A DNA stretch of 64,000 nt from Fodinicola acaciae. Its GTDB lineage: Bacteria > Actinomycetota > Actinomycetes > Mycobacteriales > HKI-0501. The stretch lies in the NCBI RefSeq assembly GCF_010993745.1, contig NZ_WOTN01000001.1:2731235-2795234 (forward strand), in the 5' to 3' direction. Each line of letters starts with the position of its first letter. Within the stretch, counting starts at the first letter, position 1. This document shows, piece by piece, positions 1 through 64,000 of this stretch. The position numbers and the translations under genes are program-made. Below the pieces are notes generated by a model, which saw nothing but the letters and a program-made list of their open reading frames with translations, was not told where the DNA came from and searched no databases.

Positions 1-477
1 GGACCGTCCGCGGCCCGGTTCACCAAGCTGCTGGCCGGTTCGCAGATCCCGGCCGTCGAGGACGCCGACTTCCACACGGTCGCCTGGCGCAAGCTGCTCG
101 GCAACGCCGCCGCCAACCCGATCACCGCGCTCACCCTGCGCCGGCTGGACGTGATGGCCGAGCCGGACATCGTACGGCTGACCCGTGACCTGATCACCGA
201 AGCCGTCGCGGTGGGCAAGGCCGACGGCGCGAACTTCCGGGACGACGAGGTCGACGCGGCGACACAGCAATATCGCGCGTACGTCGGCAGCAACGGCGGC
301 GGCAGCTCGATGCTCTACGACCGGCTCGCCGGCCGGCCCACCGAGCACGAGTTCATCACCGGCGCGGTGGTCGAGCTGGGGGCCAGGCACGGCGTGCCGA
401 CACCGACCAACCAGGTGATCCTGGCCCTGATGCGCGCCTTGTCGTCAGAGCTGCCTGGTGGCCACGACCGCCGATAG
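1..477 (+). CDS. 2-dehydropantoate 2-reductase, C-terminal part (5' end outside window)
   Basis: The frame is open from base 1, so the gene begins upstream and the NADP-binding Rossmann half is missing. What remains is about 158 residues of the helical C-terminal domain of the ApbA/PanE family. It includes the stretch WRKLLGNAAANPITAL, which carries the Lys and Asn residues typical of the ketopantoate-binding site. Ketopantoate reductase reduces 2-dehydropantoate to pantoate with NADPH in the pantothenate/CoA pathway. Many actinomycetes have several paralogues, so the substrate of this copy is not certain. A SURF1 gene follows 68 bp downstream. Confidence 0.8.
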   Translation, partial: GPSAARFTKLLAGSQIPAVEDADFHTVAWRKLLGNAAANPITALTLRRLDVMAEPDIVRLTRDLITEAVAVGKADGANFRDDEVDAATQQYRAYVGSNGGGSSMLYDRLAGRPTEHEFITGAVVELGARHGVPTPTNQVILALMRALSSELPGGHDRR

Positions 478-545
478 GTCGGTGGCGCCGGTAGCGTCGA
501 TGAGCCGGCACCGGAGCGCCGGTCGCGCTGGCGTACCGTGACAGT

Positions 546-1334
546 GTGTTGGCGTTTCTCCGCAAGCCGAAGTGGCTGCTGCTCGGCGCACTCGTCGTCG
601 TCATGGTCGTCGCGTTCATCAGCCTCGGTTTCTGGCAGCTCGGCAGACTGCAGCAGGTACGCGACGAAAACCAGCACATCCTGGCGACCCGGGCGGCGGT
701 CAGCACGCCGGTCCAGCAGCTGATGCGAGTCGGCGCGCCACCTGCCGCGGCAAACGAATATCGCAAGGTCACCGCGACCGGCCGGTGGGACACCGCACAC
801 CAGATCCTGGTCCGCTATCGCCAGATCGCCGACGACAACGGCCTGTACGTGCTCACCCCGCTGGTGCTGGCCGACGGCAACCGCGTGCTGATCGCCCGCG
901 GCTGGATCCCGCCGGGTCCCCGCGCGTCGATCGAGCAGCCGGTGCCGGCACCGGTCGCCGGCGCCGACGGCACGGTGACCGTCACCGGCCGGGTCCGGCT
1001 GCCGGAAGGCGGCGACCCGCACCAGACCACGGTCGGCAAGCTCGTGTCGGTGACCCGCATCGACCCGGCGACACTGCCGGCCGGCGGACCGGTCTACGAC
1101 GGATATGTCGAGCTGGTGAGCCAAAATCCACCGGTCACCGGCCAGCTGCCGCAGCTCATCCCGCAGGGCACGCTCAGCGAAGGAAACCACGAGTCGTACG
1201 CCTACCAGTGGTTCACCTTCGGCGTGATGGCGGTGGCCGGATACGTTTTGCTGGCGATGCTGGAAGTCCGGAAAAGGCGCCGGGAGCGCGCCAACCAGCC
1301 GGAGTCGCCAGAGCATGTCACAGTGGACGTATGA
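546..1334 (+). CDS. SURF1-family cytochrome oxidase assembly protein
   Basis: The product is 262 aa with the SURF1 layout. A transmembrane helix at about residues 11-29 runs into the signature GFWQLGR (28-34). A long extracytoplasmic domain follows, and a second helix lies near the C terminus (about 225-243), ahead of a basic tail. SURF1 helps insert heme a into subunit I of aa3-type oxidases at the membrane. The start is GTG; no strong ribosome site precedes it. The stop overlaps the ATG of the next gene (ATGA), so the two are probably translationally coupled. Confidence 0.85.
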   Translation: MLAFLRKPKWLLLGALVVVMVVAFISLGFWQLGRLQQVRDENQHILATRAAVSTPVQQLMRVGAPPAAANEYRKVTATGRWDTAHQILVRYRQIADDNGLYVLTPLVLADGNRVLIARGWIPPGPRASIEQPVPAPVAGADGTVTVTGRVRLPEGGDPHQTTVGKLVSVTRIDPATLPAGGPVYDGYVELVSQNPPVTGQLPQLIPQGTLSEGNHESYAYQWFTFGVMAVAGYVLLAMLEVRKRRRERANQPESPEHVTVDV

Positions 1335-1798
1335 CGCCATTCACTCCCGAGCGCGCGGCCGCCGGCGCACGCTGGCTGGCTGTCGGCCGCGCGGTCCTTG
1401 GCATCTCCGCCATGGTGGCACCGGAGCTGGTCGGCCGCAGCTGGATCGGCGCCGAGGCCGACCGCACCGGGTCGAAGGTGCTGGCCCGCGCGCTGGGTGG
1501 ACGCGACGTGGTGATCGGCCTCGGCACCCTCACCGCCATGGGTGAACAGGAAAACGACGACACGCTGGTGTCCGCGTCCCGGTGGATCGCCTTCGGCGGC
1601 CTTGCCGACCTCGCCGACTTCGCCGCGACCGTGCTGTCCTGGCGCAAACTGCCCAAGGCCAACCGCTGGCTGGTCGCTGGCCTCGCCGGCGCCTCCGCCG
1701 TCGCTTCGCTGATGATGGCGGCAAAACTCGTCGAGCCCGAGAAGGAAATCGAGGGTTTCGCCAGCGTCACCTTCGACGAGGAGTCGGTCAGCTACTGA
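1331..1798 (+). CDS. small membrane protein of unknown function
   Basis: The start ATG lies inside the SURF1 stop (ATGA overlap), which fixes the start although the same frame is open much further upstream. The 155-aa product has hydrophobic segments near residues 18-32, 55-65, 85-105 and 125-140. A conserved-looking stretch, ALGGRDVVIGLGTL, resembles small DUF4267-like actinobacterial membrane proteins. No catalytic motif is visible. The last 7 bases overlap the end of the convergent P450 gene. Function unknown. Confidence 0.75.
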   Translation: MTPFTPERAAAGARWLAVGRAVLGISAMVAPELVGRSWIGAEADRTGSKVLARALGGRDVVIGLGTLTAMGEQENDDTLVSASRWIAFGGLADLADFAATVLSWRKLPKANRWLVAGLAGASAVASLMMAAKLVEPEKEIEGFASVTFDEESVSY

Positions 1799-2982
1799 GC
1801 CCTGCTACTGATCAGTGGCAGCGTACGCGTCCCGGTCATCTCCGGTGTCGGCATGAACGTCGGCGGGTTCGCCTCGTCCGTACGCAGCACCGGAAAACGG
1901 TCGAGCAGGATGTCCAGCGCGACCCGTCCCTCCAGCCGGGCCAGCGGCGCACCCATGCAGAAGTGGTTGCCACGGCCGAAACCCATGTGCGGGTTGGGGT
2001 CGCGGGTCGGGTCGTACGTGTCCGGGTCGGCGAACACGCGCGCGTCCCGGTTGGCCGCGCCGAGCGAGATCCGCACCATCTGGTCGGCCGGGATCCTCTT
2101 GCCGGCCAGTTCCACCTCGCGGTTGGTGACCCGGTAGGTGGCGGTGAACGGCGTCAGGAAGCGCAACGACTCCTCGATCGCCAGCGGCAGCTTCGCGCGG
2201 TCGTCGCGTACCAGTTTTTGCTTGTCCGGATTGGCATCCAGACACAGGACGGTGTTGCCGAGCAACATCGTCGTGGTGACGTGGCCGGCCAGCAGCAGGA
2301 TGGTCGCGAACGTGACGATCTCCTGGTTGCTCAGCCGGTCGCCGTCGATCTCCGCGTGCACCAGCTGCGAAAGCAGGCCGTCGCCGGGTCGCTTGCGATA
2401 TTCCTCGGCACGGCCGCCGAGATACTCGAAGATCTCGTCCTGCGCCTTGACCTGTTTCGCGGTCTCCTCCGGGGTCGAGCCGCCGGTCTCGTCCTTCATG
2501 GAAAACTCGTTGCTCTGCTGGAAAAGGCTGTCGGCCCAGTCGCGGAACAGCTCGCGGTCGCTGACCGGCAGGCCGAGCAGCTCGGCGATCACGATGACCG
2601 GCAACGGATACGCGACGTCGGCGACCAGCTCAAGCCGGCCGCGGTCCATCGCGGCATCGAGCAACTCGTCGGTGATGGCGGCGATCCGCGGCTCCAGGTC
2701 GGCCACGATCTTCGGCGTGAACGCGTGGCTGACCAGCATCCGCTGCTTGCGGTGCTTGGGCGGGTCCATCCGCAGCAGGTTTCCCTGGTTGAACGGGTTG
2801 TCCTCGTACTGCGGGAAAAGCCGCATGATGTTGGCGGAGAAGACGGACGGGTCGCTGAGCGCCTGCTGCGCCTCCGGATGGCCGTAGACGACCCACATGC
2901 CAAGCTGTTCCTCGTACGCCACCGGACCGGCCGGCCGCTCGCCGCGGAGCCAGAACTGCGCTGGATGCACGTCCCATTTCAT
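1792..2982 (-). CDS. cytochrome P450
   Basis: This is a soluble class I bacterial P450 of 396 aa. It has the I-helix oxygen-activation motif AGHVTTT (near 232-238), the K-helix ExxR (EESLR, near 270) and the heme loop FGRGNHFCMG with the axial Cys near 341. The I-helix has His where most relatives have Glu or Asp before the Thr. The chosen ATG follows AGGAG with 6 nt spacing; the open frame upstream of it is spurious. It sits 31 bp after the ABC permease stop and appears to be the last gene of the run beginning at 6279. No ferredoxin gene is adjacent. The substrate cannot be told from sequence. Confidence 0.93.
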   Translation of the reverse strand: MKWDVHPAQFWLRGERPAGPVAYEEQLGMWVVYGHPEAQQALSDPSVFSANIMRLFPQYEDNPFNQGNLLRMDPPKHRKQRMLVSHAFTPKIVADLEPRIAAITDELLDAAMDRGRLELVADVAYPLPVIVIAELLGLPVSDRELFRDWADSLFQQSNEFSMKDETGGSTPEETAKQVKAQDEIFEYLGGRAEEYRKRPGDGLLSQLVHAEIDGDRLSNQEIVTFATILLLAGHVTTTMLLGNTVLCLDANPDKQKLVRDDRAKLPLAIEESLRFLTPFTATYRVTNREVELAGKRIPADQMVRISLGAANRDARVFADPDTYDPTRDPNPHMGFGRGNHFCMGAPLARLEGRVALDILLDRFPVLRTDEANPPTFMPTPEMTGTRTLPLISSRAQ

Positions 2983-3013
2983 CGAGATTCTCCTTGTCTT
3001 TCGTTGGAAAGGC

Positions 3014-3817
3014 TTAGCGACTGACAGCGGTCCGATAGAGCCAGGTGGCCACCGGAATGGAAATCGCCAGCAGCGCCACGGTCCACAGCAGCGCGGCCAC
3101 CACGGGATGCTGCAGTGGCCACGCGGTCGGCTCCGGCATGGCCGCGTTGGTGTTGCCGAAAAGTTCGCGTACGGCCTGGGTGAAGGCCGACACCGGGCTC
3201 CATTCGGCAATCGCGCGAAGCGGCTGCGGCAGTCCGCTGCTCTGCACGAACGTGTTGGCGACGAAGGTCAACGGAAACATCAGGACCATGCTGGCGTTGT
3301 TGAATGCCTCCGGCGTACGCAGCGCCAGGCCGACCATCACCACGACCCACGAAAAAACGTATCCGAGCAACAACAACATCACGAATCCGAGCACCGCCTC
3401 GGCCGGCGACGAGTGGATGCGCCAGCCGACGACCAGGCCGGTCACCGCCATCACCGCGAGGCTGACCGCGTTCATCAGCATGTCGCTGGTCGTACGCCCG
3501 ATCAGCACGGCCGCCGGCGACATCGGCAGCGAGCGAAACCGGTCGATGCTGCCCTTCTGCAGGTCCTCGATCAGGCCATAGCCGGACAGCTGCGCGCCGA
3601 AAATCGCCGTCTGCGCGAAGATCCCGGCGAGCAGGAACTCGCGATAGGACGTGCCAGGGATGTGGATCGCGCTGCCGAAAACATAGTTGAACAGCAGCAC
3701 GAACATGATCGGCGACAGCAGCAGGAACCCGAGCCAGTCAGGGGCGCGGCGGATCTTGAGCGTGTTGCGTTTGGCGATCGTCCATCCGTCAGTGATCGCC
3801 ATCGTCACAGCGGTCAT
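3014..3817 (-). CDS. ABC-2 type export permease, DrrB-like
   Basis: This 267-aa integral membrane protein has about six hydrophobic helices and the ABC-2 permease pattern: a cytoplasmic N-terminal helix, then FLLLSPIMFVLLFNYVFG and, further on, EDLQKGSIDRFRSLPMSPA, the coupling region of DrrB-like proteins. It would form the channel of an exporter with the ATPase encoded just upstream. The start ATG overlaps the ATPase stop (ATGA). Family members export anthracyclines and other hydrophobic compounds; the cargo here is unknown. Its place between the ATPase and a P450 suggests a link between export and oxidation. Confidence 0.9.
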   Translation of the reverse strand: MTAVTMAITDGWTIAKRNTLKIRRAPDWLGFLLLSPIMFVLLFNYVFGSAIHIPGTSYREFLLAGIFAQTAIFGAQLSGYGLIEDLQKGSIDRFRSLPMSPAAVLIGRTTSDMLMNAVSLAVMAVTGLVVGWRIHSSPAEAVLGFVMLLLLGYVFSWVVVMVGLALRTPEAFNNASMVLMFPLTFVANTFVQSSGLPQPLRAIAEWSPVSAFTQAVRELFGNTNAAMPEPTAWPLQHPVVAALLWTVALLAISIPVATWLYRTAVSR

Positions 3818-4776
3818 CGGGTCAGCTCCTTCGCGGTTTCGGCTTTGTGTCCGGTCAGGGAAAGGAAAACGTCGTCCAGGGTCGGCCGGCGCAGGCCCGC
3901 GTCGCTCACCTTGACGCTGACGTTGGCCAGCCGGCCGAGCGCCTCGGCCAGTGAGGCGGCGCCGCTGGCGACCGGTACGGTCACCCGCAGACCGCTGAGG
4001 TCGGTCTGCATTTCGCCGACCGCCAGCGGTTCCAGCGCATAGCAGGCGGTCTGCAGGTCGGCCGCGCTGGTCACGGTCAGCTCGATCCGGTCGCCGCCGA
4101 TCTGGTCCTTGAGCTGGTCGGCGGTGCCGAGCGCGATCACGTGGCCGTGGTCGACCACCGCGATCCGGTCGGCCAGCCGGTCGGCCTCCTCCATGTACTG
4201 CGTGGTCAGCAGCAACGTCGTGCCACCTGCGACCAGCTCGGAAATCACGTCCCACAAAGCGATCCGCGCCCGCGGGTCGAGGCCGGTGGTCGGCTCGTCC
4301 AGAAACAGCACCGGCGGGTTGGCGACCAGCGCGGCGGCCAGGTCGACCCGCCGCCGCATGCCGCCGGAATAGCCCTTCACCGGACGGTCGCCGGCCTCGG
4401 CCAGGTCGAAACGCTCCAGCAGCTCGCGTGCGCGCTGTCTGCTGCGCCGCCGGCCGAGGTGATAGAGCCGGCCGACGATCTCCAGGTTTTCCGCGCCGGT
4501 CAGGTAATCGTCGACCGCGGCGTACTGACCGGAGACGCCGATCCTGGTGCGCAGCTTGGCGGCCTGCGTCGCCACGTCGAAACCGGCGACCTTCGCGCGG
4601 CCGCCGTCGAGTTTCACCAGCGTGGTGAGAATCCTGACGGTGGTGGTCTTTCCGGCGCCGTTCGGGCCGACCAGACCGAAGACCGTCCCTTCCGGCACGG
4701 ACAGGTTCATGCCGTCCAGCGCCACGATTTTGCCGTACTTCTTGGCCAGACCTTCGGCCACGATCGCTTCGGCCAC
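3814..4776 (-). CDS. ABC exporter ATP-binding protein, DrrA-like
   Basis: The product is 320 aa. Walker A GPNGAGKTT is near residues 37-45, the signature YSGGMRRR near 134, Walker B VLFLDEPTTGLDP near 155, and the H-loop position is Gln (TTQYMEE), as in the DrrA class. A C-terminal domain of about 100 residues follows, as in daunorubicin-resistance ATPases. I chose the GTG at 4776 because AGGAAGGA stands 7 nt before it; an in-frame ATG 33 nt upstream (4809) has no ribosome site. It is coupled to the permease by an ATGA overlap and lies 114 bp after the DUF4097 gene. Confidence 0.92.
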   Translation of the reverse strand: MAEAIVAEGLAKKYGKIVALDGMNLSVPEGTVFGLVGPNGAGKTTTVRILTTLVKLDGGRAKVAGFDVATQAAKLRTRIGVSGQYAAVDDYLTGAENLEIVGRLYHLGRRRSRQRARELLERFDLAEAGDRPVKGYSGGMRRRVDLAAALVANPPVLFLDEPTTGLDPRARIALWDVISELVAGGTTLLLTTQYMEEADRLADRIAVVDHGHVIALGTADQLKDQIGGDRIELTVTSAADLQTACYALEPLAVGEMQTDLSGLRVTVPVASGAASLAEALGRLANVSVKVSDAGLRRPTLDDVFLSLTGHKAETAKELTR

Positions 4777-4890
4777 GGCGGTTCCTTCCTGTTTTCGCGC
4801 AGGGGTCATCGCGGAATGTGGTGGTGCCTGAAAAAGGGTGTGAAGTCTCCAGCCACCGGCTTTTCCGGCGACTGTCAGGGAAAACTCGGG

Positions 4891-5730
4891 TCAGGGACGG
4901 CGGATGGAAATGTCGCCGTAGTTCGTACGGGCACGCACCTCGACGGTGTCCCCGGCGCCGTCCGGCCGGTCGGCTTCCTCGAGGTAGTTGCGTACGGTGC
5001 CGTTCTTGGAAAACAGGTCGAGCCAGGCCGCGGTGCCTTCCCGGATGCCGAGGTCGATGCGGCCGTAGGCGGTCTGGATGTTGACCTCGCCGCGCACCAG
5101 CTCGCCGATCCGTACGCCACCGGACGCGGTCGTCGCGGTCACGTCGCGCAGCGCCCGGTCGATGGTCAGGTCGCCGTGCGCGCCGCTCAGCTTCACGTCG
5201 CCTTCGACCGCGCCGAGGCTGATGTCGCCGGAGGAGTTCTGGATGGTCGCCGAGCCGGCCACATCGCCGATCCGGATGCGACTCGACGCGCTGCTGACCT
5301 CCACGTCACCGTCCACGTCGCCGGCGACGATGCTGCCGTGCGCCGACTGCACGTCCAGCCGGCCGGTGTCGCCGAGTTGCACGTCGCCGCCGGCGGCCTG
5401 GATGGTGCAGTCGCCGAGCCGGCCGTCGGTCTGGATGCCGGCCCAGGCCGCCTCGGCCTGCAGCGTCGAACCGGTCGGCACCTCGATCGTCACGTCGATC
5501 GAGCCGCCGCGGCCGAACATGATCATCCGCTTCGGCGCGCGTACGACCAGCTGGCCTTTCACCAGCTCGACCGTGGTCTGCTCAGCGGCCGTGACGTCGG
5601 CCTGCCGGTTGGGCCGGCTCGGCCGTACGTCCACCACCGTGTCGGTGCGGTCGCCGGCGATGACGCGCGCGTTGCCGTAGTTGATGGTCACCGAGACTGA
5701 AATCGGCTCAGGCGTGTCGAAAGTAGGCAT
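4891..5730 (-). CDS. DUF4097-type beta-repeat protein
   Basis: This 279-aa protein is made almost wholly of short beta-strand repeats ending in G-D-V or G-D-I turns (GDVQLGD, GDVDGDVEVSS, GDISLGAVEGDVKLS), the pattern of the DUF4097/adhesin-like beta-helix fold. It has no signal peptide or membrane helix, so it is probably cytoplasmic. It lies 42 bp after a HicB-like gene and just ahead of a DrrA/DrrB pair. I believe this arrangement recurs in actinomycetes, but that is from memory. No enzymatic residues are evident. A regulatory or scaffolding role for the exporter operon is only an inference. Confidence 0.85.
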   Translation of the reverse strand: MPTFDTPEPISVSVTINYGNARVIAGDRTDTVVDVRPSRPNRQADVTAAEQTTVELVKGQLVVRAPKRMIMFGRGGSIDVTIEVPTGSTLQAEAAWAGIQTDGRLGDCTIQAAGGDVQLGDTGRLDVQSAHGSIVAGDVDGDVEVSSASSRIRIGDVAGSATIQNSSGDISLGAVEGDVKLSGAHGDLTIDRALRDVTATTASGGVRIGELVRGEVNIQTAYGRIDLGIREGTAAWLDLFSKNGTVRNYLEEADRPDGAGDTVEVRARTNYGDISIRRP

Positions 5731-5772
5731 GGCAGTCCCTCCGGGTCTGCTGGAAAGGCGATCGAGTAGAGG

Positions 5773-6279
5773 TCAGCGGACCCAGCCGGTGTAGCGCTGG
5801 CCGCGGCCGGTTGGCGGTGACGGTGGCCGCGGCGTGGCGGCCGGCGCGGTGGCCGCGGCGAGCGCGCGTACCAACCAGGAGTTGACCGACAGGCCGGCCT
5901 TGCTCGCGGCCTCCTCGACGCGGACCTTGATGTGCTCGGGCAGCCGGAGGTTGATCCGCGCAGTGGAGCCGTCCTCGGCCTCCGGCACCGGCGGCAGCTC
6001 CTCGCGCGCGGCGGGCTGCTCCTCCGGCTGGTCGCTCGCCGGCAGTGCGACCACGAAGTCGGGGTCGAGGCCGCGCAGCCGCAGGTCGACCGACCCCGGC
6101 GCGAGGTCACGGGTGATCTCGTCGGCCGCGGCCGACAGCGCCTCCAGCAGCACCAGCCGGGCGGCCGACTCCAGCGGCCCGGTCAGCCGCTCGGCCATCG
6201 CGCGAGCCTCGTCACCTCCGGCTTCGGCGGCCACGGCAAGCTCGCGGCGTAGCTGCTCCACGTACGGCGTCAAATCCAT
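5773..6279 (-). CDS. HicB-like ribbon-helix-helix protein
   Basis: The product is 168 aa. The C-terminal third carries a ribbon-helix-helix signature (INLRLPEHIKVRVEEAA, then GLSVNSWLVRAL) like the DNA-binding end of HicB antitoxins. The N-terminal part is helical, and a central region (DLRLRGLDPDFVVALP) may be the remnant of the HicB partial RNase-H-like fold. No hicA toxin gene is next to it, so it is better read as a repressor of the operon it heads (DUF4097, exporter, P450) than as an antitoxin. The start is the ATG before DLTPYVEQL, chosen over an upstream in-frame ATG at 6309. Confidence 0.8.
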   Translation of the reverse strand: MDLTPYVEQLRRELAVAAEAGGDEARAMAERLTGPLESAARLVLLEALSAAADEITRDLAPGSVDLRLRGLDPDFVVALPASDQPEEQPAAREELPPVPEAEDGSTARINLRLPEHIKVRVEEAASKAGLSVNSWLVRALAAATAPAATPRPPSPPTGRGQRYTGWVR

Positions 6280-6340
6280 GGCACTACTATGACACCACGA
6301 TGACGCCAACGCAAGCCGTCATGGTGCCATCCACTCGGAC

Positions 6341-6397
6341 GGTCGCATGGCCACCATGCGTGCGTCCAGCGCGGGCATGGCCACCATGCGTGCGTCC
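6341..6397 (+). repeat. two direct copies of a CATGGCCACCATGCGTGCG repeat
   Basis: Two copies of GCATGGCCACCATGCGTGCG lie about 30 bp apart (6345-6364 and 6375-6394) in the gap between the HicB-like gene and the M48 protease gene. A third copy starts near 6560 and a fourth, inverted, ends at 6610. The unit contains the partial palindrome CATGGNNACCATG. No long reading frame explains it. Confidence 0.8.
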
Positions 6398-6408
6398 GGC
6401 CGTGAGCG

Positions 6409-6552
6409 GTGGTCACCTTGCGGAAACCTTGCAGCGAACCAGTCGCCGGCCAGTACTTCAACGACTACTACCAGAGCGCGTACAACGGCAACGCGCAGGA
6501 CAATAGCTGGCTCGACCCCACCCACCCCAACGTCGAGCAGCCGCACAACTGA
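6409..6552 (+). pseudogene. orphan coding tail (possible gene remnant) between repeats
   Basis: One forward frame reads PVAGQYFNDYYQSAYNGNAQ and continues DNSWLDPTHPNVEQPHN to a TGA. This polar, aromatic- and Asn/Gln-rich stretch looks like the true C terminus of a protein, not a shadow frame. There is a stop 3 bp upstream of a GTG at 6409, so at most about 47 residues are encoded, and there is no ribosome site. It is bracketed by copies of the CATGGCCACCATGCGTGCG repeat. I read it as the tail of a gene whose body was lost, possibly by repeat-mediated deletion. It could also be a small gene. Confidence 0.35.
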
Positions 6553-6557
6553 CCGGT

Positions 6558-6610
6558 GGTCGCATGGCCACCATGCGTGCGCCAGACGCACGCATGGTGG
6601 CCATGCGACC
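6558..6610. repeat. perfect inverted repeat, 24-bp arms
   Basis: Arms at 6558-6581 and 6587-6610 are exact reverse complements around the 5-nt loop CCAGA; each arm contains the CATGGCCACCATGCGTGCG unit. It lies 9 bp beyond the stop of the minus-strand M48 gene, so the transcript could use it as a terminator, although no T-run follows. It is also the inverted form of the repeat seen at 6341-6397. Confidence 0.9.
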
Positions 6611-6619
6611 AATAACGGG

Positions 6620-7741
6620 TCAGGTGGGCGGTGGTGGCGGAGCGGTGTCGTCGCGTGGAGGCTCGTGGTCGGTGGTGTCGGTCCATGGCGCGCCAGTGCC
6701 GCGCGAGCTGCTCGATGACGAGCTGGTCATCCAGTCGCGTACGCGCGTCGCGGCGCCGGCGAACAGGCCGCCGACGTCGTTCATCGCCTTGTTGAGCGGA
6801 TCCTGCGAGGTGGTGAAGGCCTCCTTATACGACCGCGCCGCCGCCTTCACCTCGTCGCTGATCGGCGTGGACGCGTCGTCGGAGCGGCGCGGATAGTCGC
6901 CGGCCAGGATCTGCGCGTACGTCTCGCTGGCCGCCCATTTCTGCAGCTCAGAGGCGCGCATCGCGGCGAGCGGATGGGTCTGGCCGGACAGGTGCAGCAG
7001 CTTCAGGATGCTGTCCCGGATGTCGCCGCCGGACTCGTACTCGTTCGCCTGGTCGAGGAAGCCGGACACGTCCATCTCGTCCGGATCGGTCGCGCCGGCC
7101 AGCATCGCGTGCACGCGCAGAGCGGCCTTCGCGTCCTGCACGCACAGCAGGCCGGCGCGGTCGCAGGACAGCTCGGACTTGCGGAACCATTCCTGCAACG
7201 CCAGGATGATCGCGCGCAGGCCCCAATAGCCCAGCGGCATCCAGGCGAAGTTTTGCGCGAGCTGGATCAACCACAGCAGCATCGTGCGATAGAGCGCGTG
7301 GCCGGACAGCACATGCCCCATCTCGTGGCCGACGACGAACCGCAGGCCATCGTCGTCGCACAGCTCCAGCAGACCGGTGGTGATGGTGATGATCGGCGTG
7401 TCCAGGCCAATCGCCATCGCCTGCGGATTCGGGTCGCGGACGACGAACATCTCGGGCACCGGCGCGATGTCCAGCGTGGTCGCCGTCTCGTTGCGGATCT
7501 GGTCGAGCACCGGATATTGCCGCGGCGACACGCGTACGTGCGAGGCGAGCGCCAGCAGCCGTACGCTCCGCTCGCCGACGGCGCCGGAGATCGCCTTCAG
7601 GACCTTGTCGAAACCGGGCACCGAGCGCAGCGCCACCAGCGCGCCGCGGTCGGCGGGATGCTCGTACGCACGTGGACTTATCCCCGGAAATCGCGTACGC
7701 GACGACAAACTCTTCGCTCGTGCGGCGTCGCCAACACTCAT
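6620..7741 (-). CDS. M48-family zinc metalloprotease
   Basis: This 373-aa protein resembles the Ste24/HtpX superfamily. The zinc motif HEMGH is near residues 139-143, with the third ligand Glu in KSELSCDRAG near 188. A hydrophobic segment follows HEMGH (TMLLWLIQLAQNFAWMPLGYW), and another lies near IILALQEW. The C terminus has a run of eight serines and a proline-rich tail (DDTAPPPPPT), probably disordered. GGAGG stands 6 nt before the ATG. Such peptidases act in membrane protein quality control; the substrate here is unknown. Confidence 0.9.
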   Translation of the reverse strand: MSVGDAARAKSLSSRTRFPGISPRAYEHPADRGALVALRSVPGFDKVLKAISGAVGERSVRLLALASHVRVSPRQYPVLDQIRNETATTLDIAPVPEMFVVRDPNPQAMAIGLDTPIITITTGLLELCDDDGLRFVVGHEMGHVLSGHALYRTMLLWLIQLAQNFAWMPLGYWGLRAIILALQEWFRKSELSCDRAGLLCVQDAKAALRVHAMLAGATDPDEMDVSGFLDQANEYESGGDIRDSILKLLHLSGQTHPLAAMRASELQKWAASETYAQILAGDYPRRSDDASTPISDEVKAAARSYKEAFTTSQDPLNKAMNDVGGLFAGAATRVRDWMTSSSSSSSRGTGAPWTDTTDHEPPRDDTAPPPPPT

Positions 7742-7861
7742 CTATTGCCTCCTCGCGAGTGCAACCGAGTCTATGCCGCCGGTCACACCCACCCGCCGGC
7801 TTCGCTGGCTCGGTGCCCGTAGGGTGGCGGGAAACAGCAGCGGAGTCTCTGGGGGAAGCAC

Positions 7862-8998
7862 ATGCCGGTGGAGTTGACCAAAGGCGCCAACACCGCGCTG
7901 CCGGGTCCGGTGGCGGTCGTCACCGCGTCGGCCTCGACGCCGCTGGACATCGCCGCGCTGCTGGTCACCGCGACCGGCAAGGTGCGTTCCGACGACGACT
8001 TCGTGTTCTTCAACCAGCCGGCCGGTCCCGGTGTGCACCTGCAGCCGCCGTCGACGCTGCGCATCGACTTCGCGGCCGTTCCGGCCGACATCGAGAAGGT
8101 GGTCATCACGGCGACCATCGACGGTCCCGGCACGTTCGCGATGGTGCAGGGGCTCGCGGCGACCGTCAGCGATGCCGGTGGCACGCCGGTCGCGCATTTC
8201 GTACCGCCCGGCCTCGGCTCCGAGACCGCGCTGGTCATCGTCGAGATCTATCGCCGGCAAGGCGCCTGGAAGGTGCGCGCGGTCGGCCAGGGGTACGCCA
8301 CCGGGTTGGCCGGGATCGCCACCGACTTCGGCATTTCGGTGGAGGACCCGGCGCCGCAAGCACCACCGGCCTACCAGCAGCCACCGGCACCGCCGGCCTA
8401 TCAGCAGCCACCCGCACCGGCGCCCGGAAAGATCAACCTGGACAAGGGAAAAGTCAACCTGCAGAAAGGCCAGAGCGTCTCGCTGGTGAAGACCGGCGCG
8501 CCGCCGCTGACCCGCGTACGGATGGGCCTGGGGTGGGCCGCCGGCACCGGCCGGTCGATCGACCTGGACGCATCGGCGATCCTCTACGACGCGCGCGCCA
8601 AGGACGTCGACAAGGTCTGGTTCATGTCGCAGAAAGGCGCCGGCGGCGCGGTCCGGCACTCCGGCGACGACCTGGTCGGTGGCGGCGGAGGCGACGACGA
8701 GCAGATCTTCGTCGACCTGACCGGCATCCCGCCAAACGTCGTCGCGCTGGTGTTCACCGTCAACAGCTTCTCCGGCCAGAAGTTCAGCGACCTGTCCGCG
8801 GCCTGGTGCCGGCTGCTCGACGACGTCACCGGCGAGGAGCTCGTACGCTTCGACCTGTCCGGCTCCAAGGCGCACACCGGCGTGGTGATGTGTACGCTGC
8901 GCCGCGCCGCCGACGGTTGGGAGATGACCGCGATCGGCGAGTTCCACGACGGCCGCACCGTCCGCGCGATGGTCAAGCCGGCCAAGGCGTATCTGTAA
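7862..8998 (+). CDS. protein with two TerD-like domains
   Basis: The 378-aa product has two TerD-like modules. The N-terminal one (about 1-160) begins MPVELTKGANTALPG. A linker with PPAYQQPPAP repeats (about 165-190) leads to a fuller C-terminal module (about 195-378). That module has GINLDKG-like starts, LGW, SIDLDASAILYD and the acidic GDDEQIFVDL, which correspond to the calcium-binding residues of TerD. TerD proteins belong to tellurite/stress-response systems, are calcium-binding and may act with membrane partners. No other ter genes are near. GGGGGAA precedes the ATG. Confidence 0.88.
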   Translation: MPVELTKGANTALPGPVAVVTASASTPLDIAALLVTATGKVRSDDDFVFFNQPAGPGVHLQPPSTLRIDFAAVPADIEKVVITATIDGPGTFAMVQGLAATVSDAGGTPVAHFVPPGLGSETALVIVEIYRRQGAWKVRAVGQGYATGLAGIATDFGISVEDPAPQAPPAYQQPPAPPAYQQPPAPAPGKINLDKGKVNLQKGQSVSLVKTGAPPLTRVRMGLGWAAGTGRSIDLDASAILYDARAKDVDKVWFMSQKGAGGAVRHSGDDLVGGGGGDDEQIFVDLTGIPPNVVALVFTVNSFSGQKFSDLSAAWCRLLDDVTGEELVRFDLSGSKAHTGVVMCTLRRAADGWEMTAIGEFHDGRTVRAMVKPAKAYL

Positions 8999-9027
8999 GG
9001 CTGCTCTCAGCGGCCGGGGGTTACGCT

Positions 9028-9390
9028 GTGAGCGTGCGGCAGGTGATGTTCTCCCGGCGATGGCTTTGGAAGCACGTCGTCGCCGTCGTGCTCTTCGCGA
9101 TCTGCGTCGCCGGTGCCTGGTGGCAGACCGTGCGGGCCGGCTCGCCGACCGGCACCTGGCAAAACGCCGGATACGCGCTGGAGTGGCCGCTGTTCGCGGC
9201 GTTCGTGGTGTGGGCCTGGTTCCGGATGATGCAGCTGGAGGCTCGCGCGCTGGCTCAGCAAGAGGCCGAGCCGGAGCCGCGACCAGAGCCAGCGCCGGTC
9301 CCGGTGCTGGTGAAGGCGCACGAGGAGGACGATCCGGCGTTGGCCAAGTACAACGACTATCTCGCCTGGCTGGCCAAACAGGATGGCTGA
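9028..9390 (+). CDS. small two-helix membrane protein
   Basis: This 120-aa product has transmembrane helices at about residues 15-31 and 47-64 and a charged, Pro/Glu-rich tail ending in a short helix (ALAKYNDYLAWLAKQDG). The start is the GTG at 9028, preceded by a G-run 7 nt upstream; an ATG at 9046 is possible. Its stop overlaps the start of the DUF3817 gene by 8 bp. The pair looks conserved in actinomycetes, but the function is unknown. Confidence 0.75.
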   Translation: MSVRQVMFSRRWLWKHVVAVVLFAICVAGAWWQTVRAGSPTGTWQNAGYALEWPLFAAFVVWAWFRMMQLEARALAQQEAEPEPRPEPAPVPVLVKAHEEDDPALAKYNDYLAWLAKQDG

Positions 9391-9727
9391 CGTCCAGACC
9401 CGCCGGCCGACCCGCAAGGAGCTGCGCGGTCCGCTGCTGCGTTACCAGATCCTCTCGTACGTGACCGCCGTCGGCCTGATCGTGCTGCTGTTCGTGGCGA
9501 TGCCGCTGGAATACCTGGCGCACGACAAGACCGTGGTCAGCATCGTCGGGCCGGCGCACGGCCTGGTCTACATCGTCTATCTGCTGTGCGTCTTCGACCT
9601 CGGCAACAAGGTCGGCTGGACGCTGAAGAAGACGGTGCTGGTGATGCTGGCCGGCGTCATCCCGCTGCTGTCGGTCTTCGTGGAGCGCCGCGTCCACCGG
9701 CAGATCCTGGCCGAAGCCGCCGACTAA
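9383..9727 (+). CDS. DUF3817 membrane protein
   Basis: This 114-aa protein has three hydrophobic helices (about 24-42, 50-68 and 84-102). It carries the DUF3817 pattern: an early LRYQILSYVTAVGLIVL helix, the GPAHGLVYIVYLL stretch with the conserved His, and a basic C terminus (ERRVHRQ). No biochemical role is known for the family. It overlaps the preceding small membrane protein gene by 8 bp, so both are likely made from one transcript. Confidence 0.85.
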   Translation: MADVQTRRPTRKELRGPLLRYQILSYVTAVGLIVLLFVAMPLEYLAHDKTVVSIVGPAHGLVYIVYLLCVFDLGNKVGWTLKKTVLVMLAGVIPLLSVFVERRVHRQILAEAAD

Positions 9728-9799
9728 GGACCCCGCCGAGGAGCGACGGTCGAAGGTTTTGTCGTACGCGCCGACGACTCTGGCAACGGGGGCCCAAAA

Positions 9800-10420
9800 T
9801 CAGCCGTCGATGTCTGGCGCGCCGAGTGGCTCGCCAGGCAGCGGAAACTCCTCCTGCGCCGACGCGCGCAGGCCGGCGAGCAGCAGCTCGGCCAGCCGCG
9901 CGTCGACCCGCTCGCTCAGGTCGGCGAGACCGGCCGACTGGCGGACGTGCACGTTGATCAGCATGCCGAGGTCACCCACGCCGATGTCCGTACGCAGGTC
10001 GCCGGCCTGCTGAGCGGCGCCGATCATCTCCCCCAGCGCCGCCGTGAGGACGCGCCGGCGCGCCACCGTCTCCGGTCGCAGCCGCATCTGCTCGTGCCGC
10101 AGCGGATCGATCACCGCGCTCAGTCCGCCGAGCCGCGTACGCACACAGAACCGTACGAACCGGCAGAGCGCCGACCACGCGTCCGACTCCTCTCGCAGCG
10201 CCGCCTGCGCCGCGTCGACCAGTTGGTCCATGCCGTCGTGGAGCACCGCGTCGACGAGCGCCGCGCGGTCAGGAAACCGCCGGTAGAGCGTGCCGATCCC
10301 GACGCCGGCTGCCTTCGCGATGTCCTCAAGCGGATGGTCTGGTCCGTGCTCGACCAGCAGCCGGCGCGCCGCGGCGAGGATCTGCTCGCGATTGCGCCGC
10401 GCGTCCGCTCGGAGTGTCAC
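9800..10420 (-). CDS. TetR-family transcriptional regulator
   Basis: The product is 206 aa. The N-terminal TetR helix-turn-helix (REQILAAARRLLVEHG through AAGVGIGTLYRRFPDRAALVDAV, about 10-57) is followed by a helical ligand-binding domain. The start is GTG. It is transcribed away from the LLM oxidoreductase gene, and a near-perfect 25-bp palindrome lies in the 57-bp gap. It therefore probably represses itself and that gene. Confidence 0.9.
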   Translation of the reverse strand: MTLRADARRNREQILAAARRLLVEHGPDHPLEDIAKAAGVGIGTLYRRFPDRAALVDAVLHDGMDQLVDAAQAALREESDAWSALCRFVRFCVRTRLGGLSAVIDPLRHEQMRLRPETVARRRVLTAALGEMIGAAQQAGDLRTDIGVGDLGMLINVHVRQSAGLADLSERVDARLAELLLAGLRASAQEEFPLPGEPLGAPDIDG

Positions 10421-10443
10421 CCGGCGACTCTACCGAGGTAGGC

Positions 10444-10468
10444 TAACTGGAGGAATTTCCTCCAGTTA
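10444..10468. promoter_or_regulatory. TetR-type operator, 12-bp arms
   Basis: TAACTGGAGGAA and its exact reverse complement flank a single central T, giving a 25-bp palindrome between the divergent TetR and LLM genes. Its right edge touches the AAGGAG ribosome site of the LLM gene. The size and position suit a TetR operator controlling both directions. Confidence 0.8.
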
Positions 10469-10477
10469 AGGAGCCTC

Positions 10478-11362
10478 ATGCGTATCGGACTGCTGATCGA
10501 CGAGCGCGGCAAGTCGCTCGACGAACTCACCGCGGAAGCGACCGCGGCGAAAGGCCTGGCCGGATTCTGGACCGGCCAGCATTACGACTGGGATCCGTTG
10601 AGCGTGCTCGCGGCGACCGCGCCGGCCGTGCCCGGGATCGAGCTCGGCACCGCGATCGTGCCGACCTTCCCGCTGCATCCGCTGGCCTTGGCCAGCCAGG
10701 CGCTGAGCGTGCAGGCGATGGTCGGCAACCGGCTGACGCTCGGCGTCGGCCTCAGCCACCGGGTGGTGATCGAGGAGCGCTTCGGCATCTCGTACGACCG
10801 GCCGGCGCGCCACCTGCGCGAATATCTGTCGGCGCTGGTGCCGCTGCTGCACGGCGAGTCGATCGCGTACGAAGGCGAGACGCTGAAAGCGGCCGGCGCG
10901 GTGACCGTGCCGGGATCGCGGCCGCCGGGCGTACTCGTCTCCGCGCTCGGGCCGGTCACACTGCGGATCGCCGGCGAGCTGACCGACGGCACGATCACCA
11001 ACTGGGCCGGCCCGGCCACGCTCGCCGACCACGTCGTGCCGGCGATCAGCAGTGCCGCGTCGGCTACGCCACGGATCGTCGCCGCCGTCATGGTGTCGGT
11101 GACCTCCGACGAAGCGGCCGTACGCGGGTGGGTCAAGGACAACTTCGGCATGGCCTCGACGCTGCCGAGCTATCGGTCGATGTTGGAGCGCGAAGGCGCC
11201 GGCGGCGTCGAGGACGTGGTCGTCGTCGGCGACGAGTCGTCGGTCGAGCGGCAGTTGCAGCGGCAGCTCGACGCCGGCGCGACCGAGTTCATCGCCTTCC
11301 CGCTCGGCTCCGCCGCCGACCGCGCGCGTACGACCGACCTGCTCGTCGCACTCAACGCCTGA
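10478..11362 (+). CDS. LLM-class flavin/F420-dependent oxidoreductase
   Basis: The 294-aa product has the bacterial luciferase-like TIM-barrel pattern: MRIGLLIDERG, FWTGQHYDWDPLSVL, PGIELGTAIVPTFPLHPLALASQA and the LGVGLSHRVV strand. The subfamily is similar to F420-dependent reductases of actinomycetes. The cofactor (F420 or FMN) and substrate cannot be fixed from sequence. AAGGAG stands 7 nt before the ATG. The YciI-like and ECF42 genes follow, making a TetR-controlled unit. Confidence 0.88.
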   Translation: MRIGLLIDERGKSLDELTAEATAAKGLAGFWTGQHYDWDPLSVLAATAPAVPGIELGTAIVPTFPLHPLALASQALSVQAMVGNRLTLGVGLSHRVVIEERFGISYDRPARHLREYLSALVPLLHGESIAYEGETLKAAGAVTVPGSRPPGVLVSALGPVTLRIAGELTDGTITNWAGPATLADHVVPAISSAASATPRIVAAVMVSVTSDEAAVRGWVKDNFGMASTLPSYRSMLEREGAGGVEDVVVVGDESSVERQLQRQLDAGATEFIAFPLGSAADRARTTDLLVALNA

Positions 11363-11429
11363 AAGGATCCGTCCCGGCCACGGCCGTTCTCGACATGCCG
11401 GCGGAGGAAACTTGGCAGAATCTGGCACC

Positions 11430-11795
11430 GTGAAATACCTGATCCTGATCTACCACAACCCGGAGATGGCCAAGCTCTGGCAGAGCATGCCGCCGGAGCG
11501 GCGAGCCGCCGGCCTGCGCGCGTACGAGGTGCTCAACGACGAGCTGCGCGCGTCCGGTGAGCTGGTGGCGACCGAGCCGGTGTCGCAGACGAAGGTGACG
11601 CGGGTGACCGCGCACGACGGCCGCACCAGCCTCAGCGACGGACCGTTCGCCGAGGCCAAGGAGCATCTGGCCGGCTTCTATCTGGTCGACTGCGTGAGCG
11701 AGGAGCGCGCGTACGACATCGCCGGCCGGATCCCTGAAGCCGCTTTCGGCGTCGTGGAGGTGCGGCCGACGCTGGATCTCAGCGCTTTCGGATGA
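11430..11795 (+). CDS. YciI-like protein with DGPF motif
   Basis: This small ferredoxin-like-fold protein (about 121 aa) begins VKYLILIYHNPEMA and has the family motif SDGPFAEAKEHLAGFYLVD. The GTG at 11430 matches the usual MKYLMLI start. An in-frame TTG at 11412 has a closer GGAGG and remains possible. Its stop overlaps the start of the ECF42 sigma gene (ATGA). DGPF proteins are the known genetic partners of ECF42 sigma factors and are often their targets. The biochemical role is not settled. Confidence 0.88.
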   Translation: MKYLILIYHNPEMAKLWQSMPPERRAAGLRAYEVLNDELRASGELVATEPVSQTKVTRVTAHDGRTSLSDGPFAEAKEHLAGFYLVDCVSEERAYDIAGRIPEAAFGVVEVRPTLDLSAFG

Positions 11796-12973
11796 CCATC
11801 GAACGGGTGGTGCGCGAGCTGGCGCCGCAGGTGCTCGTCGCGGTCGTACGCCGTCATGGCGGTTTCGACATCTGCGAGGACGCCGTGCAGGAGGCGCTGC
11901 TCGCGGCCGCGCAGCAGTGGCCGGTCGACGGCATGCCGGCCAACCCGAAAGGCTGGCTGATCACGGTCGCTTCGCGGCGGCGTACGGAGATGTGGCGCAG
12001 CGACACGGCCCGGCAGCGGCGCGAGGAGACGGTCGCCGCGATGGCCACCGATCCGCCGGTCGTCTCGTCGGTCGACGACACGCTCACACTGCTCAAGCTG
12101 TGCTGCCATCCGTCGCTCACCGAGCAGTCGCAGGTCGCGTTGACGCTGCGCGCGGTCGGCGGCCTCACCACGGCCGAGATCGCGCGCGCGTTCCTCGTGC
12201 CGGAAGCGACCGTGGCGCAGCGCATCAGCCGCGCGAAAGCGCGGATCAAAGGTGCGCGCTTCGAGCTGCCGGACGGCCTGGACGCGGTGCTGCAGGTGCT
12301 CTACCTGGTCTTCAACGAGGGTTACACGGCCAGCTCCGGGTCGTCGCTGCACCGCGTCGAGCTGTCGGCGGAGGCCATCCGGCTGACGCGCCAGCTGCTC
12401 GCCGAAGCGCCGGACGACGGCGAGGTGGCTGGCCTGCTCGCGTTGATGCTGCTCACCGATGCGCGGCGGCCGGCGCGCACGCTCGCCGACGGCTCGTTGG
12501 TGCCGCTCGCCGAGCAGGACCGCGGCTTGTGGGATGCCGCTCTCATCGCCGAAGGCAGCGAGCTGATCGCCGCGACGCTCGCCCGCGCGCCGGTCGGCCC
12601 GTACCAGCTGCAGGCCGCGATCGCCGCCGTGCACGACGAGGCGGCGCGCTACGAGGACACCGACTGGCCGCAGATCCTCGGCCTTTATGACCTGCTGTCC
12701 ACCATCGCGCCGGGACCGATGGTGTCGCTCAACCGGATCGTGGCGCTGGCGATGGTACGCGGACCGGCCGCCGGCCTGGCCGAGCTGGCGGCCGCCGAGG
12801 CACCGCTCGCCGGCCACCATCGCGTGCACGCCGTACGCGCACATCTGCTCGACCTGTCCGGCGATCGAGCCGCCGCGCGGTCGGAGTACGAGCGCGCGGC
12901 GAGCCTCACGCTGAGCATGCCGGAGCAGCGCTATCTGCTGGCTCGCGCCGCCGCCGTACTGTCTGAGGGATGA
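11792..12973 (+). CDS. ECF42-type RNA polymerase sigma factor
   Basis: The product is 393 aa. Region 2 includes DICEDAVQEALLAA and NPKGWLITVASRRR. Region 4 includes LTLRAVGGLTTAEIARAFLV and EATVAQRISRAKARIK. A C-terminal domain of about 220 residues, rich in TPR-like helices, follows (QVLYLVFNEGY, PYQLQAAIAAVHDEA, LYDLLSTIAPGPMVSLNRIVALAM). This is the ECF42 architecture, where the C-terminal extension replaces an anti-sigma factor in control. It is coupled to the upstream DGPF gene and overlaps the next gene by 4 bp. A second member of the group is at 54323-55546. Confidence 0.93.
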   Translation: MTIERVVRELAPQVLVAVVRRHGGFDICEDAVQEALLAAAQQWPVDGMPANPKGWLITVASRRRTEMWRSDTARQRREETVAAMATDPPVVSSVDDTLTLLKLCCHPSLTEQSQVALTLRAVGGLTTAEIARAFLVPEATVAQRISRAKARIKGARFELPDGLDAVLQVLYLVFNEGYTASSGSSLHRVELSAEAIRLTRQLLAEAPDDGEVAGLLALMLLTDARRPARTLADGSLVPLAEQDRGLWDAALIAEGSELIAATLARAPVGPYQLQAAIAAVHDEAARYEDTDWPQILGLYDLLSTIAPGPMVSLNRIVALAMVRGPAAGLAELAAAEAPLAGHHRVHAVRAHLLDLSGDRAAARSEYERAASLTLSMPEQRYLLARAAAVLSEG

Positions 12974-13608
12974 GCGACCAGCGGCAATGGCCGCGCGAAC
13001 GGCGTGAACTTCCGGCCGAGCTGACGGCTGCCGCCGCGGCCAACCCCGGCGGCGCGGTCGCCGAGATCGACGCGACGATGGTCAGCGACCCGAACGGATA
13101 CGTGCCGGCCGAGGCGATCGTCGGTGTCTTCCTGGTCGGGCCGGACGGAAAGGCGACCGGCGACTACGAACGCAACCCCGACCACGGACCGGTGCGCGAC
13201 GACCTCAGGCGGCTCGAGCCACCGGACCACTGGCTCGGCTGGCTGCCGGACGAGCCAGGCCCGGCCGTACGCACGTCGATCGAGGGCATCCTCGACCAAC
13301 AGGTGGCCGGGTCGGTGGTCGACTGGCTGAAGATCATCGACGAGCCGGTGTTCCTCACCTCGGCCCGGCGGCTGCCGGACGACCCCGACCGGGTGATCGC
13401 CACCCGCGCCGCGCTGGCCGTGTCGTTCGCGCTCGGCGCGCGGCCGCCGGGCGGCGACAGCGTGATCCTCACCGGCGTGTTCTCCTGGGTCGCCGCCGGA
13501 CTGGACGGCGAACGCGCCGACCAGCTCTGGTTTGACCTGGGGATGAGCCGCGAGGAGGCGGAGACCGCGCTCAAGGAGCGGATCTATGCCGTCGGACGGC
13601 CTTCGTAG
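12970..13608 (+). CDS. conserved-looking protein of unknown function
   Basis: This 212-aa soluble protein starts within the stop of the sigma gene (ATGA), so it is the last gene of the LLM/YciI/ECF42 run. It has no recognisable catalytic motif. Visible features are an N-terminal segment with GAVAEIDATMVSDPNGYVPAEAI, an acidic middle (DDPDR) and a C-terminal helical stretch GMSREEAETALKERI. Its last 25 bases overlap the 3' end of the convergent DNA ligase gene. I do not recognise it. Confidence 0.75.
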   Translation: MSDQRQWPRERRELPAELTAAAAANPGGAVAEIDATMVSDPNGYVPAEAIVGVFLVGPDGKATGDYERNPDHGPVRDDLRRLEPPDHWLGWLPDEPGPAVRTSIEGILDQQVAGSVVDWLKIIDEPVFLTSARRLPDDPDRVIATRAALAVSFALGARPPGGDSVILTGVFSWVAAGLDGERADQLWFDLGMSREEAETALKERIYAVGRPS

Positions 13609-15119
13609 ATCGCTCGTACGGTCTCCACGGTGTCGGCCTCGGACGCCTTCTTGTCCTCGCGATAACGCAAGACGCGCGCGAACCGCAACGCCATGCCGCC
13701 CGGATAGCGCGTGCTGTTCTGCACGCCGTCGAACGCGATCTCGACCACCAGCTCCGGTCGTACGCGCACCACCCAGTCGCCTTCCTCGACCGCCAGCGCG
13801 CGCAGCTTTTCCGTCTGCCAGGCCAGCATCTCGTCGGTCATGCCCTTGAACGTCTTGCCGAGCATGACGAAATCGCCGGTCGCCTCGTCGCGCGCGCCGA
13901 GGTGCAGGTTGGACAGCCAGCCGCGGCGGCGGCCGTGCCCCTGCTCGACGGCGAGCACGACCAGGTCGAGCGTGTGCCGCGGCTTGACCTTGAGCCAGCC
14001 GCCACCCCGGCGACCGTTTTGATAGGGCACGTCCAGTGCCTTGACGACGACACCTTCGTGGCCGGCGGCGAGCGCCGCCGCGTACACCCTCCCGGCCGCC
14101 TCCGCCGACTCCACCACCTCGCGCGTGATCCGCGCGGCCGCCGGCACCACCTTTTCCAGCGCGGACCAGCGCCGGTCCCCCGGCTCGTCCAGCAGGTCGT
14201 CGCCGTCCAGGTGCAGGATGTCGAAAAACGCGGCGGTGAGCGGCATCCGCTCGCGCAGCCGCCGCGGGTCGCCGCGCTGGCCGGTGCGGCTCGCGGTCAC
14301 CTGAAACCGGTGTGGCCGGCCGTCGTCGTCGAGCGCGATCACCTCGCCGTCGAGCACGATCTGCCGGACCGGCAGGGCCCGTACGACCTCGACGACCTCC
14401 GGCAGCCGCGCGGTCACGTCGTCGAGGCTGCGGGTGAACAGCCGCACCTGGTCGCCGTCGCGGTGCGCCTGGATGCGGATGCCGTCGAGCTTGTATTCGA
14501 CCGCGGCCGGGCACACCTTCTCGATCGCCGAGTCGATGTCGGGCGCGGTGCCGGCGAGCATTGGCTCCAGCGCGCGGCCGACCTCCAGCCGGAACTCGGC
14601 CAGCGCCGCAGCGCCACCGCCGAGCGCTGCCGCAGCGACACCGCGCAGGTCGCCGGACAGCAGCAACGCACGCCGCACGTGTGGAACCTCGATGCCGGTC
14701 GCTCGCGAGATCGCGTCGACCATCAGCCCCGCCAGCGCACCCTGCCGCAGCTCGCCGGTCAGCAGCCGGCGCAGAAATTCCTGCTCGACGGCGGTCGCGC
14801 GACCGAACAGGTCGCCGAGCAGCGTGCGGCGCTGTGCCTGCGATCCGGCTCCGGTCGTGGCACCGATGCGAGCACATGCCGTGTCGACCGCGGCGACCGT
14901 CAGACTCGGCTCGGCCGCCGGCGCCGGCACGTCCTGGATGCTCCGCCAGCCGACGCCGATCTGCCGCTGGCGCAGCTCACCGGACAGGTAGGCGACGGCC
15001 GGCACGACCTCCTCCGGCTCGACCTCGCGCAACACCGCCGCCAGCAACTCGGCCTTCTCACGCCGGCTGCGCGTCGCCGCCACCGCCGCGGACGTCTCGA
15101 CCAGCCTGGTCAGCAGCAT
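13584..15119 (-). CDS. ATP-dependent DNA ligase (LigB-like)
   Basis: This 511-aa protein has the archaeal/actinobacterial ATP-ligase layout: an N-terminal helical DNA-binding domain, the adenylation motif EYKLDGIRIQ with the nucleophilic Lys near 209, motifs around LDGEVIALDDDG, FFDILHLDG and EGVVVKALD, and the motif V lysines in GGWLKVKPRHTLDLVV. A C-terminal OB domain with LVVEIAFDGVQ follows. It seals nicks using ATP beside the essential NAD-dependent ligase. The ATG overlaps the stop of the truncated LysE gene (TGATG). Confidence 0.93.
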   Translation of the reverse strand: MLLTRLVETSAAVAATRSRREKAELLAAVLREVEPEEVVPAVAYLSGELRQRQIGVGWRSIQDVPAPAAEPSLTVAAVDTACARIGATTGAGSQAQRRTLLGDLFGRATAVEQEFLRRLLTGELRQGALAGLMVDAISRATGIEVPHVRRALLLSGDLRGVAAAALGGGAAALAEFRLEVGRALEPMLAGTAPDIDSAIEKVCPAAVEYKLDGIRIQAHRDGDQVRLFTRSLDDVTARLPEVVEVVRALPVRQIVLDGEVIALDDDGRPHRFQVTASRTGQRGDPRRLRERMPLTAAFFDILHLDGDDLLDEPGDRRWSALEKVVPAAARITREVVESAEAAGRVYAAALAAGHEGVVVKALDVPYQNGRRGGGWLKVKPRHTLDLVVLAVEQGHGRRRGWLSNLHLGARDEATGDFVMLGKTFKGMTDEMLAWQTEKLRALAVEEGDWVVRVRPELVVEIAFDGVQNSTRYPGGMALRFARVLRYREDKKASEADTVETVRAIYEGRPTA

Positions 15120-15454
15120 CAGCTCGGCGCCTTCGCGGTCGCCAGCAGGCCGGCGGCCCCCAGCATCAGGCCGGGCCGGACGATCGTGCGTATGCCGAGA
15201 TAGACCAGATAGCCGACGCCGAGCCAGCGCACCACCTCGAACGCGACCCGGGACGCGGCCAGCAGCGCTTCGAGGCCGGCCACCGCGAGCGTGAGCAACA
15301 CCGCGAAGGCGGCCAGCCGGCCGAGCAGGCCACCGACCGCCGCGCGCGAGCCGCTGCGCATGCCGTTGGACAGCGCGAGCAGGTTGTTGGCGCCCGGCGT
15401 CAGCGCCACCAGCACGGCGGCCGGCGGGAACACCAGGATGGAATGCCAGCTCAT
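15119..15454 (-). CDS. LysE-family transporter, C-terminally truncated
   Basis: The first ~90 residues match a LysE/RhtB exporter: MSWHSILVFPPAAVLVALTP, the hallmark PGANNLLALSNGMRSG and helices through VVRWLGVGYLVYLGIRTI. The family is normally about 200 aa. Here the product stops at 111 aa after an unrelated tail (RPGLMLGAAGLLATAKAPS), losing the last three helices. Its TGA shares one base with the ATG of the DNA ligase gene, as if a deletion joined the two. It may be non-functional. The start is the ATG at 15454. Confidence 0.75.
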   Translation of the reverse strand: MSWHSILVFPPAAVLVALTPGANNLLALSNGMRSGSRAAVGGLLGRLAAFAVLLTLAVAGLEALLAASRVAFEVVRWLGVGYLVYLGIRTIVRPGLMLGAAGLLATAKAPS

Positions 15455-15503
15455 GGCACGTACGTTATCCGGCGGGTATGACATCAGGACACAGGAGACG
15501 AAC

Positions 15504-16478
15504 ATGCGAGCAGCGGTGTGCGTACGAGCCGGCGGTCCCGAGGTGCTGGAGGTCCGCGACGTGCCGCGACCGGCCGTGCGGGACGGCTGGAGCCTGGTCG
15601 AGGTGAAGGGCGCCGGGCTGAACCGGTCGGAGCTGATGACCCGGCAGGGCCACTCGCCAAACGTGAGCTTCCCGCGCGTGCTCGGCATCGAGTGCGTCGG
15701 CGTGGTCGCCGAGTCGACCGATCCGGCGCTGGCGGTCGGCCAGACCGTGGCCGCGATCATGGGTGAGATGGGGCGCGAGTTCGACGGCGGCTATGCGGAC
15801 TTCGCGCTGCTGCCCAACGAGCTGCTGATGCCGGTGCGGACGACGCTCGACTGGCACACCCTCGCCGCGCTGCCGGAGACCTACCTGACGACTCAGGGAT
15901 CCATGGACGCGCTCGGCATCGGTCCCGGCAGCGGTGGCCGGCTGCTCGTACGTGGCGGCACGTCGTCGGTCGGCATGGCGGCACTGTCGATGGCACGCGG
16001 CTATGGCGTCGAGACCGCCGCCACCACCCGGCGCCCCGACAAGACCGCCGCGCTGACCGCCGGCGGTGCCGACCACGTGATCGTCGACAACGGCGAGGAC
16101 CTGGGCAAACAGGTGCGCGAGATCTGGCCGGACGGCCCCGACTACGTGCTGGAGCTGGTGGGCGCGACCACGACCGTCGAGTCGCTGCACCTCGTACACC
16201 GCGGCGGCACGGTGTGCGTGACCGGCATGCTCAGCGGCGTCTGGGCCATCCCGAGCTTCGAGCCGGTGGCGATGATCCCCTCCGGCTCGAAGCTCACCGC
16301 GTATCACAGCGACGACTTCAAAGGCAGCGCCGGCGCGCTGCAGCGGATCGTCGACGAGGTCGAGGCCGGCACGTACCAGCCAAACCTCGACCGCGTCTTC
16401 GCGCTGGACGACGTGGTGGCGGCACACACGTACATGGAGACCAACCAGGCCACCGGCAAGGTCGTCCTGGTGCCGTGA
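15504..16478 (+). CDS. zinc-type alcohol dehydrogenase-like / quinone oxidoreductase
   Basis: The 324-aa product is a medium-chain dehydrogenase/reductase without the catalytic zinc Cys, so it is closer to the quinone oxidoreductase branch. It has the N-terminal GroES-like domain (RAAVCVRAGGPEVLEVRDVP, GLNRSELMTRQG, PRVLGIECVGVV) and a Rossmann domain in which GGTSSVGMAALSMARGYG replaces the usual GxGxxG. AGGAG precedes the ATG; the open frame upstream is spurious. It is transcribed away from the LysE gene, with about 50 bp between them. The substrate is unknown. Confidence 0.88.
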   Translation: MRAAVCVRAGGPEVLEVRDVPRPAVRDGWSLVEVKGAGLNRSELMTRQGHSPNVSFPRVLGIECVGVVAESTDPALAVGQTVAAIMGEMGREFDGGYADFALLPNELLMPVRTTLDWHTLAALPETYLTTQGSMDALGIGPGSGGRLLVRGGTSSVGMAALSMARGYGVETAATTRRPDKTAALTAGGADHVIVDNGEDLGKQVREIWPDGPDYVLELVGATTTVESLHLVHRGGTVCVTGMLSGVWAIPSFEPVAMIPSGSKLTAYHSDDFKGSAGALQRIVDEVEAGTYQPNLDRVFALDDVVAAHTYMETNQATGKVVLVP

Positions 16479-16499
16479 CGCAATCGGAATCCGATTACG

Positions 16500-17855
16500 T
16501 CAGAGCCGCGAGAGCTTGTCCAGCAGCAGGGTCTCGGCCAGGCACACCTTGGCGAACTCGCCGAGGTGCAGGCTCTCGTTGGGACCGTGCGCGCCGGACG
16601 CCGGGTCCTCGACGCCGGTGACCAGCAGCGCCGCCTCCGGGAACTGGTCGGCGAACTCGGCCAGGAACGGCACCGAGCCGCCGATCCCCATGTTGACCGG
16701 CTCGACACCCCACGCGTCGGCGAAGGCCTGCCGCGCGGCGTCGTAGCGCGGACCGGTCGCGTCGATCGCGTACGGCTGGCCGATCTCACCCGGGTCGACG
16801 GTGACCTGGACACCCCATGGCGCGTTTTCGTGGAGGTGCTTGACCAACGCCTCGTACGCGGCTTTGGCGTCGCTGCCCGGCGGCACGCGCAGGCTCAGCT
16901 TCGCGCGCGCGGAGGCGAGCAGCGTGTTGGACGCCTTTTTGGTCGGCGGCGCGTCAATCGCCAGCACGCTCAGCGCCGGCTGATTCCACACGCGGCTGGT
17001 CAGCCGGCCACTGCCGATCAGGCCGACACCGTCGAGCATGCCGGCCTCGGCGCGCAGCCGGTCCTCCGGAATGTCGAGCTCGCTGTCCATCGCCGGCCCG
17101 AAGCCTGGGATGGCGACGTGACCCTCCTCGTCGTGCAGCGTGGCGACCAGCCGGCACAACGCGGTCAGCGCGTCCGGCACCGCGCCGCCGAACATGCCGC
17201 TGTGTACGCCCTTCTCCAGCACACGTACGTTCACGTAGCAGTCGACCAGGCCGCGCAGGCTGACGGTCAGCGCCGGCTGGCCGATGGCCCAGTTGCCGGA
17301 ATCGGCAAGCACCATCATGTCGCTGGCCAGCCGGTCCCGGTAGGCGGCGAGGAACTGTCCGAGCGTCGGCGAGCCGATCTCCTCCTCGCCTTCGACGAAG
17401 ATCGTCACGCCGACCGGCGGCTTGCCGTCGTACGCGCGCAGAGCGGCCAGGTGCGCGGCGATGCCAGCCTTGTCGTCGGCCGCACCGCGCGCGTACAGCC
17501 GGCCGTCGCGCTCGGTCGGCTCGAACGCCGGGCTCTCCCACAGCTCGTCCGGCCCCGGCGGCTGCACGTCGTGGTGCGCGTACAGCAGCGCGGTCGGCGC
17601 TCCTTCCGGCGCCGGATAGGTCGCCACGACCGCCGGCGCGCCGCCCGGCACCGACAGGATCTGCACGTCGGCCGCGCCGGCCTCGCGGAACAGTGTCGCC
17701 ACCGCCTCGGCGGACGCCCGCACGTGGGACTGGTCGAAGTCCGCCACACTCACGCTGGGGATGCGGACCAGCCGTTCCAGGTCGGCTCGTACGGACGGCA
17801 GCACCCGCTGCACGGCGGCGGCAAGCTCAGCCACCCGGGAATCGTTATCAGTCAC
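16500..17855 (-). CDS. M20-family metallopeptidase (dipeptidase)
   Basis: This 451-aa protein has the M20 zinc sites: YAHHDVQPP (near 91), GAADDKAGI (bridging Asp near 125), EGEEEIGSP (catalytic and ligand Glu near 153-155), a later Asp in DSGNW and a C-terminal HGPNES. The lid/dimerisation domain lies between. It resembles the dipeptidase/CNDP-like group, cytoplasmic, cutting dipeptides or acylated amino acids. The GTG before TDNDSRVAEL was chosen because it gives the family length; GGAGG lies only 2 nt before it, so the exact start is open. Confidence 0.9.
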   Translation of the reverse strand: MTDNDSRVAELAAAVQRVLPSVRADLERLVRIPSVSVADFDQSHVRASAEAVATLFREAGAADVQILSVPGGAPAVVATYPAPEGAPTALLYAHHDVQPPGPDELWESPAFEPTERDGRLYARGAADDKAGIAAHLAALRAYDGKPPVGVTIFVEGEEEIGSPTLGQFLAAYRDRLASDMMVLADSGNWAIGQPALTVSLRGLVDCYVNVRVLEKGVHSGMFGGAVPDALTALCRLVATLHDEEGHVAIPGFGPAMDSELDIPEDRLRAEAGMLDGVGLIGSGRLTSRVWNQPALSVLAIDAPPTKKASNTLLASARAKLSLRVPPGSDAKAAYEALVKHLHENAPWGVQVTVDPGEIGQPYAIDATGPRYDAARQAFADAWGVEPVNMGIGGSVPFLAEFADQFPEAALLVTGVEDPASGAHGPNESLHLGEFAKVCLAETLLLDKLSRL

Positions 17856-17910
17856 GGCCTCCGATCTTAGAGGCCGCACGTAGGGACCTCTTAGGATGTC
17901 GCACCGACTG

Positions 17911-18309
17911 CTATGCGGCGCGTACGACCTCCTGCTCCGGCGGCCCGGCCGGCTCCTTGCTGAACCTGCACTGGCCGAACTGCAGGTTGGGCCCGACGCT
18001 GATCGCCTCGATCTCGTTGGACGTGCGGCGCTGGCCCTCCACCTCGTACTGCCGCACCAGGAACCTGCCATAGACCACCACCGGATCGCCCTTCACCAGG
18101 CTGGCCGCCACGTTCTTGGCCATCTGGTGCCAGCAGTTCACCCGCAGGAAGAGCGGATCGTCGTCCTTCCACTCCTTGCTGGTCGCGTCGAAGCGCCGCG
18201 GGTTGGCGGCGATGGTGAAGTTGCACACCGACCAGCCGTTGCGCACCTTCTTGAGGTGTGGTCCACCGGCGACGTTGCCCACCATCGTCACCAAGGGTTC
18301 TCCTGACAT
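17911..18309 (-). CDS. single-stranded DNA-binding protein (short paralogue)
   Basis: The product is 132 aa with the OB-fold SSB pattern: VTMVGNVAGGPHLKKVRNG, VCNFTIAANPRRFD, FLRVNCWHQMAKNVAASLVKGDPVVVYGRFLVRQYE. AGGAGAGG is a strong ribosome site before the ATG. It lacks the glycine-rich linker and the acidic DDDIPF-type tail of the housekeeping SSB, ending instead in EQEVVRAA. It is probably an SsbB-like paralogue or a variant that does not recruit repair partners. Confidence 0.9.
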   Translation of the reverse strand: MSGEPLVTMVGNVAGGPHLKKVRNGWSVCNFTIAANPRRFDATSKEWKDDDPLFLRVNCWHQMAKNVAASLVKGDPVVVYGRFLVRQYEVEGQRRTSNEIEAISVGPNLQFGQCRFSKEPAGPPEQEVVRAA

Positions 18310-18450
18310 CTGCCTCTCCTTGCCTCGCGGTGTCTCCACGATCCCGCGAAAGTCCAGGTCATGGCGTGGCCGGCGGCAAATCTGTGGACGGCGAATCGAG
18401 GTGTGGAAAACCCGGAAAACGCCGCCAGACGTGGTATGTAGGCTCAGCAC

Positions 18451-18906
18451 GTGGATCACTTCGGACTGGCGGTGCTGATCGGTCTGGCGGTGCTGCTGGT
18501 CGTGATCGGACTCGTGTACGTCGGCGGTGGCGTCGCCGAGTCGCGCCGGCACGCGCTGCTGCGCCGCGAAGGCCGCTCGACCAAGGCGACGCTGGTCCGC
18601 CTGCGCCGCTCACGGCTGAGCACGCGCGCAGAGGTCAGCTTCCAGGCGGCCGGCCGGACCGTGACGGTCACCTCGACCGCCTCGCGGTCGGTCGGCCGGG
18701 TCGCCAGGTCCAAGAAGCTGCGGCCAGGCGGCCAGGTGGCGGTCCGCTATCTGCCGGACGATCCGGCGAACGTGCTGGTCGACGGCTTCGACACGCGTAC
18801 GCAGCCGTGGACCTACCTGATCTCCGGCACCGCCGCCATCATCGGCGGCCTGCTCATCGCCGCCGTCACACTGCCGTCGCTGGGGTGGCTGTTCCAGCTG
18901 GGGTGA
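18451..18906 (+). CDS. DUF3592-like membrane protein
   Basis: This 151-aa protein has a first transmembrane helix (about 6-27) and a second near 126-146. Between them is a soluble beta domain with EGRSTKATLVRLRRSR and the VRYLPDDPANVLVDGF pattern found in DUF3592 proteins. The start is GTG. The last 41 bases overlap the 3' end of the convergent ketosynthase gene. Function unknown. Confidence 0.75.
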   Translation: MDHFGLAVLIGLAVLLVVIGLVYVGGGVAESRRHALLRREGRSTKATLVRLRRSRLSTRAEVSFQAAGRTVTVTSTASRSVGRVARSKKLRPGGQVAVRYLPDDPANVLVDGFDTRTQPWTYLISGTAAIIGGLLIAAVTLPSLGWLFQLG

Positions 18907-20083
18907 AGACCAGCGTCCCGTTGTGTCCGCCGAAGGCGAACGAGTTGGACAAGGCGACCCCCGGCTGCCACTCGCGCGGCGTCAACGCGACATCGAGATC
19001 GAGCTTTTCGTCCACAGTGGACGTGCCGATGGTCGGTGGGATGGTCCTGTGCTTGTAAGTCAACGCCAGAGCCACCGCCTCGACCGCGCCGGCGGCTCCG
19101 AGCGAATGACCGGTCACGCCTTTGATCGAGGTGACGACCGGCCGGTGCGCACCGAAAACGGCGTTGATCGCCTCTGCCTCGGCGGCGTCGTTGAGCTCCG
19201 TACTCGTGCCGTGCGCGTTGACGTGCGTGACGTCCTCGACGCGTACGCCGGCATCCTCGATCGCCAGCCGCATGCACCGCGCGGCGCCAGCGCCGCCTGG
19301 AGCCGGCGCGGTGATGTGGAACGCGTCCGCCGTCGAAGCCGCGCCGGCGACCTTCGCGTACACCCGCGCGCCGCGGCTGGCCGCCGACTCGGCGGTCTCC
19401 AACACCAGGCAGCCCGCCGCCTCGGCAGCGCAGAACCCGTCACGATCGGGGTCGAACGGCCGCGACCGGCCGGTCGGCGACAGGGCCCGCATGTTGCCGA
19501 AAGCGGCAACGTTCGTGCCGGTCATGCACGACTCGGAGCCGCCGGCGATGGCGCGGTCCACCCGCCCCGACGCGACCAGCCGAGCCGCCGCCGCGACCGA
19601 GTGCGTACCGGTCGCGCAGGCGGTGGAGATCGTCTCGCACGGACCGCGCAGGCCATAGCGGATCGACACGGCGCCGGCGGCGCCGTTGGGCATCACCATC
19701 GGCACGGTGAACGGCGAGACCTTGCGCGGCCCCGAATCCCGCAGCACGTACGCCTGTGTCTCCCACGACAGCGCGCCACCGATGCCACTGCCGATCACGA
19801 TCCCCCACCGCTCCGGATCGTCCAGGCCGTCGTCCGCATAACCGGCGTCGGCCAGCGCCTGGGCACTCGCCGCCAGCGCGAACTGTACGAACCGGTCCGT
19901 ACGCCTGACCTGCTGCTTGGTCAGCCCCCAGTCGGCCGGGTCGAACCCGGTCACCTCGCGCGTCGTGGCATCCTCCACCGGCCTGGACAACCCGGCCCAG
20001 AAGGCCTCCGCGCCGATGCCGGCCGGCGACACCACACCGACTCCGGTGACGACGACCTCCCGGCCATCCCGCGACTCGATCAT
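18866..20083 (-). CDS. beta-ketoacyl-ACP synthase II (FabF-like)
   Basis: This 405-aa ketosynthase has the Cys-His-His triad: TACATGTHS (nucleophile Cys near 155), NAHGTST (near 290) and GHSLGAAGA (near 325), plus the C-terminal SNSFAFGGHNGTLVF loop. It condenses acyl-ACP with malonyl-ACP in fatty acid elongation. No ACP, FabD or FabH gene is next to it, so this is a stand-alone copy, as is common for extra FabF/KasB-like paralogues. A role in a secondary pathway cannot be excluded. Confidence 0.93.
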   Translation of the reverse strand: MIESRDGREVVVTGVGVVSPAGIGAEAFWAGLSRPVEDATTREVTGFDPADWGLTKQQVRRTDRFVQFALAASAQALADAGYADDGLDDPERWGIVIGSGIGGALSWETQAYVLRDSGPRKVSPFTVPMVMPNGAAGAVSIRYGLRGPCETISTACATGTHSVAAAARLVASGRVDRAIAGGSESCMTGTNVAAFGNMRALSPTGRSRPFDPDRDGFCAAEAAGCLVLETAESAASRGARVYAKVAGAASTADAFHITAPAPGGAGAARCMRLAIEDAGVRVEDVTHVNAHGTSTELNDAAEAEAINAVFGAHRPVVTSIKGVTGHSLGAAGAVEAVALALTYKHRTIPPTIGTSTVDEKLDLDVALTPREWQPGVALSNSFAFGGHNGTLVFTPAGTATPATAV

Positions 20084-20256
20084 TCACCCTCCCGAACGTC
20101 GCAGGGCATTATGCCGGTCTGGGGCAATCCCGGATGCCGGAGCGGCTGAGGTGTGACTCGGCGGAACGGCTGGCTGTGAATACACCGGGTGAGCGGCTAC
20201 CCTGTTGACCGCGGCGTACGGGGGCCGGCTCCACGTCCCCCTGTGCTGCCTGACTG

Positions 20257-20332
20257 GCCCCCGTAGCTCAGCGGATAGAGCAGGTGCCTTCTAAGCACTT
20301 GGCCGCAGGTTCGATTCCTGCCGGGGGCACCA
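20257..20332 (+). tRNA. tRNA-Arg (anticodon TCT)
   Basis: A full cloverleaf is visible: acceptor GCCCCCG paired with CGGGGGC, a D-arm GCTC/GAGC, an anticodon stem GGTGC/GCACT with loop CTTCTAA (anticodon TCT, reading AGA/AGG), and a T-arm GCAGG/CCTGC with TTCGATT. The CCA end is encoded (20330-20332). AGA and AGG are rare in this GC-rich genome, so this is a minor tRNA. Its 3' side borders a less regular gene region. Confidence 0.95.
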
Positions 20333-20586
20333 ATAGGATGGGAATGCTTCCCGGCTCGCCAGCTCCGCGGCGCCGAAAGAATGAAGAAAATCCTGTCAGG
20401 AAATCCGGCAGCGCTTCGTTAGATAGTGCTCACACAGCCACTGCCGCCGCAGGGCACGGCTGCCTGCTTCCCTCACCAGGAGACCGCAGAGGCCGCAGGC
20501 AAGAACGATGATCGCCGACATCGATGCGTCCCATGCGCCGACGGCCGCTACCCGCGGGGGATTGACTGTCGGTCATCTGCTGCTCG
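20333..20586. other. intergenic stretch 3' of tRNA-Arg, no gene seen
   Basis: About 250 bp between the tRNA and the cupin gene. Small open frames exist on the plus strand but none has a ribosome site or recognisable sequence. I did not find a duplicated tRNA 3' end further downstream by eye. Confidence 0.6.
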
Positions 20587-21300
20587 CTAGTGTTTCGCCA
20601 CCAGCTCGATCTCCGGCGACTGGCCGCCGTCGAGAAGAAAGTACGCGAGGAAAGTCAGTCCGTCCGGCCCCGCGTCGAACCGCGAGATGGTCACGGCCTC
20701 GGGTTCGTAGAAGACGTCGCCAGGCCCAAGTACGGCCGATGGCTCGCCTTCGCGCTGGAAGGTGACCGAGCCCTGCTCGATGCTGCCGACCACCGGACAG
20801 TTGTGGACGTGTGCGCCTGGGACCTCGTTTGGCGACAGCCGAATTCGCCGCACCTCCACGCTTTCCGTACGCTTCGCGGCCGTCAGCCGCGACCTGAGAA
20901 GCGTCGCGCGACCCTGGTAGTCCGTGTCGGTGACGTGCTCACCCCACTCGGCGGTCGTGCCGTTTTCCGCCGCTTCCTGTACGGCCAGATGCCTCATGCT
21001 CGTCGTGGGGCCGGCGCCGTGCCAGTGCCATTCGCCTGGCGCGATCCGCACCGAGTCGCCGGGGCGGATCTCCTCTGCCGGCGCGTTCCGTCGCCCAACC
21101 CGACCCCAACCCTCGGTCACGTGCAGGACCTGACCGTGCGGATGCCAATGCCACGCCGTACGCGCGCCAGCCTCGAACACCACGTCGAAGATGGCCAGCC
21201 GCGAGTCGTCAGCCGGCGTCGCGATCGGCGTAAGGTGAACGACCCCGGTGAACCATTCCTCGGGCCCGCGCCGCCGTTCTCCATTCCGGTGAATCTCCAT
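20587..21300 (-). CDS. two-domain cupin (bicupin) protein
   Basis: The 237-aa product has two cupin barrels. The first (about 20-115) has the metal site WHWHPHGQVLHVTEG and a later GEWHWHG. The second (about 150-230) has the motif HVHNCPVVGSIEQGSVTF and PGDVFYEP. The first half resembles the (R)-mandelonitrile lyase-like/carboxymuconolactone-associated cupins. The reaction is unknown. The start is the ATG at 21300; an ATG 15 bp further upstream (21315) lies inside a palindrome and is less likely. It lies just downstream of a MerR gene on the same strand. Confidence 0.8.
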   Translation of the reverse strand: MEIHRNGERRRGPEEWFTGVVHLTPIATPADDSRLAIFDVVFEAGARTAWHWHPHGQVLHVTEGWGRVGRRNAPAEEIRPGDSVRIAPGEWHWHGAGPTTSMRHLAVQEAAENGTTAEWGEHVTDTDYQGRATLLRSRLTAAKRTESVEVRRIRLSPNEVPGAHVHNCPVVGSIEQGSVTFQREGEPSAVLGPGDVFYEPEAVTISRFDAGPDGLTFLAYFLLDGGQSPEIELVAKH

Positions 21301-21308
21301 GACCTGAG

Positions 21309-21328
21309 TGTACATACTGGTAGGTACA
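21309..21328. promoter_or_regulatory. imperfect palindrome in front of the cupin gene
   Basis: TGTACATAC-TG-GTAGGTACA reads as an inverted repeat with one mismatch in 9-bp arms. It lies in the 56-bp gap between the MerR stop and the cupin start. The pattern is like many TetR-family operators, though the adjacent regulator is MerR-type. Confidence 0.6.
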
Positions 21329-21356
21329 GAACTGCCTGGACGCCGGGACCGCCGGA

Positions 21357-21722
21357 TCACTCCGGTTGGTTCGTGCGCGCGAGCCGCTCGTGCAGCGCGG
21401 CGATCTCGTGGTGGGCGTCGGCGAGCTGATCTTCCAGGTCTGCGATACGGGCCGCCGCTGCCATGCTGTGCCCTTCGTCGAACAGGTCGCGTAGCCGGCT
21501 GACGCGGGCGAGCTGGCGCCTGCTGTATCGGCGGTGTCCGCCGGCGGAGCGTGCGGGGCGTACGACGCCGGCGGCGTCCAGGCTGCGTAGGAACGCCACC
21601 TGCACGTCCAGCAAGGTGGCGCCCTGGCCCGTGGTGTAGGTGGGATAGTCCTGGTCATCCAGCCGGGCCAGGTCGTCGAACCGGTCGGGGCGGCTCGTTG
21701 AGCGCGCCGATTCCGCAGTCAT
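21357..21722 (-). CDS. MerR-family transcriptional regulator
   Basis: The product is 121 aa. It has a MerR-type winged helix (YPTYTTGQGATLLDVQVAFLR, GVVRPARSAGGHRRYSRRQLARVSRLRDLFDEG) followed by a coiled coil (ADLEDQLADAHHEIAALHERLA). There is no C-terminal effector domain and no cysteine for metal sensing. Short MerR proteins of this type stand beside Hsp20 genes in other actinomycetes, to my knowledge, and an Hsp20 gene lies 0.7 kb away here. It is transcribed away from that side. Confidence 0.85.
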   Translation of the reverse strand: MTAESARSTSRPDRFDDLARLDDQDYPTYTTGQGATLLDVQVAFLRSLDAAGVVRPARSAGGHRRYSRRQLARVSRLRDLFDEGHSMAAAARIADLEDQLADAHHEIAALHERLARTNQPE

Positions 21723-21748
21723 CACGTGATGGTATCTGCAACGACCTC

Positions 21749-21777
21749 TTGACACAATCTACAGTCTGCGCTATAGA
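21749..21777 (+). promoter_or_regulatory. consensus sigma70-type promoter
   Basis: TTGACA (21749-21754) and TATAGA (21772-21777) are separated by exactly 17 bp, followed by an A-rich start region. This near-perfect vegetative promoter points right, toward the small gene at 21839 and the Hsp20 gene. It lies just behind the start of the leftward MerR gene, the usual place for MerR-type control. Confidence 0.75.
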
Positions 21778-21838
21778 AAAAATATCAGGGTGAATGACCT
21801 GGTGTACGTGCCAGCGACGTACTGGGGAGTGAGCCTCG

Positions 21839-22177
21839 ATGCCAACAGCGACAACGTGCCCCACCTGGGCCTCCGACACGGCGACGCTGGGCTGTTTCGC
21901 CGACGCCGTGTCAGCCGACGTGGAGTGGTTGCGGGCGGAGTTCGACGCGATCATCGCCGCGTCGTATCCCGGCCGACAGCAGCCACCGCCCTGTCAGTTC
22001 CTCGCCAAGCCCCACCAACCTGACAGGCCGCCGGAGTTGGTTGCCGGCCAGCCACGTCGCCTAGCCGGGCGGTCGGCACGGCCACGGTCGCGTCGACGCC
22101 GGCAGCGCGCGCCGCCGCTTTTACACGTACCAGGCTCGAGTTTTCACAGCACCCGATCGGTAGGTGAGAGGAGGTGA
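21839..22177 (+). CDS. small protein of unknown function
   Basis: The frame begins MPTATTCPTWASDTATLGCF and continues through a helical, tryptophan-containing segment (ADVEWLRAEFDAIIAASY) that looks coding. The second half (from about residue 55) is arginine/proline-rich and may be out of true frame. GGGGAG stands 8 nt before the ATG and the consensus promoter is 60 bp upstream. I recall similar short proteins in actinobacterial mobile regions but cannot name a family. Confidence 0.45.
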   Translation: MPTATTCPTWASDTATLGCFADAVSADVEWLRAEFDAIIAASYPGRQQPPPCQFLAKPHQPDRPPELVAGQPRRLAGRSARPRSRRRRQRAPPLLHVPGSSFHSTRSVGERR

Positions 22178-22436
22178 GGTCTGTCCGCGACGCCGTGGAA
22201 AGGCGATAGAAAGCGAGGCGGAGTCGGTGGCCGCCAGCCCTTCGTTCGGGCGGTCCGAGCCTCAACCAGTCCTCCGTCTTCCGACCGCCGTGCGTCTCGT
22301 GACGCGGTGCCGCGCGGCGGCCCCGGCATCCGCCCCGCCGCACCGATGACGGCTGCCCCGACAGCCGGCAAACCAGGAGTCGCGCCAAAAGAGGACCCAA
22401 GAAGACGCGAACGGCACTCGCACGCGGCCGGCGGCC
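22178..22436. other. structured stretch before hsp20
   Basis: No credible gene. The plus strand starts with an orphan strong ribosome-site-like sequence (GAGAGGAGGTGAGG, about 22164-22177). It then has a segment that can fold: GAGGC...TCGG near 22210 against CCGA...GCCTC near 22258, with an inner CCGCC/GGGCGG stem. It could be the leader RNA of hsp20 or the decayed 5' part of that gene. The last ~60 bp read in frame into Hsp20. Confidence 0.4.
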
Positions 22437-22778
22437 ATGCCGATGGATGCCTACCGGTCAGGGGACGAGTACGTCGTGCACTTCGACCTGCCCGGCATCG
22501 CACCGGACTCGATTGAACTGGACCTGGAACGCAACGTCCTGACGGTCAAGGCCGAACGACGGACCGAGTACGGTGACGACGTCGAACTCACCGTCGCCGA
22601 ACGCCCGTGCGGGGTGTTCAGCCGCCAGTTGTTCCTCGGCGACACGTTGGACGCCGAACATGTCAACGCCAGCTACGAGGGGGGCGTGCTGACGATCCGG
22701 ATCCCGGTCGTCGAGCAGGCCAAACCCCGCAAGATCGCCATCGAATCGACCGACGCGGCCAAACAGATCAACGCCTGA
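22437..22778 (+). CDS. Hsp20/alpha-crystallin small heat-shock protein, N terminus damaged
   Basis: The alpha-crystallin domain is complete: YRSGDEYVVHFDLPGIAPDS, ERNVLTVKAERR, VAERPCGVFSRQLFLGDTLD, YEGGVLTIRIPV and the PRKIAIE end. Actinobacterial Hsp18-type proteins have about 28 residues before this point. Here the frame upstream still encodes GTRTRPAA, fitting that N terminus, but reaches a stop without any ATG, GTG or TTG. Translation would have to begin at the ATG of MPMDAYR, which has no ribosome site. So the chaperone is either shortened at its oligomerisation end or a recent pseudogene. Confidence 0.8.
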   Translation: MPMDAYRSGDEYVVHFDLPGIAPDSIELDLERNVLTVKAERRTEYGDDVELTVAERPCGVFSRQLFLGDTLDAEHVNASYEGGVLTIRIPVVEQAKPRKIAIESTDAAKQINA

Positions 22779-22798
22779 CCACCGCCTCCGCGAGTTCG

Positions 22799-22832
22799 CT
22801 GACGGTATCTGCCGATCGGCAGATACCGTCAG
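22799..22832. promoter_or_regulatory. perfect 34-bp palindrome
   Basis: The half-site CTGACGGTATCTGCCGA is followed directly by its exact reverse complement. It lies 20 bp after the hsp20 stop and 26 bp before the ATG of the Tat-exported hydrolase. With no loop and no T-run it looks more like an operator than a terminator, but a transcription stop for hsp20 is possible. Confidence 0.85.
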
Positions 22833-22858
22833 CGCTGTCCGCTCGGTGAGATGAGTCC

Positions 22859-24040
22859 ATGACCGCTAAATGGACATCATCGCCCTGGCACGGATCTGAC
22901 CTGAGCAGGCGGCGACTGGCGACCCTTCTGGCAGTGGGTGTGGCGGCTGCCACCGCACCTGGCCTGCTGTCCGCCACCCCGGCACGGGCAGCTTCGGCTC
23001 CGGCGCTGGCGACGCCGACCGGGAGATGGCCGATCGCGACCACCGTTCGCCATGTCGTCGATCCGGTCCGCATCGATCCGTTCACGAAGCGCCGGCGCGA
23101 GATCATGGTGCAGTTCTGGTATCCGACCCGGCGGCCCGGCGGACCTTGCGCCGCGTACGTCAGCCGATCGGTCAGCGATCGACTGGACCAGGGCCTGGGT
23201 GTCTCGCTTCCCGGCCGATTCTGCCGGATCCGAACGCATTCGACCGGTGACGCGCCACGCGCCGGCACGTTTCCCATCGTCCTCTACAGCCACGGATCCG
23301 GCTCGTACCGAGCCAGCGCCACCGCCCTCTGCGAAGACCTGGCCAGTCACGGTTATCTGGTGGTGGCGCTGGACCACACGTTCGACTCGGTCGCGGTGCG
23401 GTTTCCCCACGGTCGGATCGTCGGCATGGGCGACCCGAAGATCCCCGGCTGGACCGAGGAGCAACTGCCCGACAAACTCGACGAGTTGCGTTCTGGCGAT
23501 CTGCGACTGGTCGTCGACCTGCTGCGCGACCCCCGGTGCCCCATCGGCGCCTTCGGCCATTCCCGCGGTGGATCGGCGGTGTCGGCGGCGATGGGCGTCG
23601 ACTCCAGAATTGTCGCCGGACTGGGGATCGACAGCTCGATCGCGACCAGTGTCGCGACCAACGGCCTGCCACATCCGTTCATGTTGTTGACCGAGGCGGG
23701 CGATTTCGCACCCGAGGACGGTCCCTTCGGCACCCACTGGAAGCTTTTCCAAGCGCACCATCGCGGTTGGGGCCGACACCTCGACCTCGCCGGCAGCGGC
23801 CACTGGACGTTCATGGATCCGGCGCCGCTGCTGGATTTCCTTGGCACTCCCGACATCCTCACGGCCAGCCAGATCGACTCCCTGTTCGGCACCGCCGCGA
23901 TCCGCTCGCGCGCCGTCCCCATCACTCGCGCGTACGTCCGCGCGTTCTTCGACCGGCACCTGAAGGGTTGGTCCTCACCACTGCTGAACCGGCCATCATC
24001 CCAGTACCCGGAGATCTCCTTCCGCTGGCGGCAAAACTGA
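22859..24040 (+). CDS. Tat-exported alpha/beta hydrolase (PAF-acetylhydrolase-like)
   Basis: The 393-aa product starts with a twin-arginine signal (LSRRRLATLLAVGVAAATAP, cleavage after ARA near residue 44). The hydrolase domain has VLYSHGSGSYRASA (oxyanion region), the nucleophile elbow GHSRGG, an Asp in GLGIDSS and a catalytic His in GSGHWTFMD. The layout matches platelet-activating-factor acetylhydrolase-like esterases and related actinobacterial lipases. It would be folded in the cytoplasm and secreted. A 34-bp palindrome lies just upstream. Confidence 0.88.
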   Translation: MTAKWTSSPWHGSDLSRRRLATLLAVGVAAATAPGLLSATPARAASAPALATPTGRWPIATTVRHVVDPVRIDPFTKRRREIMVQFWYPTRRPGGPCAAYVSRSVSDRLDQGLGVSLPGRFCRIRTHSTGDAPRAGTFPIVLYSHGSGSYRASATALCEDLASHGYLVVALDHTFDSVAVRFPHGRIVGMGDPKIPGWTEEQLPDKLDELRSGDLRLVVDLLRDPRCPIGAFGHSRGGSAVSAAMGVDSRIVAGLGIDSSIATSVATNGLPHPFMLLTEAGDFAPEDGPFGTHWKLFQAHHRGWGRHLDLAGSGHWTFMDPAPLLDFLGTPDILTASQIDSLFGTAAIRSRAVPITRAYVRAFFDRHLKGWSSPLLNRPSSQYPEISFRWRQN

Positions 24041-24172
24041 GCACCGGACTGTCCGGCGTTCCGGGGCCCGCTGTGTACGTGCCGGGTGTTCACCGGACTG
24101 GTACATCCCCAGATCTGATGATGACGCTCGCGCGCAGGATCGGCGAAGCTGACCGGGAAAGGAGATCGACCT

Positions 24173-24739
24173 ATGCGAAAACTGGTAGTTCAGCAGTGGG
24201 TGACCGTTGACAACATCGCAGCCGAGGACGACGGCGGGCTCAGCTTTGTCACGGCGGAGCCCTTTTCTGAGAAGACCGACCCGGCGTACAAGGCAAGCGT
24301 GATGGGATTCATCGACTCGGTTGACACGATGATCCTGGGCGCGAACACGTACGCGATGTCCAACGGCTACTGGCCCAACGCCAAGGAGCAGGGTGAGTAC
24401 GGCCAGAAACTCAACGATCTGACCAAATTCGTCGCCTCCTCGACACTGAACGAGGCCCCATGGGGTGAGTTCCCCGCCGCGACGGTGACCAAGGACCCGG
24501 CTGCCACCGTCCGGGAACTGAAGGCCGATGACGGCAAGGACATCTGGCTGTGGGGCAGCCTGACTCTCATGCACTCGTTGCTGGATGCCGGGCTCGTCGA
24601 CGAAGTGCGGCTGTTGGTCTGCCCGGTCTCACGCGGCACCGGGACGCGCGTCTTCGAGGATCGACACGACCTCAAGCCGGAAGAGGCGACACTGTTCACC
24701 AACGGCATCACACTCTTGCGCTACGAGATCGACAAGTAA
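24173..24739 (+). CDS. dihydrofolate reductase-like protein (RibD C-terminal family)
   Basis: This 188-aa protein has the RibD-C/DHFR-like fold: RKLVVQQWVTVDNIAAED, the MILGANTYAMSNGYW stretch, and the NADPH-binding DIWLWGSLTLMHSLLDAGLVDEVRLLV. Stand-alone proteins of this type reduce unidentified substrates. AAAGGAG precedes the ATG. A strong hairpin follows the gene, so it is probably monocistronic. Confidence 0.9.
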   Translation: MRKLVVQQWVTVDNIAAEDDGGLSFVTAEPFSEKTDPAYKASVMGFIDSVDTMILGANTYAMSNGYWPNAKEQGEYGQKLNDLTKFVASSTLNEAPWGEFPAATVTKDPAATVRELKADDGKDIWLWGSLTLMHSLLDAGLVDEVRLLVCPVSRGTGTRVFEDRHDLKPEEATLFTNGITLLRYEIDK

Positions 24740-24767
24740 ACCAGGAGAAATCAGCAGGACCGATAAC

Positions 24768-24804
24768 GCCGTGGCCAGCCGACCCTTTGTCGGCTGGCCA
24801 CGGC
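24768..24804 (+). terminator. hairpin terminator, 15-bp stem
   Basis: Arms 24768-24782 and 24790-24804 pair perfectly (GCCGTGGCCAGCCGA and its complement) around a 7-nt loop, 28 bp after the RibD-like stop. A GGACCG/CGGTCC outer pair can extend it. There is no U-tract, as is common in actinomycetes. Confidence 0.8.
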
Positions 24805-24935
24805 GGCGGTCCCGGCTCTGCGCGTAGGAGCTGCTGGCCCGCGACCTGGCCCGGCGGGCGTACGTTGGCACGCCACGCAACGTCCCGATCGGTTTCACCT
24901 GGAACGACCACGACGGTGCCGGTTGGCGAGGATGG

Positions 24936-26447
24936 TCAGTGCCGCGCGATCCGCTGCGCCTCGTTCAACGGCTGCCCGGCGCTGCGCGTGATCACCAGCG
25001 CGGACACGAGGAACCCGAGAAATGACAGGCCGGCGGCGAGATAGAAGGCGAGCTGGAACCCGGCCAGCAGTGCCTCCGGCGCCGGGGCACGTACGGCTGT
25101 CTGGTCGCCGGCGCGAGCGAACGCGGCGGTCGACAGGACGGCCAGTCCGAGAGCGCCGCCGACCTGGTTCGTACTGGTCACCAGGCCGGACGCGAGCCCC
25201 AGCTCGCCTTCGCCACTCAGATCCTGGGTCGTGGCGGTCACCGAACTGACCAGCAGCGTTCCCAACCCGACGCCGGCGAGCAGTGCCGGTCCCAGTACGT
25301 CGATCCAATAGCTGCCGGCCAGGTGGACCTGCGCCAGCCAGAGCAGCGCGGCCACCAGGAGCCCGAACCCCGCCATCAGCAGCGGCTTGAAGCCGAGTGT
25401 GGTGACCAGCCGAGCGGACATCCCGGCGGAGACCATGACCGCGATCGCGAACGGCAGGAACGCGACCCCGTTCTGGACGGCGCTGAAGGCAAGCACCTGT
25501 TGGAGATACAGGGAAAGGAAGAAAAACGTGCCGAGCATCGTACTTGCCAGCAACAGCGCGCAAATCGCGCCGCCGGTCACGTTGCGCCGCGCGAAGACGC
25601 CGAGTGGGACCAGCGGCGCGGGATGCCTGGACTCGACCAGTACGAAGGCGACCAGAAGGATCGTCGCCGCGGCCAGCGGTGACAGAGTCCACGGTGAACC
25701 CCAGCCGTACTGGTTGGAGTCGACGATGCCCAGGATCAGCAGCCCGATGCCGGCCGTAACGGTGACAGCTCCCCAGGGATCGAGCGAGGCACGCGTCGGC
25801 GAACGGGTGGCACTCACGCGGCGCAGGGTGAGGACGGCCACCACGATCAGGACCGGCACGTTGACCAGGAACACCCAGCGCCAACTGAGCGAGCTGGTCA
25901 GCACGCCGCCGAGCAACACACCGGTAGCGCCCGCGAAACCGGATATCCCGCCCCACACACCAAATGCGCGGGCGCGGGCCGGGCCGGTGAAGGTCGCCGT
26001 GAGGATGGCCAGCGCCGAGGCCGACATCAGGGCCGCGCCGACGCCCTGGACGATTCGCGAGACGACGAGCATGCCGGAGCTCGCCGCAAGACCACAGGTC
26101 AGCGACGCCGCGCCGAACACCGCCAGGCCGGTCAGGAAGACCGTGCGCCGTACGAACAGGTCGGACGCACGACCGGCCAACAGCAGGAGTCCGCCGAAGG
26201 TCAGCAGATATCCGTTGAGCGCCCACTGCAGACCGGCACCGGTGAATCCGAGCTCGGCCTGGATGGACGGCAGCGCGATGTTGACGATCGTGTCGTCCAG
26301 GACGCACATGAACTGCGCCAGGCACAACAGGACCAACACGATCCAGTCCTGTGCCCGGGTCCTCGCCTGTTTCACGGACGCCGCGGAGCGGGATCCGCGA
26401 CGATTCTTCGAAGGAACGCTCTTGTCAAGGTCGGGTAGGTGGGTCAC
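24936..26447 (-). CDS. MFS drug-efflux transporter, DHA2 (14-TM) family
   Basis: The 503-aa product shows the EmrB/QacA pattern with about 14 helices. Motif D1-like AQFMCVLDDTIVNIALPSIQ ends the first helix, GRASDLFVRRTVF is motif A after helix 2, and GVGAALMSASALAIL with RARAFGVWGGISGFAGATGVLLGG is motif C. These are proton-driven multidrug or antibiotic exporters. The start is GTG. It is transcribed away from the AraC-family gene, which probably regulates it. Confidence 0.92.
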   Translation of the reverse strand: MTHLPDLDKSVPSKNRRGSRSAASVKQARTRAQDWIVLVLLCLAQFMCVLDDTIVNIALPSIQAELGFTGAGLQWALNGYLLTFGGLLLLAGRASDLFVRRTVFLTGLAVFGAASLTCGLAASSGMLVVSRIVQGVGAALMSASALAILTATFTGPARARAFGVWGGISGFAGATGVLLGGVLTSSLSWRWVFLVNVPVLIVVAVLTLRRVSATRSPTRASLDPWGAVTVTAGIGLLILGIVDSNQYGWGSPWTLSPLAAATILLVAFVLVESRHPAPLVPLGVFARRNVTGGAICALLLASTMLGTFFFLSLYLQQVLAFSAVQNGVAFLPFAIAVMVSAGMSARLVTTLGFKPLLMAGFGLLVAALLWLAQVHLAGSYWIDVLGPALLAGVGLGTLLVSSVTATTQDLSGEGELGLASGLVTSTNQVGGALGLAVLSTAAFARAGDQTAVRAPAPEALLAGFQLAFYLAAGLSFLGFLVSALVITRSAGQPLNEAQRIARH

Positions 26448-26528
26448 ACCATCAACGCAACACCACGCCAGTCAGACGATCCATCGGCAGAACTCCGAGA
26501 TACCTTTGCGATCGTCTACCTTGATGGC

Positions 26529-27488
26529 GTGGACGTACTCAGCGACCTCCTGTCCCGCGCTCAAGCCACCGACGCGCAGGTGCGGCAGCTCATCCATCCA
26601 CCACCGTGGTCGATGACGTACGCCGACGCGCCGACGCTCACGATCATCGCGACGCTCGGCGGCCCCGCCACGATCCGGCTCGCCGGGCATGCCGGATCAC
26701 CGACGGACCTGAGGGCCGGCGACGTGGCGCTCATCAGCAAGACACCGCGCTACACGATCGCCGACAGTGCCGACACACCCGAACAGTACGTCATCCACAA
26801 GGGCCGCAAATACCTCGCCGGAGCAGGCGACGTACCAGCGGACCACGCGAACATCAGCACGCGAACGTACGGTCTTGCTGAGGACACCGCGGGCGCGACG
26901 ATCCTGCTCCGCGGCGCGTACAACCTCCACGGTGCGGTCACCGACCGCCTCCTGGCGATGCTTCCACCACTCGCGGTCATAGCGGCCGAGCCCCGCACCA
27001 CCCCGGTGCTCGAGCTGCTCACCCGAGAAACCCGCCTGGACGAACCCGGCCAGGATGCCGTCCTACGGCGCCTGCTCGACCTGCTCCTCGTCCTCGCCCT
27101 CCGCGCGTGGTGCGCTCGCGCCGAACCCACCCTGCCCGCATGGTGCCGTGCTCTGTCGGATCCAGCCATCGGCGACGCGCTCCAGCTCCTGCACGAGCAC
27201 CCCGCACACCCGTGGACCGTCGACGATCTCGCCGCCAAGACCGGCCTGTCACGCGCCACCTTCGCCGCACGCTTCAGCAAGCTGGTCGGCCAGCCGCCGC
27301 TCACCTATCTCACGAACTGGCGCATGACCATCGCCGCCGACCTGCTCCGAGACACCACCTCCACCGTCGCCGCCGTGGCCAGGACCGTCGGCTACCACGA
27401 CCCGTTCGCCTTCAGCGTCGCGTTCAAACGCACCCACAACGCCACCCCATCCACCTTTCGCCAAACCAACCGCGACCGGCTGGGGTGA
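26529..27488 (+). CDS. AraC-family regulator with cupin_6 domain
   Basis: The 319-aa product has an N-terminal cupin_6 ligand domain (VDVLSDLLSRAQATD, QLIHPPPWSMTY, LRAGDVALISK) and a C-terminal AraC double helix-turn-helix (WTVDDLAAKTGLSRATFAARF, VAAVARTVGYHDPFAFSVAFKR). I placed the start at the GTG at 26529 because it matches the family's MDxLSDLL beginning. Extending to 26439 would overlap the divergent efflux gene. TACCTT lies 12 nt before it, so a leaderless transcript is possible. Confidence 0.88.
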   Translation: MDVLSDLLSRAQATDAQVRQLIHPPPWSMTYADAPTLTIIATLGGPATIRLAGHAGSPTDLRAGDVALISKTPRYTIADSADTPEQYVIHKGRKYLAGAGDVPADHANISTRTYGLAEDTAGATILLRGAYNLHGAVTDRLLAMLPPLAVIAAEPRTTPVLELLTRETRLDEPGQDAVLRRLLDLLLVLALRAWCARAEPTLPAWCRALSDPAIGDALQLLHEHPAHPWTVDDLAAKTGLSRATFAARFSKLVGQPPLTYLTNWRMTIAADLLRDTTSTVAAVARTVGYHDPFAFSVAFKRTHNATPSTFRQTNRDRLG

Positions 27489-27518
27489 CCGTGAGCTGGT
27501 GACTGTCGACGGTCAAAG

Positions 27519-27539
27519 GGCCGGCATTATATTCCGGCC
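27519..27539. terminator. short hairpin with TATAAT-like loop
   Basis: GGCCGG (27519-27524) pairs with CCGGCC (27534-27539) around the A/T-rich loop CATTATATT, 31 bp after the AraC stop. It may end that transcript. The loop also contains a TATAAT-like word on the minus strand. Confidence 0.45.
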
Positions 27540-27631
27540 TGCTCGCGACACTTCGGGCCTTGATTGTCCGGCTACGCCGACGGGCGGGATCTTAACGAGA
27601 TCCATACAGCGTCGCGGCTGCGGCCGACTTT

Positions 27632-29695
27632 ATGCTCCCTGACGTGCCGACACCCACGTCGTGGATCAAGCGGGCGGTGCTCGGCCGCCCCTTTCGCAGC
27701 GACTCACTGAGCGAGACGTTGCTGCCCAAGCGGATCGCGCTGCCGATTTTCGCCAGCGACCCGCTGTCGTCGGTCGCGTACGCGACACAGGAGATCCTGC
27801 TGATCCTGAGCCTGGGCGGGCTGGCTTTTCTTTACCTGGCACCGTGGGTCGGTCTCGCGGTGGTCGTCCTGCTGGCCGTCGTGGTGCTGTCCTATCGGCA
27901 GGTGGTCAAGGCCTATCCCGGCGGCGGCGGCTCGTACACGGTCGCCACCCGCAATCTGGGCCGCTCGGCGGGTCTGGTGGTCGCCGCGGCGCTGCTGGTG
28001 GACTACATCATGACGGTGGCGGTGTCGGTCGCGGCCGGTGTCGACAACATCATTTCCGCGATCCCGCAGCTGAACCCGTACCGGGTCGGCATCAACATCG
28101 CCTTTATCGTTCTTTTGACCGCGATGAACCTGCGTGGTGTCCGCGAGTCAGGCCGGGCGTTCGCGGTGCCGACGTACGCGTTCGTCGTCGGGGTGATGGT
28201 GATGATCGTCGTCGGCCTGGCCCGTACGGCCATTGGCCACGCGCCGGTCGCCGAAAGCGCCGGCTACACGATCCGGCCGGAGTACGTGGGGCTCAGCAGC
28301 CTGGCGCTGGTTTTCCTGATATTGCGAGCGTTCTCGTCCGGGTGCACGGCGCTGACCGGCGTCGAGGCGATCTCCAACGGCGTACCGGCCTTCCGCAAGC
28401 CGAAAAGTCTGAACGCCGCGCGCACCATGACCGCGATGGGGCTGCTGTCCATCGCCATGTTCGCCGGCATCACCTTGCTGGCGATGATCGCGCACGTACG
28501 GATCGCCGAAAACACCTGCGATCTGGGCGGTTTCGCCGGCAACTGCCACACCGAGGCGCAGCGTACGGTCATCGCGCAGATCGCCGCATCGGTGTTCGGC
28601 GGCGACAGCAACGTGTTCTTCTACTACATCCAGGCCACCACGGCGCTGATCCTCATCCTGGCCGCCAACACCGCCTTCAACGGATTCCCGTTGCTGGGTT
28701 CGATCCTGGCCCAGGATCGCTACATGCCGCGGCAACTACACACCCGCGGCGACCGATTGGCTTTCTCCAACGGAATCATCGCGCTGGCCGGCATCGCCGG
28801 TCTGCTGATCTACGTGTTCGACGGCTCCACGACCCGGCTGATCCAGCTCTACATCGTCGGCGTTTTCACCTCGTTCACCCTGTGTCAGGCCGGAATGGTG
28901 CGGCACTGGACCCGCGAGCTCAGGACCGCGGCCACCGCCGCCGACCGGGTGCGGATCCAGCAGTCGCGCGTCATCAACGCGGTCGGCGCGTGTTTCACCG
29001 GCATCGTCCTGATCGTCGTGATGGCAACGAAGTTCCTCAACGGCGCGTACCTCGTGGTGATCGCCATCCCGCTGCTCTATCTGATGATGCGCGGCATCCA
29101 CCGGCACTACACCCGCGTACGGCAGGAACTCGCGCCGGACAAGACCAGCACCGTTCTCCCCAGCCGCGTACACGCGTTGGTACCGGTCTCCACCCTGCAC
29201 AAACCGACCCTTCGCGCGATCGCGTTCGCGCGCGCCACCCGACCCGACACGTTGACCGCGATCACGGTGAACGTCGACCCGGCGACCACCGACGAACTTC
29301 GCCGGAAATGGCAGGAAAACAACATCCCCGTCACACTGACCGTGATCGACTCGCCGTACCGGGAGATCACTCGTCCACTGGTCGAATACGTGAAAAACGT
29401 ACGACGACAAAGTCCGCGTGACGTGGTCTGCGTCTACATTCCCGAATACGTCGTCGGCCACTGGTGGGAACACTTGCTGCACAACCAAAGTGCGCTGCGG
29501 CTGAAAGGCCGGCTGCTGTTCGAACCCGGCGTGATGGTCACCAGCGTGCCCTGGCAACTGGACTCCATCGCCACCCGGCCACGCCGGCCCGAACGCAGCC
29601 CCGGCGACATCCGCCGCGGCATCCCCGAACCGGCCCGGCCACTGTTCGAGCCGGAAAAAACGCCCACCAGCAAGATCAGGACCTCGGCTAACTGA
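27632..29695 (+). CDS. APC-superfamily permease, KimA-like potassium transporter
   Basis: The 687-aa product has about 12 helices and a cytoplasmic C-terminal domain of about 180 residues. The N terminus carries FRSDSLSETLLPKRIALPIF and ASDPLSSVAYATQE, the pattern of KimA/YdaO-type high-affinity potassium importers rather than amino-acid permeases. KAYPGGGGSYTVATRNLG is also typical. KimA is c-di-AMP-controlled in Bacillus. I saw no c-di-AMP riboswitch in the 140 bp upstream of this gene. The start is the ATG at 27632; a GTG at 27644 is an alternative. Confidence 0.85.
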   Translation: MLPDVPTPTSWIKRAVLGRPFRSDSLSETLLPKRIALPIFASDPLSSVAYATQEILLILSLGGLAFLYLAPWVGLAVVVLLAVVVLSYRQVVKAYPGGGGSYTVATRNLGRSAGLVVAAALLVDYIMTVAVSVAAGVDNIISAIPQLNPYRVGINIAFIVLLTAMNLRGVRESGRAFAVPTYAFVVGVMVMIVVGLARTAIGHAPVAESAGYTIRPEYVGLSSLALVFLILRAFSSGCTALTGVEAISNGVPAFRKPKSLNAARTMTAMGLLSIAMFAGITLLAMIAHVRIAENTCDLGGFAGNCHTEAQRTVIAQIAASVFGGDSNVFFYYIQATTALILILAANTAFNGFPLLGSILAQDRYMPRQLHTRGDRLAFSNGIIALAGIAGLLIYVFDGSTTRLIQLYIVGVFTSFTLCQAGMVRHWTRELRTAATAADRVRIQQSRVINAVGACFTGIVLIVVMATKFLNGAYLVVIAIPLLYLMMRGIHRHYTRVRQELAPDKTSTVLPSRVHALVPVSTLHKPTLRAIAFARATRPDTLTAITVNVDPATTDELRRKWQENNIPVTLTVIDSPYREITRPLVEYVKNVRRQSPRDVVCVYIPEYVVGHWWEHLLHNQSALRLKGRLLFEPGVMVTSVPWQLDSIATRPRRPERSPGDIRRGIPEPARPLFEPEKTPTSKIRTSAN

Positions 29696-29711
29696 TCCTG
29701 CCGGATCCGAG

Positions 29712-31748
29712 ATGTTCTGGCAGAGTTGGACCATGTGCTGCCACGAGACCACCACACTCGACCTGCCCGCCGAGGTTATCGAGGCGCTGGCACATTATCG
29801 GCGGCTGCGGGACCGGATCGGCTGGGATTGGGGCGACGAGGCGATGCCGGATGTCTTCCGGTGGGCCCGGTTCTCCCTGCTGGGGCCGTTCTTCGATGCG
29901 CTCGAACGAACCGGCGGCGACTCGGCGGCGGCGGTCCGCCAGTTGATCGGCGACGAGGTCCCGGCCGGAGTCGTGGTGGTCACCGTGAGCGAGTCCGGCG
30001 CCCTGGCCGCCCGCCGTGGAGCGGCGCGCCCGGTGATCGCCGGCCATCGGCGGCAGATCGACGTCATCGTCGATTCGGCTCTGGATCGGGAAATCTCGCT
30101 CGTCGTCGCCGGACAGGACGTGACGGTCGCACCTCGGGGAGCGGCGATCGTCGTGACGGACGTGCACGACGCCTTCGACCTCCGGTTCGGCGAGGTGCGG
30201 CTGGAGGTGACAGACGCCGTTCGGCCGTGCGAGGCGGCCGAGTTGCGGTTGTCGGCGTCTGGGTGTGCTCGCTGGTCTGTCGTCGACTCGACCGGTGGGG
30301 CCTGGTTTCCGGACGGGGTCCTGCGGAAATGGGACATCCACCATCGGCCGTTCTTTCACGCCGACACCGTGACGCTTGCCGTACCGGCCGATGACCTGCG
30401 GGTCGCCTGCACGCGCGGGCTGGAGTTCGACCGGACCGAGTTCGAGGTCCGTCCCGAGGCGGGACGGACTGTCACGGTGGAATGCGAGCCGTCCCGGCTG
30501 ATCGACCCGGCGGCGGACGGATGGTACGGCGGCGACCTGCACGTCCACCAGAACTACAGCGGCGATCTGGTGTGCCATCCGCTCGACGCCGCGCGGATGC
30601 AGGCCGGCGAGGGCCTGCACCTGATGAACCTGGTGGCGGGAAACTTCTCCGGCGCCCATGTCTATGACCGCGAAATGCTGGAAAGTTTCGCCGGCGCGGA
30701 CCTGCCCTTCTCGTCTGCGGACGCCGTCGCGCGGATGGGTGTGGAATACCGCAACAACCTGCTCGGTCATGTCCACGGTCTCGGCGTGACCGCGCCCCCG
30801 AAGCGGTATTTCTCCGGGTTCGACGGCACCGAACATCCCGACGACTGGCCGCCGAACAAAGCCGCCTGCGAGGAGCTGCGGTCGCTGTCGGCGACCGTCG
30901 GCTACGCGCATCCGTCCAACTCGGCATTTCCCGACGACTGGTCGACCGACCGGTTCTTCAGCTTTCCGCGGTCGGTGGAGGCACGGGAGCTGGTCGCCGA
31001 CGCCGCGCTCGGTGTCGTCGACTCGGTGGACGTACTGTCGCCGCTCATGCACGAGGGTGCCATTTTCCTTTACCATCGCCTGCTTTCCTGCGGCATCCGG
31101 CTGGCCGCGACGGCTGGTACGGACGTGTTCCTGTCGTTCTCGCACGGTCCGGTCGTCGCGTCCAACCCGCCCGGCTGGGCGCGGGTCTATGCCAAACTCG
31201 ATGACGAGCCGCTCTCGGTCGAGGCCTTCCAGCAGGCGATCCGGGCCGGTCGTACGATCGTGACCAACGGTCCATGGCTGACTTTCGCCGTGAACGGACA
31301 CGGTCCTGGTGAGGTCCTGGAGCTCTCTTCTGGCGACCGCCTGGACATGACCGCCGCGGTCACCGGCGTGGGTGTGGAGGAGATGACGATCGTCGGCCCG
31401 GACGGCGTGTTGGCCAGCGGAGCGCCGGGTGAGCTGGCCTTCACGTCCACAGTGGACGGACCGGGATGGTATGCCGCGATCGCCCGCGGTCCAGGCCATC
31501 CGAACACGCTGGACAGCAGCGTCCTCGCGCACACCTCGCCGGTATACGTCGATGTCGGCGGCCGCCGCGTCGGCCGGCTCGCCGACGCCCGCTGGTGCCT
31601 GGACTTTCTCGACACTCTGCAGGCGTTCGTCGCCGAGCACGGCAACTTCGCGCCCTCGACACGGGCCGAGCGGTTCGGTGATCTGGTCGCCGTGCTGGAT
31701 GACGCCCGGACGTACTACCGTTCGGTTCTGCGGACCGCGGATCGGTGA
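29712..31748 (+). CDS. CehA/McbA-type metallohydrolase (PHP-like)
   Basis: This 678-aa protein has a central PHP-like metal-binding core: WYGGDLHVHQNYSG (HxH near 278-280), YAHPSN, and LAATAGTDVF with a metal Asp. The N-terminal ~250 residues and C-terminal ~150 residues are beta-rich accessory domains. CehA and McbA hydrolyse carbaryl-type esters, but most relatives are phosphoesterase-like with unknown substrates. There is no signal peptide. It begins 16 bp after the permease gene, so the two may be co-transcribed. It is convergent to the nucleoside hydrolase gene. Confidence 0.82.
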   Translation: MFWQSWTMCCHETTTLDLPAEVIEALAHYRRLRDRIGWDWGDEAMPDVFRWARFSLLGPFFDALERTGGDSAAAVRQLIGDEVPAGVVVVTVSESGALAARRGAARPVIAGHRRQIDVIVDSALDREISLVVAGQDVTVAPRGAAIVVTDVHDAFDLRFGEVRLEVTDAVRPCEAAELRLSASGCARWSVVDSTGGAWFPDGVLRKWDIHHRPFFHADTVTLAVPADDLRVACTRGLEFDRTEFEVRPEAGRTVTVECEPSRLIDPAADGWYGGDLHVHQNYSGDLVCHPLDAARMQAGEGLHLMNLVAGNFSGAHVYDREMLESFAGADLPFSSADAVARMGVEYRNNLLGHVHGLGVTAPPKRYFSGFDGTEHPDDWPPNKAACEELRSLSATVGYAHPSNSAFPDDWSTDRFFSFPRSVEARELVADAALGVVDSVDVLSPLMHEGAIFLYHRLLSCGIRLAATAGTDVFLSFSHGPVVASNPPGWARVYAKLDDEPLSVEAFQQAIRAGRTIVTNGPWLTFAVNGHGPGEVLELSSGDRLDMTAAVTGVGVEEMTIVGPDGVLASGAPGELAFTSTVDGPGWYAAIARGPGHPNTLDSSVLAHTSPVYVDVGGRRVGRLADARWCLDFLDTLQAFVAEHGNFAPSTRAERFGDLVAVLDDARTYYRSVLRTADR

Positions 31749-31801
31749 GGCCGGCGCGGGAAACAACGGCGAAACATGTGCGATATGCACGCGTACAGTC
31801 G

Positions 31802-32908
31802 TCAGTGGCGCACCGGGCTGGTCATTTCGCGGACGTAGAGCTCGAAAAACCTGTCGACGTCGATCCGCTGTACGACGCGCGCCGACTGAGTGCCGGTCGG
31901 TGCCAGCGACGGTTGGTATCCGAGCGTACGGCCATAGTCGTAGCCGTAGACGGTGTCGACCTGGACCTTTCGCGTCGATGCCGAGGTGACCAGCGTCGGA
32001 TCGAGGAAGATGCCGGAGGTCAACGCGTCATAGACATACTCGGTTTTGTTGGGATCCTTGGCAAATCCGGGGCCTTGCAGATCGCGAAACTCCTGCGTGA
32101 TCGGCGTCGCCGGAGCGCTCGCGATGCGATCGTACTGGGCCTTGCCGTAAAGCACGGTGTCCGTCACGTCGAGCGGCACGATCGTCTGTTGCGGAAATGC
32201 CGCGTTCAGCGCGATGCGGCTGGCTTCCGGGTCGAACCAGACGTTGAACTCCGCCGACGGTCCCTGGTTTCCCGGCACGTCGTACGCGCCACCCATGTAG
32301 ATGACCTGCTTGACCAGCGGCACGATTTCCGGATGCTGCTTGACGGCCAGCGCGATGTTGGTCGCCGGACCGAGGACGAACAGCGTGACCTGGTGCGGGT
32401 TGCGTTTCACCTGGTTCACGATGAAGTCGACGGCCGAGCCGTTCGCCTTGGCCGTGTGTGCATACCCGCGATATGGCGGCGTGGCCAGGTGGCGATAGTC
32501 GGTCGGCCGCTGCCGGCTCCACGCGCCTTTGTACGTGACCTTGCCAAACATCTCGCCCTCGGTCGCCAGCTTGTCCTGCCGGCTGCCCAGGAGCGGATCC
32601 GAGGCACCCTGGTAGACCGGGATGTGCTGCCGGTGCACGAGTTCCAGTTGTTTCAGTGCGTACGCGGTGCCCTCGGCGGCCCAGGTGTTGCCGCTGACCG
32701 TGGTGACGCCGAGAATGTCGGCGCCTCCCTGCAGCAACAGATAAAGCGCTTGCGAGTCGTCGTTGAGCTGGCCGAAATCGGTGTCGAAGATGACTTTCTG
32801 GCCGGCGGCGCTCGGCGCCGCCGGAGCCGACGTGGCCGGAGCGGCGGCCGCGATGGCGGTGGCGCTCAGGGCCGCGGAGATCCCCAGAAAGATACGGTTG
32901 AATCGCAT
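31802..32908 (-). CDS. secreted nucleoside hydrolase (IunH-like)
   Basis: The 368-aa product has a Sec signal peptide (MRFNRIFLGISAALSATAIA, cleavage near residue 28). The nucleoside-hydrolase metal loop is DTDFGQLNDD (42-51), the DTDxGxDxDD form with one Asp replaced by Leu. Later motifs are VLGPATNIALAV and the substrate-facing AEFNVWFDPEASRIAL. The family splits the N-glycosidic bond of ribonucleosides to ribose and base. Export means the sugar would be released outside the cell. It is the last gene of the operon headed by LacI, 30 bp after ribokinase. Confidence 0.9.
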   Translation of the reverse strand: MRFNRIFLGISAALSATAIAAAAPATSAPAAPSAAGQKVIFDTDFGQLNDDSQALYLLLQGGADILGVTTVSGNTWAAEGTAYALKQLELVHRQHIPVYQGASDPLLGSRQDKLATEGEMFGKVTYKGAWSRQRPTDYRHLATPPYRGYAHTAKANGSAVDFIVNQVKRNPHQVTLFVLGPATNIALAVKQHPEIVPLVKQVIYMGGAYDVPGNQGPSAEFNVWFDPEASRIALNAAFPQQTIVPLDVTDTVLYGKAQYDRIASAPATPITQEFRDLQGPGFAKDPNKTEYVYDALTSGIFLDPTLVTSASTRKVQVDTVYGYDYGRTLGYQPSLAPTGTQSARVVQRIDVDRFFELYVREMTSPVRH

Positions 32909-32938
32909 GGCTCTCCCCTTTTTTCGGACTGGGGCAGG

Positions 32939-33811
32939 TCAACTGCCCAGGAGTTGCCGGATGTCCATAGCGGTCGGAAAGGACTCCTGCGCACCGGCCC
33001 GCCGGACGGCCAGCGAACCGGCCGCCATCCCCCATCGGACCGCTTCGCGCAGGCTGTCGCCGGCGGTCAGCCGCGCGGCGAGTACGCCGACGAACGCGTC
33101 GCCGGCGCCGGTCGTGTCGACGACATCGGCCGGAATCGCTGGTAGTTCCAGTGTTTCGCCGGCATCTGTGAGCACCGCGCCGGCCGCACCGATCGTGGTG
33201 ATGACAGCGCCGACACCGCGATCGAGCAAAGCCGCGTGCGCCGCACGTACGTCGAAACCCGGACCGACCACGCCCAGTTCGTGTTCGTTGACAACGAGAA
33301 CGTCGCACTGCGCGAGCAACGAGTCGGGCAGCGGTTGGGCCGGCGCCGCGTTCAGTACGAAGGTGCCGGTGCACTCCGATGCCGCTCGTTCGACAACTGC
33401 CAGCGGGATTTCCAGCTGGCATAACGTAACGCCGTCCGACGACAGGGATTGCCCGTCGTCCCAGTGAGCGTTCGCGCCGGGCACGACAATGATCGAATTG
33501 TCGTCCGGCGTGACGGTGATCCAGGCGCTGCCGGTCGGCACGTCCGTGACCGTACCGACGCCGGCCACATCCACCCCGCGGTCGGCGAGCCGTTGTTTCG
33601 CCTTTTCGCCGTCGCTGTCGGCGCCGACCCGGCCGACCATCCGGACGGCGGCGCCGGCCAGCCGAGCGGCCACCGCCTGGTTGGCGCCTTTTCCGCCGAG
33701 CCCGGTGCGCACCTCCCGGCCGGCGATGGTTTCGCCCGGTGCCGGGAAAAAGTCGGCTCGTACGGCGTGGTCGACGTTGACCGAGCCGATCACCACGACC
33801 TGATCAGGCAT
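32939..33811 (-). CDS. rbsK: ribokinase (PfkB family)
   Basis: The 290-aa product matches ribokinase in length and motifs: MPDQVVVIGSVNVDHAVRAD, the sugar-binding GGKGANQAVAAARL-type stretch (GLGGKGANQAVA), and the anion-hole/catalytic DTTGAGDAFVGVL with the base Asp near residue 235. It phosphorylates ribose to ribose 5-phosphate after import. Its ATG lies inside the end of the ABC ATPase gene (8-bp overlap). Confidence 0.9.
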   Translation of the reverse strand: MPDQVVVIGSVNVDHAVRADFFPAPGETIAGREVRTGLGGKGANQAVAARLAGAAVRMVGRVGADSDGEKAKQRLADRGVDVAGVGTVTDVPTGSAWITVTPDDNSIIVVPGANAHWDDGQSLSSDGVTLCQLEIPLAVVERAASECTGTFVLNAAPAQPLPDSLLAQCDVLVVNEHELGVVGPGFDVRAAHAALLDRGVGAVITTIGAAGAVLTDAGETLELPAIPADVVDTTGAGDAFVGVLAARLTAGDSLREAVRWGMAAGSLAVRRAGAQESFPTAMDIRQLLGS

Positions 33812-34577
33812 CGATGTCGCCGGCGATCGCACCTGTGATCAGGCCGACCAGCTCGTCACCGGTCGTGGAGCCGATGTCGCGGTGTGCGGCCGCGCGGCCG
33901 CGGCGCAGGACCCAGGCGCTGTCGGCGACCCGCATGACCTGTGCCATGTCGTGACTCACCAGCAGCACGGTCACGCCGGCTTTTCGCAGCCTGTCTATCA
34001 AAGCCTCCACCGCGGCCGTTTCCCGGACGCCCAGTGCGGCGGTCGGCTCGTCCATGATCACCAGCGTCGTTCCCCAGTTGGCGGCTCTGGCGATGGCGAT
34101 GCTTTGCCGTTGTCCACCTGACATCCGCCGGACCGTGGTGCGGACGTTTGGCACGTTCACGTCCAGCTCGGTGAGGATCTGCCTGCTGCGGCTGATCATC
34201 CGCTTCTTGTCGAGCATCCGTACGAACGGGACCGGATAGACCAGCTCTCGGTTGAGGAACAGGTTTTGCCAGACCTGCAGGTCCTCGATCAGTCCGAGCT
34301 CCTGGTAGACCGTCTCGATGCCGCGTTTTCGCGCGTCGTCGGGCGAACTCAGCCGCAGCGGCGATCCCTCGAACAGGATCTCGCCGGAGTCCGGTGGATG
34401 TACGCCGGTCAGGCAGCGTACCAGCGTCGACTTCCCGGCACCGTTGTCGCCGAGCAACGCGGTGACCTTTCCCTTGTAGATGGTCAGATCGACGCCCTGC
34501 AACGCGCGTACGGCGTCGAAAGCCTTGTGCACATTACGCACCTCGAGCAGGGTCGATGACTTCACCAGGTCGGTCAT
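33804..34577 (-). CDS. sugar ABC transporter ATP-binding protein (single domain)
   Basis: The 257-aa product is a single ATPase domain of the RbsA/FrcA type: Walker A GDNGAGKST (near 41-49), Q-loop YQELGLIEDL, signature RRMSGGQRQSIAIARA, Walker B LVIMDEPTAALG, and H-loop LLVSHDM. Classic RbsA has two such domains; single-domain FrcA-like ATPases are usual for some actinobacterial ribose/fructose importers and would act as a homodimer. It overlaps ribokinase by 8 bp. Confidence 0.92.
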   Translation of the reverse strand: MTDLVKSSTLLEVRNVHKAFDAVRALQGVDLTIYKGKVTALLGDNGAGKSTLVRCLTGVHPPDSGEILFEGSPLRLSSPDDARKRGIETVYQELGLIEDLQVWQNLFLNRELVYPVPFVRMLDKKRMISRSRQILTELDVNVPNVRTTVRRMSGGQRQSIAIARAANWGTTLVIMDEPTAALGVRETAAVEALIDRLRKAGVTVLLVSHDMAQVMRVADSAWVLRRGRAAAHRDIGSTTGDELVGLITGAIAGDIDA

Positions 34578-34593
34578 GAGTGTCGCACCCCCG

Positions 34594-35559
34594 CTATTTC
34601 TGGAACCTGGAAATGAAAGCCGCGCCGAGCACCACGGCACCGACCGCGATCGGTTGGTAGTACTGCGAAATCCCGATCAGCGTGAAGCCGTTGATCAGGC
34701 TTTGCAGCAGTACGGCGCCGGTCGCCGAGCCGAGCACCGACGCGCGGCCACCGAACAGGCTGGACCCGCCGAGCACGACCGCCGCGATCGAGCTGAGCAG
34801 CAGGTTGGTCTGCAGCGACGGATCGGCGCCGCCGGTGCGCGCGACGAGCAGCACGCCGGCGAGCCCGCAGAACAGGCCCGATCCGAGGTAGGCGTAGAGC
34901 CGCATCCGCGACACGTGGATGCCGGCTCCCCTGGCCGCATCGATGTTTCCACCGGTGGCCAGCAAATGCGTGCCGGTCGGCGTACGAAACAGCAGGAACG
35001 CCACCACCAGCGCGGCGACCAGCGCGACCAGCCAGAACCAGCGGATCGGTCCGACGCCGCCCAACGCGAGGCCACGCAGGAAACCCGAGTTGACCGCTAC
35101 GGTGTTGCCTTGTGTCAGCAGCAAAGTCACGCCGCTGACCACGCTGAGCGAGCCGAGCGTGACGATGAAGTCGCTCATTTTCAGCCGGGCGACCAGAATG
35201 CCGTTGATCGCGCCGATGACACCACCGCCGGCCACGGCCAGCAGGATCGCGACCGGCAGCGGCCAGCCCTGGGTGACCGCGAAGCCGAGCAACGCCGCCG
35301 ACCACGGCAGGTTGGCACCGATCGACAGGTCGATGCCGGCGACCGTGACGACCAACTGTTGCCCCATCGCGAGCACCATCAGGATCGACGCCGACACCAG
35401 CAGGTCGCTGAGGTTGGAGACGGTCAGGAAGTCCGGTGTGGCGATGAAAAAAGCGAGGAAGACGAGGACAAGTCCGATCGGCGCGGCATAGCGGGCTCCG
35501 GCGCTGACGACGGTGGCCGTACGCCGCCGCTGCGGCTCGGAAACGACGGTGGTGGTCAC
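34594..35559 (-). CDS. sugar ABC transporter permease (RbsC-like)
   Basis: The 321-aa permease has 8-10 helices and the RbsC-family signature: MGQQLVVTVAGIDLSIGAN, INGILVARLKMSDFIVTLGS and the C-terminal ARTGGADPSLQ, LSSIAAVVLGGSSLFGGRAS. The start is the GTG at 35559, 4 bp after the binding-protein stop. It forms the channel for the sugar delivered by the lipoprotein encoded next to it. Confidence 0.92.
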   Translation of the reverse strand: MTTTVVSEPQRRRTATVVSAGARYAAPIGLVLVFLAFFIATPDFLTVSNLSDLLVSASILMVLAMGQQLVVTVAGIDLSIGANLPWSAALLGFAVTQGWPLPVAILLAVAGGGVIGAINGILVARLKMSDFIVTLGSLSVVSGVTLLLTQGNTVAVNSGFLRGLALGGVGPIRWFWLVALVAALVVAFLLFRTPTGTHLLATGGNIDAARGAGIHVSRMRLYAYLGSGLFCGLAGVLLVARTGGADPSLQTNLLLSSIAAVVLGGSSLFGGRASVLGSATGAVLLQSLINGFTLIGISQYYQPIAVGAVVLGAAFISRFQK

Positions 35560-35563
35560 AGCG

Positions 35564-36592
35564 CTAGCCCGCCAGCGGGTTCTGGTAGGGCTCGAACGGC
35601 TGCGGGAAGCTGCCGATCGCCTTGTCCACATTGGACTTGTCGATCAGCTTGATCGGCGCCACGATCCGGGCCGGCACGGATTTCTTCGCCACCGCCTTGA
35701 TGCACGCCTGGACGGCCAGTTGGCCCTCGGCGTACGGATACTGCGTGATGGTCGCCGACAGCGTGCCGGACTGCACGGCCTGCAGCGCCGCCTTGATGCC
35801 GTCGACCGAGATGATGGTGATCTGGCCGGACTTTCCGGCGTTCTTCACCGCCTGCGCTGCCCCGAGGCCCATCGTGTCGTTGGCCGCGAAGATTCCCTTG
35901 ATGTCAGGGTGAGCGTGCAGAATGGCCTCGGTGACCGTCTGTGCCTTGCTCTGGTCGTAATCGGCGGGTTGTTTGGCGACGACCGTCAGTTTCCCGGTGG
36001 TGGCGGCGGCAAAACCCTTCTCGCGGTTGATGCCGTTCTGCTCGCCGGCGATGCCCTGCAGGATCGCCACGTTTCCGCTGCCGACCTTCTTCTGCAGCGC
36101 CTGCCCGGCCAGCGTGCCGGCCTGCAGGTTGTCCGAGCCGATGAACGAGGCGTACGAGACACCGGCCGACTTGGACGCGGCCGGGTCGATCTGGGTGTCC
36201 AGGTTGAGGATCGGGATGCCTTTCTGCGCGACCGGCACCAACGGCGTGATGACATTGGTCGCGTTCACCGGCACCACACCAAAACAGTTGTAGTTCTGAC
36301 CGGCCAGTGTCGAGATTTTGGCGTTCTCACCCGAAGAGTCGGTTTCGTTGTCGCCGGCCTGCACGTTCACCGTGACGTTCTGCTTCTTGCCTTCGGCGAT
36401 CGCGCCGTCCCGCAGCGCGGCCCAGTACGGGTTGGTGAAGTCGCGGGTCACGATGGCGATTTTGGCCTGTCCGCTGCCGGAACTGGAGTTGGCCGAGCTG
36501 CCGCGGTTGCAGGCCGTCGTGGTGACGGCCAGTCCGACCGCCAGCACGACGCCGGTCGCGATCCGGAACCGGCGAGACTGCGGGTAACGCAT
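35564..36592 (-). CDS. sugar ABC transporter substrate-binding lipoprotein (RbsB-like)
   Basis: The 342-aa product has a signal peptide ending in the lipobox LAVTTTAC (Cys near residue 28) and a Ser/Gly linker. It then has the type I periplasmic-binding fold: AKIAIVTRDFTNPYWAALRDGA, GVVPVNATNVITPLV, and GIFAANDTMGLGAAQAVKNAG. Its close match is to ribose/xylitol-type binding proteins. It is anchored on the outer face of the membrane. The LacI gene lies 33 bp upstream on the same strand. Confidence 0.92.
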   Translation of the reverse strand: MRYPQSRRFRIATGVVLAVGLAVTTTACNRGSSANSSSGSGQAKIAIVTRDFTNPYWAALRDGAIAEGKKQNVTVNVQAGDNETDSSGENAKISTLAGQNYNCFGVVPVNATNVITPLVPVAQKGIPILNLDTQIDPAASKSAGVSYASFIGSDNLQAGTLAGQALQKKVGSGNVAILQGIAGEQNGINREKGFAAATTGKLTVVAKQPADYDQSKAQTVTEAILHAHPDIKGIFAANDTMGLGAAQAVKNAGKSGQITIISVDGIKAALQAVQSGTLSATITQYPYAEGQLAVQACIKAVAKKSVPARIVAPIKLIDKSNVDKAIGSFPQPFEPYQNPLAG

Positions 36593-36625
36593 CAGTGCAT
36601 CCCTTCCTTGTACGTCAACGAAGAA

Positions 36626-37675
36626 TCAGGCCGGCGCCGGTCCACACGACGCGCGCCGTACCAGTGCGCACGGCGGCGTCGCGGCGGCGGCGTCCGGCAG
36701 AGCCGGTAAGGAGCCGTCGACCAGATGGATCATCGCGCGTACGGCCGCCGTGGCAAGGCCGGCGATCGGCTGCGCCACCGCGGTCAGCGGCGGGTCGAAA
36801 AGGTCGAACCACGGCGCGTCGTCGAATCCGACCACCGAAACGTCGGCCGGAATGCGCAGGCCGGCGGCGCGCAGACCCTTGATCGCGCCGATGGTCATGA
36901 GGCCGTCGGCGCCGAAGATCGCGGTCGGCCGGGCGGCCGCGCCGAGAAGCTGGCTGACCGCGCGTTCGCCGCTGTCCTGCCGAAAATCGCCTTCGGCGAC
37001 GGTGATGTCGGTGGCCGCGACACCGCGAGCGGTCAAAGACGTGATCATCAGCTCGGTGCGTTCCACGCCGACGGCGGTGGCCATCGGTGGCGCGATGATC
37101 CCGATCCGGCGGTGACCCAGACCGGTCAGCAGGTCGGCCACCTGCGCCAACGCGTCCGCCGCCGCACTCCGTACGACCGGGCAGCCGGCCAGGTGCCGCG
37201 CCGCCGCACCCCGGCCGGACACCTCGACCGGCCGGTCCAGGAACACCAGCCGTGCCTTGGATTTTCCGGCCGCCTCCAGCCCGGCCGTCATCGCCGCCGC
37301 CGGCACCAGGATCACGCCGTCGACCCGACTGCCGGCCAGCAGCGTCTGCAGATACTCGTCCTGGACTCGGGCATCCTCGTCGGAATTGCAGAGTACGGTG
37401 GAAAATCCCTCCGCCGCCGCGGCGCGCTGGATCTCGCCGGCCAGCTCGGCGAAGAACGGGTTGGCCACGTCGCTGATCACCAGCCCGAGCGAGCCGGTCA
37501 ACTCGGTACGCAGCGCGCGAGCACCGGCATGTGGCCGATAGCCCATCTCCCGCGCGACAGCCGCGATCCGGTCCCGGGTCTCGGTCGGGATACGCGGATT
37601 TCCGGACAGAGCAAGCGAAACAGCGGCGACCGACACGCCGGCGGCCGCCGCCACGTCGCGCATCCGTACCGCCAT
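36626..37675 (-). CDS. LacI-family repressor of the ribose/nucleoside operon
   Basis: The 349-aa product has the LacI helix-turn-helix and hinge (MRDVAAAAGVSVAAVSLALS, RIAAVAREMGYRPHAGARAL) and a sugar-binding core (LVISDVANPFFAELAGEI, AIFGADGLMTIGAIKGL). It is first in a six-gene minus-strand run, so it is autoregulated together with its targets. The start is the ATG at 37675. A 20-bp operator-like palindrome begins 17 bp upstream. Confidence 0.92.
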   Translation of the reverse strand: MAVRMRDVAAAAGVSVAAVSLALSGNPRIPTETRDRIAAVAREMGYRPHAGARALRTELTGSLGLVISDVANPFFAELAGEIQRAAAAEGFSTVLCNSDEDARVQDEYLQTLLAGSRVDGVILVPAAAMTAGLEAAGKSKARLVFLDRPVEVSGRGAAARHLAGCPVVRSAAADALAQVADLLTGLGHRRIGIIAPPMATAVGVERTELMITSLTARGVAATDITVAEGDFRQDSGERAVSQLLGAAARPTAIFGADGLMTIGAIKGLRAAGLRIPADVSVVGFDDAPWFDLFDPPLTAVAQPIAGLATAAVRAMIHLVDGSLPALPDAAAATPPCALVRRASCGPAPA

Positions 37676-37692
37676 CACGTCCGTCCCGATCG

Positions 37693-37712
37693 CTAGTTAA
37701 ACGATTAACTAG
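37693..37712. promoter_or_regulatory. LacI-type operator
   Basis: CTAGTTAA and TTAACTAG flank the central ACGA, giving a 20-bp palindrome with the CG centre typical of LacI-family sites. It lies immediately before the LacI gene, the only evident control site of the whole operon, since the other gene gaps are 33 bp or less. Confidence 0.85.
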
Positions 37713-38186
37713 GCACCCTAGGCCGACGCTGGACGATTTGGGAAGCCCGCGCTCTTACTTGATCGAGAAAGCTAGAAGTGCCAGGCTAGAGGGTAGGGGT
37801 GCCGGCGTGGCGTGATGGCTAACAAAGGCGAGGACGGACCCCGCCGTCGAACGACCCGCGAGATCCGCCGACACCAGTCGACGCCATTCGACCCACCCTG
37901 TGAACCGAGCCAGTGACCGATCACGACCGAGGGGCCACCGACCGTCAACCGTCGGATCGCGTGCCGAAGAAACACCCGACCCGGCGGACTCGCGACCACA
38001 AGCGGCCGATCAGTAACGTTTCGCATTATTCCAGCGAGGAATCCATTTGCTCGTTTCGCCCGTCGGCGACCATCCTGGTTCACCGCGGCAAGTATGAGTG
38101 CGGCATATATTCACCGGCGCTGTTTTGGTGTATAACCGAGCAAGTCGGGGGCTCGACATTCCAGAAAACACTGGAAGGACGATCCC
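37713..38186. other. intergenic region, about 470 bp, no gene seen
   Basis: This lies between the divergent LacI and membrane-cytochrome genes. Open frames on both strands (for example 37772-38083 minus) have no family resemblance and atypical composition. The right part (38010-38160) is A/T-richer than its surroundings and probably holds the promoter of the cytochrome operon. GGAAGGA ends 4 nt before the GTG at 38187. Confidence 0.6.
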
Positions 38187-38804
38187 GTGTGGCCGCACCT
38201 GGTGACCGCCACGACCGCACATTCGGCCCATGACGCGGTCGTACGGTCCGTCGCGCAGGCATTCGCGCACACCGCGTACGTGGCGCTGTGCCTGAGCCTG
38301 AGTTGGGGAGTTTTCGTTACCACCGGCTGGATCGGCCGGATCACCGGGCGTGTTCCGATGCGCCGGAGCCATGCGACGCTGGCCGTCCTGGCCATCTCAT
38401 TGTCGGTGGCGCACGCCGCGACATTCCTGTTCCTGACCGATCTCGACGAGCGATTCAGCGTCGGTGCGCTGGTCGTGCCGCTGTTTCCGAACGCGCCGAC
38501 CCGCTGGACATTGGGGATTATCGCGGTCGACCTCATGATCGCGGTCGTGTTGTCGACGGCGTTGATGCGCTTCATCGTTTACCGCCGATGGCTGCGTTTT
38601 CACCGGCTGGCATATCTGGCGGTGGCGCTCGGCGTCGCGCATTCCTGGCTTGGCGCGGTCGCGAATGGCACGCTCGCGGTGCTGTGGATCGCCGGACTCT
38701 CCGCACTCGCCCCAACCGTGCTGGTGGCCGCATTGCGGTTCACACCGACCAGATATCTGGAATCCACCGGATTCCTCACGTCGGCGCGGAGTCGCGATGC
38801 GTGA
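38187..38804 (+). CDS. ferric-reductase-like membrane cytochrome
   Basis: This 205-aa protein has about five to six helices and two histidine pairs: His62/His76 in RRSHATLAVLAISLSVAHAA, and His139/His152 in RFHRLAYLAVALGVAHS. The spacings of 14 and 13 residues, in two helices, are the heme b ligand pattern of ferric reductases/NOX-type cytochromes. There is no flavodoxin or FAD domain in the protein; a separate ferredoxin and reductase follow. The start is GTG. It overlaps the ferredoxin gene by 8 bp, so it is the first of a four-gene coupled operon. The electron acceptor is unknown. Confidence 0.8.
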   Translation: MWPHLVTATTAHSAHDAVVRSVAQAFAHTAYVALCLSLSWGVFVTTGWIGRITGRVPMRRSHATLAVLAISLSVAHAATFLFLTDLDERFSVGALVVPLFPNAPTRWTLGIIAVDLMIAVVLSTALMRFIVYRRWLRFHRLAYLAVALGVAHSWLGAVANGTLAVLWIAGLSALAPTVLVAALRFTPTRYLESTGFLTSARSRDA

Positions 38805-39045
38805 CGACCGGACGCCGCGCCATCGCAGGACCTTGCGCCACGCCGTAAAAGTCAGCGTCGACAACCAGCGCTGCCACCTGTACGGATTCTGCCAGCTGGA
38901 GGCTCCGGAGTATTTCCAGCTGGCGCCAGGGCAACGGCTCCGGTACGCCGGCAGAGTCGTTGCCTCCCAGGCACAACAGGTGATCGCCGCCGCGCGAATG
39001 TGTCCGATGCGTGCGATCCATGTGTCCGGTGAGCGTACGCCGTGA
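38797..39045 (+). CDS. ferredoxin, 3Fe-4S type
   Basis: The 82-aa product has the short-ferredoxin pattern KVSVDNQRCHLYGFCQLEAP, i.e. C-x5-C, then a distant RMCPMRAIHV. The second Cys of a canonical C-x2-C-x2-C motif is absent, which suits a [3Fe-4S] cluster like those of the ferredoxins serving P450s. The APEYF stretch is also typical. The ATG sits within the end of the cytochrome gene. It probably shuttles electrons from the reductase encoded next to the membrane cytochrome. Confidence 0.88.
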   Translation: MRDDRTPRHRRTLRHAVKVSVDNQRCHLYGFCQLEAPEYFQLAPGQRLRYAGRVVASQAQQVIAAARMCPMRAIHVSGERTP

Positions 39046-40331
39046 CGCGCGGCCGGCAACGGATCGTCATCGTCGGTGCCGGACTGGCCGGCCTGCGCGC
39101 CGCGGAACGGTTGCGTGAGTTGCGTTTCGACGGCGACATCCTGATCGTCGGCGACGAGCCGTACGCGCCCTATCATCGCCCGGCGCTGTCCAAGCAGGTG
39201 CTCACGCAACGCGGCGGCGCCGACGACATCACGCTGCGGTCGTACGTCGACCTTGGTGATTGTTGGCGGATCGGCACAAGAGCCTGGCGGCTCGCTCCCG
39301 GCCGGCATGTGGTGTCCTTGCCGGGCGGCGAAGAACTGCGCTATGACGGCCTGGTCATCGCGACCGGCGTACAAGCGCGGCATCTTTCCGGCGCACCACG
39401 ACAAGATCCGCGCATACATGTGTTGCGTACGCTCGACGACGCCTGGTCCATCCGCGCGACGCTGAGCCGGTCGCGTGGTCGCGTCGTGGTCATCGGCACC
39501 GGATTCACCGCCTGCGAAATCGCCTCCAGCCTCCGGGAAACCGGCCGCGCCGTCACATTGGTCGGGCGCTCGGCGACGCTGCTCGGCGGTGTCATCGGCG
39601 AGGAATGTGGCGAGGCGATGAACGATTTCCACCGCCGCAACGGAACCGACCTCGTGTTGGGCGTGACAACGGCCGGCTGGGACCGCCGGCCGGACCACGT
39701 GGCCGTACGGCTGTCCGACGGCCGGGTGCTGACCGCGTCCTGCGTCGTCGTCGCCATCGGCAGCGTCTTCAACACGGACTGGCTTCGTGGCGCGGGAATC
39801 GACACCGACGGCGGAATCCGTTGCGATCCAACGTGTTTCGTGGAAGGCACGGAGGACGTGGTAGCCGCCGGCGATGTGGCGCGTTGGCCGAATCTCCGCT
39901 TCGATGAAACGCCGCGGACCTGCCAACACTGGCTCAACGCGGTGGAAATGGGACGCGCGGCGGCGCAAAACCTGCTGGCGGGGCGATCGCGTGCTCGGCC
40001 GTACTGTCCGATGCCGGCGTTCTGGTCGGAACAGTATGGCCGGCGGATCCAGGGTGTCGGCCTCCCGGCGCTCGCGACCAACAGCGTTCCCTTGTCCGGC
40101 AAGCTGAAACACCTGCGAAGAGCGGTTTTCGGTTACGACGAAGGCGCTCGACGCGTCGGTGTGATCGCTTTCGACCAGCCACGCGAGCTTCTGCGGCTGA
40201 CGCTGGAGTTGGAGTCGGCACTGCCGGCACCACCGCGTGCGATCGCGCGCGCTCCGCGACCGACGCGTACAACTGCTCCGGCTGGCCCCGACCTGATCTT
40301 CGTGACGAAAGGACTCCACCTTGCGACTTGA
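39042..40331 (+). CDS. FAD-dependent ferredoxin reductase
   Basis: The 429-aa product has two Rossmann motifs: IVIVGAGLAGLRAAERLREL for FAD and VVVIGTGFTACEIASSL for NAD(P)H. It also has PYHRPALSKQ, the ATG motif (VIATG), and the second FAD contact GDVARWPN. This is the putidaredoxin-reductase/BphA4 type, which reduces small ferredoxins. The C-terminal ~80 residues diverge and end with an arginine/proline-rich tail. The GTG overlaps the ferredoxin stop (GTGA). It should pass electrons from NAD(P)H to the adjacent ferredoxin. Confidence 0.92.
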   Translation: MTRGRQRIVIVGAGLAGLRAAERLRELRFDGDILIVGDEPYAPYHRPALSKQVLTQRGGADDITLRSYVDLGDCWRIGTRAWRLAPGRHVVSLPGGEELRYDGLVIATGVQARHLSGAPRQDPRIHVLRTLDDAWSIRATLSRSRGRVVVIGTGFTACEIASSLRETGRAVTLVGRSATLLGGVIGEECGEAMNDFHRRNGTDLVLGVTTAGWDRRPDHVAVRLSDGRVLTASCVVVAIGSVFNTDWLRGAGIDTDGGIRCDPTCFVEGTEDVVAAGDVARWPNLRFDETPRTCQHWLNAVEMGRAAAQNLLAGRSRARPYCPMPAFWSEQYGRRIQGVGLPALATNSVPLSGKLKHLRRAVFGYDEGARRVGVIAFDQPRELLRLTLELESALPAPPRAIARAPRPTRTTAPAGPDLIFVTKGLHLAT

Positions 40332-40680
40332 CTATTACTGGCGCAGACGCCGCCTCCAGCAGCTGATCTCCTATTCCGGTGTCGCTGCCGTACTCGCCAC
40401 CGGCACGGCTTCGACGATCGCGTTGACGGTCTCGCACGACACATCCGTCGCGCCGGCGCTGGCACACAACAGCCCGCAGGAACAGGCGCTGACCGCATCT
40501 TTCGTCGGTCAGCCGGAGCCGGCCCGTACGGTGGCCAAACCGGCGCCGCACAAGCCGGCGCATCATCGCGCGCTGCATCGGCATCATGCCAGACACACGC
40601 ATTGTGGCCGGCATCGTCAGGCATGGAGTGTCGCGCGCATGACCACGACCTGGTATGGATTCCAGGTGGAGAGCAGGTAG
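40321..40680 (+). CDS. exported histidine-rich small protein
   Basis: The 119-aa product has a basic N terminus, a hydrophobic signal/anchor (about 18-38, ending near ALTVSHD), then a Pro/Ala linker and a cluster of about eleven histidines and one Cys (HKPAHHRALHRHHARHTHCG). The latter looks metal- or heme-binding. The start is TTG, with AAAGGA 8 nt upstream, inside the last codons of the reductase gene. The last 64 bases overlap the 3' end of the convergent repeat-protein gene. No family is recognised. It may handle the metal or heme of the operon's cytochrome. Confidence 0.65.
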   Translation: MRLDYYWRRRRLQQLISYSGVAAVLATGTASTIALTVSHDTSVAPALAHNSPQEQALTASFVGQPEPARTVAKPAPHKPAHHRALHRHHARHTHCGRHRQAWSVARMTTTWYGFQVESR

Positions 40681-42875
40681 TAGATGGTCGCGGAGGTGGA
40701 GTTTCCGGACGTGTAGCGGGAAAGGATGAACGGCGCGTACGGTCCGCCGCCGTTGGTGGCACCGGGTTCGTGTGTGTTGTCGCAGTCGCGCGAGCCGTCG
40801 TGGATGAAGTGACACAGGCCGTTGTCGGCGCCAGGACTGAAAATCGTGCTCGGCGCCGACCACGGACCCCATGGCGTGTCGGAGAACCGGGCGACCACGC
40901 CGGGGTCACAGTTGTAGAGCATCAGCCATTTCTGCAGCGGCGCGATCCACGACACCGAAAACTCGCCGATGCACGGCCTTTGGTCGCCGGTGTTGAAGAC
41001 GTTGCTGGCCTGCGCCGGATCAGCGCTCCACAGCGGACTGCCGCCTGCGTCCAGACCGGTGAAATACCGCCAGCTGCTCTGGTCGGCGACCGAGCCGGCC
41101 GGCACGTACGCGAGATATGGGTAGCTCGCCCGATAGTTGGGCACGCCGTAGACGTACGCGCCTTTCCTCTGGTCCGCCGGCAGTCCGGCGATCGTGTCGG
41201 AGTTGACCGAGGCGGTGTAGACGAATGCCGGCGGCAGCCGGAAAAGTCGTTCGTACGTCGTGCCGTCGGCGTTGCGTCTGGTCATCCAGCCTTCGCCCAC
41301 CTGGTTGGTGCCGTAGTTGCAGATCGTCGCGGTCATGCAGTGCTTGGTCCAAAACGCCGCGTACGTGCTGCCGCCCGCGGCGAACCCACTGGTCGGCACG
41401 TTGAAGAAGCCCTGCAGGAAGTTGGTGTCCCGGCTGCCGTTGACGGTCACGATCGCTGGTGTGACGGTGTTTCCCTCCGGCACAGGTGTCAACTGCAGGC
41501 AGTTGGTGTCGGTTGGCGCGGTGGTCTGCCGCGTCTGCAGGACGACGTCGTCGGGACTGTTCTTCTCGTCGGTGGAAATCGGCGTGTGGTTCAGGTGCGT
41601 GTCACCGAACATCAGGCTCAGCGTGGTGCCGTCGTCGACGGGATAGCCCAGGTCGGTGGCCCATTCGCTGTAGTTGAGCCCGCTCGTGCCGTTGACCGTC
41701 GGCGCCAGCCGCTCCAGGTCCCATTTTCCGCTCTGTTGACACACTTTCTCGCTGCGGCCACGGTAGGCGATATCTTGTGCCTGTCCCCAGGCCGCACCGG
41801 GATTGCTGCTGTCGTGCCAATAATGGATCAGCCGGTAGTCGGTGGCGTTCCCGCTGACCTGCGCGCCGTCCGGCACCGGCGCGCGTGGACCGAGCACGAC
41901 CAGCTCGAGGTTGCCGGGCGAGCCGAAGTCGGTCTGGATCAGCGATGCCGCCGAGTTGATCCCGGTGATCCGCGGCTCACCGGCCACCGCCCAGGGATTC
42001 GCCGTGTTGCTGTTGTCCTTCCAGAAATGCACCAGCTCCGACCCGGCCGGCGCGACGACCTCGAAGTTTCCCGATCCGAAGCTGCTTTGGATGAATGACG
42101 GCGCGCCGGTGATGCCGGAGCCGAAGCTCGTCGCGCGCTGCCACGCGCTGTCCGGCGCGCCGCTGTCGTGCCAATAGTGCACCAGGTGGTCGCCTTCGCG
42201 TACGACCAGTTCGAGGTTTCCGTGGCCGCCGGACATGAAAGTCGTCTGGATCAGCGAGCCTGGACCACTGGCGGTGGTCGTGACGACCTTCGCGCGTTGC
42301 CACGGATTGCTGGCGTTTCCGTTGTCGTGCCAGTAATGCACGAGATTGTTGCCTTCGGGCACGACGACCTCGAAGTTGCGGTGCCCGTTGGAGACGAAGT
42401 CGCTGGTGATCACCGACGGCGGCCCGGTGACGCCGGAACCGAAGTTGCCGCCGCGCTGCCAGCGGCTGTTCGGTTGGCCGCTGTCGTGCCAGTAATGCTG
42501 GATGTGGTCGCCTTCCTGGACGAACACCTCCAGATTTCCGTGTCCTCCCGACATGAAGTCGCTTTGTACGATCGCGCCGGGACCGGTCGCCGCGGTGCTG
42601 ATCACCTGGCCGCGGTGCCAGGCCCAGTTGGTGTCGCCGTTGTCCTTCCAGTAATGCACGAGCGTGTTGCCCTGCAGTGCCGCGACCTCGAAGTTGCGGT
42701 GTCCGTTGGAGACGAAGTCACTGCGGATGATCGACGCGGCGCCGGTGCCCAACGGCTCGACGATCGTGCCAGGCGCGGCCGGTGCGGTCGCGGCCGCGGC
42801 CGGCCGAACAGGCGCGAGCAACAGGGCGACGGCGGCGACGGCGACGACGGCAGCTGCGGAACGGAACCATCTCAT
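40617..42875 (-). CDS. secreted protein with six tandem repeats and DUF4185-like domain
   Basis: The 752-aa product has a signal peptide (MRWFRSAAAVVAVAAVALLL, cleavage near AAA-AT) and six ~50-residue repeats (about 40-340). Two repeat types alternate: S-FVSNGHRNFEV...HYWHDNG and S-FMSGGHGNLE...HYWHDSG, each ending W-QR. The C-terminal ~400 residues resemble DUF4185/glycosidase-like beta-propeller domains (LMFGDTHLN, QKWLMLYNC, PYAPFILSRYT). The repeats look like a sugar-binding propeller. GGAG lies 8 nt before the ATG. A role in polysaccharide binding or cleavage is inference. Confidence 0.75.
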   Translation of the reverse strand: MRWFRSAAAVVAVAAVALLLAPVRPAAAATAPAAPGTIVEPLGTGAASIIRSDFVSNGHRNFEVAALQGNTLVHYWKDNGDTNWAWHRGQVISTAATGPGAIVQSDFMSGGHGNLEVFVQEGDHIQHYWHDSGQPNSRWQRGGNFGSGVTGPPSVITSDFVSNGHRNFEVVVPEGNNLVHYWHDNGNASNPWQRAKVVTTTASGPGSLIQTTFMSGGHGNLELVVREGDHLVHYWHDSGAPDSAWQRATSFGSGITGAPSFIQSSFGSGNFEVVAPAGSELVHFWKDNSNTANPWAVAGEPRITGINSAASLIQTDFGSPGNLELVVLGPRAPVPDGAQVSGNATDYRLIHYWHDSSNPGAAWGQAQDIAYRGRSEKVCQQSGKWDLERLAPTVNGTSGLNYSEWATDLGYPVDDGTTLSLMFGDTHLNHTPISTDEKNSPDDVVLQTRQTTAPTDTNCLQLTPVPEGNTVTPAIVTVNGSRDTNFLQGFFNVPTSGFAAGGSTYAAFWTKHCMTATICNYGTNQVGEGWMTRRNADGTTYERLFRLPPAFVYTASVNSDTIAGLPADQRKGAYVYGVPNYRASYPYLAYVPAGSVADQSSWRYFTGLDAGGSPLWSADPAQASNVFNTGDQRPCIGEFSVSWIAPLQKWLMLYNCDPGVVARFSDTPWGPWSAPSTIFSPGADNGLCHFIHDGSRDCDNTHEPGATNGGGPYAPFILSRYTSGNSTSATIYYLLSTWNPYQVVVMRATLHA

Positions 42876-42957
42876 CGCGGCGCTCCAGACCGAGAAAACG
42901 ATTGCCGAGCGGCACCGTACGATCAGACTCGCCACGCGTCAAGACGGCAGCGACGAA

Positions 42958-44034
42958 TCAGCCGAATTCAGCCGCGACCAGGTCGGTGAAGACGCCGATG
43001 GGGTCGCTCCAGTCGCCGTACGTCCAGTCGGCGTTCACATTCGCGGCAATCAGGTGTGAGCCGTCGCGCCGGCCGAAGACGTACGACCAGGATCCGTTGA
43101 TCGCGCCGCCGTTTCCCCACAATGTCGTGCCGTCCGGCAGCACGATCGACGCGACGCCGAGGCCATAGCCGGCGCCAGGCAGCTTCGGATGCCAGTCGTG
43201 GGTCGGGACCGTGGTGAACATTTCCCTCTGTTGCTCGGGTGGCAGCAACCGGCCGGCCAGCAGCTCGCCGAAAAACCGGAGCATGTCGCCAGCGGTCGAA
43301 ATCATCCCGCCGCCGGTCCAGGCCATGCTCACGTTCATCTCGGTGAGGTCGTGAATGCGCGCTTCTGGCCGCGAAACGCTCAGATTCGAGTAATAGCGGC
43401 CATGCGGGACAGCGATGCCCGAGTCACCGCGGCTCGGCATGTACGTGCCGGACAGTTCCAGCGGACCGGTCACGATCCGCTTCAGTTCCTCGCCGAACGT
43501 CGTGCCGGTGATCCTCTCGATGATCATGCCGGCCAGGACATAGCCGGTGTTGCAATACATCCAGTCCGTCCCGGGCTCGAACAACGGCGGATGCGCCATG
43601 GCGTACGCGACCAGCTGCTCCGGCGTATAACCGTCGAAGCGGTGCTCCAAGAGCGCCGGCGTGTAATAGCGCTCAATCAAGACCGGATCCATCGCGTAGT
43701 TGAACAGGCCGCTGGTGTGGTTGAGCAGCTGTCGTACGGTGATCCGCCGACCGTCATGGCCGTTGCCGCGTACGACTCCGGGAAGCCAGGTGTCGACCGT
43801 GTCGTCGAGGCTCAACCGGCCGTCCGCGACCAACCGCAGCACAATGACAGCCACGAATGTCTTGGTGGCACTGCCAATCCGGAAATGGTCGCCTGGTTGG
43901 CGAGTGCGACCGCTCTCCAGGTCCGACACACCTGCCGTGCCACACCACGTGTCGCCGTTGTGCCACACCTGCGCCAAAATGCCGGGCACCTCGCCGTTGG
44001 ACACCGCTCTGTCGAGCAGTTGCTGGACGGACAT
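42958..44034 (-). CDS. serine hydrolase, beta-lactamase/DD-peptidase-like
   Basis: This 358-aa protein has the class C beta-lactamase-like motifs: SATK (Ser55, Lys58), YCNTGY (the YxN motif, near 164-169), and GNGGAINGS in the KTG position. It resembles D-alanyl-D-alanine carboxypeptidase/esterase-type enzymes. No signal peptide is visible, so it is probably cytoplasmic or has non-classical export. AGGAG stands 6 nt before the ATG. It is divergent from an IS30-HTH/MarR-like regulator across a 155-bp gap with inverted repeats. Confidence 0.9.
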   Translation of the reverse strand: MSVQQLLDRAVSNGEVPGILAQVWHNGDTWCGTAGVSDLESGRTRQPGDHFRIGSATKTFVAVIVLRLVADGRLSLDDTVDTWLPGVVRGNGHDGRRITVRQLLNHTSGLFNYAMDPVLIERYYTPALLEHRFDGYTPEQLVAYAMAHPPLFEPGTDWMYCNTGYVLAGMIIERITGTTFGEELKRIVTGPLELSGTYMPSRGDSGIAVPHGRYYSNLSVSRPEARIHDLTEMNVSMAWTGGGMISTAGDMLRFFGELLAGRLLPPEQQREMFTTVPTHDWHPKLPGAGYGLGVASIVLPDGTTLWGNGGAINGSWSYVFGRRDGSHLIAANVNADWTYGDWSDPIGVFTDLVAAEFG

Positions 44035-44136
44035 CACTGTCTCCTCGTACGTGACTTCAGAACGCGTCGAAACGTACTTTGCAACGACCCGGTCCCGACA
44101 GGTGTTGTCGCGTTTCAGCAGCTAAGAATGGCGCTG

Positions 44137-44159
44137 AACGCAACGACCACCGTTGCGTT
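44137..44159. promoter_or_regulatory. inverted repeat AACGCAACG-N5-CGTTGCGTT
   Basis: Two exact 9-bp half-sites face each other across ACCAC. A third half-site, AACGCAAT, follows at 44172-44179, and a related TTGCAACG lies at about 44081. They occupy the region between the divergent serine hydrolase and regulator genes, which fits an operator array bound by that regulator. Confidence 0.75.
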
Positions 44160-44189
44160 GAGATGGCGCGGAACGCAATACTGTCGATC

Positions 44190-44870
44190 ATGCCGAGGCT
44201 GACACAGCGAGACCGTGAACGGATCGCGACAATGCTCGCGCAGCGGCTCGCGTACGCCGAAATCGCGCGCCGGCTGGGCCGGCCGACCTCGACCATCAGC
44301 CGTGAGGTGAGCAGAAACAGCGGACCGGGCGGATACGACCCGCGACGCGCTCACCTGCAGACCGAGTGGCGCGGCCGCCGCGGCGGACCGCCGCCGGCTC
44401 CCGCCTCGTACGAGCGCGCGCCGGCTGTGCGCGCGATCGAGGCGGAGCTCACCGAGGTGCTGGCGAGCACCGGCCTGGCACGGATGCCGGCCAGAGTGCT
44501 CGCCTTTCTTTGCACCACGGAGTCCGGCGCCAGCACCGCTGCCGAACTCGTCCACCGGCTGCGCGTCAGCCCCGCGTCGATCTCAACGGCGGTGCGCTAT
44601 CTGCTTGAGCAACGGATGATCCGTCGTGAGCGGGAGCCGGGACGGCGCGCTTATCGTTACGTCATCGACAAAGATGTCTGGTTTCACTCCGCTGTGGCGA
44701 GCGCGCGGCGTACGGCTCGGCTTTCCGAGGCCGCCAAACGTGCCGCCGGCATCCTCGGCGCCGGCACCCCGGCCGGCGACCGGCTCGCCGGCATGAGCGC
44801 GTTTCTGGACGTACTCAGCGGAGATCTCGTCGAGCGCGCCAAACATTGGCGACGGGTCATGCGTAGTTGA
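44190..44870 (+). CDS. regulator with IS30-type HTH and MarR-like domain
   Basis: The 226-aa product combines two DNA-binding modules. The N-terminal ~45 residues (LTQRDRERIATMLAQRLAYA, EIARRLGRPTSTISREVSRN) match the HTH of IS30 transposases. From about residue 85 a GbsR/MarR-type winged helix follows (AELVHRLRVSPASISTAVRYL, LLEQRMIRREREPGRRAYRY). No transposase catalytic domain is present. I chose the ATG at 44190; an ATG at 44163 adds nine residues. Divergent from the serine hydrolase gene, it is its likely regulator. Confidence 0.85.
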   Translation: MPRLTQRDRERIATMLAQRLAYAEIARRLGRPTSTISREVSRNSGPGGYDPRRAHLQTEWRGRRGGPPPAPASYERAPAVRAIEAELTEVLASTGLARMPARVLAFLCTTESGASTAAELVHRLRVSPASISTAVRYLLEQRMIRREREPGRRAYRYVIDKDVWFHSAVASARRTARLSEAAKRAAGILGAGTPAGDRLAGMSAFLDVLSGDLVERAKHWRRVMRS

Positions 44871-46224
44871 ACAATGGCGGCAGGACGAAGACGACGATCC
44901 AGGCCCACGCCGCGTACACCGGCAGGTAGCCGGTCTGCCACTGTTCGAGTGCCGCGAACGGCGTACGCCGCAACACGAACCGCGCCAGCAGCCACGCCGA
45001 CCAGGCGAGGTTGACCAGCAGGACCACGTTTTCGCCGAGCGCCACGATCCGGTTGGGAGTGGTGCCGAACTCGGTGATGCGGCCGGTGATTTCCACCAGC
45101 ACCAGCACGTCGATGGCCAGTGCGCTGACCACGAGCGCGAGCTGGAGCCTGTCGAACAGGCCAGGCGGGGTCAGCGGATCGCGTGCCGACAGCGAATAAA
45201 GCAGCAGGCCCAGCACGACGACCAGCAACAGGTTGAAAAGAATCAACGCATTACGCTCGATGTTGATGCCAGCACTGGTCCAGACGACGGCGACGAGAAA
45301 CGCCAGCAACACGGCCGTGAACAGTGGGGTGAACAGCCGCGTGAGCACCGGCGCGATATTCTCCACGACGCTTTGTTTCGCCTCCACGAGCCATCCGGCT
45401 ACGACGATCGCGCCCATCACACCGCACGGCACCAGCCACTGCGAGATGAACGTGTACGGCGCGATTCCGATGGCGGCGAATGTGCCGGAGACAAACGCGA
45501 CGAGTACGCCGCCGCCGAGTGCGATCAGCACCAAATAGACGAACCATTCGCCGGTGAAGCGGACGAAATCCATCCGCCGCCGAGACGAACGCCAGTCGGT
45601 CGCCACGTACGCCAGACCAACCACGAACCACAGGGCGATCGGCAGGTGAATGGCCGAGATGACGACGGCCTGAGAGGTCTCGGCGACCGGATACACGTTG
45701 GCCGCCACCGCTCCGATCGCGAACAACGCCACCAAAATCGCGATCAGCACGCTGTTGAGCCGTCGGCGCCAGCCGAGGTAGGCCGCCAGCCACGGCAACG
45801 CGAAGAGGCTGAAGTTCGCCGCGTAGAACTCGATGTTGCCTTGCCATTTGACGCCGAAAAGCTCCGGCACCTTCACCGAAACCGCCGCGCCGACCGCGCA
45901 GACGCACATCACCCACAGGTCCAGCCGCGACCGCCGGTCGGTCTCCGAGCCACCGGTGTCGCCGGTGAGCACCAGCTGTTTCCACAGCCGGTCGGAATGC
46001 TCTCTGGCAAACTCGCGGGACAGCTCGTCCAAGCTTCCCATTCGCTTGACCGCGACCAAAAACGCCTCGTCGGCGGTCAGACCGGCCTCGACCAGCTCGT
46101 CGACGCAACCGCGGAGGTGATCCTCCAACTCATCGACATCGGCCGTCCGCAGTTCCTTGCGCCGCTGCACATAATGCCGCCATTGCGCGAACTGCTTCTC
46201 CAGCTCGTCCTCACGCGCGGTCAC
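44857..46224 (-). CDS. polytopic membrane protein with permease-prefix domain
   Basis: The 455-aa product begins with a soluble helical domain of about 75 residues (LRTADVDELEDHLRGCVDEL, GLTADEAFLVAVKRMGS) like the permease prefix domain 1. About 10-12 transmembrane helices follow. There is no FtsX or MacB core. Its GTG overlaps the PadR stop (GTGA), so the two form a coupled PadR/membrane-protein pair, common in actinomycetes, and the membrane protein is the probable target. The biochemical role is unknown. Confidence 0.82.
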   Translation of the reverse strand: MTAREDELEKQFAQWRHYVQRRKELRTADVDELEDHLRGCVDELVEAGLTADEAFLVAVKRMGSLDELSREFAREHSDRLWKQLVLTGDTGGSETDRRSRLDLWVMCVCAVGAAVSVKVPELFGVKWQGNIEFYAANFSLFALPWLAAYLGWRRRLNSVLIAILVALFAIGAVAANVYPVAETSQAVVISAIHLPIALWFVVGLAYVATDWRSSRRRMDFVRFTGEWFVYLVLIALGGGVLVAFVSGTFAAIGIAPYTFISQWLVPCGVMGAIVVAGWLVEAKQSVVENIAPVLTRLFTPLFTAVLLAFLVAVVWTSAGINIERNALILFNLLLVVVLGLLLYSLSARDPLTPPGLFDRLQLALVVSALAIDVLVLVEITGRITEFGTTPNRIVALGENVVLLVNLAWSAWLLARFVLRRTPFAALEQWQTGYLPVYAAWAWIVVFVLPPLFNYA

Positions 46225-46583
46225 GCCGGCCCCTCCAACGGCATCACCGCGAGCACGCCCGTGCCGCCCAGTTTTTTCAGCGCCTGTGCGACCGTGTCCC
46301 ACTGCCGCCGCTGCTCGGCCAGCTCGGCCAGCCCCTGGTCAGTGATCCGATAATACTTCCGCCGCCGCTCACCGACCGCCGCCTGCCAGCTCGCCTCCAC
46401 ATACCCTAGGCGTTCGAGCCGGTGCAACAATGGATAAAGCAGGCCTTCGGTCCAGTCCAGCTCACCGCCGGACAGCTCACTGATCCGCCGCAGAATGGCA
46501 TAGCCATAGCTCTCGCCTTCCGCCAAAATGCCAAGCACCATCGGCGTCGCCGACGCGGCCACCAAGTCCTTCGCGACTTTCAC
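46221..46583 (-). CDS. PadR-family transcriptional regulator
   Basis: The 120-aa product has the PadR winged helix: VAKDLVAASATPMVLGILAE, SYGYAILRRI, GGELDWTEGLLYPLLHRLER, and GERRRKYYRITDQGLAELAE. A C-terminal helix follows for dimerisation. The GTG at 46583 fits the family start (M/VKVAKDL), with GGGAGG just ahead. It is first in the pair with the permease-prefix protein. A 36-bp interrupted palindrome lies upstream. Confidence 0.9.
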   Translation of the reverse strand: MKVAKDLVAASATPMVLGILAEGESYGYAILRRISELSGGELDWTEGLLYPLLHRLERLGYVEASWQAAVGERRRKYYRITDQGLAELAEQRRQWDTVAQALKKLGGTGVLAVMPLEGPA

Positions 46584-46592
46584 GGTCCTCCC

Positions 46593-46628
46593 ATACCTAA
46601 CGGTGCGATGCATCGTACTGTTAGGTAT
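46593..46628. promoter_or_regulatory. PadR operator-like interrupted palindrome
   Basis: ATACCTAAC (46593-46601) and GTTAGGTAT (46620-46628) are exact inverted half-sites, with an inner GATGCATC palindrome between them. It stands 10 bp before the PadR GTG and overlaps the likely promoter, as expected for PadR autoregulation. Confidence 0.8.
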
Positions 46629-46669
46629 CAGCGGATGCAAACTCAGCCCTGGGAGGGTTGGGTTTCTGA

Positions 46670-46724
46670 TTGTTGCGTTTTGGGGTGGTGGGGTTTTCCT
46701 GGTTGTTGCGTTTTGGGGTGGTGG
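46670..46724. repeat. two 33-bp-period G/T-rich repeat units
   Basis: TTGTTGCGTTTTGGGGTGGT occurs at 46670 and again at 46703, exactly 33 bp apart. The units are the inverted-orientation relatives of the A/C-rich array at 47482-47710. They directly precede the 38-nt core at 46731. Confidence 0.75.
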
Positions 46725-46730
46725 CGCCTT

Positions 46731-46780
46731 CGCGGCGGGCGCTCCTGCGCGGAGGGCGACCTCAAGGGGAGGGGTGCGCG
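46731..46780 (+). repeat. repeat core, copy 1
   Basis: A GC-rich segment beginning CGCGGCGGGCGCTCCTGCGC and ending near GGGGTGCGCG. Its first 38 nt recur exactly, in reverse complement, at 47441-47478. The two copies are about 650 bp apart and face each other. Confidence 0.85.
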
Positions 46781-47222
46781 GGGTTTCGTTGTTGGTCCGG
46801 TTGGGTGCGGCGGGTGCGGTTTGTTTGTGGTGTGGAGTGTGGCTGGGTCGCCGGCGGTGCCGTGGCGTCCCGGTGGGTGGCGTGAAGGTCCAGTATGTGG
46901 GATGAGAAGGCGTGTGGAGCGCTAAATGTCCGGCTTGTGAGGGTCGCGGATGGCATGAATGTCGAGTTACTTGCGTTGGACGCAAGGAACAAGGCTTTCA
47001 CACCCCGCGATCACCGGAGGCTGTGACGGGTGTGACTACTGAGGCTGATAATGCTGTTGTGGCTGTTGGGCTGCACCAAATGTCTATTTTGATGTCTTGT
47101 TAAACAAGTATTACGCAGCAGAGCCGCCTCGCCCGCATTGCCAGCCACAGTAGCCACACCAGCACCACCCGGACGCTGTGATGGCGTCCATGCCGACGGG
47201 TTGCTTCCCACACGTGACCTGG

Positions 47223-47365
47223 CTTGCTCGTTCTCCCCGTCGGCGGGCGCAGCCAACCACATTGTCGGAGGGGCCGCCGCCAAACAAACGCAACCACCCA
47301 CCCAAGCTCGGCGGCCCCTCCGAAAATGTGGTTCCCTCCGGGCGCCGACGGGGAGAACGAGCAAG
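47223..47365. repeat. large imperfect hairpin, 57-bp arms
   Basis: The arms 47223-47279 and 47309-47365 are imperfect reverse complements. Long matching blocks include CTTGCTCGTTCTCCCCGTCG with its complement at the right end, AACCACATT/AATGTGGTT, and CGGAGGGGCCGCCG/CGGCGGCCCCTCCG. The loop is about 29 nt. It lies in the middle of the non-coding repeat region. It could form a very stable RNA or DNA cruciform. Confidence 0.8.
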
Positions 47366-47430
47366 CCCAGAAAACCCAGCCCCGCCCACAAACCACCGCC
47401 CGCACCCCCACGCACACCGATTAGCATCCA

Positions 47431-47478
47431 CGCGCCCCCTCCCTTGAGGTCGCCCTCCGCGCAGGAGCGCCCGCCGCG
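47431..47478 (-). repeat. repeat core, copy 2 (inverted)
   Basis: Reverse complement of the segment at 46731-46780. A 38-nt stretch is identical and the far end differs by small indels (GGGAGGGGGCGCG versus GGGGAGGGGTGCGCG). It borders the A/C-rich tandem array. Confidence 0.85.
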
Positions 47479-47481
47479 CAG

Positions 47482-47710
47482 GCGAAAAACCCAACCACCC
47501 ACCCAACGCAACAAACATGAAGGCCCAACCACCTCCCCAACGCAACAAAGGGAAGACGCGACCACCTCCCCACCGCAACAAACGGGAAGACGCAACCACC
47601 CCCCCACCGCAACAAACAGAAAACCCAACACCTCCCCACCACACCAATCAAAATCGCAACCCCTCCCCACGCACCAACCAGAAACCCAACCACCTCCCCA
47701 ACCCAAGACC
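47482..47710. repeat. A/C-rich tandem array, about seven 30-35-bp units
   Basis: Units such as GGAAGACGCGACCACCTCCC plus CACCGCAACAAAC follow one another at about 33-34 bp, starting at about 47482, 47517, 47551, 47584, 47618, 47650 and 47680. The plus strand is almost free of T and low in G, an extreme strand asymmetry. Long low-complexity open frames cross it but they encode only Pro/Thr/Gln-rich or Gly/Val-rich strings and are not credible genes. The minus strand (G-rich) could form quadruplexes. Confidence 0.8.
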
Positions 47711-47747
47711 CCGCACCCACCACCGCAACAACCGGAACCCCTAATCC

Positions 47748-48200
47748 TCAGCCAGAACCCGCCGCCGTATCAGCACTCCTCCGCGCAAAGAAACCCCTCG
47801 GCCCCTTCGGCAACCACAACAACCCAATCACACCCACCGCAACCACATCCACGACCGGAATAACCAAATGAAACATCCCCGAGCTTCCCCACGACACAAA
47901 ACCAAAACCCACGGCGGCAACCTGTACGCCGGTCACCACCCAACGCGTCCAGCGCCGCCCGGACGGTACGATCCACGCCAACCAACCGTTGACCACGAAA
48001 AGCACTCCATGAAAGACGGCCGCCGCGACCAACGCGGCCGTCGTCGCGGCCGCAACCGAAACCTCCGGATGCTGAGCGGCGATTTCCTGAGCGATCTCCC
48101 CTTTCCGCAACCACATCACGACCGGAATCGCCACATGCGACAACGCGATCAACAAGAGAAGCACGCGAGCGAGGGTGACCGGCGGTGGGATGCGGTTCAC
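47748..48200 (-). CDS. four-helix membrane protein of unknown function
   Basis: The 150-aa product has four hydrophobic helices (about 7-25, 46-66, 82-100, 106-125). It has no catalytic motif. The start is GTG, overlapping the stop of the SgcJ-like gene (GTGA), so both are on one transcript. The last residues (FFARRSADTAAGSG) are polar. I do not recognise the family. Confidence 0.75.
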   Translation of the reverse strand: MNRIPPPVTLARVLLLLIALSHVAIPVVMWLRKGEIAQEIAAQHPEVSVAAATTAALVAAAVFHGVLFVVNGWLAWIVPSGRRWTRWVVTGVQVAAVGFGFVSWGSSGMFHLVIPVVDVVAVGVIGLLWLPKGPRGFFARRSADTAAGSG

Positions 48201-48583
48201 GATTCCGCCCTGGTGTTCTGAAACGCCGACACCTGCCACCGGCCGTCGTCCTTGACCAGCACCAATGTCTGAATGGACCGATGGTCCCGCTCGGTCGACA
48301 CCACCGCACCCGTCGTGACCAGGACGGCAGCATCGGCGCGGATGAACCGCAGCGACTCGTCCGTCATCGTCAGCCGCGAGCCGGCCAGCGGTCCCGCCAG
48401 CAGCGGCCGGTGCGCCTCGGCGATGGCCTGCCGTCCGTATCCGTGCGCTCCGGTCCACGCCACGAAGCTGGCGTCATCGGTGAACAGCGACGCGAAACCG
48501 GTGGCATCACCGCGATTCCAGGCATCCCGCATCGCCTGGCCAATCTCAAGGATCGCCCGCCGCTCGGCGGCTTCATCGAACAT
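48197..48583 (-). CDS. SgcJ/EcaC-family SnoaL-like protein
   Basis: This 128-aa protein has the cystatin-like alpha+beta barrel pattern of the SnoaL/DUF4440 group: AILEIGQAMRDAWNRGDATG, FASLFTDDASFV, GRQAIAEAH, and a final strand with DDGRWQVSAFQNT. Members act as cyclases, isomerases or ligand-binding proteins. It is divergent from a TetR gene, which may repress it. Confidence 0.85.
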   Translation of the reverse strand: MFDEAAERRAILEIGQAMRDAWNRGDATGFASLFTDDASFVAWTGAHGYGRQAIAEAHRPLLAGPLAGSRLTMTDESLRFIRADAAVLVTTGAVVSTERDHRSIQTLVLVKDDGRWQVSAFQNTRAES

Positions 48584-48610
48584 GCCGCTAGCATAGGTCG
48601 AACATAGCCA

Positions 48611-48621
48611 GTTGGTCCAAC
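48611..48621. promoter_or_regulatory. short palindrome GTTGG-T-CCAAC
   Basis: A perfect 11-bp palindrome in the 57-bp gap between the divergent SgcJ-like and TetR genes, followed by CTAATCTAA. It is in the position for a TetR operator but is short. Confidence 0.5.
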
Positions 48622-48640
48622 CTAATCTAAGCTGAGCGGC

Positions 48641-49258
48641 ATGAGACTACGGGATCGCCTGAAACAGCAGACCAGGCAGGCGATCTCGGACGTCGCGATG
48701 GAGCTGTTCGCCGCCGACGGTTTCGACGCGGTGACGATCGCGCAGGTCGCCGAGGCCGCCGGCGTGTCGAAAATGACCGTGACCAACCACTTTCCGCGTA
48801 AAGAGGACCTGGTCTTCGACCATGCCGACGCGGCCATCAACGGCTTGGCCGACGCGGTCACCGCACGCGCCGTTGGCGAGAGCATCCTCACAGCCGTACG
48901 CCGCGACTACCTCGACCGGCTCGCCGCCGGCGCGGTGAGCCTCGGTCCACCGACCGCGACATTCGCGCGACTAGTCCAGAACAGCCACGTACTCATCAGC
49001 CGAGCGCGCGAGATCGCCGACTTACGCGAGCAGGCACTCGGTGACGCGATCGCCGCCGAGACCGGCGTCGACGATACGCGGCAACGCGTCGTCGCCGCAC
49101 AGCTGGCATCGGTCCACCGCGTACTTTTCGCCGAAAGCGTGAGACGCATTCTCGACGGCCAGTCACGCGCCACGATCCGCCGCCTGCTCGCTGCGAAAGC
49201 ACGCGATGCCTTCGACCTCCTCGAGCCGGCTCTCGGCCACTACGGCATCAAAACCTGA
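48641..49258 (+). CDS. TetR-family transcriptional regulator
   Basis: The 205-aa product has the TetR HTH (TRQAISDVAMELFAADGFDA, VAEAAGVSKMTVTNHFPRKEDLV, about 10-55) and a C-terminal ligand domain (AcyR/TetR_C-like). It is divergent from the SgcJ-like/membrane pair. Its 3' end overlaps the convergent membrane protein gene by 11 bp. Confidence 0.9.
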   Translation: MRLRDRLKQQTRQAISDVAMELFAADGFDAVTIAQVAEAAGVSKMTVTNHFPRKEDLVFDHADAAINGLADAVTARAVGESILTAVRRDYLDRLAAGAVSLGPPTATFARLVQNSHVLISRAREIADLREQALGDAIAAETGVDDTRQRVVAAQLASVHRVLFAESVRRILDGQSRATIRRLLAAKARDAFDLLEPALGHYGIKT

Positions 49259-49889
49259 AACCGGGCGGCAGCAGCACGGCGAGCGCGGGATGCCGCCGCG
49301 CGACCTGCGCGATGTAGAGCGCGTTCCAACCAGCCAACGCGACCATGGCGGCGATCATCATGCCGGTGGAGAGCCCCACCATCACGTCCACCGGCACCAG
49401 ATAGATCAGCGGCACCCGCGCGACCGCTTCCGCGAGGAGTCCAGCGCCCCAGCCGAGCGCGCTGGCACGGAAAGCGCGACGCGCGGCTGGATCGCGGTCG
49501 TACAGCGCGGCAAGCTCCCGCGCCAGCGCCGGCCGCCAGGTCTGCGCACCGGCCAGCGTGAGCGGCTGTTTTCCGAGCAGACTCAGCAAAAACACCAGGC
49601 CGAGCGCGGCCGTGGTGAAAGAGTCCTTGAGCAGCAGAAACCGCGGATCGCCGCGAACGAAGGCCAGTGCCAGGCTGACGCCGAACATCGCGAGCATGAT
49701 CGCGGCAAACCAGGAGACCCGTCGCGTCCACACGGCCACGGCGACGAGTCGTACGCCGGCCGCGGCCGTGGCGGCCAGCAGGGCGACCCAGTCGACGGCG
49801 CCGAGAGCGTGCAGTGCGTAGTACGCGACGAGCGGAAGGCCGATGTCCACGACCAGCCCGAGCACCGCGCCAGACGTCTGTCTTTTCAC
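49248..49889 (-). CDS. VC0807-like membrane protein
   Basis: The 213-aa product has about five or six helices, starting KRQTSGAVLGLVVDIGLPLV. The pattern of a first GLVVDIGLPLVAYYALHALG helix, a conserved FVRGDPRFLLLKDSFTTAALG loop and LGKQPLT resembles VC0807-like/DUF3159 proteins. Function unknown. The start is the GTG at 49889. It is divergent from a WHG-type TetR across a 51-bp gap with a palindrome. Confidence 0.8.
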   Translation of the reverse strand: MKRQTSGAVLGLVVDIGLPLVAYYALHALGAVDWVALLAATAAAGVRLVAVAVWTRRVSWFAAIMLAMFGVSLALAFVRGDPRFLLLKDSFTTAALGLVFLLSLLGKQPLTLAGAQTWRPALARELAALYDRDPAARRAFRASALGWGAGLLAEAVARVPLIYLVPVDVMVGLSTGMMIAAMVALAGWNALYIAQVARRHPALAVLLPPGFRF

Positions 49890-49902
49890 ACGAGGTACGA
49901 TA

Positions 49903-49922
49903 GCACTGTTATATAACGCTGC
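49903..49922. promoter_or_regulatory. TetR-type operator, GTTATATAAC core
   Basis: A perfect GTTATATAAC palindrome (49908-49917) flanked by matching GCA and TGC gives GCA-N2-GTTATATAAC-N2-TGC. It occupies most of the gap between the divergent VC0807-like and TetR genes, so it probably controls both. Confidence 0.75.
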
Positions 49923-49940
49923 AATGGTATTGTTCGGAGC

Positions 49941-50579
49941 GTGAGTCCTCGATCCGCCGATCCGGCCGTACGCGCGGCCCTGCTGGCCGCGGCGAAACGC
50001 CTGCTGAGCACCGAGGGGCCGCAGGCGTTGTCGACGCGCCGGCTGGCCACCGAGGTCGGTGCGTCCTCGATCGCCGTCTACACGCATTTCGGCAGCATGG
50101 ACCAGCTGCGCCGGGAGCTGCGTCGAGACGGTTTCGGCAGGCTTGAGGCCGACCTCGACGCGATCCCGCGCACCGACGATCCGGTCGCCGACCTCGGCTC
50201 GGCCATCCTCGCCTACTTCGCGTTCGGGCTCGGCGACCCCGACCTGTATCGCGCGATGTTCGTCGACCGTCCGCCGGAGCGTACGGAGGACGCCGGCACC
50301 GGAGTGTTCGAGCGCCTGGTCGCCGCCGTCGACCGCTGCGTCGACGCCGGCCGGTTCGAGCCGGCCGAGCCGGCCCTCCTGCGCGGCTGGTCCGCCGAGC
50401 TGTGGACCGCCGGACACGGCATGATCACGTTGGCGTTGACCGGGCTTCTGCCGCTCGACCAGGTCCGGTTTTTGCTGACCGACATGACATGTCGCCTCGC
50501 GGTCGGCTTCGGCGACGATCCGGCCGCCGCCAGCCGGTCCATCGAGACCCTCCACTCAGCCCAGGGTGACCTCGGCTGA
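49941..50579 (+). CDS. TetR-family regulator with WHG-type C-terminal domain
   Basis: The 212-aa product has the HTH (AALLAAAKRLLSTEGPQALS, TRRLATEVGASSIAVYTHFGSMDQL) and a C-terminal domain with AMFVDRPPE and LLRGWSAELWTAGHGMITLALT, the WHG motif group. The start is GTG. It is convergent with and overlaps the aldo/keto reductase gene by 24 bp. Confidence 0.9.
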   Translation: MSPRSADPAVRAALLAAAKRLLSTEGPQALSTRRLATEVGASSIAVYTHFGSMDQLRRELRRDGFGRLEADLDAIPRTDDPVADLGSAILAYFAFGLGDPDLYRAMFVDRPPERTEDAGTGVFERLVAAVDRCVDAGRFEPAEPALLRGWSAELWTAGHGMITLALTGLLPLDQVRFLLTDMTCRLAVGFGDDPAAASRSIETLHSAQGDLG

Positions 50580-51452
50580 CTGAGACGGTACGGCGTCCAG
50601 CGTGGCCATCGTGGCGTCGTCCAACGAGATCGCGCCGACGGCCAGGTTGGCCTCGAGATGGTCGCGGTCGGCGGTCCCCGGGATGAGCAGCACGTTTGGC
50701 GAGTGGTGCAGCAGCCAGGCGAGACCGATCTGCGCGGGGCTGTGGCCGAGGGCCTGCGCGGCGGCGGTCACGGCCGGCTCGTCGGCGACCTTGGGCAGGC
50801 CGGGAAAAGCACCGCCAAGCGGAAAGAACGGGACCCAGGCGATGCCTTCGTCGGCGCAGAGCCGCAGCATGTCCTCGTCTTCACGCGCGACCAGGCTGTA
50901 GGCGTTCTGTACGCACACGATGCCGGCGGGCAGGGCCCGGCGCAGGATCTCGATCGTCACGCCGCTCAGGCCAATCGCGCCGATCTTGCCCTCGTCACGC
51001 AGCGCCGTCATGACCGCGAGCTGGTCGTCGAGATCGACCACCTGGTCACCTTCGGCGCGAATGCCTGGCCCGCCGTCCGCCCGGCGGAGGTTCATGACCG
51101 GGATCTGCTCGACGCCGAGCGTGGCGAGGTTGGCCTCCACGCCGGCCCGCAACTGCTCGGGCCGCTGCGCCAGCCGCAACGGACGAGGACCGTCCGGGTC
51201 GGGCTCAGCGCCGACCTTGCTGACGATCACGACGCCGTCATCGTCGCCGATGGCATCGCGGATGACTTCGTTGACGAAGCCGTCGCCATAGAACTGAGCC
51301 GTGTCGACGTGATCGACACCGAGGTCACGCGCATGCCGCATCACGGCGATCGCCGCGTCGCGGTCGGCGTGCAGGCGGTGCAGCTGCATCGCCCCGAAGC
51401 CGACGCGCGACACCGTACGCTCGCCGAGCCGTCCGGCACTGTTCGTGGTCAT
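50556..51452 (-). CDS. aldo/keto reductase
   Basis: The 298-aa product has the (beta/alpha)8 AKR pattern: VGFGAMQLHR, HVDTAQFYGDGFVNEVI (catalytic Asp and Tyr), VIVSKVG (Lys), then IGLSGVTIEIL, GHSPAQIGLAWLLHHSP and LLIPGTA. The usual catalytic His (LHRxD) is replaced: the strand reads IPVMNLRRADGG, with Arg there. This occurs in a subset of bacterial AKRs. It is divergent from the TetR at 51530, which likely represses it. The substrate is unknown. Confidence 0.9.
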   Translation of the reverse strand: MTTNSAGRLGERTVSRVGFGAMQLHRLHADRDAAIAVMRHARDLGVDHVDTAQFYGDGFVNEVIRDAIGDDDGVVIVSKVGAEPDPDGPRPLRLAQRPEQLRAGVEANLATLGVEQIPVMNLRRADGGPGIRAEGDQVVDLDDQLAVMTALRDEGKIGAIGLSGVTIEILRRALPAGIVCVQNAYSLVAREDEDMLRLCADEGIAWVPFFPLGGAFPGLPKVADEPAVTAAAQALGHSPAQIGLAWLLHHSPNVLLIPGTADRDHLEANLAVGAISLDDATMATLDAVPSQSAEVTLG

Positions 51453-51478
51453 AACCGGGCCCTCCGAGTACGCTCAAC

Positions 51479-51527
51479 GAAGCGGAGGAATCTCCGCTTC
51501 ACTACGACCGTACCGGAGGTTCCTCCG
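51479..51527. promoter_or_regulatory. two GGAGG-containing inverted repeats (TetR operators)
   Basis: GAAGCGGAG-GAAT-CTCCGCTTC (51479-51500) has perfect 9-bp arms. CGGAGG-TT-CCTCCG (51514-51527) follows 13 bp later and merges into the ribosome site of the TetR gene. Both lie between the divergent aldo/keto reductase and TetR genes. Confidence 0.75.
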
Positions 51528-51529
51528 TT

Positions 51530-52105
51530 TTGGCTACCGCCGAACCGACACCGCGGCGTACGCGCGTCGACGCCGAGCGCAACCGCGACAAGCTCATCGA
51601 GGCGGCGAAGGCCGCCTACACGGCGGCCGGCGGGCCGGTGCCGCTGGAAACCATCGCGCGCGACGCCGGCGTCGGCATCGGTACGCTCTATCGCCACTTC
51701 CCGACTCGCGATGCACTCGTCGAAGCCGTCTACGCCGCCGAGCTCGACGATGTCACCGGCAGCGTGCCTGACCTGCTCCGCCGGCATCGGCCGGACGCCG
51801 CGCTGCGTGCCTGGATGGAGCGCTATGCGACCTTCGTCGCCACCAAACGCGCGATGGCCGAGACGCTCCGCGCCGGCTGGGCCTCCGGCCGTATCGCCAC
51901 GTCGGCCACGCGGGAACGTATCGGCGCCGCCTTGGCCACGCTGCTGGCCCGCGGCGCCGAGGCCGGCATGCTCCGCGCGGACACCGACCCAGACGACGTG
52001 ACCGTGCTGCTGCTCGGCACACTGCTGGCCAGCGCGGACACTCCCGGCCAGACGGCGCGGCTGCTCGACCTCATCATCGACGCCCTACGGCCAAAAACTG
52101 GCTAG
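51530..52105 (+). CDS. TetR-family transcriptional regulator
   Basis: The 191-aa product has a TetR HTH (AERNRDKLIEAAKAAYTAAG, IARDAGVGIGTLYRHFPTRDALVEAVYAAEL) close in sequence to the one at 9800. It also shares a GGAGG-centred operator with it. The start is TTG, with GGAGG 10 nt upstream. It ends 4 bp inside the convergent small membrane protein gene. Confidence 0.9.
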   Translation: MATAEPTPRRTRVDAERNRDKLIEAAKAAYTAAGGPVPLETIARDAGVGIGTLYRHFPTRDALVEAVYAAELDDVTGSVPDLLRRHRPDAALRAWMERYATFVATKRAMAETLRAGWASGRIATSATRERIGAALATLLARGAEAGMLRADTDPDDVTVLLLGTLLASADTPGQTARLLDLIIDALRPKTG

Positions 52106-52335
52106 GCGTCCTTGTCCAGCGGGTCGTCCGGGGACGTACGCGCGACCATCCGCTCCTCCTGCGCCTGCGTTTCGAAGCGATATTCGCGAATCGCCGGATG
52201 CCAGATCTCCTCGATCGGACTCAGCACGCTGTCCCCCACTCCGCGCCGCCGGACGCGCCTGGCCAGCCAGACCAGCAATCCCATGTTCAGCGCGAAAAAG
52301 CAGATCCAGACGGCGGTCACCAGCAGATCAGTCAT
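52102..52335 (-). CDS. small single-helix membrane protein
   Basis: The 77-aa product has one transmembrane helix (about 3-25, LLVTAVWICFFALNMGLLVW), a basic stretch (RRVRRRG) and a polar tail. Its ATG overlaps the end of the TetR gene by 8 bp, so it is the TetR's operon partner and likely target. No family is recognised. Confidence 0.7.
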   Translation of the reverse strand: MTDLLVTAVWICFFALNMGLLVWLARRVRRRGVGDSVLSPIEEIWHPAIREYRFETQAQEERMVARTSPDDPLDKDA

Positions 52336-52924
52336 GATCGAACATCACCTCCACGACAGCGGTGACGGTGGCGCGGAGGTCGACGGCCGGATCGACACCA
52401 CGCCGCAGCGCCAGCCCCCCGCCGAGCGACGGCAGCGCCACGACTGCCAGCGACAACGGCAAAGTCGGCCGTACGCGCAAGCGGTCGCAATGCCGGGCCA
52501 GCAGCTCGGCGATCTGCTCCTCGCGTTGTCGCTGCGCCGCGACGATCGCGGCGGCAAGCTCCGGTTTGTCGGCGACTCCGGCCAAAAACTCGGTCGACAC
52601 GACGGTCCACCTGGCCGCGTCCCCATCGGCCGAGCCGACGCCGGAGGCGAGCGTGGCGACCAACTCGTCGCGGCTCGACACGCGGTCCAGAGCCTCGCGC
52701 AATCCCGCCAGGAGCGCGTCAGCGCGGCTGTCGACAATCGCCGTCCACAAGCCCTCTTTGCCGCCGAAATGCTTGTAGACGGCCCCTCGGGTGAAGCCGG
52801 CCTCGGACGCGATCTCCTCGACGGTGGCGGCCAGATAACCACGCCGCAGAAACACCGCCAGGCCGACCTCAAGCAGCTGCTGGTGCGTACGTCGTTGCTG
52901 CTCAGCGCGCGTCAGCCTGGCCAT
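52328..52924 (-). CDS. TetR-family transcriptional regulator
   Basis: The 198-aa product has the HTH (QQLLEVGLAVFLRRGYLAAT, VEEIASEAGFTRGAVYKHFGGKEGLW), typical of the AcrR group, and a helical C-terminal domain. A 34-bp compound palindrome lies 13 bp upstream of the ATG. With no divergent gene, it probably controls only itself and the small membrane protein. Confidence 0.9.
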   Translation of the reverse strand: MARLTRAEQQRRTHQQLLEVGLAVFLRRGYLAATVEEIASEAGFTRGAVYKHFGGKEGLWTAIVDSRADALLAGLREALDRVSSRDELVATLASGVGSADGDAARWTVVSTEFLAGVADKPELAAAIVAAQRQREEQIAELLARHCDRLRVRPTLPLSLAVVALPSLGGGLALRRGVDPAVDLRATVTAVVEVMFDHD

Positions 52925-52937
52925 CGACCCGCCATTC

Positions 52938-52971
52938 GGTAACGGTCCGTTTCTAGAAACGCGACGTTACC
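52938..52971. promoter_or_regulatory. compound TetR operator
   Basis: The palindrome CGTTTCTAGAAACG (52948-52961) sits at the centre of a larger one: GGTAACG (52938-52944) and CGTTACC (52965-52971), each separated from the core by three unpaired bases. It looks like a site for two dimers or for an extended TetR. Confidence 0.8.
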
Positions 52972-52976
52972 ACGTG

Positions 52977-53645
52977 CTAGCCGTCGCCGGTAGTGACGCT
53001 GACAGTGTTGGAGCTTTCGCCGTAATAGAAGGCAACCACCCGACATGCCGCGACCTTCTCGTCCGGCAGGGTGACGATCCCGGTCGAGTTGACGTTCGCG
53101 TCGAGCAGCTGCACGACCCGGAAGTCGGCGCTGCCGGCCGGCCTCAGCTCCACCAGATAGCCGGCCTCGTCGCTGGCGCGATCCGTCCAGGTCAGCCGCA
53201 CTCCGTTGGCGTTCATGACGGTTGTGCGCAGGTCCGTCGGCCGGCCACCGGCGCGCAGCGGCTGCCGAGCGACGGCCGGCTGCGCCACCGTACGCGGCCG
53301 AGCCCAGTCCGCCGGGGCGTCGTCGTATTTTCCCGGCGGCAGCGCCAGCTCCACGATCGCGGAAACCTGGCCATAGTACGGAACGACCCGGTAGGAGAAG
53401 GCCGTCCGCGGGATCAGCTTCCGGTGCGCGTACGACATCCGTGACGGCGCAAGGAAATCCAGGATCGTGTATGGCCCGGCCGCGGTGTTCGCGTATTCGA
53501 CGACACGGCCCAGTGGCGCCGGACCGCTGTCATGCCAGGAAAGCGTGACGTCGACCGGCGAATCCAACCGGGCGGTGAGCGTGGTGGTCGCCGATCCGCA
53601 TCCGGCGACCACCACGGCCACCATCAACAGCCAGACGATTTTCAC
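52977..53645 (-). CDS. lipoprotein with fibronectin-III-like modules
   Basis: The 222-aa product begins with a lipoprotein signal (MKIVWLLMVAVVVAGCG, Cys near 16). Two FN3-like beta-sandwich segments follow: VDVTLSWHDSGPAPLGRVVE through FSYRVVPYYG, and GVRLTWTDRASDEAGYLVEL through RVVAFYYGESSNTVSV. It would be anchored outside the membrane. Its ATG overlaps the stop of the preceding secreted protein gene (ATGA). Function unknown; carbohydrate or protein contact is plausible. Confidence 0.75.
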   Translation of the reverse strand: MKIVWLLMVAVVVAGCGSATTTLTARLDSPVDVTLSWHDSGPAPLGRVVEYANTAAGPYTILDFLAPSRMSYAHRKLIPRTAFSYRVVPYYGQVSAIVELALPPGKYDDAPADWARPRTVAQPAVARQPLRAGGRPTDLRTTVMNANGVRLTWTDRASDEAGYLVELRPAGSADFRVVQLLDANVNSTGIVTLPDEKVAACRVVAFYYGESSNTVSVTTGDG

Positions 53646-54229
53646 TGGTATGCGAAGGAGAGGTTGCTCCAGACCACCGAGATGGAGCCGCTGCCGCTGG
53701 CCGTACGATAGGCACCGATCTTGTCGTAATAGTTGCCGCTGGGTGGAGCGGATTCGGTGTATTTCAACGATCCGTTGATGTAGACCCGATAGTCGTTCCC
53801 CATCCGGTGGATCGTCTGCACCGCCACCGTGGTGCCGACGGTCGCGCCGGTGGCGATCGTCGCGCCACCTTCGACCGAGTAGAGCCGGCCGCCTCTTTCC
53901 ACCGCCAGCAGGAAAAACGGACCGACACCGTCGCGGAAGGTCTGCTTGAGGCTCATCCGCGTGCCACCCATGCTGGTGATGCGGAACGATCCCTGGAAGC
54001 GGTGCTGGCTGTGCGTGTAGTTCTGATAGCGCCGCTCGGCGCGGTCATAGCCGCTGCTCGACGTGCAGTTGATCGTGAACGTCAGGCCGCTGACCGATCC
54101 GCATCCCTGTTGTTGCACCGTGAATGACGGCGAATAGCTGGTCCAGGCCGGTGCCGCTTGCGCGGGCGCCGCCGTACTCACCGCGAGGCCGGCCGCCAAC
54201 AGGCAGCCGACGATGACCCGTCTGCTCAC
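53642..54229 (-). CDS. secreted beta-sandwich protein, polysaccharide-lyase-like
   Basis: The 195-aa product has a Sec signal (VSRRVIVGCLLAAGLAVSTA, cleavage after AQA near 26). It is then beta-rich with two Cys. It has QNYTHSQHRFQGSFRI, VAVQTIHRMGNDYRVYINGS and YYDKIGAYRT, a pattern recalling PL7-type alginate lyases (Q-x-H and Y-x-K-x-G-x-Y) and other concanavalin-like folds. Catalytic assignment is tentative. GGAGG stands 5 nt before the GTG. It is coupled to the lipoprotein gene downstream. Confidence 0.7.
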   Translation of the reverse strand: MSRRVIVGCLLAAGLAVSTAAPAQAAPAWTSYSPSFTVQQQGCGSVSGLTFTINCTSSSGYDRAERRYQNYTHSQHRFQGSFRITSMGGTRMSLKQTFRDGVGPFFLLAVERGGRLYSVEGGATIATGATVGTTVAVQTIHRMGNDYRVYINGSLKYTESAPPSGNYYDKIGAYRTASGSGSISVVWSNLSFAYQ

Positions 54230-54240
54230 CGTTCCTCCTT

Positions 54241-54260
54241 CATATCGGTTCATGGATATG
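54241..54260. promoter_or_regulatory. short inverted repeat CATATC-N8-GATATG
   Basis: Perfect 6-bp arms upstream of the secreted beta-sandwich gene, 12 bp before its GTG and just behind the ribosome site. It could be an operator; the bound protein is unknown. Confidence 0.4.
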
Positions 54261-54322
54261 AATGCCTTCACAGACAAGAACGTATGCGAGGGAAGATACG
54301 CGAAATCCGCGGCAAATGTCAA

Positions 54323-55546
54323 TCAGCAGGCCGCGGCACGGCCGAGCAGAAACGTCCGTTCGCGAGTGTTGCGGGTCAGCGCCGCCGCGCGTTCGAACTC
54401 GGCGCGGGCCTCGTCCAGCCGTCCGAGTTTGACAAGCAGGTCACCGCGTACGCTCGGCAACAGGTGATAGTCGCGCATCGCCGGCTCGTCGACGAGCGAG
54501 TCGACCAGCTCAAGGCCAACAGCGGGGCCAAAAGCCATCGCGACGGCGACCGCGCGGTTCAGCTCGACGACCGGTGTCGGCGTCAGCTCGGCGAGCACCC
54601 GATAGAGCGCGGCGATCCGCGGCCAGTCGGTCGCCTCGGCGGTGTGAGCGCGCGCATGGCACGCGGCGATGGCGGCCTGCAGCGCGTACGGTCCCGGTTT
54701 TCGGCCCAGTTCCTCGACTTTGCGCAGCTCGGCCAAGCCGTGCCCGATCAGCACGTGGTCCCAGCGCGCTCGGTCCTGCTCCAGCAACAGCACCATTTCG
54801 CCGTCCGGTCCGACGCGCGCTGCCGCGCGTGAGGCCTGGAAATCCATCAACGCGACCAGGCCGTGCACCTCTGCTTCGCCGGGTGCCAGCTCGGAAAGAA
54901 TGCGGCCGAGCCGCAACGCTTCGCGGCACAGCGCCGGCCGGACCAGGTCGTCGCCGGCGGTCGCCGCGTAACCTTCGTTGAAAATCAGGTAAATCACCTC
55001 GAGCACCGACGGCAGCCGCTCCGGCAGGCTCGGCAGCTCGAACGAAACCCGTTTCGCGGCAAGGGTTTTCTTGGCGCGTACGATCCGCTGCGCGACCGTC
55101 GACTCGGCCACCAGATAGGCGCGCGCGATCTCCTCGGTCGTCAGGCCGCCGAGCAGCCGCAACGTCAAGGCCACCCGCGCCTCGGTCGACAGCACCGGAT
55201 GGCAGGCGATGAACATCAGCCGCAGGATGTCGTCGCCGACGTGGTCGTCCAGATCCGGCAACTCCTCGGCGATCCGCAGATCTCGCGCCATTTCCCGGTG
55301 TTTGCGGTCCAACCGCTCGCGACGACGGAAATGGTCAATGGCCCGGCGCTTGGCGATCGCCATCAGCCAGGCGCCAGGATTGTCCGGCACACCGGATGCC
55401 GGCCACTGCTCCAGTGCCGCGACCAGCGCGTCCTGCGCCAGCTCCTCGGCGAGTCCGACATCGCCGCGCACCATCCTGGTCAACCCGGCGATCAGCCGGG
55501 TCGACTCGATCCGCCAGACCGCCTCGACGGTGCGATGCGCGTCCAT
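54323..55546 (-). CDS. ECF42-type RNA polymerase sigma factor (second copy)
   Basis: The 407-aa product has the ECF42 layout: region 2 (GLAEELAQDALVAALEQWPA, NPGAWLMAIAKRRAIDHFRR), region 4 (VALTLRLLGGLTTEEIARAY, ESTVAQRIVRAKKTL) and the long C-terminal TPR-like extension (YLIFNEGYAAT, PYALQAAIAACHARAH, VVELNRAVAVAMAFGPA). It abuts the DGPF gene with no gap. The other copy is at 11792-12973. Both are downstream of an LLM-class enzyme gene. Confidence 0.93.
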   Translation of the reverse strand: MDAHRTVEAVWRIESTRLIAGLTRMVRGDVGLAEELAQDALVAALEQWPASGVPDNPGAWLMAIAKRRAIDHFRRRERLDRKHREMARDLRIAEELPDLDDHVGDDILRLMFIACHPVLSTEARVALTLRLLGGLTTEEIARAYLVAESTVAQRIVRAKKTLAAKRVSFELPSLPERLPSVLEVIYLIFNEGYAATAGDDLVRPALCREALRLGRILSELAPGEAEVHGLVALMDFQASRAAARVGPDGEMVLLLEQDRARWDHVLIGHGLAELRKVEELGRKPGPYALQAAIAACHARAHTAEATDWPRIAALYRVLAELTPTPVVELNRAVAVAMAFGPAVGLELVDSLVDEPAMRDYHLLPSVRGDLLVKLGRLDEARAEFERAAALTRNTRERTFLLGRAAAC

Positions 55547-55900
55547 CTACTCGGCCGGAAACGGATCGGCCTCGTCCACCTGGCGGATCTCGATCACGTC
55601 ACCTGGCCCGGCCGGACACCGGCTGGCCCACGCGACGGCCTCCTCCCGCGAGCGTACGTCGATGACCCAATAGCCGCCGAGCGCTTCTTTCGCCTCCGCG
55701 AACGGGCCGTCGGTGACCACCGGCTTGCCGGCACCGGAAAACGAGACGCGTGCGCCGGCGGACGGCGGCAGAAGGCCGTCCAGCGCCAGAAGCACGCCGG
55801 CCTCCTTCAGCGTCTGGTTGTAACGCGCCATCGCGTCGATCTCGTCGTGGGCCGGCGCCGAGGCGTATTCGCGCGGGATCATCAGCATCATGAAGCGCAT
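55547..55900 (-). CDS. YciI-like protein with DGPF motif (second copy)
   Basis: The 117-aa product begins MRFMMLMIPREYASAP and has VVTDGPFAEAKEALGGYWVI. It is the partner of the ECF42 gene that starts on the next base. The ATG at 55900 matches the family start; an upstream in-frame GTG at 55918 is less likely. It lies 14 bp after the LLM monooxygenase stop, so it belongs to that operon. Confidence 0.9.
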   Translation of the reverse strand: MRFMMLMIPREYASAPAHDEIDAMARYNQTLKEAGVLLALDGLLPPSAGARVSFSGAGKPVVTDGPFAEAKEALGGYWVIDVRSREEAVAWASRCPAGPGDVIEIRQVDEADPFPAE

Positions 55901-55914
55901 GACGCAGAACTTAC

Positions 55915-57192
55915 TCAAACTCCAAGGTGATCGCGCAATGTGTCGCCGGAGTAGTCGGTGCGGAACACACCGCGTTCCTGCAGCAGCGGCACCACCTTGT
56001 CGGCGAAGTCGTCCAGGCCGCTCGGCGTGATGTGCGGGACGATGATGAAGCCGTCACTGACGTCGGCCTGGACGAAGTCGTTGATCCGTCCGGCCACTGT
56101 CCGCGGCGATCCGACGAACGTCTGCCGGCTCATCACCTCGACCATCAGGTCGCGAATCGACAGCTTCTCGGCCGCCGCCCTCTCGCGCCACTTCCGCGCG
56201 GTTTCCAACGGATCCGTGAAAGCGCGTACGCTCGCGCGGCCACGCGAGATGGTGTTCTCCCCCACGATCGGATCGACCTCCGGCAGCGGTCCGTCCGGGT
56301 CGTACGCGGACAGGTCGCGATTCCAGACCTGCTCCAGAAACTTGATCGCGGTCTGGCCGCTGACCTGCTGGCGACGCACCACCGCCGCGTATTCCTCCGC
56401 CTCGGCATCGGTGTCACCGAGGACAAAAGTCGCCGCCGGCAGCACGACGAGCTGGTCGCGCGTACGTCCGTAACGTGCCAGCCGCCGTTTCACGTCGGCA
56501 TAGAATGCCTTGCCGGCCTCGAAAGTCGCGTGCCGGGTGAAGATCGCGTCGGCGGTCGCCGCGGCGAACTCGCGGCCGGCGTCGGAGTCGCCGGCCTGCA
56601 GGATGACCGGCCGGCCCTGCGGTCCAGGCGGCACGTTGAACCGTCCGGAGATGCGGAAATGCCTGTCCTCGTGCGAAAACGCGCCGGTGTTGCCGTCACG
56701 CCACGAGTCCCAGAGCTCCCATGCCGTCCGCATGAACTGCTCGGCGCGCTCGTATCGCTGGTCCTCCGGCAGGAATCCGCCGCGCCGGAAGTTCTCGCCG
56801 GTGAAGGCGTCCCACGAGGTGACGACGTTCCAGCCGGCGCGGCCACCGCAGAGGTGGTCGAGGCTGACGAACTGGCGAGCCACCTCGTAGGGCTCGTTGA
56901 AGGTCGAGTTGATCGTGCCGGCCAGGCCGAGTTTCTCGGTCACCGCGGCCAAAGCCGCGAGCACGGTGAAGGTGTCCGGCCGGCCGACGACGTCCAGGTC
57001 GTAAATCTGGCCGCCCTGCTCGCGCAGCCGCAAACCCTCGGCGAGAAACAGAAAATCGAACTTCGCCCGCTCGGCCGTGCGCGCGAACCGTTCGAAGGAG
57101 GCGAACTCGATGTGGCTGCCGGAGCGCGGATCGCTCCACACCGTCGTGTTGTTGACGCCGGGAAAGTGCGCGGCGAGATGGATCTGTTTCAT
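55915..57192 (-). CDS. NtaA/SnaA/DszA-type flavin monooxygenase
   Basis: The 425-aa product is a reduced-flavin-dependent luciferase-like monooxygenase of the NtaA/DszA group: KFDFLFLAEGLRLREQGG, AGWNVVTSWDAFTGENFRRG, RPVILQAGDSDAGREFAA. Relatives degrade nitrilotriacetate and other chelators, sulfones or peptide antibiotics; the substrate here is unknown. No flavin reductase gene is next to it. Its ATG overlaps the GST stop (ATGA). Confidence 0.92.
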   Translation of the reverse strand: MKQIHLAAHFPGVNNTTVWSDPRSGSHIEFASFERFARTAERAKFDFLFLAEGLRLREQGGQIYDLDVVGRPDTFTVLAALAAVTEKLGLAGTINSTFNEPYEVARQFVSLDHLCGGRAGWNVVTSWDAFTGENFRRGGFLPEDQRYERAEQFMRTAWELWDSWRDGNTGAFSHEDRHFRISGRFNVPPGPQGRPVILQAGDSDAGREFAAATADAIFTRHATFEAGKAFYADVKRRLARYGRTRDQLVVLPAATFVLGDTDAEAEEYAAVVRRQQVSGQTAIKFLEQVWNRDLSAYDPDGPLPEVDPIVGENTISRGRASVRAFTDPLETARKWRERAAAEKLSIRDLMVEVMSRQTFVGSPRTVAGRINDFVQADVSDGFIIVPHITPSGLDDFADKVVPLLQERGVFRTDYSGDTLRDHLGV

Positions 57193-58061
57193 GCCGCGTA
57201 CGAACGCTCGACGACGACGTCCCAGTCGGGCACGGTGGCACCGGGTCGGCTGAAGCTGGCGAAGTCGGTGCTGCGGCCGAACGCCGGGATCTGGTAGAGC
57301 TCGCGCGCGTACGCCCAGAGATGCGGATATTCCGGCAGTCCGGGGTTGATCGTGCGCTCGGCGTTGGGGCCGGCGTCATAGCGGACCAGCGTGACCCACA
57401 GCCGTACGTCGGCCTCGGTCAGCCGCGATCCCAGCAGGTAACGCGATTTCGCCAGCCGTGCGTCCAGCTCGGCGAAAGCGTCGAGCAAAGCGGCACGTGC
57501 GGCCGGATCCGCCGCGGCGGCGCCGGCGCCGCGGTTGACCGCCGCGCCGAGCCAGCCGTCGAGCTCCTCGATCTGGTCGCGTAACGCCGCGGGATAAGTG
57601 TTGGCACCGTTGGAAAACTCGGCAAACCGCGTGGCGATGTCGACGCCGATGCCGGCGAAGTCGTTGCTCACGATCCGGCCGGTCTGACGGTCCCACAGCG
57701 TCGGCACCGACACGTGTCCGTCGAAACCCGGCTCGGTCGCCTCGTACGCCTCGCGCAACAACGCGAAACCGTTGACCGGATCGGGTCCATAGGTCTCGCG
57801 GAAGGCCCAGCCGCGCGCGTCCCTGTCATTGTCCACATAGGACACGCTGATCACGTCTTCCAGGCCGTGCAGGCCGATCTCGATGACACAGCGCTGCGCC
57901 CACGGGCAGAACCAGCCGGCGTAGAGGTGATATCTGCCGGCCTCGGCCGGAAAATCTCCGGAACCGAGGCGTCCGGCGAACCGGTAGAGCGGCCGGTCGT
58001 CGCGTACGACGCGATACTCACCGTATGCCGCCACGTCGGCCGGGCTGGCGAACCGAGGCAC
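57189..58061 (-). CDS. Xi-class GST, glutathionyl-hydroquinone reductase-like
   Basis: The 290-aa product has a thioredoxin-like domain with the active-site Cys in GWFCPWAQRC (Cys52) and GLEDVISVSYVD. The helical C-terminal domain has RDQIEELDGWLGAAVN and RLTEADVRLWVTLVRYDA, the pattern of YqjG/PcpF. This class reduces glutathionyl-hydroquinones. Actinomycetes usually use mycothiol, so the thiol here may be mycothiol. The start is GTG. It is coupled to the monooxygenase gene, which suggests quinone or aromatic detoxification. Confidence 0.88.
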   Translation of the reverse strand: MPRFASPADVAAYGEYRVVRDDRPLYRFAGRLGSGDFPAEAGRYHLYAGWFCPWAQRCVIEIGLHGLEDVISVSYVDNDRDARGWAFRETYGPDPVNGFALLREAYEATEPGFDGHVSVPTLWDRQTGRIVSNDFAGIGVDIATRFAEFSNGANTYPAALRDQIEELDGWLGAAVNRGAGAAAADPAARAALLDAFAELDARLAKSRYLLGSRLTEADVRLWVTLVRYDAGPNAERTINPGLPEYPHLWAYARELYQIPAFGRSTDFASFSRPGATVPDWDVVVERSYAA

Positions 58062-58122
58062 AGCGATCCCCTCTCAGCAGGCGTCCATCGACGGCAACGG
58101 CAGCTGCCAGAGAAGATATTCC

Positions 58123-58734
58123 CTACGCCGCCAAACGTACTGGTGCCAATGCCTTCGCGAGGTCGGCCAGCCGGCGGCCCTGGAAGCGCGCCAGCGCCAA
58201 CACGTGCTTGTCCGGCAGGCCGTCGCCGCCGATGCTGCTGATGCCGTACGGGTTTCCGCCGGCGGCATGGGAAAGCTCGTAGTCGACGTATCCGGTCGGC
58301 ACGATGATCGAACCCCAGTGGTGCAGCGTGTGATAGAGCGCGAGCAGCGTCGACTCCTGACCGCCGTGCCGCTCGGCGGTGCTGGTGAAGCCGATCGCCG
58401 GCTTGCCGGCCAGGTGGCCCGCCTGCCAGACGCCGCTGGTGGTGTCCAGAAACTGCTTGAGCTGCGAGGCCGGCTGGCCGAAGCGCGTCGGCGTACCGAA
58501 GGCGAACCCGTCGGCCCACACCAGGTCGTCGGTGCTGGCGGTCTCGATGTGCGCGGTGGCGTCGCGATGTGCGCGCCACTGCGCGTTGGCCTCGATGACC
58601 GCATCCGGAGCGAGCTCGGCGGCGCGTCGCAGGCGCACCTCGGCACGGCCGTCGACGGCGCCTTCGGCGACCGCCTCGGCGATCGCATGCACCGACCCGG
58701 TCGAGGAGTAGTAGACGACGGCAATCCGAGTCAT
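58123..58734 (-). CDS. wrbA: WrbA-type NAD(P)H:quinone oxidoreductase
   Basis: The 203-aa product has the flavodoxin-like WrbA features: IAVVYYSSTGSVHAIAEAVA (FMN phosphate loop), DGFAFGTPTRFGQPASQLKQFLD, and AIGFTSTAERHGGQESTLL. It reduces quinones by two electrons. It lies 61 bp upstream of the GST gene on the same strand and is divergent from a TetR gene, so it may head the wrbA/GST/monooxygenase/DGPF/ECF42 run. Confidence 0.92.
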   Translation of the reverse strand: MTRIAVVYYSSTGSVHAIAEAVAEGAVDGRAEVRLRRAAELAPDAVIEANAQWRAHRDATAHIETASTDDLVWADGFAFGTPTRFGQPASQLKQFLDTTSGVWQAGHLAGKPAIGFTSTAERHGGQESTLLALYHTLHHWGSIIVPTGYVDYELSHAAGGNPYGISSIGGDGLPDKHVLALARFQGRRLADLAKALAPVRLAA

Positions 58735-58771
58735 GGCTGGTGACCCTCCTAAGCTGGTACGACGACGGCTA

Positions 58772-58795
58772 GAACGCTATTGTGTAATGGCATTC
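58772..58795. promoter_or_regulatory. imperfect palindrome between wrbA and TetR
   Basis: GAA-N-GC-N-ATT-N4-AAT-N-GC-N-TTC covers 24 bp in the gap between divergent wrbA and TetR. It probably represents the operator of that TetR. Confidence 0.6.
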
Positions 58796-58817
58796 CAGTC
58801 AGGGCAAGGGGGTTGTG

Positions 58818-59441
58818 ATGCGCGACCGAGGTCGTACGCGGCGCGGCACCGCCACGCGCGAGAAGATCGTCCGCGCGGCGACCAGGCTGTTCACGACGGA
58901 CGGATACGTCACGACCACGGTCGGCGACATCGCCGCCGAAGCCGGCGTCGCCGTACAGACGCTCTACCTGGCCTTCGGGTCGAAGGTCGCGATCCTGTCG
59001 GCGGCACACGACGTGGCGATCGTCGGCGACGACGCACCGGTGCCGCTGCTCGAGCGCGACTGGGTCGCACAGCTCGCCGAGTGCCCGGACGCCATGGCCG
59101 GCTGGCGGCACGCCGTGCGGCACATGTGGGAGTCGACCGGCCGGGTCGCACCGATCTATCGCGCGATCCACGCGGCGGCGGCCGATCCGGCGGTGGCCGA
59201 GCTGGTCGAGGAGCTCCACCGAGCGCGCGGCGAGTTCAGCAAGCGGCTCGCCACTCTCCTGCTGGCGCTGCCCGGAGCGCGGTCCGACACCGACGCCGAC
59301 CGGCTCGGCGACGTGATCTACACGGTGTTCAGCGTCGACACGCACACGATGCTGGTCGCCGAGCGCGGCTGGACGGCGGCGCGGTGGCGCGACTGGGTCC
59401 AGGCCACCGTCGCCGCGGAGTTGGTCACCGACCGATCGTGA
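58818..59441 (+). CDS. TetR-family transcriptional regulator
   Basis: The 207-aa product has the HTH (TREKIVRAATRLFTTDGYVTT, VGDIAAEAGVAVQTLYLAFGSKVAIL) and a helical effector domain. I chose the ATG at 58818 (AGGGGG ahead); the GTG one codon earlier is possible. It is divergent from wrbA and probably controls it in response to a quinone or xenobiotic. It ends 17 bp inside the convergent BNR-type gene. Confidence 0.9.
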   Translation: MRDRGRTRRGTATREKIVRAATRLFTTDGYVTTTVGDIAAEAGVAVQTLYLAFGSKVAILSAAHDVAIVGDDAPVPLLERDWVAQLAECPDAMAGWRHAVRHMWESTGRVAPIYRAIHAAAADPAVAELVEELHRARGEFSKRLATLLLALPGARSDTDADRLGDVIYTVFSVDTHTMLVAERGWTAARWRDWVQATVAAELVTDRS

Positions 59442-60171
59442 CATTGGGCGGGACCATCGTCATGGCGAACCGGTCGTCGAAGACGGTGACGATGCGGCCC
59501 GCGTACGCGCCCGAGAGCCGATAGGCGTATGCGTCGGTGGCGGTCCGCACAAGGCCGTCGACCTTCAGCACGTCGTTGCCGAAGGCGAACTCGTACGTCC
59601 GACCGTCCCCGCTGGCCATCGCCACCGAACCGCGGTCGCGGATGTCGAAGGTCAGCAGCCGGCCGGACGGCGCGACCTCCAGCGCGCCCGGATTGTCGAT
59701 CGCGGCCGGCAGCGGAGCCGACCACGAGCGGCCACCGTCGCTGGTCCGGCTGACGTTGTGCCTGGTCAGCGCGTATCCGATGCGGCCGTCATAGCTAGCC
59801 GCGTACGTCGTCGGCCACGGAAACGACCCGCGGCTCCACGTGCGACCGCGGTCGTGGCTGACCGCCACCTGGCCGTCGCCGGCCAACCAGTAGGAGCCGT
59901 CTCGGGCCGGGGTGACGACCTGCGTGACCAGGGTCGCCGGCTGCCGGAAGGTCCACGGCTCGGCCGCGACGGCTGTCGCCGGCACCACCGCGGTTCCGTT
60001 GACGAACACCACGCCGCCGCCGGTCACCATCCCGATCGCCAGGACGACTGCGACCAGACCGCCGGCGCGTCTGACCCGGCGGCGGCGCCGTCCGGCGGTG
60101 CGGATCCGGTCGTACGCCGGCAGCTCGACCATGCTCTCGTCCAGGCTCGGACCGTTGAGATCGAGCGTCAT
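59425..60171 (-). CDS. membrane-anchored protein with BNR-type repeats
   Basis: The 248-aa product has a cytoplasmic N terminus of about 35 residues rich in Arg, one transmembrane helix (about 38-60, GGLVAVVLAIGMVTGGGVVF), and an extracellular part with two Asp-box-like repeats (VSHDRGRTW and RTSDGGRSW) typical of sialidase/BNR propellers. It directly follows the ECF sigma gene and could be its membrane-bound regulator, though no anti-sigma domain is visible. Its ATG falls within the sigma frame. Confidence 0.75.
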   Translation of the reverse strand: MTLDLNGPSLDESMVELPAYDRIRTAGRRRRRVRRAGGLVAVVLAIGMVTGGGVVFVNGTAVVPATAVAAEPWTFRQPATLVTQVVTPARDGSYWLAGDGQVAVSHDRGRTWSRGSFPWPTTYAASYDGRIGYALTRHNVSRTSDGGRSWSAPLPAAIDNPGALEVAPSGRLLTFDIRDRGSVAMASGDGRTYEFAFGNDVLKVDGLVRTATDAYAYRLSGAYAGRIVTVFDDRFAMTMVPPNVTIGR

Positions 60172-60679
60172 CGACAGGCCCTAGCACCGCGGCGAGTCGG
60201 GCGCGGCCGCGGCTGAGCCACGACTTCACGGTGCCGGTGGGTACGGACAGGATCGCGGCGACCTCGGCCACGTCCAGGTCGGCGAGGTAGTGCAAGGCGA
60301 TCGCCTCGCGGTGCTTGTGCGGCAGCTTGCGCATCGCGTCGAGCAACGCGACACGGTCGGGAGTGACGCCAGGCAAGGCGACCGGGTTCGGCGGCTCGCG
60401 GCGCATCAGCATGTCGAGTCTTCGGCGGCGGCGATAGCGCGTACGCGCGATGTTGAAGACGACCGCGCACATCCACTGCTCCGGCGAGTCGGCGGCCAGT
60501 ACCTTCGCCGGCGAGGCGACCGCGCGTACGAAGGCCTCCTGCACCGCCTCCTGCGCCTCCGCGAGGTCGCCGGTCAGCTCGTACAAGCCGACGACCATCC
60601 GCCGCGCCGAGGCGCGACGGAGCTCGGCGATCTGGTCCGCCGGCGTGGTCACCGGTGAAACCGCCACAGTCGCTGCCAC
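59795..60679 (-). CDS. ECF sigma factor (SigE-like), frame runs into next gene
   Basis: The sigma-factor part (about 60679-60172) is complete: region 2 (DLAEAQEAVQEAFVRAVASP, WMCAVVFNIARTRYRRRR) and region 4 (LPHKHREAIALHYLADLDVA, VPTGTVKSWLSRGRARLAAV). The expected stop is missing. The frame continues for ~125 arginine/glycine-rich residues over the N-terminal coding part of the BNR gene, in another frame. A TAG (C-TAG) and an ATGA-type TGA lie one base out of frame just after LAAV. So a frameshift or sequencing error is likely; the last ~125 residues are probably not real. The GTG at 60679 has CAGGAGG 6 nt upstream and is preferred to the GTG at 60706. Confidence 0.75.
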   Translation of the reverse strand: MAATVAVSPVTTPADQIAELRRASARRMVVGLYELTGDLAEAQEAVQEAFVRAVASPAKVLAADSPEQWMCAVVFNIARTRYRRRRRLDMLMRREPPNPVALPGVTPDRVALLDAMRKLPHKHREAIALHYLADLDVAEVAAILSVPTGTVKSWLSRGRARLAAVLGPVDDARSQRSEPGREHGRAAGVRPDPHRRTAPPPGQTRRRSGRSRPGDRDGDRRRRGVRQRNRGGAGDSRRGRAVDLPAAGDPGHAGRHPGPRRLLLVGRRRPGGGQPRPRSHVEPRVVSVADDVRG

Positions 60680-60786
60680 CTCGGCCCTCCTGAGGTCAAA
60701 AGTCACACAGAGGGCCAGCGATCGGACCGGACGGTCGCAGTCGTACCCCTTCGGTAAGACTGAGAGGGCAAACCAAGGAGGACCGG

Positions 60787-61779
60787 ATGACCGACCGCCG
60801 CATCGGGCTCGTCGTACACGAGGGACGCGAGGCCGCCGTGCGGGCCGCTCAGCAGGTGACCGAGTGGGCCGCGCGCAACGAGATCGCGACCAGCCTCATC
60901 GACGTGTGGAAGTGGGACGACGGCCACCAGGTGCGCCGGCACGCGAAGGAGGAGGCCGCCGCTGCCGGCCATCCGTCGCTGATCGTCACGTTCGGCGGTG
61001 ACGGCACGTTCCTGCGCGGCGTACGCGTCGCGGCGCAGGACAACGTGCCGGTGCTCGGCGTCAACGTCGGCCGGGTCGGCTTCCTGACCGAGGTCGAGCC
61101 GCCGGAGGTCGAGAAGGCGCTGGAGGCGTTCTTCTCCGGCGAGGCACGCATCGACGACCGGCTGATGCTCACCATGCGCGCGTCGCGGCCGCTGGAGATC
61201 CCGGAGGGCATCCAGGCGCTGCTTACGTACGGTCGCGGGCCGCTGTTGCCGCCGCCACCGCGACGGGTCGTCAGCCAGACCAAGGGAGTCGGCGTCGAGC
61301 TGGACGTGACCGCGCTCAACGACGTGGTGTTCGAGAAGCTGGCCCGCGACCGGCAGGCCAGCCTGGCCGTCTACCTCGGCGAATGCGAGTTCGCCTCGTA
61401 TTCGGCGGACGCGTTGATCGTGTCCAGTCCGACCGGCTCCACGGCCTACAACCTGGCCGCCGGCGGTCCGGTCCTGTCGCCGAAGCTGAGCGGCCTGGTG
61501 TTCACGCCGGTCGCGCCGCACATGATCTTCAACCGCAGCGTGGTGCTGGCCGCCGACGAGGCCGCGTCCGTACGCGTGCTGGACCGCTCCGGTCAGGTGG
61601 CGGTCAGCGTCGACGGGCAGCTGCGCGGCGTACTCGACCCCGGCGACTGGATCACCGTCCATCCGGCCGAGCACGCGGCGCAGCTCGTACGCATCCGGCC
61701 AGGCGACTTCTTCCGCCGGCTGCGCGACCGTTTCTCACTCGCCGACGCGCCGGCCGCACTCGCCGACGGCGACGCTTGA
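60787..61779 (+). CDS. NAD kinase-like protein
   Basis: The 330-aa product has the NAD kinase signatures VTFGGDGTFLRGVRVAAQ (near 69-86) and VNVGRVGFLTEVEP. The C-terminal beta-sandwich has SYSADALIVSSPTGSTAYNL and GPVLSPKLSGLVFTPVAPH. It phosphorylates NAD to NADP. NVGRVGFL varies from the usual N-x-G-x-LGFL. AAGGAGG precedes the ATG. It is divergent from the ECF sigma factor. Confidence 0.92.
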   Translation: MTDRRIGLVVHEGREAAVRAAQQVTEWAARNEIATSLIDVWKWDDGHQVRRHAKEEAAAAGHPSLIVTFGGDGTFLRGVRVAAQDNVPVLGVNVGRVGFLTEVEPPEVEKALEAFFSGEARIDDRLMLTMRASRPLEIPEGIQALLTYGRGPLLPPPPRRVVSQTKGVGVELDVTALNDVVFEKLARDRQASLAVYLGECEFASYSADALIVSSPTGSTAYNLAAGGPVLSPKLSGLVFTPVAPHMIFNRSVVLAADEAASVRVLDRSGQVAVSVDGQLRGVLDPGDWITVHPAEHAAQLVRIRPGDFFRRLRDRFSLADAPAALADGDA

Positions 61780-61797
61780 CCCAGCGAGGGTGACGAG

Positions 61798-62574
61798 CTA
61801 CATGGCGAAGGAGGGGCGTACGGCCGGAGCGAAGGTGATCGCGCCGCGGCGGTGACGGCCAGAGGTGTGCCGGTGGCGGCCAGCCGGCGCGCCGATGCCG
61901 CCGGGCTGGCGGACCTTGACGACGGCGGCGGCCAGGCCGATGCCGACCATCGCCGACACCGCGGTCGCCGGAGCGACCACCGGGTCAGCCAGCGCGTGCG
62001 GAGCCGCGGCCGGCGCGGTCGCGGTGACGTTGTTGTCGGCGATCGTGCCGTGCTCGACCAGCGTCTTGCTCTTCGCCGGACCGGTCACCGGAGTGGTCGT
62101 GACCTGCACCTTCGGCAGGTTGGGCCGGGGGTCGTGCACCTTCCACGCGCCGCTGGAGAACGGCTGCGGCGGACCCTTGACCCCGGTGCCACTGCCCCAC
62201 TTGGTCACCACGTACGTGACCTGGATGTGGCCCGGCCCGAAGCCGTCGACCATGTGCGTCTCGCTGTTCCAGTGTCCGCCGGTCAGCTGCGCGTACGTCT
62301 GGCCGTCGATGTCCAGCATGACGCCGTGGTCGGACGGGAAGCCGGGGCCGCGGTCACCGATCACGAAGTCGGCCTTGCGGCCGTTGTACGTGACGTAGCC
62401 CTCGGTGCCCAGCGGCCAGCTCGGACTGGCGAAGACGCCCTTGTGCATCCCCTGGCCACCGGCCGGATCACCGGTGTCGCCGGCGATGCCGGAGCCGTCG
62501 TCCCAGAAGTACGACGCTTTGGTGCTGCCCTGCAGGAGCGTGCCCGGCGGCGGATCGTTGGTCGCGTACCTCAA
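61798..62574 (-). CDS. RlpA-like (DPBB) cell-wall protein under c-di-AMP riboswitch
   Basis: The 258-aa product has a double-psi beta-barrel segment: GVFASPSWPLGTEGYVTYNG, ADFVIGDRGPGF and a metal-type Asp in HGVMLDIDGQTYAQLTGG, as in RlpA-like lytic transglycosylases and expansin-like proteins. A Pro/Thr-rich linker, a C-terminal hydrophobic segment (AMVGIGLAAAVV) and an Arg-rich tail follow. No signal peptide is visible. The TTG start has AGGGG 7 nt ahead; the frame remains open upstream through QFTVPLCRGRW, which also looks coding, but has no start codon. A riboswitch precedes it. Confidence 0.75.
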   Translation of the reverse strand: MRYATNDPPPGTLLQGSTKASYFWDDGSGIAGDTGDPAGGQGMHKGVFASPSWPLGTEGYVTYNGRKADFVIGDRGPGFPSDHGVMLDIDGQTYAQLTGGHWNSETHMVDGFGPGHIQVTYVVTKWGSGTGVKGPPQPFSSGAWKVHDPRPNLPKVQVTTTPVTGPAKSKTLVEHGTIADNNVTATAPAAAPHALADPVVAPATAVSAMVGIGLAAAVVKVRQPGGIGAPAGRHRHTSGRHRRGAITFAPAVRPSFAM

Positions 62575-62649
62575 CGTCGGACCCCTACTCGTCCACCGTC
62601 CTCGGCACAGCGGGACGGTGAACTGCGTGGAGGTGGACCACGCGACTCT

Positions 62650-62798
62650 CCTCTCCTTCGGCTGCCTACCGGGTTAGCTGACGGGTTCGGGCCAGGAGTC
62701 GCCCTACCGCACGTGGCGGATTCACCCCAGGAACCTGGGTCCCCGGCTCCCTCCGCGGAGGGACTCGGCGGCCGCCCGGCTGCCTTCCGGATGAAGGA
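62650..62798 (-). ncRNA. cyclic di-AMP riboswitch (ydaO/yuaA class)
   Basis: On the minus strand the conserved blocks occur in order. CCGGGGACCCAGG (62734-62746) comes first, then GGGGTGAATCC (62718-62728), a GTAGGGC block near 62701, and CCGAACCCGTCAGCTAACCC (about 62671-62690) followed by GGTAGGC. A closing stem can form between CCTTC near 62790 and GAAGG near 62655. This is the signature of the ydaO class, which switches off cell-wall hydrolase and transport genes when c-di-AMP is high. The RlpA-like gene begins about 76 bp downstream. Confidence 0.9.
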
Positions 62799-63060
62799 CG
62801 GGTGAACCGGACGAACACGATGACTCTAACCACGACCTCCGGCAAAGTTTCAGCAGGTCGCCCAAATCACAACCGTGTCGTTCGGTTTTACCGCGTACGA
62901 CCAGGAAAAAGGTCGTAAAGCGACAGTCATTTTGCCTGATCAGGACACGTCCACCGAGATCGATGCCTGGCGCGCATGTGCCGCGTGCGGCGATGGAGAT
63001 CTCGACACGTTCGCCAGACCGGACATATCCTGCGCGCACGTCGAGCCGAGGAGCGGGGAC
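62799..63060. other. divergent promoter region, no gene seen
   Basis: About 260 bp between the riboswitch and the MauE-like gene. The RNA's promoter should be here, reading left, as should that of the MauE-like gene, reading right. GGAG stands about 8 nt before the ATG at 63061. The frame is open further upstream but shows no coding sense. Nothing else is recognised. Confidence 0.6.
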
Positions 63061-63606
63061 ATGGACTACGTGGCGATCGCCTGCCGCCTGCTGATCGGCG
63101 TGGTGTTCGCCGCCTCCGCCGCGACCAAGCTCGTCGGGCCGTCGGCGTTCACCGCGTTCGTCACATCCGTCCGGCAGATGCGCGTCGTGCCGGGGACGTT
63201 CGCGCGGCCGGTCGCGTACGTCGTCGTCGCCGCCGAAGCGCTGATCGTCGTGCTGGTCGCGGTGCCGTACGCCGGCAGCGCGGTCGCCGGCTTCGCGATC
63301 GCCGCCGTCCTGCTCGCCGCCTTCGCGGTCGGCATCGTCATCTCGGTGCGACGCGGCGAGCGTACGCCGTGCCGCTGCTTCGGCAAGTCGACGACGCCGC
63401 TCGGCCCAGTCCACGTCGTACGAAACATTTTCCTGATCTGCGTAACGATCGCCGGCGCCGCCGGCACACTCGGATCCGCCGGTGTCGACCTCGCCGGCGC
63501 CGCGGTCGCGGCCGTGGCCGGTGCGGTGGCTGGAGCGCTGGTCGTCGCGCTGGACGACATCGTCGACCTCTTCCGGCCGGCCACCAGCCGCCAGTCAGCC
63601 CGCTGA
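63061..63606 (+). CDS. MauE/DoxX-like membrane protein
   Basis: The 181-aa product has four to five helices and the MauE pattern: an N-terminal RLLIGVVFAASAATKLVGPSAF, a CRCFG motif (Cys100/Cys102 region) after RRGERTP, and LGPVHVVRNIFL. MauE-like proteins assist disulfide formation of methylamine dehydrogenase and related redox enzymes. It is followed by a thioredoxin-like gene with a CxxC, as in MauE/MauD pairs. No mau structural gene is visible. Confidence 0.85.
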   Translation: MDYVAIACRLLIGVVFAASAATKLVGPSAFTAFVTSVRQMRVVPGTFARPVAYVVVAAEALIVVLVAVPYAGSAVAGFAIAAVLLAAFAVGIVISVRRGERTPCRCFGKSTTPLGPVHVVRNIFLICVTIAGAAGTLGSAGVDLAGAAVAAVAGAVAGALVVALDDIVDLFRPATSRQSAR

Positions 63607-63667
63607 GACCTGGCGCGCACCGCATTTAGCGATAAAATCCTCCGGCTGCCGACCCTTGGAGGATTCC

Positions 63668-64000
63668 GTGCCAGCCGTCGTCGCGCTCGTCATCCTTCTG
63701 ACCGTCCTGTGCCTGCTCAACCTGGCGCTGGTTTTCGGCCTGTTACGCCGGATCCGTGACATCGAGAGCCGGATTTCCAGCGACCAGGCGGCGACCGAGC
63801 CGCTGCTGGCCGTCGGCGCGCAGATCGACGACTTCGAAGCGGTCACCACCGACGGCGAGCTGCTGCGCCGCGAAAGTCTCGCCGACGGCACGCTCGTCGG
63901 CTTCTTCGATCCGCAATGCGAGAGCTGCCACGAAAACCTGCCGCACTTCGCCGCCGCGGCTCGTACGCAGCCGCGCGTACGGTCTCTGGCGGTCATCCGC
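63668..64000 (+). CDS. TlpA/MauD-like thioredoxin-fold protein (3' end outside window)
   Basis: The frame begins at the GTG with GGAGG 5 nt ahead and is open to the window edge (111 residues). An N-terminal membrane anchor (about 2-25, VVALVILLTVLCLLNLALVF) is followed by a linker and a redoxin domain with the active site DPQCESCHENLP (CxxC). It would face outside the membrane and reduce or isomerise disulfides. It is paired with the MauE-like gene 61 bp upstream. Confidence 0.85.
   Translation, partial: MPAVVALVILLTVLCLLNLALVFGLLRRIRDIESRISSDQAATEPLLAVGAQIDDFEAVTTDGELLRRESLADGTLVGFFDPQCESCHENLPHFAAAARTQPRVRSLAVIR

Follow-up and report, generated by a model that had tools for sequence, protein, structure and literature searches.

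What does a membrane cytochrome with four conserved histidines do when it carries no flavin domain of its own and its gene overlaps that of a ferredoxin, which in turn overlaps that of a ferredoxin reductase? This question is raised by a locus in the 64,000-nt stretch of DNA analysed here (the window), in which the ORF listing places four plus-strand ORFs, A to D, at 38187-40680. The initial annotation had described four plus-strand genes with overlaps of 4-11 bp, and all four ORFs are indeed present, with overlaps of 8 nt (A/B), 4 nt (B/C) and 11 nt (C/D). The locus contains the following features:

38187..38804, plus strand: gene A, four-His ferric-reductase-domain membrane cytochrome without flavin/NAD domain, 205 aa (PF01794)
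38370..38372, plus strand: His62 of A, predicted to ligate the inner heme together with His139 (invariant 62/62; analogy with FRD/NOX)
38412..38414, plus strand: His76 of A, predicted to ligate the outer heme together with His152 (invariant 62/62; inferred assignment)
38601..38603, plus strand: His139 of A, predicted inner-heme ligand (invariant 62/62)
38640..38642, plus strand: His152 of A, predicted outer-heme ligand (invariant 62/62)
38797..39045, plus strand: gene B, single-cluster ferredoxin, CxxYxxC...CP, [3Fe-4S] type, 82 aa (PF13459, PF13370)
39042..40331, plus strand: gene C, 429-aa FAD/NAD(P) ferredoxin reductase resembling BphA4 and putidaredoxin reductase (PF07992, PF14759)
40321..40680, plus strand: gene D (tentative), short protein of 119 aa with 11 His, either exported or N-anchored (ORF, TTG start 11 nt inside C)

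The products of A, B and C probably form one transmembrane electron-transfer module, in which electrons would pass from NAD(P)H to FAD, a 3Fe-4S cluster, the hemes and finally an acceptor outside. Gene A matches the ferric-reductase domain (FRD) only marginally (PF01794, 31 bits for a cut-off of 28), and a PDB sequence search with A reached SpNOX at an E-value of 0.076 only. This is the single Pfam match in its 205 residues, in agreement with the claim that the first product lacks a fused flavin domain. A second copy of A in the window's own genome, a fused cytochrome-ferredoxin, scores 19.5 bits, below the cut-off of 28. A fourth PF01794-like place in this genome, at C1:2563358, also falls below the curated cut-off.

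The assignment of the second and third genes to a ferredoxin and a ferredoxin reductase was confirmed, with all four Pfam matches above cut-off. Gene B scores 32.9 bits for PF13459 (Fer4_15) and 30.4 bits for PF13370 (Fer4_13), and matches 6mcw and the M. tuberculosis Fdx 8amp in a phmmer search. Its cluster cysteines are C26, C32 and C69, and the motif CxxY/FxxC...CP was found in 62/62 loci, with Tyr in 38 and Phe in 24. This motif suggests a ferredoxin of the [3Fe-4S] type, with predicted cluster occupancy. Gene C scores 174.6 bits for PF07992 (Pyr_redox_2) and 32.1 bits for PF14759 (Reductase_C), and among its best sequence matches in the PDB are reductases of rubredoxin, biphenyl-dioxygenase ferredoxin and putidaredoxin. 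An acidic residue ending strand 2 of the NAD domain is associated with NADH preference. In C, the Glu of 3lxd at this strand end aligns to a Gly followed by an Arg, which hints at a preference for NADPH over NADH, at a position that is variable among relatives.

In known FRD structures, two helices contribute one His each to the binding of a heme. Because FRD hemes bridge two helices in this way, the heme pairs of A should be His62/His139 (inner) and His76/His152 (outer), while 62/76 and 139/152 would each be two His on one helix. The four residues noticed initially are present and invariant in 62/62 aligned rows, the window row included, with no loss in any of them; however, the pairing of 62 with 76 and of 139 with 152 describes same-helix and not same-heme partners.

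An AlphaFold2 model of the fused homologue L036, built on a 50-row alignment, reached a pLDDT of 84.8 and replaced an earlier 7-row model (pLDDT 65.7). SpNOX was the best fold match for model residues 15-184 (Z 13.8, 149 residues, 3.6 Å), and residues 219-282 match the M. tuberculosis Fdx 8amp (Z 11.3, 1.5 Å); Foldseek E-values were weak, at best 9.4e-3 for a ferredoxin and 6.5e-2 for a membrane protein. The cytochrome and ferredoxin folds are supported by this model. It has five long membrane helices, the FRD superfamily having six, and its alignment to SpNOX starts at chain residue 26. The ferredoxin domain follows the final membrane helix, and Arg is abundant in the loops that connect model helices 1-2 and 3-4, which would place the ferredoxin in the cytosol.

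The trio recurs in dozens of actinobacteria, and one relative was found in the PLSDB plasmids. When genome contigs were searched with A alone, a ferredoxin and then a reductase followed in order at 14/14 named loci, so that the first gene does have conserved neighbours. Among relatives, the same type of search found both genes at 10 of 17 places and no reductase above 60 bits at 7. Across 62 non-identical loci, the ferredoxin is present in all and the reductase lies downstream of A in 61, L116 being the locus without it; these loci were gathered with a two-domain alignment (A2), which biases the set toward loci having a ferredoxin. The set leaves aside FRD matches that do not exceed 100 bits (L040-L042, L141-L143 and L158, the last with a ferredoxin and a reductase), copies identical over residues 10-170 and loci below 6 kb; L163 is also outside it. 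A first phylum search with a mixed alignment (A1) returned many ferredoxin-only matches and is excluded from the counts.

In 29 of the 62 loci, cytochrome and ferredoxin are encoded in a single open frame. On the tree, this fusion label changes 4 times, with at least 3 changes forced by well-supported branches, and the fused homologues L014 and L036 have a ferredoxin domain in place of the fused FAD/NADPH domain of NOX. At the sequence level, a three-gene unit with four His, a cluster motif and a ferredoxin-cytochrome fusion is supported. As for the electron route proposed initially, the comparative evidence strongly supports the part in which a ferredoxin and a ferredoxin reductase would supply a split ferric-reductase-like cytochrome, but not the inclusion of the His-rich D in the mechanism.

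Gene D is weakly supported and not conserved, and is the weak part of the operon. An AAAGGA lies 7 nt upstream of its TTG start and its product does contain eleven His, as first stated. However, the proposal that this exported protein belongs to the system found no backing in the 62 related loci, where no convincing homologue was detected (best tblastn E-value 0.049 over 28 residues; 0 matches with the low-complexity filter on). Of 110 uncalled ORFs of comparable size, 22% reach the coding score of D; its last 64 nt overlap a convergent DUF4185 gene, it has no family match, and no 19-residue window exceeds 1.5 on the Kyte-Doolittle scale. Around the operon, no Rfam match at gathering score was found in 37600-41000, and no sigma-70-type promoter in 37700-41000, a scan that is uninformative for such an organism. 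An anti-phage system was rejected, A-D having no PADLOC match.

Other candidate partners are found in relatives, where the neighbours of the trio are either exported DUF4142, Lipoprotein_15 and DUF1996 proteins together with an ECF sigma factor, or a BlaI repressor and a peptidase. The three exported families are the recurrent partners in Pseudonocardiaceae. In L016, the start of the cytochrome gene shares 4 nt with a DUF4142 gene, and a Lipoprotein_15 gene lies downstream of the reductase in 8/62 loci, a count that may be low since 2 of the 5 seeds of this profile were out of frame and left out. In L133, the gene of an unrelated exported protein follows the reductase. The in-house ECF, zf-HC2, DUF4142 and DUF1996 profiles were built from 1-4 seeds, most of them Pfam-named, with L007 (DUF1996) and the L014 seed (zf-HC2) as exceptions. 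The window locus has none of the DUF4142, Lipoprotein_15, DUF1996, ECF sigma, BlaI and peptidase partners. A whole-genome search of its own genome found no DUF4142 and a single Lipoprotein_15 gene, away from the trio; therefore the protein-acceptor model is not directly transferable to the window. The DUF1996 profile gave no match in this genome, nor in its controls, and so does not establish an absence.

In the proposed mechanism, C would accept a hydride from NAD(P)H at its FAD and hand electrons singly to ferredoxin B, which would dock at the cytosolic face of A, by a covalent tether in many relatives. B would reduce the inner b heme (His62/His139), from which the electron would cross to the outer heme (His76/His152) and exit to an acceptor beyond the membrane. 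In relatives with exported DUF4142, Lipoprotein_15 or DUF1996 neighbours, the acceptor would probably be such a partner, much as MsrQ feeds MsrP, while at the window locus the candidates are D, the product of a gene elsewhere and a metal ion. We infer heme and cluster occupancy, the direction of flow, the use of NADPH over NADH and the identity of the acceptor. A wider reading, offered tentatively and with rather less than even confidence, is that of an unnamed actinobacterial conduit in which a [3Fe-4S] ferredoxin and a bis-heme FRD replace the flavin domain. It would be under envelope-stress-type control (an ECF sigma factor with a zinc-finger anti-sigma factor, or BlaI with a membrane peptidase) and would reduce DUF4142, Lipoprotein_15 and DUF1996 proteins at the surface, giving three orphan families a redox role.

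Metal reduction by the module is possible. The chain would then be the same up to the outer heme, which would reduce surface Fe(III) or Cu(II) so that the metal is taken up or detoxified, and D or some other surface protein would bind it. Ferric and cupric reductases both belong to the FRD superfamily (PMC3591440), D is His-rich, and the small plasmid that carries the M. abscessus copy also encodes a MerR regulator and a cation P-type ATPase. However, the His-rich gene is not conserved, the recurrent partners in Pseudonocardiaceae are exported families, and no metal transporter was recognised in the gene lists of 17 chosen loci, a weak argument as these were judged by eye rather than by profile search. 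On balance, we consider a metal reductase unlikely, though a serious contender.

A split NADPH oxidase, in which the outer heme would reduce O2 to superoxide at the surface and the ferredoxin and reductase would replace the fused NOX dehydrogenase, is improbable. A shares the bis-heme four-His core of bacterial NOX (SpNOX, PDB 8qt6 and 8qq7), the best fold match, and has all four heme His. On the other hand, the filters described for NOX demand fused FAD and NADPH motifs (PMC5676040), which are absent from A, and an oxidase leaves the exported partner genes of many relatives unexplained. With no fused FAD/NADPH domain in A and five long helices in the model, the trio differs from SpNOX; membership in NOX or long-form FRE was rejected for lack of a fused FNR-type dehydrogenase.

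The ferredoxin and reductase themselves resemble the CxxYxxC [3Fe-4S] ferredoxins of P450 systems (Child et al. 2018, PMC6237146) and BphA4/putidaredoxin reductase in cluster motif, ferredoxin fold and reductase family. B and C could have a P450 or some other soluble enzyme as their client and adjoin A by accident, or serve both. P450s are the usual clients of such ferredoxins (PMC6237146, PMC9868604), five C-like reductases are encoded in the genome, the window contains a P450 gene (1795-3267, minus strand) about 35 kb off, and in the relative L159 a P450 lies 2.3 kb upstream of the cytochrome. However, P450-like frames occur in 2/62 stretches only (L159 and the 64-kb window), and two of the five C-like reductases adjoin the two A-type genes. 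Together with the order kept at every A-alone locus and the frequent cytochrome fusion, this makes a soluble client very improbable as the explanation of the trio, whose proposed acceptor, in contrast to P450-type chains, is a membrane cytochrome that is often covalently linked. Reverse flow, from an extracellular or membrane donor to the hemes and then to the ferredoxin via A, is the least credible reading, since b-type cytochromes run either way but nothing specific favours it and the NAD(P)H-type reductase of 61/62 loci would be superfluous.

The preferred reading, an outward transmembrane module, can also be set against other known systems. MsrQ is a flavin-free membrane heme subunit feeding an exported partner, and in this the proposed module resembles MsrPQ (YedYZ). 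In YedZ three of the four His are kept and a conserved Arg replaces one cytosolic-side ligand (PMC3591440), whereas A has four. MsrQ/YedZ membership was rejected on the four His of 62/62 rows, and a Pfam run on A-D and the DUF4185 gene gave no sign of an MsrP-like gene at this locus. The trio is also reminiscent of the MsrQ-like flavinylation systems of Actinobacteria, in which a PF01794 cytochrome with two predicted heme sites passes cytosolic electrons outward, some with a NuoF-like donor (Meheust et al. 2021, PMC8238504). A locus of this type, L141, is present in the genome to which the window belongs, with ApbE, an FRD, a Complex1_51K protein and a Fer4_15 ferredoxin. In the trio, by contrast, the donor is a BphA4-type reductase with a ferredoxin, the latter often forming one chain with the cytochrome. 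An ApbE/FMN-linked MsrQ-like identity was rejected for the operon, A-D having neither ApbE nor FMN_bind; no FMN_bind was found in the genome by a search that detected 4 of 14 controls.

Fer2 is a [2Fe-2S] domain. An FRD-Fer2 architecture, model M8 in a figure legend of Zhang et al. 2013 (PMC3591440), is similar in joining an FRD to a ferredoxin as electron-transfer module, but the domain found here is Fer4_13/Fer4_15 with three cluster Cys. The initial annotation knew the system under no name, and neither this operon nor any FRD with a 3Fe-4S ferredoxin and a reductase was described in the open literature searched, mostly at title and abstract level and exclusive of subscription papers and preprints. 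Within the ferric-reductase-domain superfamily, the trio appears to be a new variant that is separate from NOX, from MsrQ and from the ApbE-linked MsrQ-like systems.

If this is true, a ferredoxin chain of the P450 type could drive the heme core known from NADPH oxidases and ferric reductases. Because cytochrome and ferredoxin form one polypeptide in 29/62 loci, the route is directly testable with one protein and one reductase. Three exported families of orphan function and two kinds of envelope-signal regulators would then be tied to a defined electron source, and the function of DUF4142, Lipoprotein_15 and DUF1996 would become a concrete redox question.

In the 8.86 Mb genome of Fodinicola acaciae, four plus-strand open reading frames span 38187-40680 of the window and overlap by 8, 4 and 11 nts, in agreement with the initial annotation, which had described four overlapping genes. 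They and their surroundings are as follows.

1795-3267, minus strand: cytochrome P450 gene (PF00067, 117 bits)
33804-37678, minus strand: sugar ABC transporter (ATPase, permease, binding protein) and LacI-type regulator, identified by eye, in divergent orientation upstream of the operon
38187-38804, plus strand: A, 205 aa, four-His membrane cytochrome (PF01794, 31 bits against a cut-off of 28)
38797-39045, plus strand: B, 82 aa, ferredoxin (Pfam matches Fer4_15 and Fer4_13)
39042-40331, plus strand: C, 429 aa, BphA4-type reductase (Pfam matches Pyr_redox_2 and Reductase_C)
40321-40680, plus strand: D, 119 aa, no Pfam match
40617-42935, minus strand: exported-looking 772-aa protein, convergent with D, in which repeated units rich in HYWHDSG-like motifs precede a DUF4185 domain (Pfam)

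Ferric reductase domain (FRD) proteins, 3Fe-4S-type ferredoxins and BphA4-type reductases are each well known. NCBIfam gave no match at E ≤ 0.1 for A, B or D; C matched 79 families, the best 25 of which all stayed under their own curated cut-offs. PADLOC gave no match for A to D.

The trio of A, B and C is conserved. A scan of genome contigs with A alone confirmed 14 loci (three in Kutzneria, ten in Amycolatopsis and one in Umezawaea), and in all 14 homologues of B and C follow, in that order, downstream on the same strand. Against 61 relatives' genomes (F. acaciae included), A alone found 17 places in 14 genomes; B and C homologues adjoin the A-type gene at ten of these, among them a second system of F. 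acaciae (copy 2), and at the other seven (E 9.5e-6 or weaker) no C homologue above 60 bits was found in the surrounding stretch. The gene order from which an electron supply to A had been proposed is thus kept in relatives. A two-domain alignment of fused cytochrome and ferredoxin matched 34 of 397 genomes of the order (E ≤ 1e-20; in G006 and G656 the match is confined to the cytochrome part) and 8 of 394 genomes of the class (E ≤ 1e-30), F. acaciae being included in both counts. With the distant cytochrome of a Mycobacterium abscessus plasmid as query, 32 of 397 genomes of the order matched at E ≤ 1e-15.

Among 62 non-identical loci, window included, the reductase is present in 61 (the exception is L116). 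The ferredoxin is present in all 62, a sample biased for its presence because the two-domain alignment contains it, whereas the A-alone counts are unbiased; it has three Cys, arranged as CxxYxxC (n = 38) or CxxFxxC (n = 24) plus CP. All four His of the cytochrome are present in 62 of 62 loci, hence the two His pairs first noticed in A are retained in its orthologues. In three Kutzneria loci (L004, L005, L015) another reductase paralogue lies about 1.6 kb upstream of the cytochrome, which places a single cytochrome and its ferredoxin between two reductases. In L156-L159 the ferredoxin lies 1.1-1.6 kb past the cytochrome start, and that of L156 seems to have a long Pro-rich N-terminal extension. 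In L154 (genome G882), an ORF overlapping the reductase end by 4 nts carries GVTVGFHRHLTH and presumably encodes a fatty-acid desaturase.

Cytochrome and ferredoxin form a single polypeptide, by open frames, in Umezawaea (L014), A. orientalis (L016), copy 2 (L035), the close relative G011 (L036; 53% identity to A and 63% to B) and more distant relatives. Both domains score above the Pfam cut-offs in L014 and L036; all three matches of the copy 2 fusion fall below them, so that family annotation would miss this fusion. Of the 62 loci, 29 are fused and 33 separate, the latter comprising 30 by a first distance rule and L156, L157 and L159, where the ferredoxin lies further on. On a maximum likelihood tree of the cytochrome domain, the fused or separate state requires four changes, at least three of which are forced by well-supported branches. 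A and the fused G011 protein group together at 100/98; support for the wider group that includes Kutzneria and L133 is weak (83/23), and deep placements are unsure owing to several long branches.

An AlphaFold2 model of the G011 fusion (50-row alignment; mean pLDDT 84.8, pTM 0.69) has long helices at residues 15-44, 53-80, 103-123, 130-157 (broken at 139) and 161-182, followed by a ferredoxin fold. VIA-align placed SpNOX first (Z 13.8, 149 residues, 3.6 Å, model 15-184 against chain 26-182), closely followed by STEAP, Dcytb, cytochrome b561 and NOX5 (Z 11-12), but the tool itself cautions that helical bundles can often reach Z values below about 13, and matches to de novo bundles stand at Z 9-10; the fold assignment is therefore carried by sequence family and His. 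The ferredoxin part matched Mycobacterium tuberculosis Fdx (8amp; Z 11.3, 64 residues, 1.5 Å). Foldseek gave no match to the model at E ≤ 0.001, and a PDB sequence search with A found SpNOX only at E 0.076. Because the alignment begins at SpNOX residue 26, the model seems to lack the first SpNOX helix, which, with a cytosolic C-terminus, would place the N-terminus outside; Arg-rich loops 1-2 and 3-4 between the helices agree with this.

Electrons would pass from NAD(P)H to the FAD of C, then to the cluster of B, the predicted inner heme (His62/His139), the predicted outer heme (His76/His152) and a proposed acceptor outside the membrane, the heme assignment being the one we assume from known FRD structures. 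At the end of the second strand of the NAD domain, the acidic residue of 3lxd is replaced in C by Gly, followed by Arg, which hints at a preference for NADPH, at a position that is variable among relatives. Much less probably, B and C could serve a cytochrome P450 instead of A: a one-seed search found P450-like frames in the stretches of only 2 of 62 loci, about 35 kb away from the trio in the window and 2.3 kb away in L159. With cytochrome A as the client of B and C, the window P450 is a possible second client of ferredoxin B.

D had been proposed to be an exported metal- or heme-binding protein. It starts at a TTG inside the end of C, with AAAGGA 7 nts before, and its last 64 nts run against the DUF4185 gene, in whose 772-residue product the Pfam match extends to residue 767. 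Its codon score (0.05-0.09 bits per codon, depending on end treatment) is similar to that of B (0.02), but among 110 uncalled ORFs of 100-180 aa 22% reach it. No strong membrane segment was found in D. A tblastn of D against 62 related loci (61 of the table and the plasmid locus L163) gave at best E 0.049 over 28 residues, and no match with the low-complexity filter on. In L133, an unrelated gene overlapping the reductase by 4 nts encodes a protein that is basic at its N-terminus, contains a hydrophobic stretch and ends in a low-complexity tail, and a Lipoprotein_15-type protein stands at the reductase gene end in eight loci (L104, L109, L016, L118 and L120 by Pfam; L105, L112 and L113 by likeness). 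A fourth exported product is therefore plausible; that D binds a metal or heme is a guess.

In-house profiles, most of whose seeds are Pfam-named, found homologues of DUF4142 (45 of 62 loci) and of an ECF sigma factor (44 of 62) upstream and of DUF1996 nearby (27 of 62); in Amycolatopsis, the next gene after ECF encodes a zf-HC2 anti-sigma factor. Lipoprotein_15 (PF03640) accompanies 36 of 62 loci, 28 upstream and 8 downstream, six being Pfam-checked; the partner thus takes two positions, after the reductase or, in other loci, upstream of DUF4142. In L016 the DUF4142 and cytochrome genes overlap by 4 nts. The window locus lacks DUF4142, DUF1996 and ECF by the in-house profiles, as well as Lipoprotein_15, of which F. 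acaciae has one gene, away from the locus; the nearest loci on the tree (G011, three Kutzneria and L133) and copy 2 are likewise without DUF4142, ECF and DUF1996. Neither DUF4142 nor FMN_bind was found in the F. acaciae genome (4 of 14 controls matched in each case), and DUF1996 matched neither this genome nor the controls. No function for DUF4142 or PF03640 was found in the portions of the literature searched; DUF1996 proteins of one fungus are reported to be linked to stress and metal responses (PMC4738358).

A second setting, in which genes for a BlaI-type repressor and for an M48/M56-type peptidase are oriented divergently to the trio, occurs in L153 and on the M. abscessus plasmid pGD22-1 (NZ_CP063325.1, 19.7 kb; trio at L163:5425-8883), the sole match among 72,556 plasmid records. 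On this plasmid a TauE/SafE gene follows the trio, and besides BlaI and the membrane peptidase the surroundings include an MFS gene, a MobF relaxase and a P-type ATPase accompanied by MerR. In G011, a CsoR-like regulator and a metal-permease-like protein were seen by eye at L036:8828-10508, 1.8 kb past the reductase of this nearest relative; a copper link is possible for that locus.

Two further systems lie on contig C2 of F. acaciae.

C2:1131026-1133037 (L035:8006-10029), minus strand: copy 2, cytochrome-ferredoxin fusion (A-alone match at C2:1132480-1132998), then reductase; a MarR-type regulator (Pfam) and two small membrane-like ORFs upstream
L141:5956-9063, minus strand: ApbE, FRD (four His by eye), Complex1_51K/NuoF-like protein and Fer4_15 ferredoxin

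The second belongs to the ApbE-linked MsrQ-like type and includes its own ferredoxin; FRDs linked to a ferredoxin therefore occur outside the trio's branch as well. In the available parts of Zhang et al. 2013 (PMC3591440), bacterial FRD proteins have six modular extensions, FRD-Fer2 being architecture M8 in a figure legend, and short FRD forms have two or three His in most cases and four in few. The literature searched yielded no description of an FRD branch that is supplied by a BphA4-type reductase and in many loci joined to a three-Cys ferredoxin in one polypeptide, consistent with its earlier reading as unfamiliar as a named system. Actinobacterial MsrQ-like systems, as the available text of Meheust et al. 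2021 (PMC8238504) presents them, come with ApbE and FMN-binding proteins and some with a NuoF-like donor, whereas the trio's branch has a BphA4-type reductase and, often, a fused three-Cys ferredoxin.
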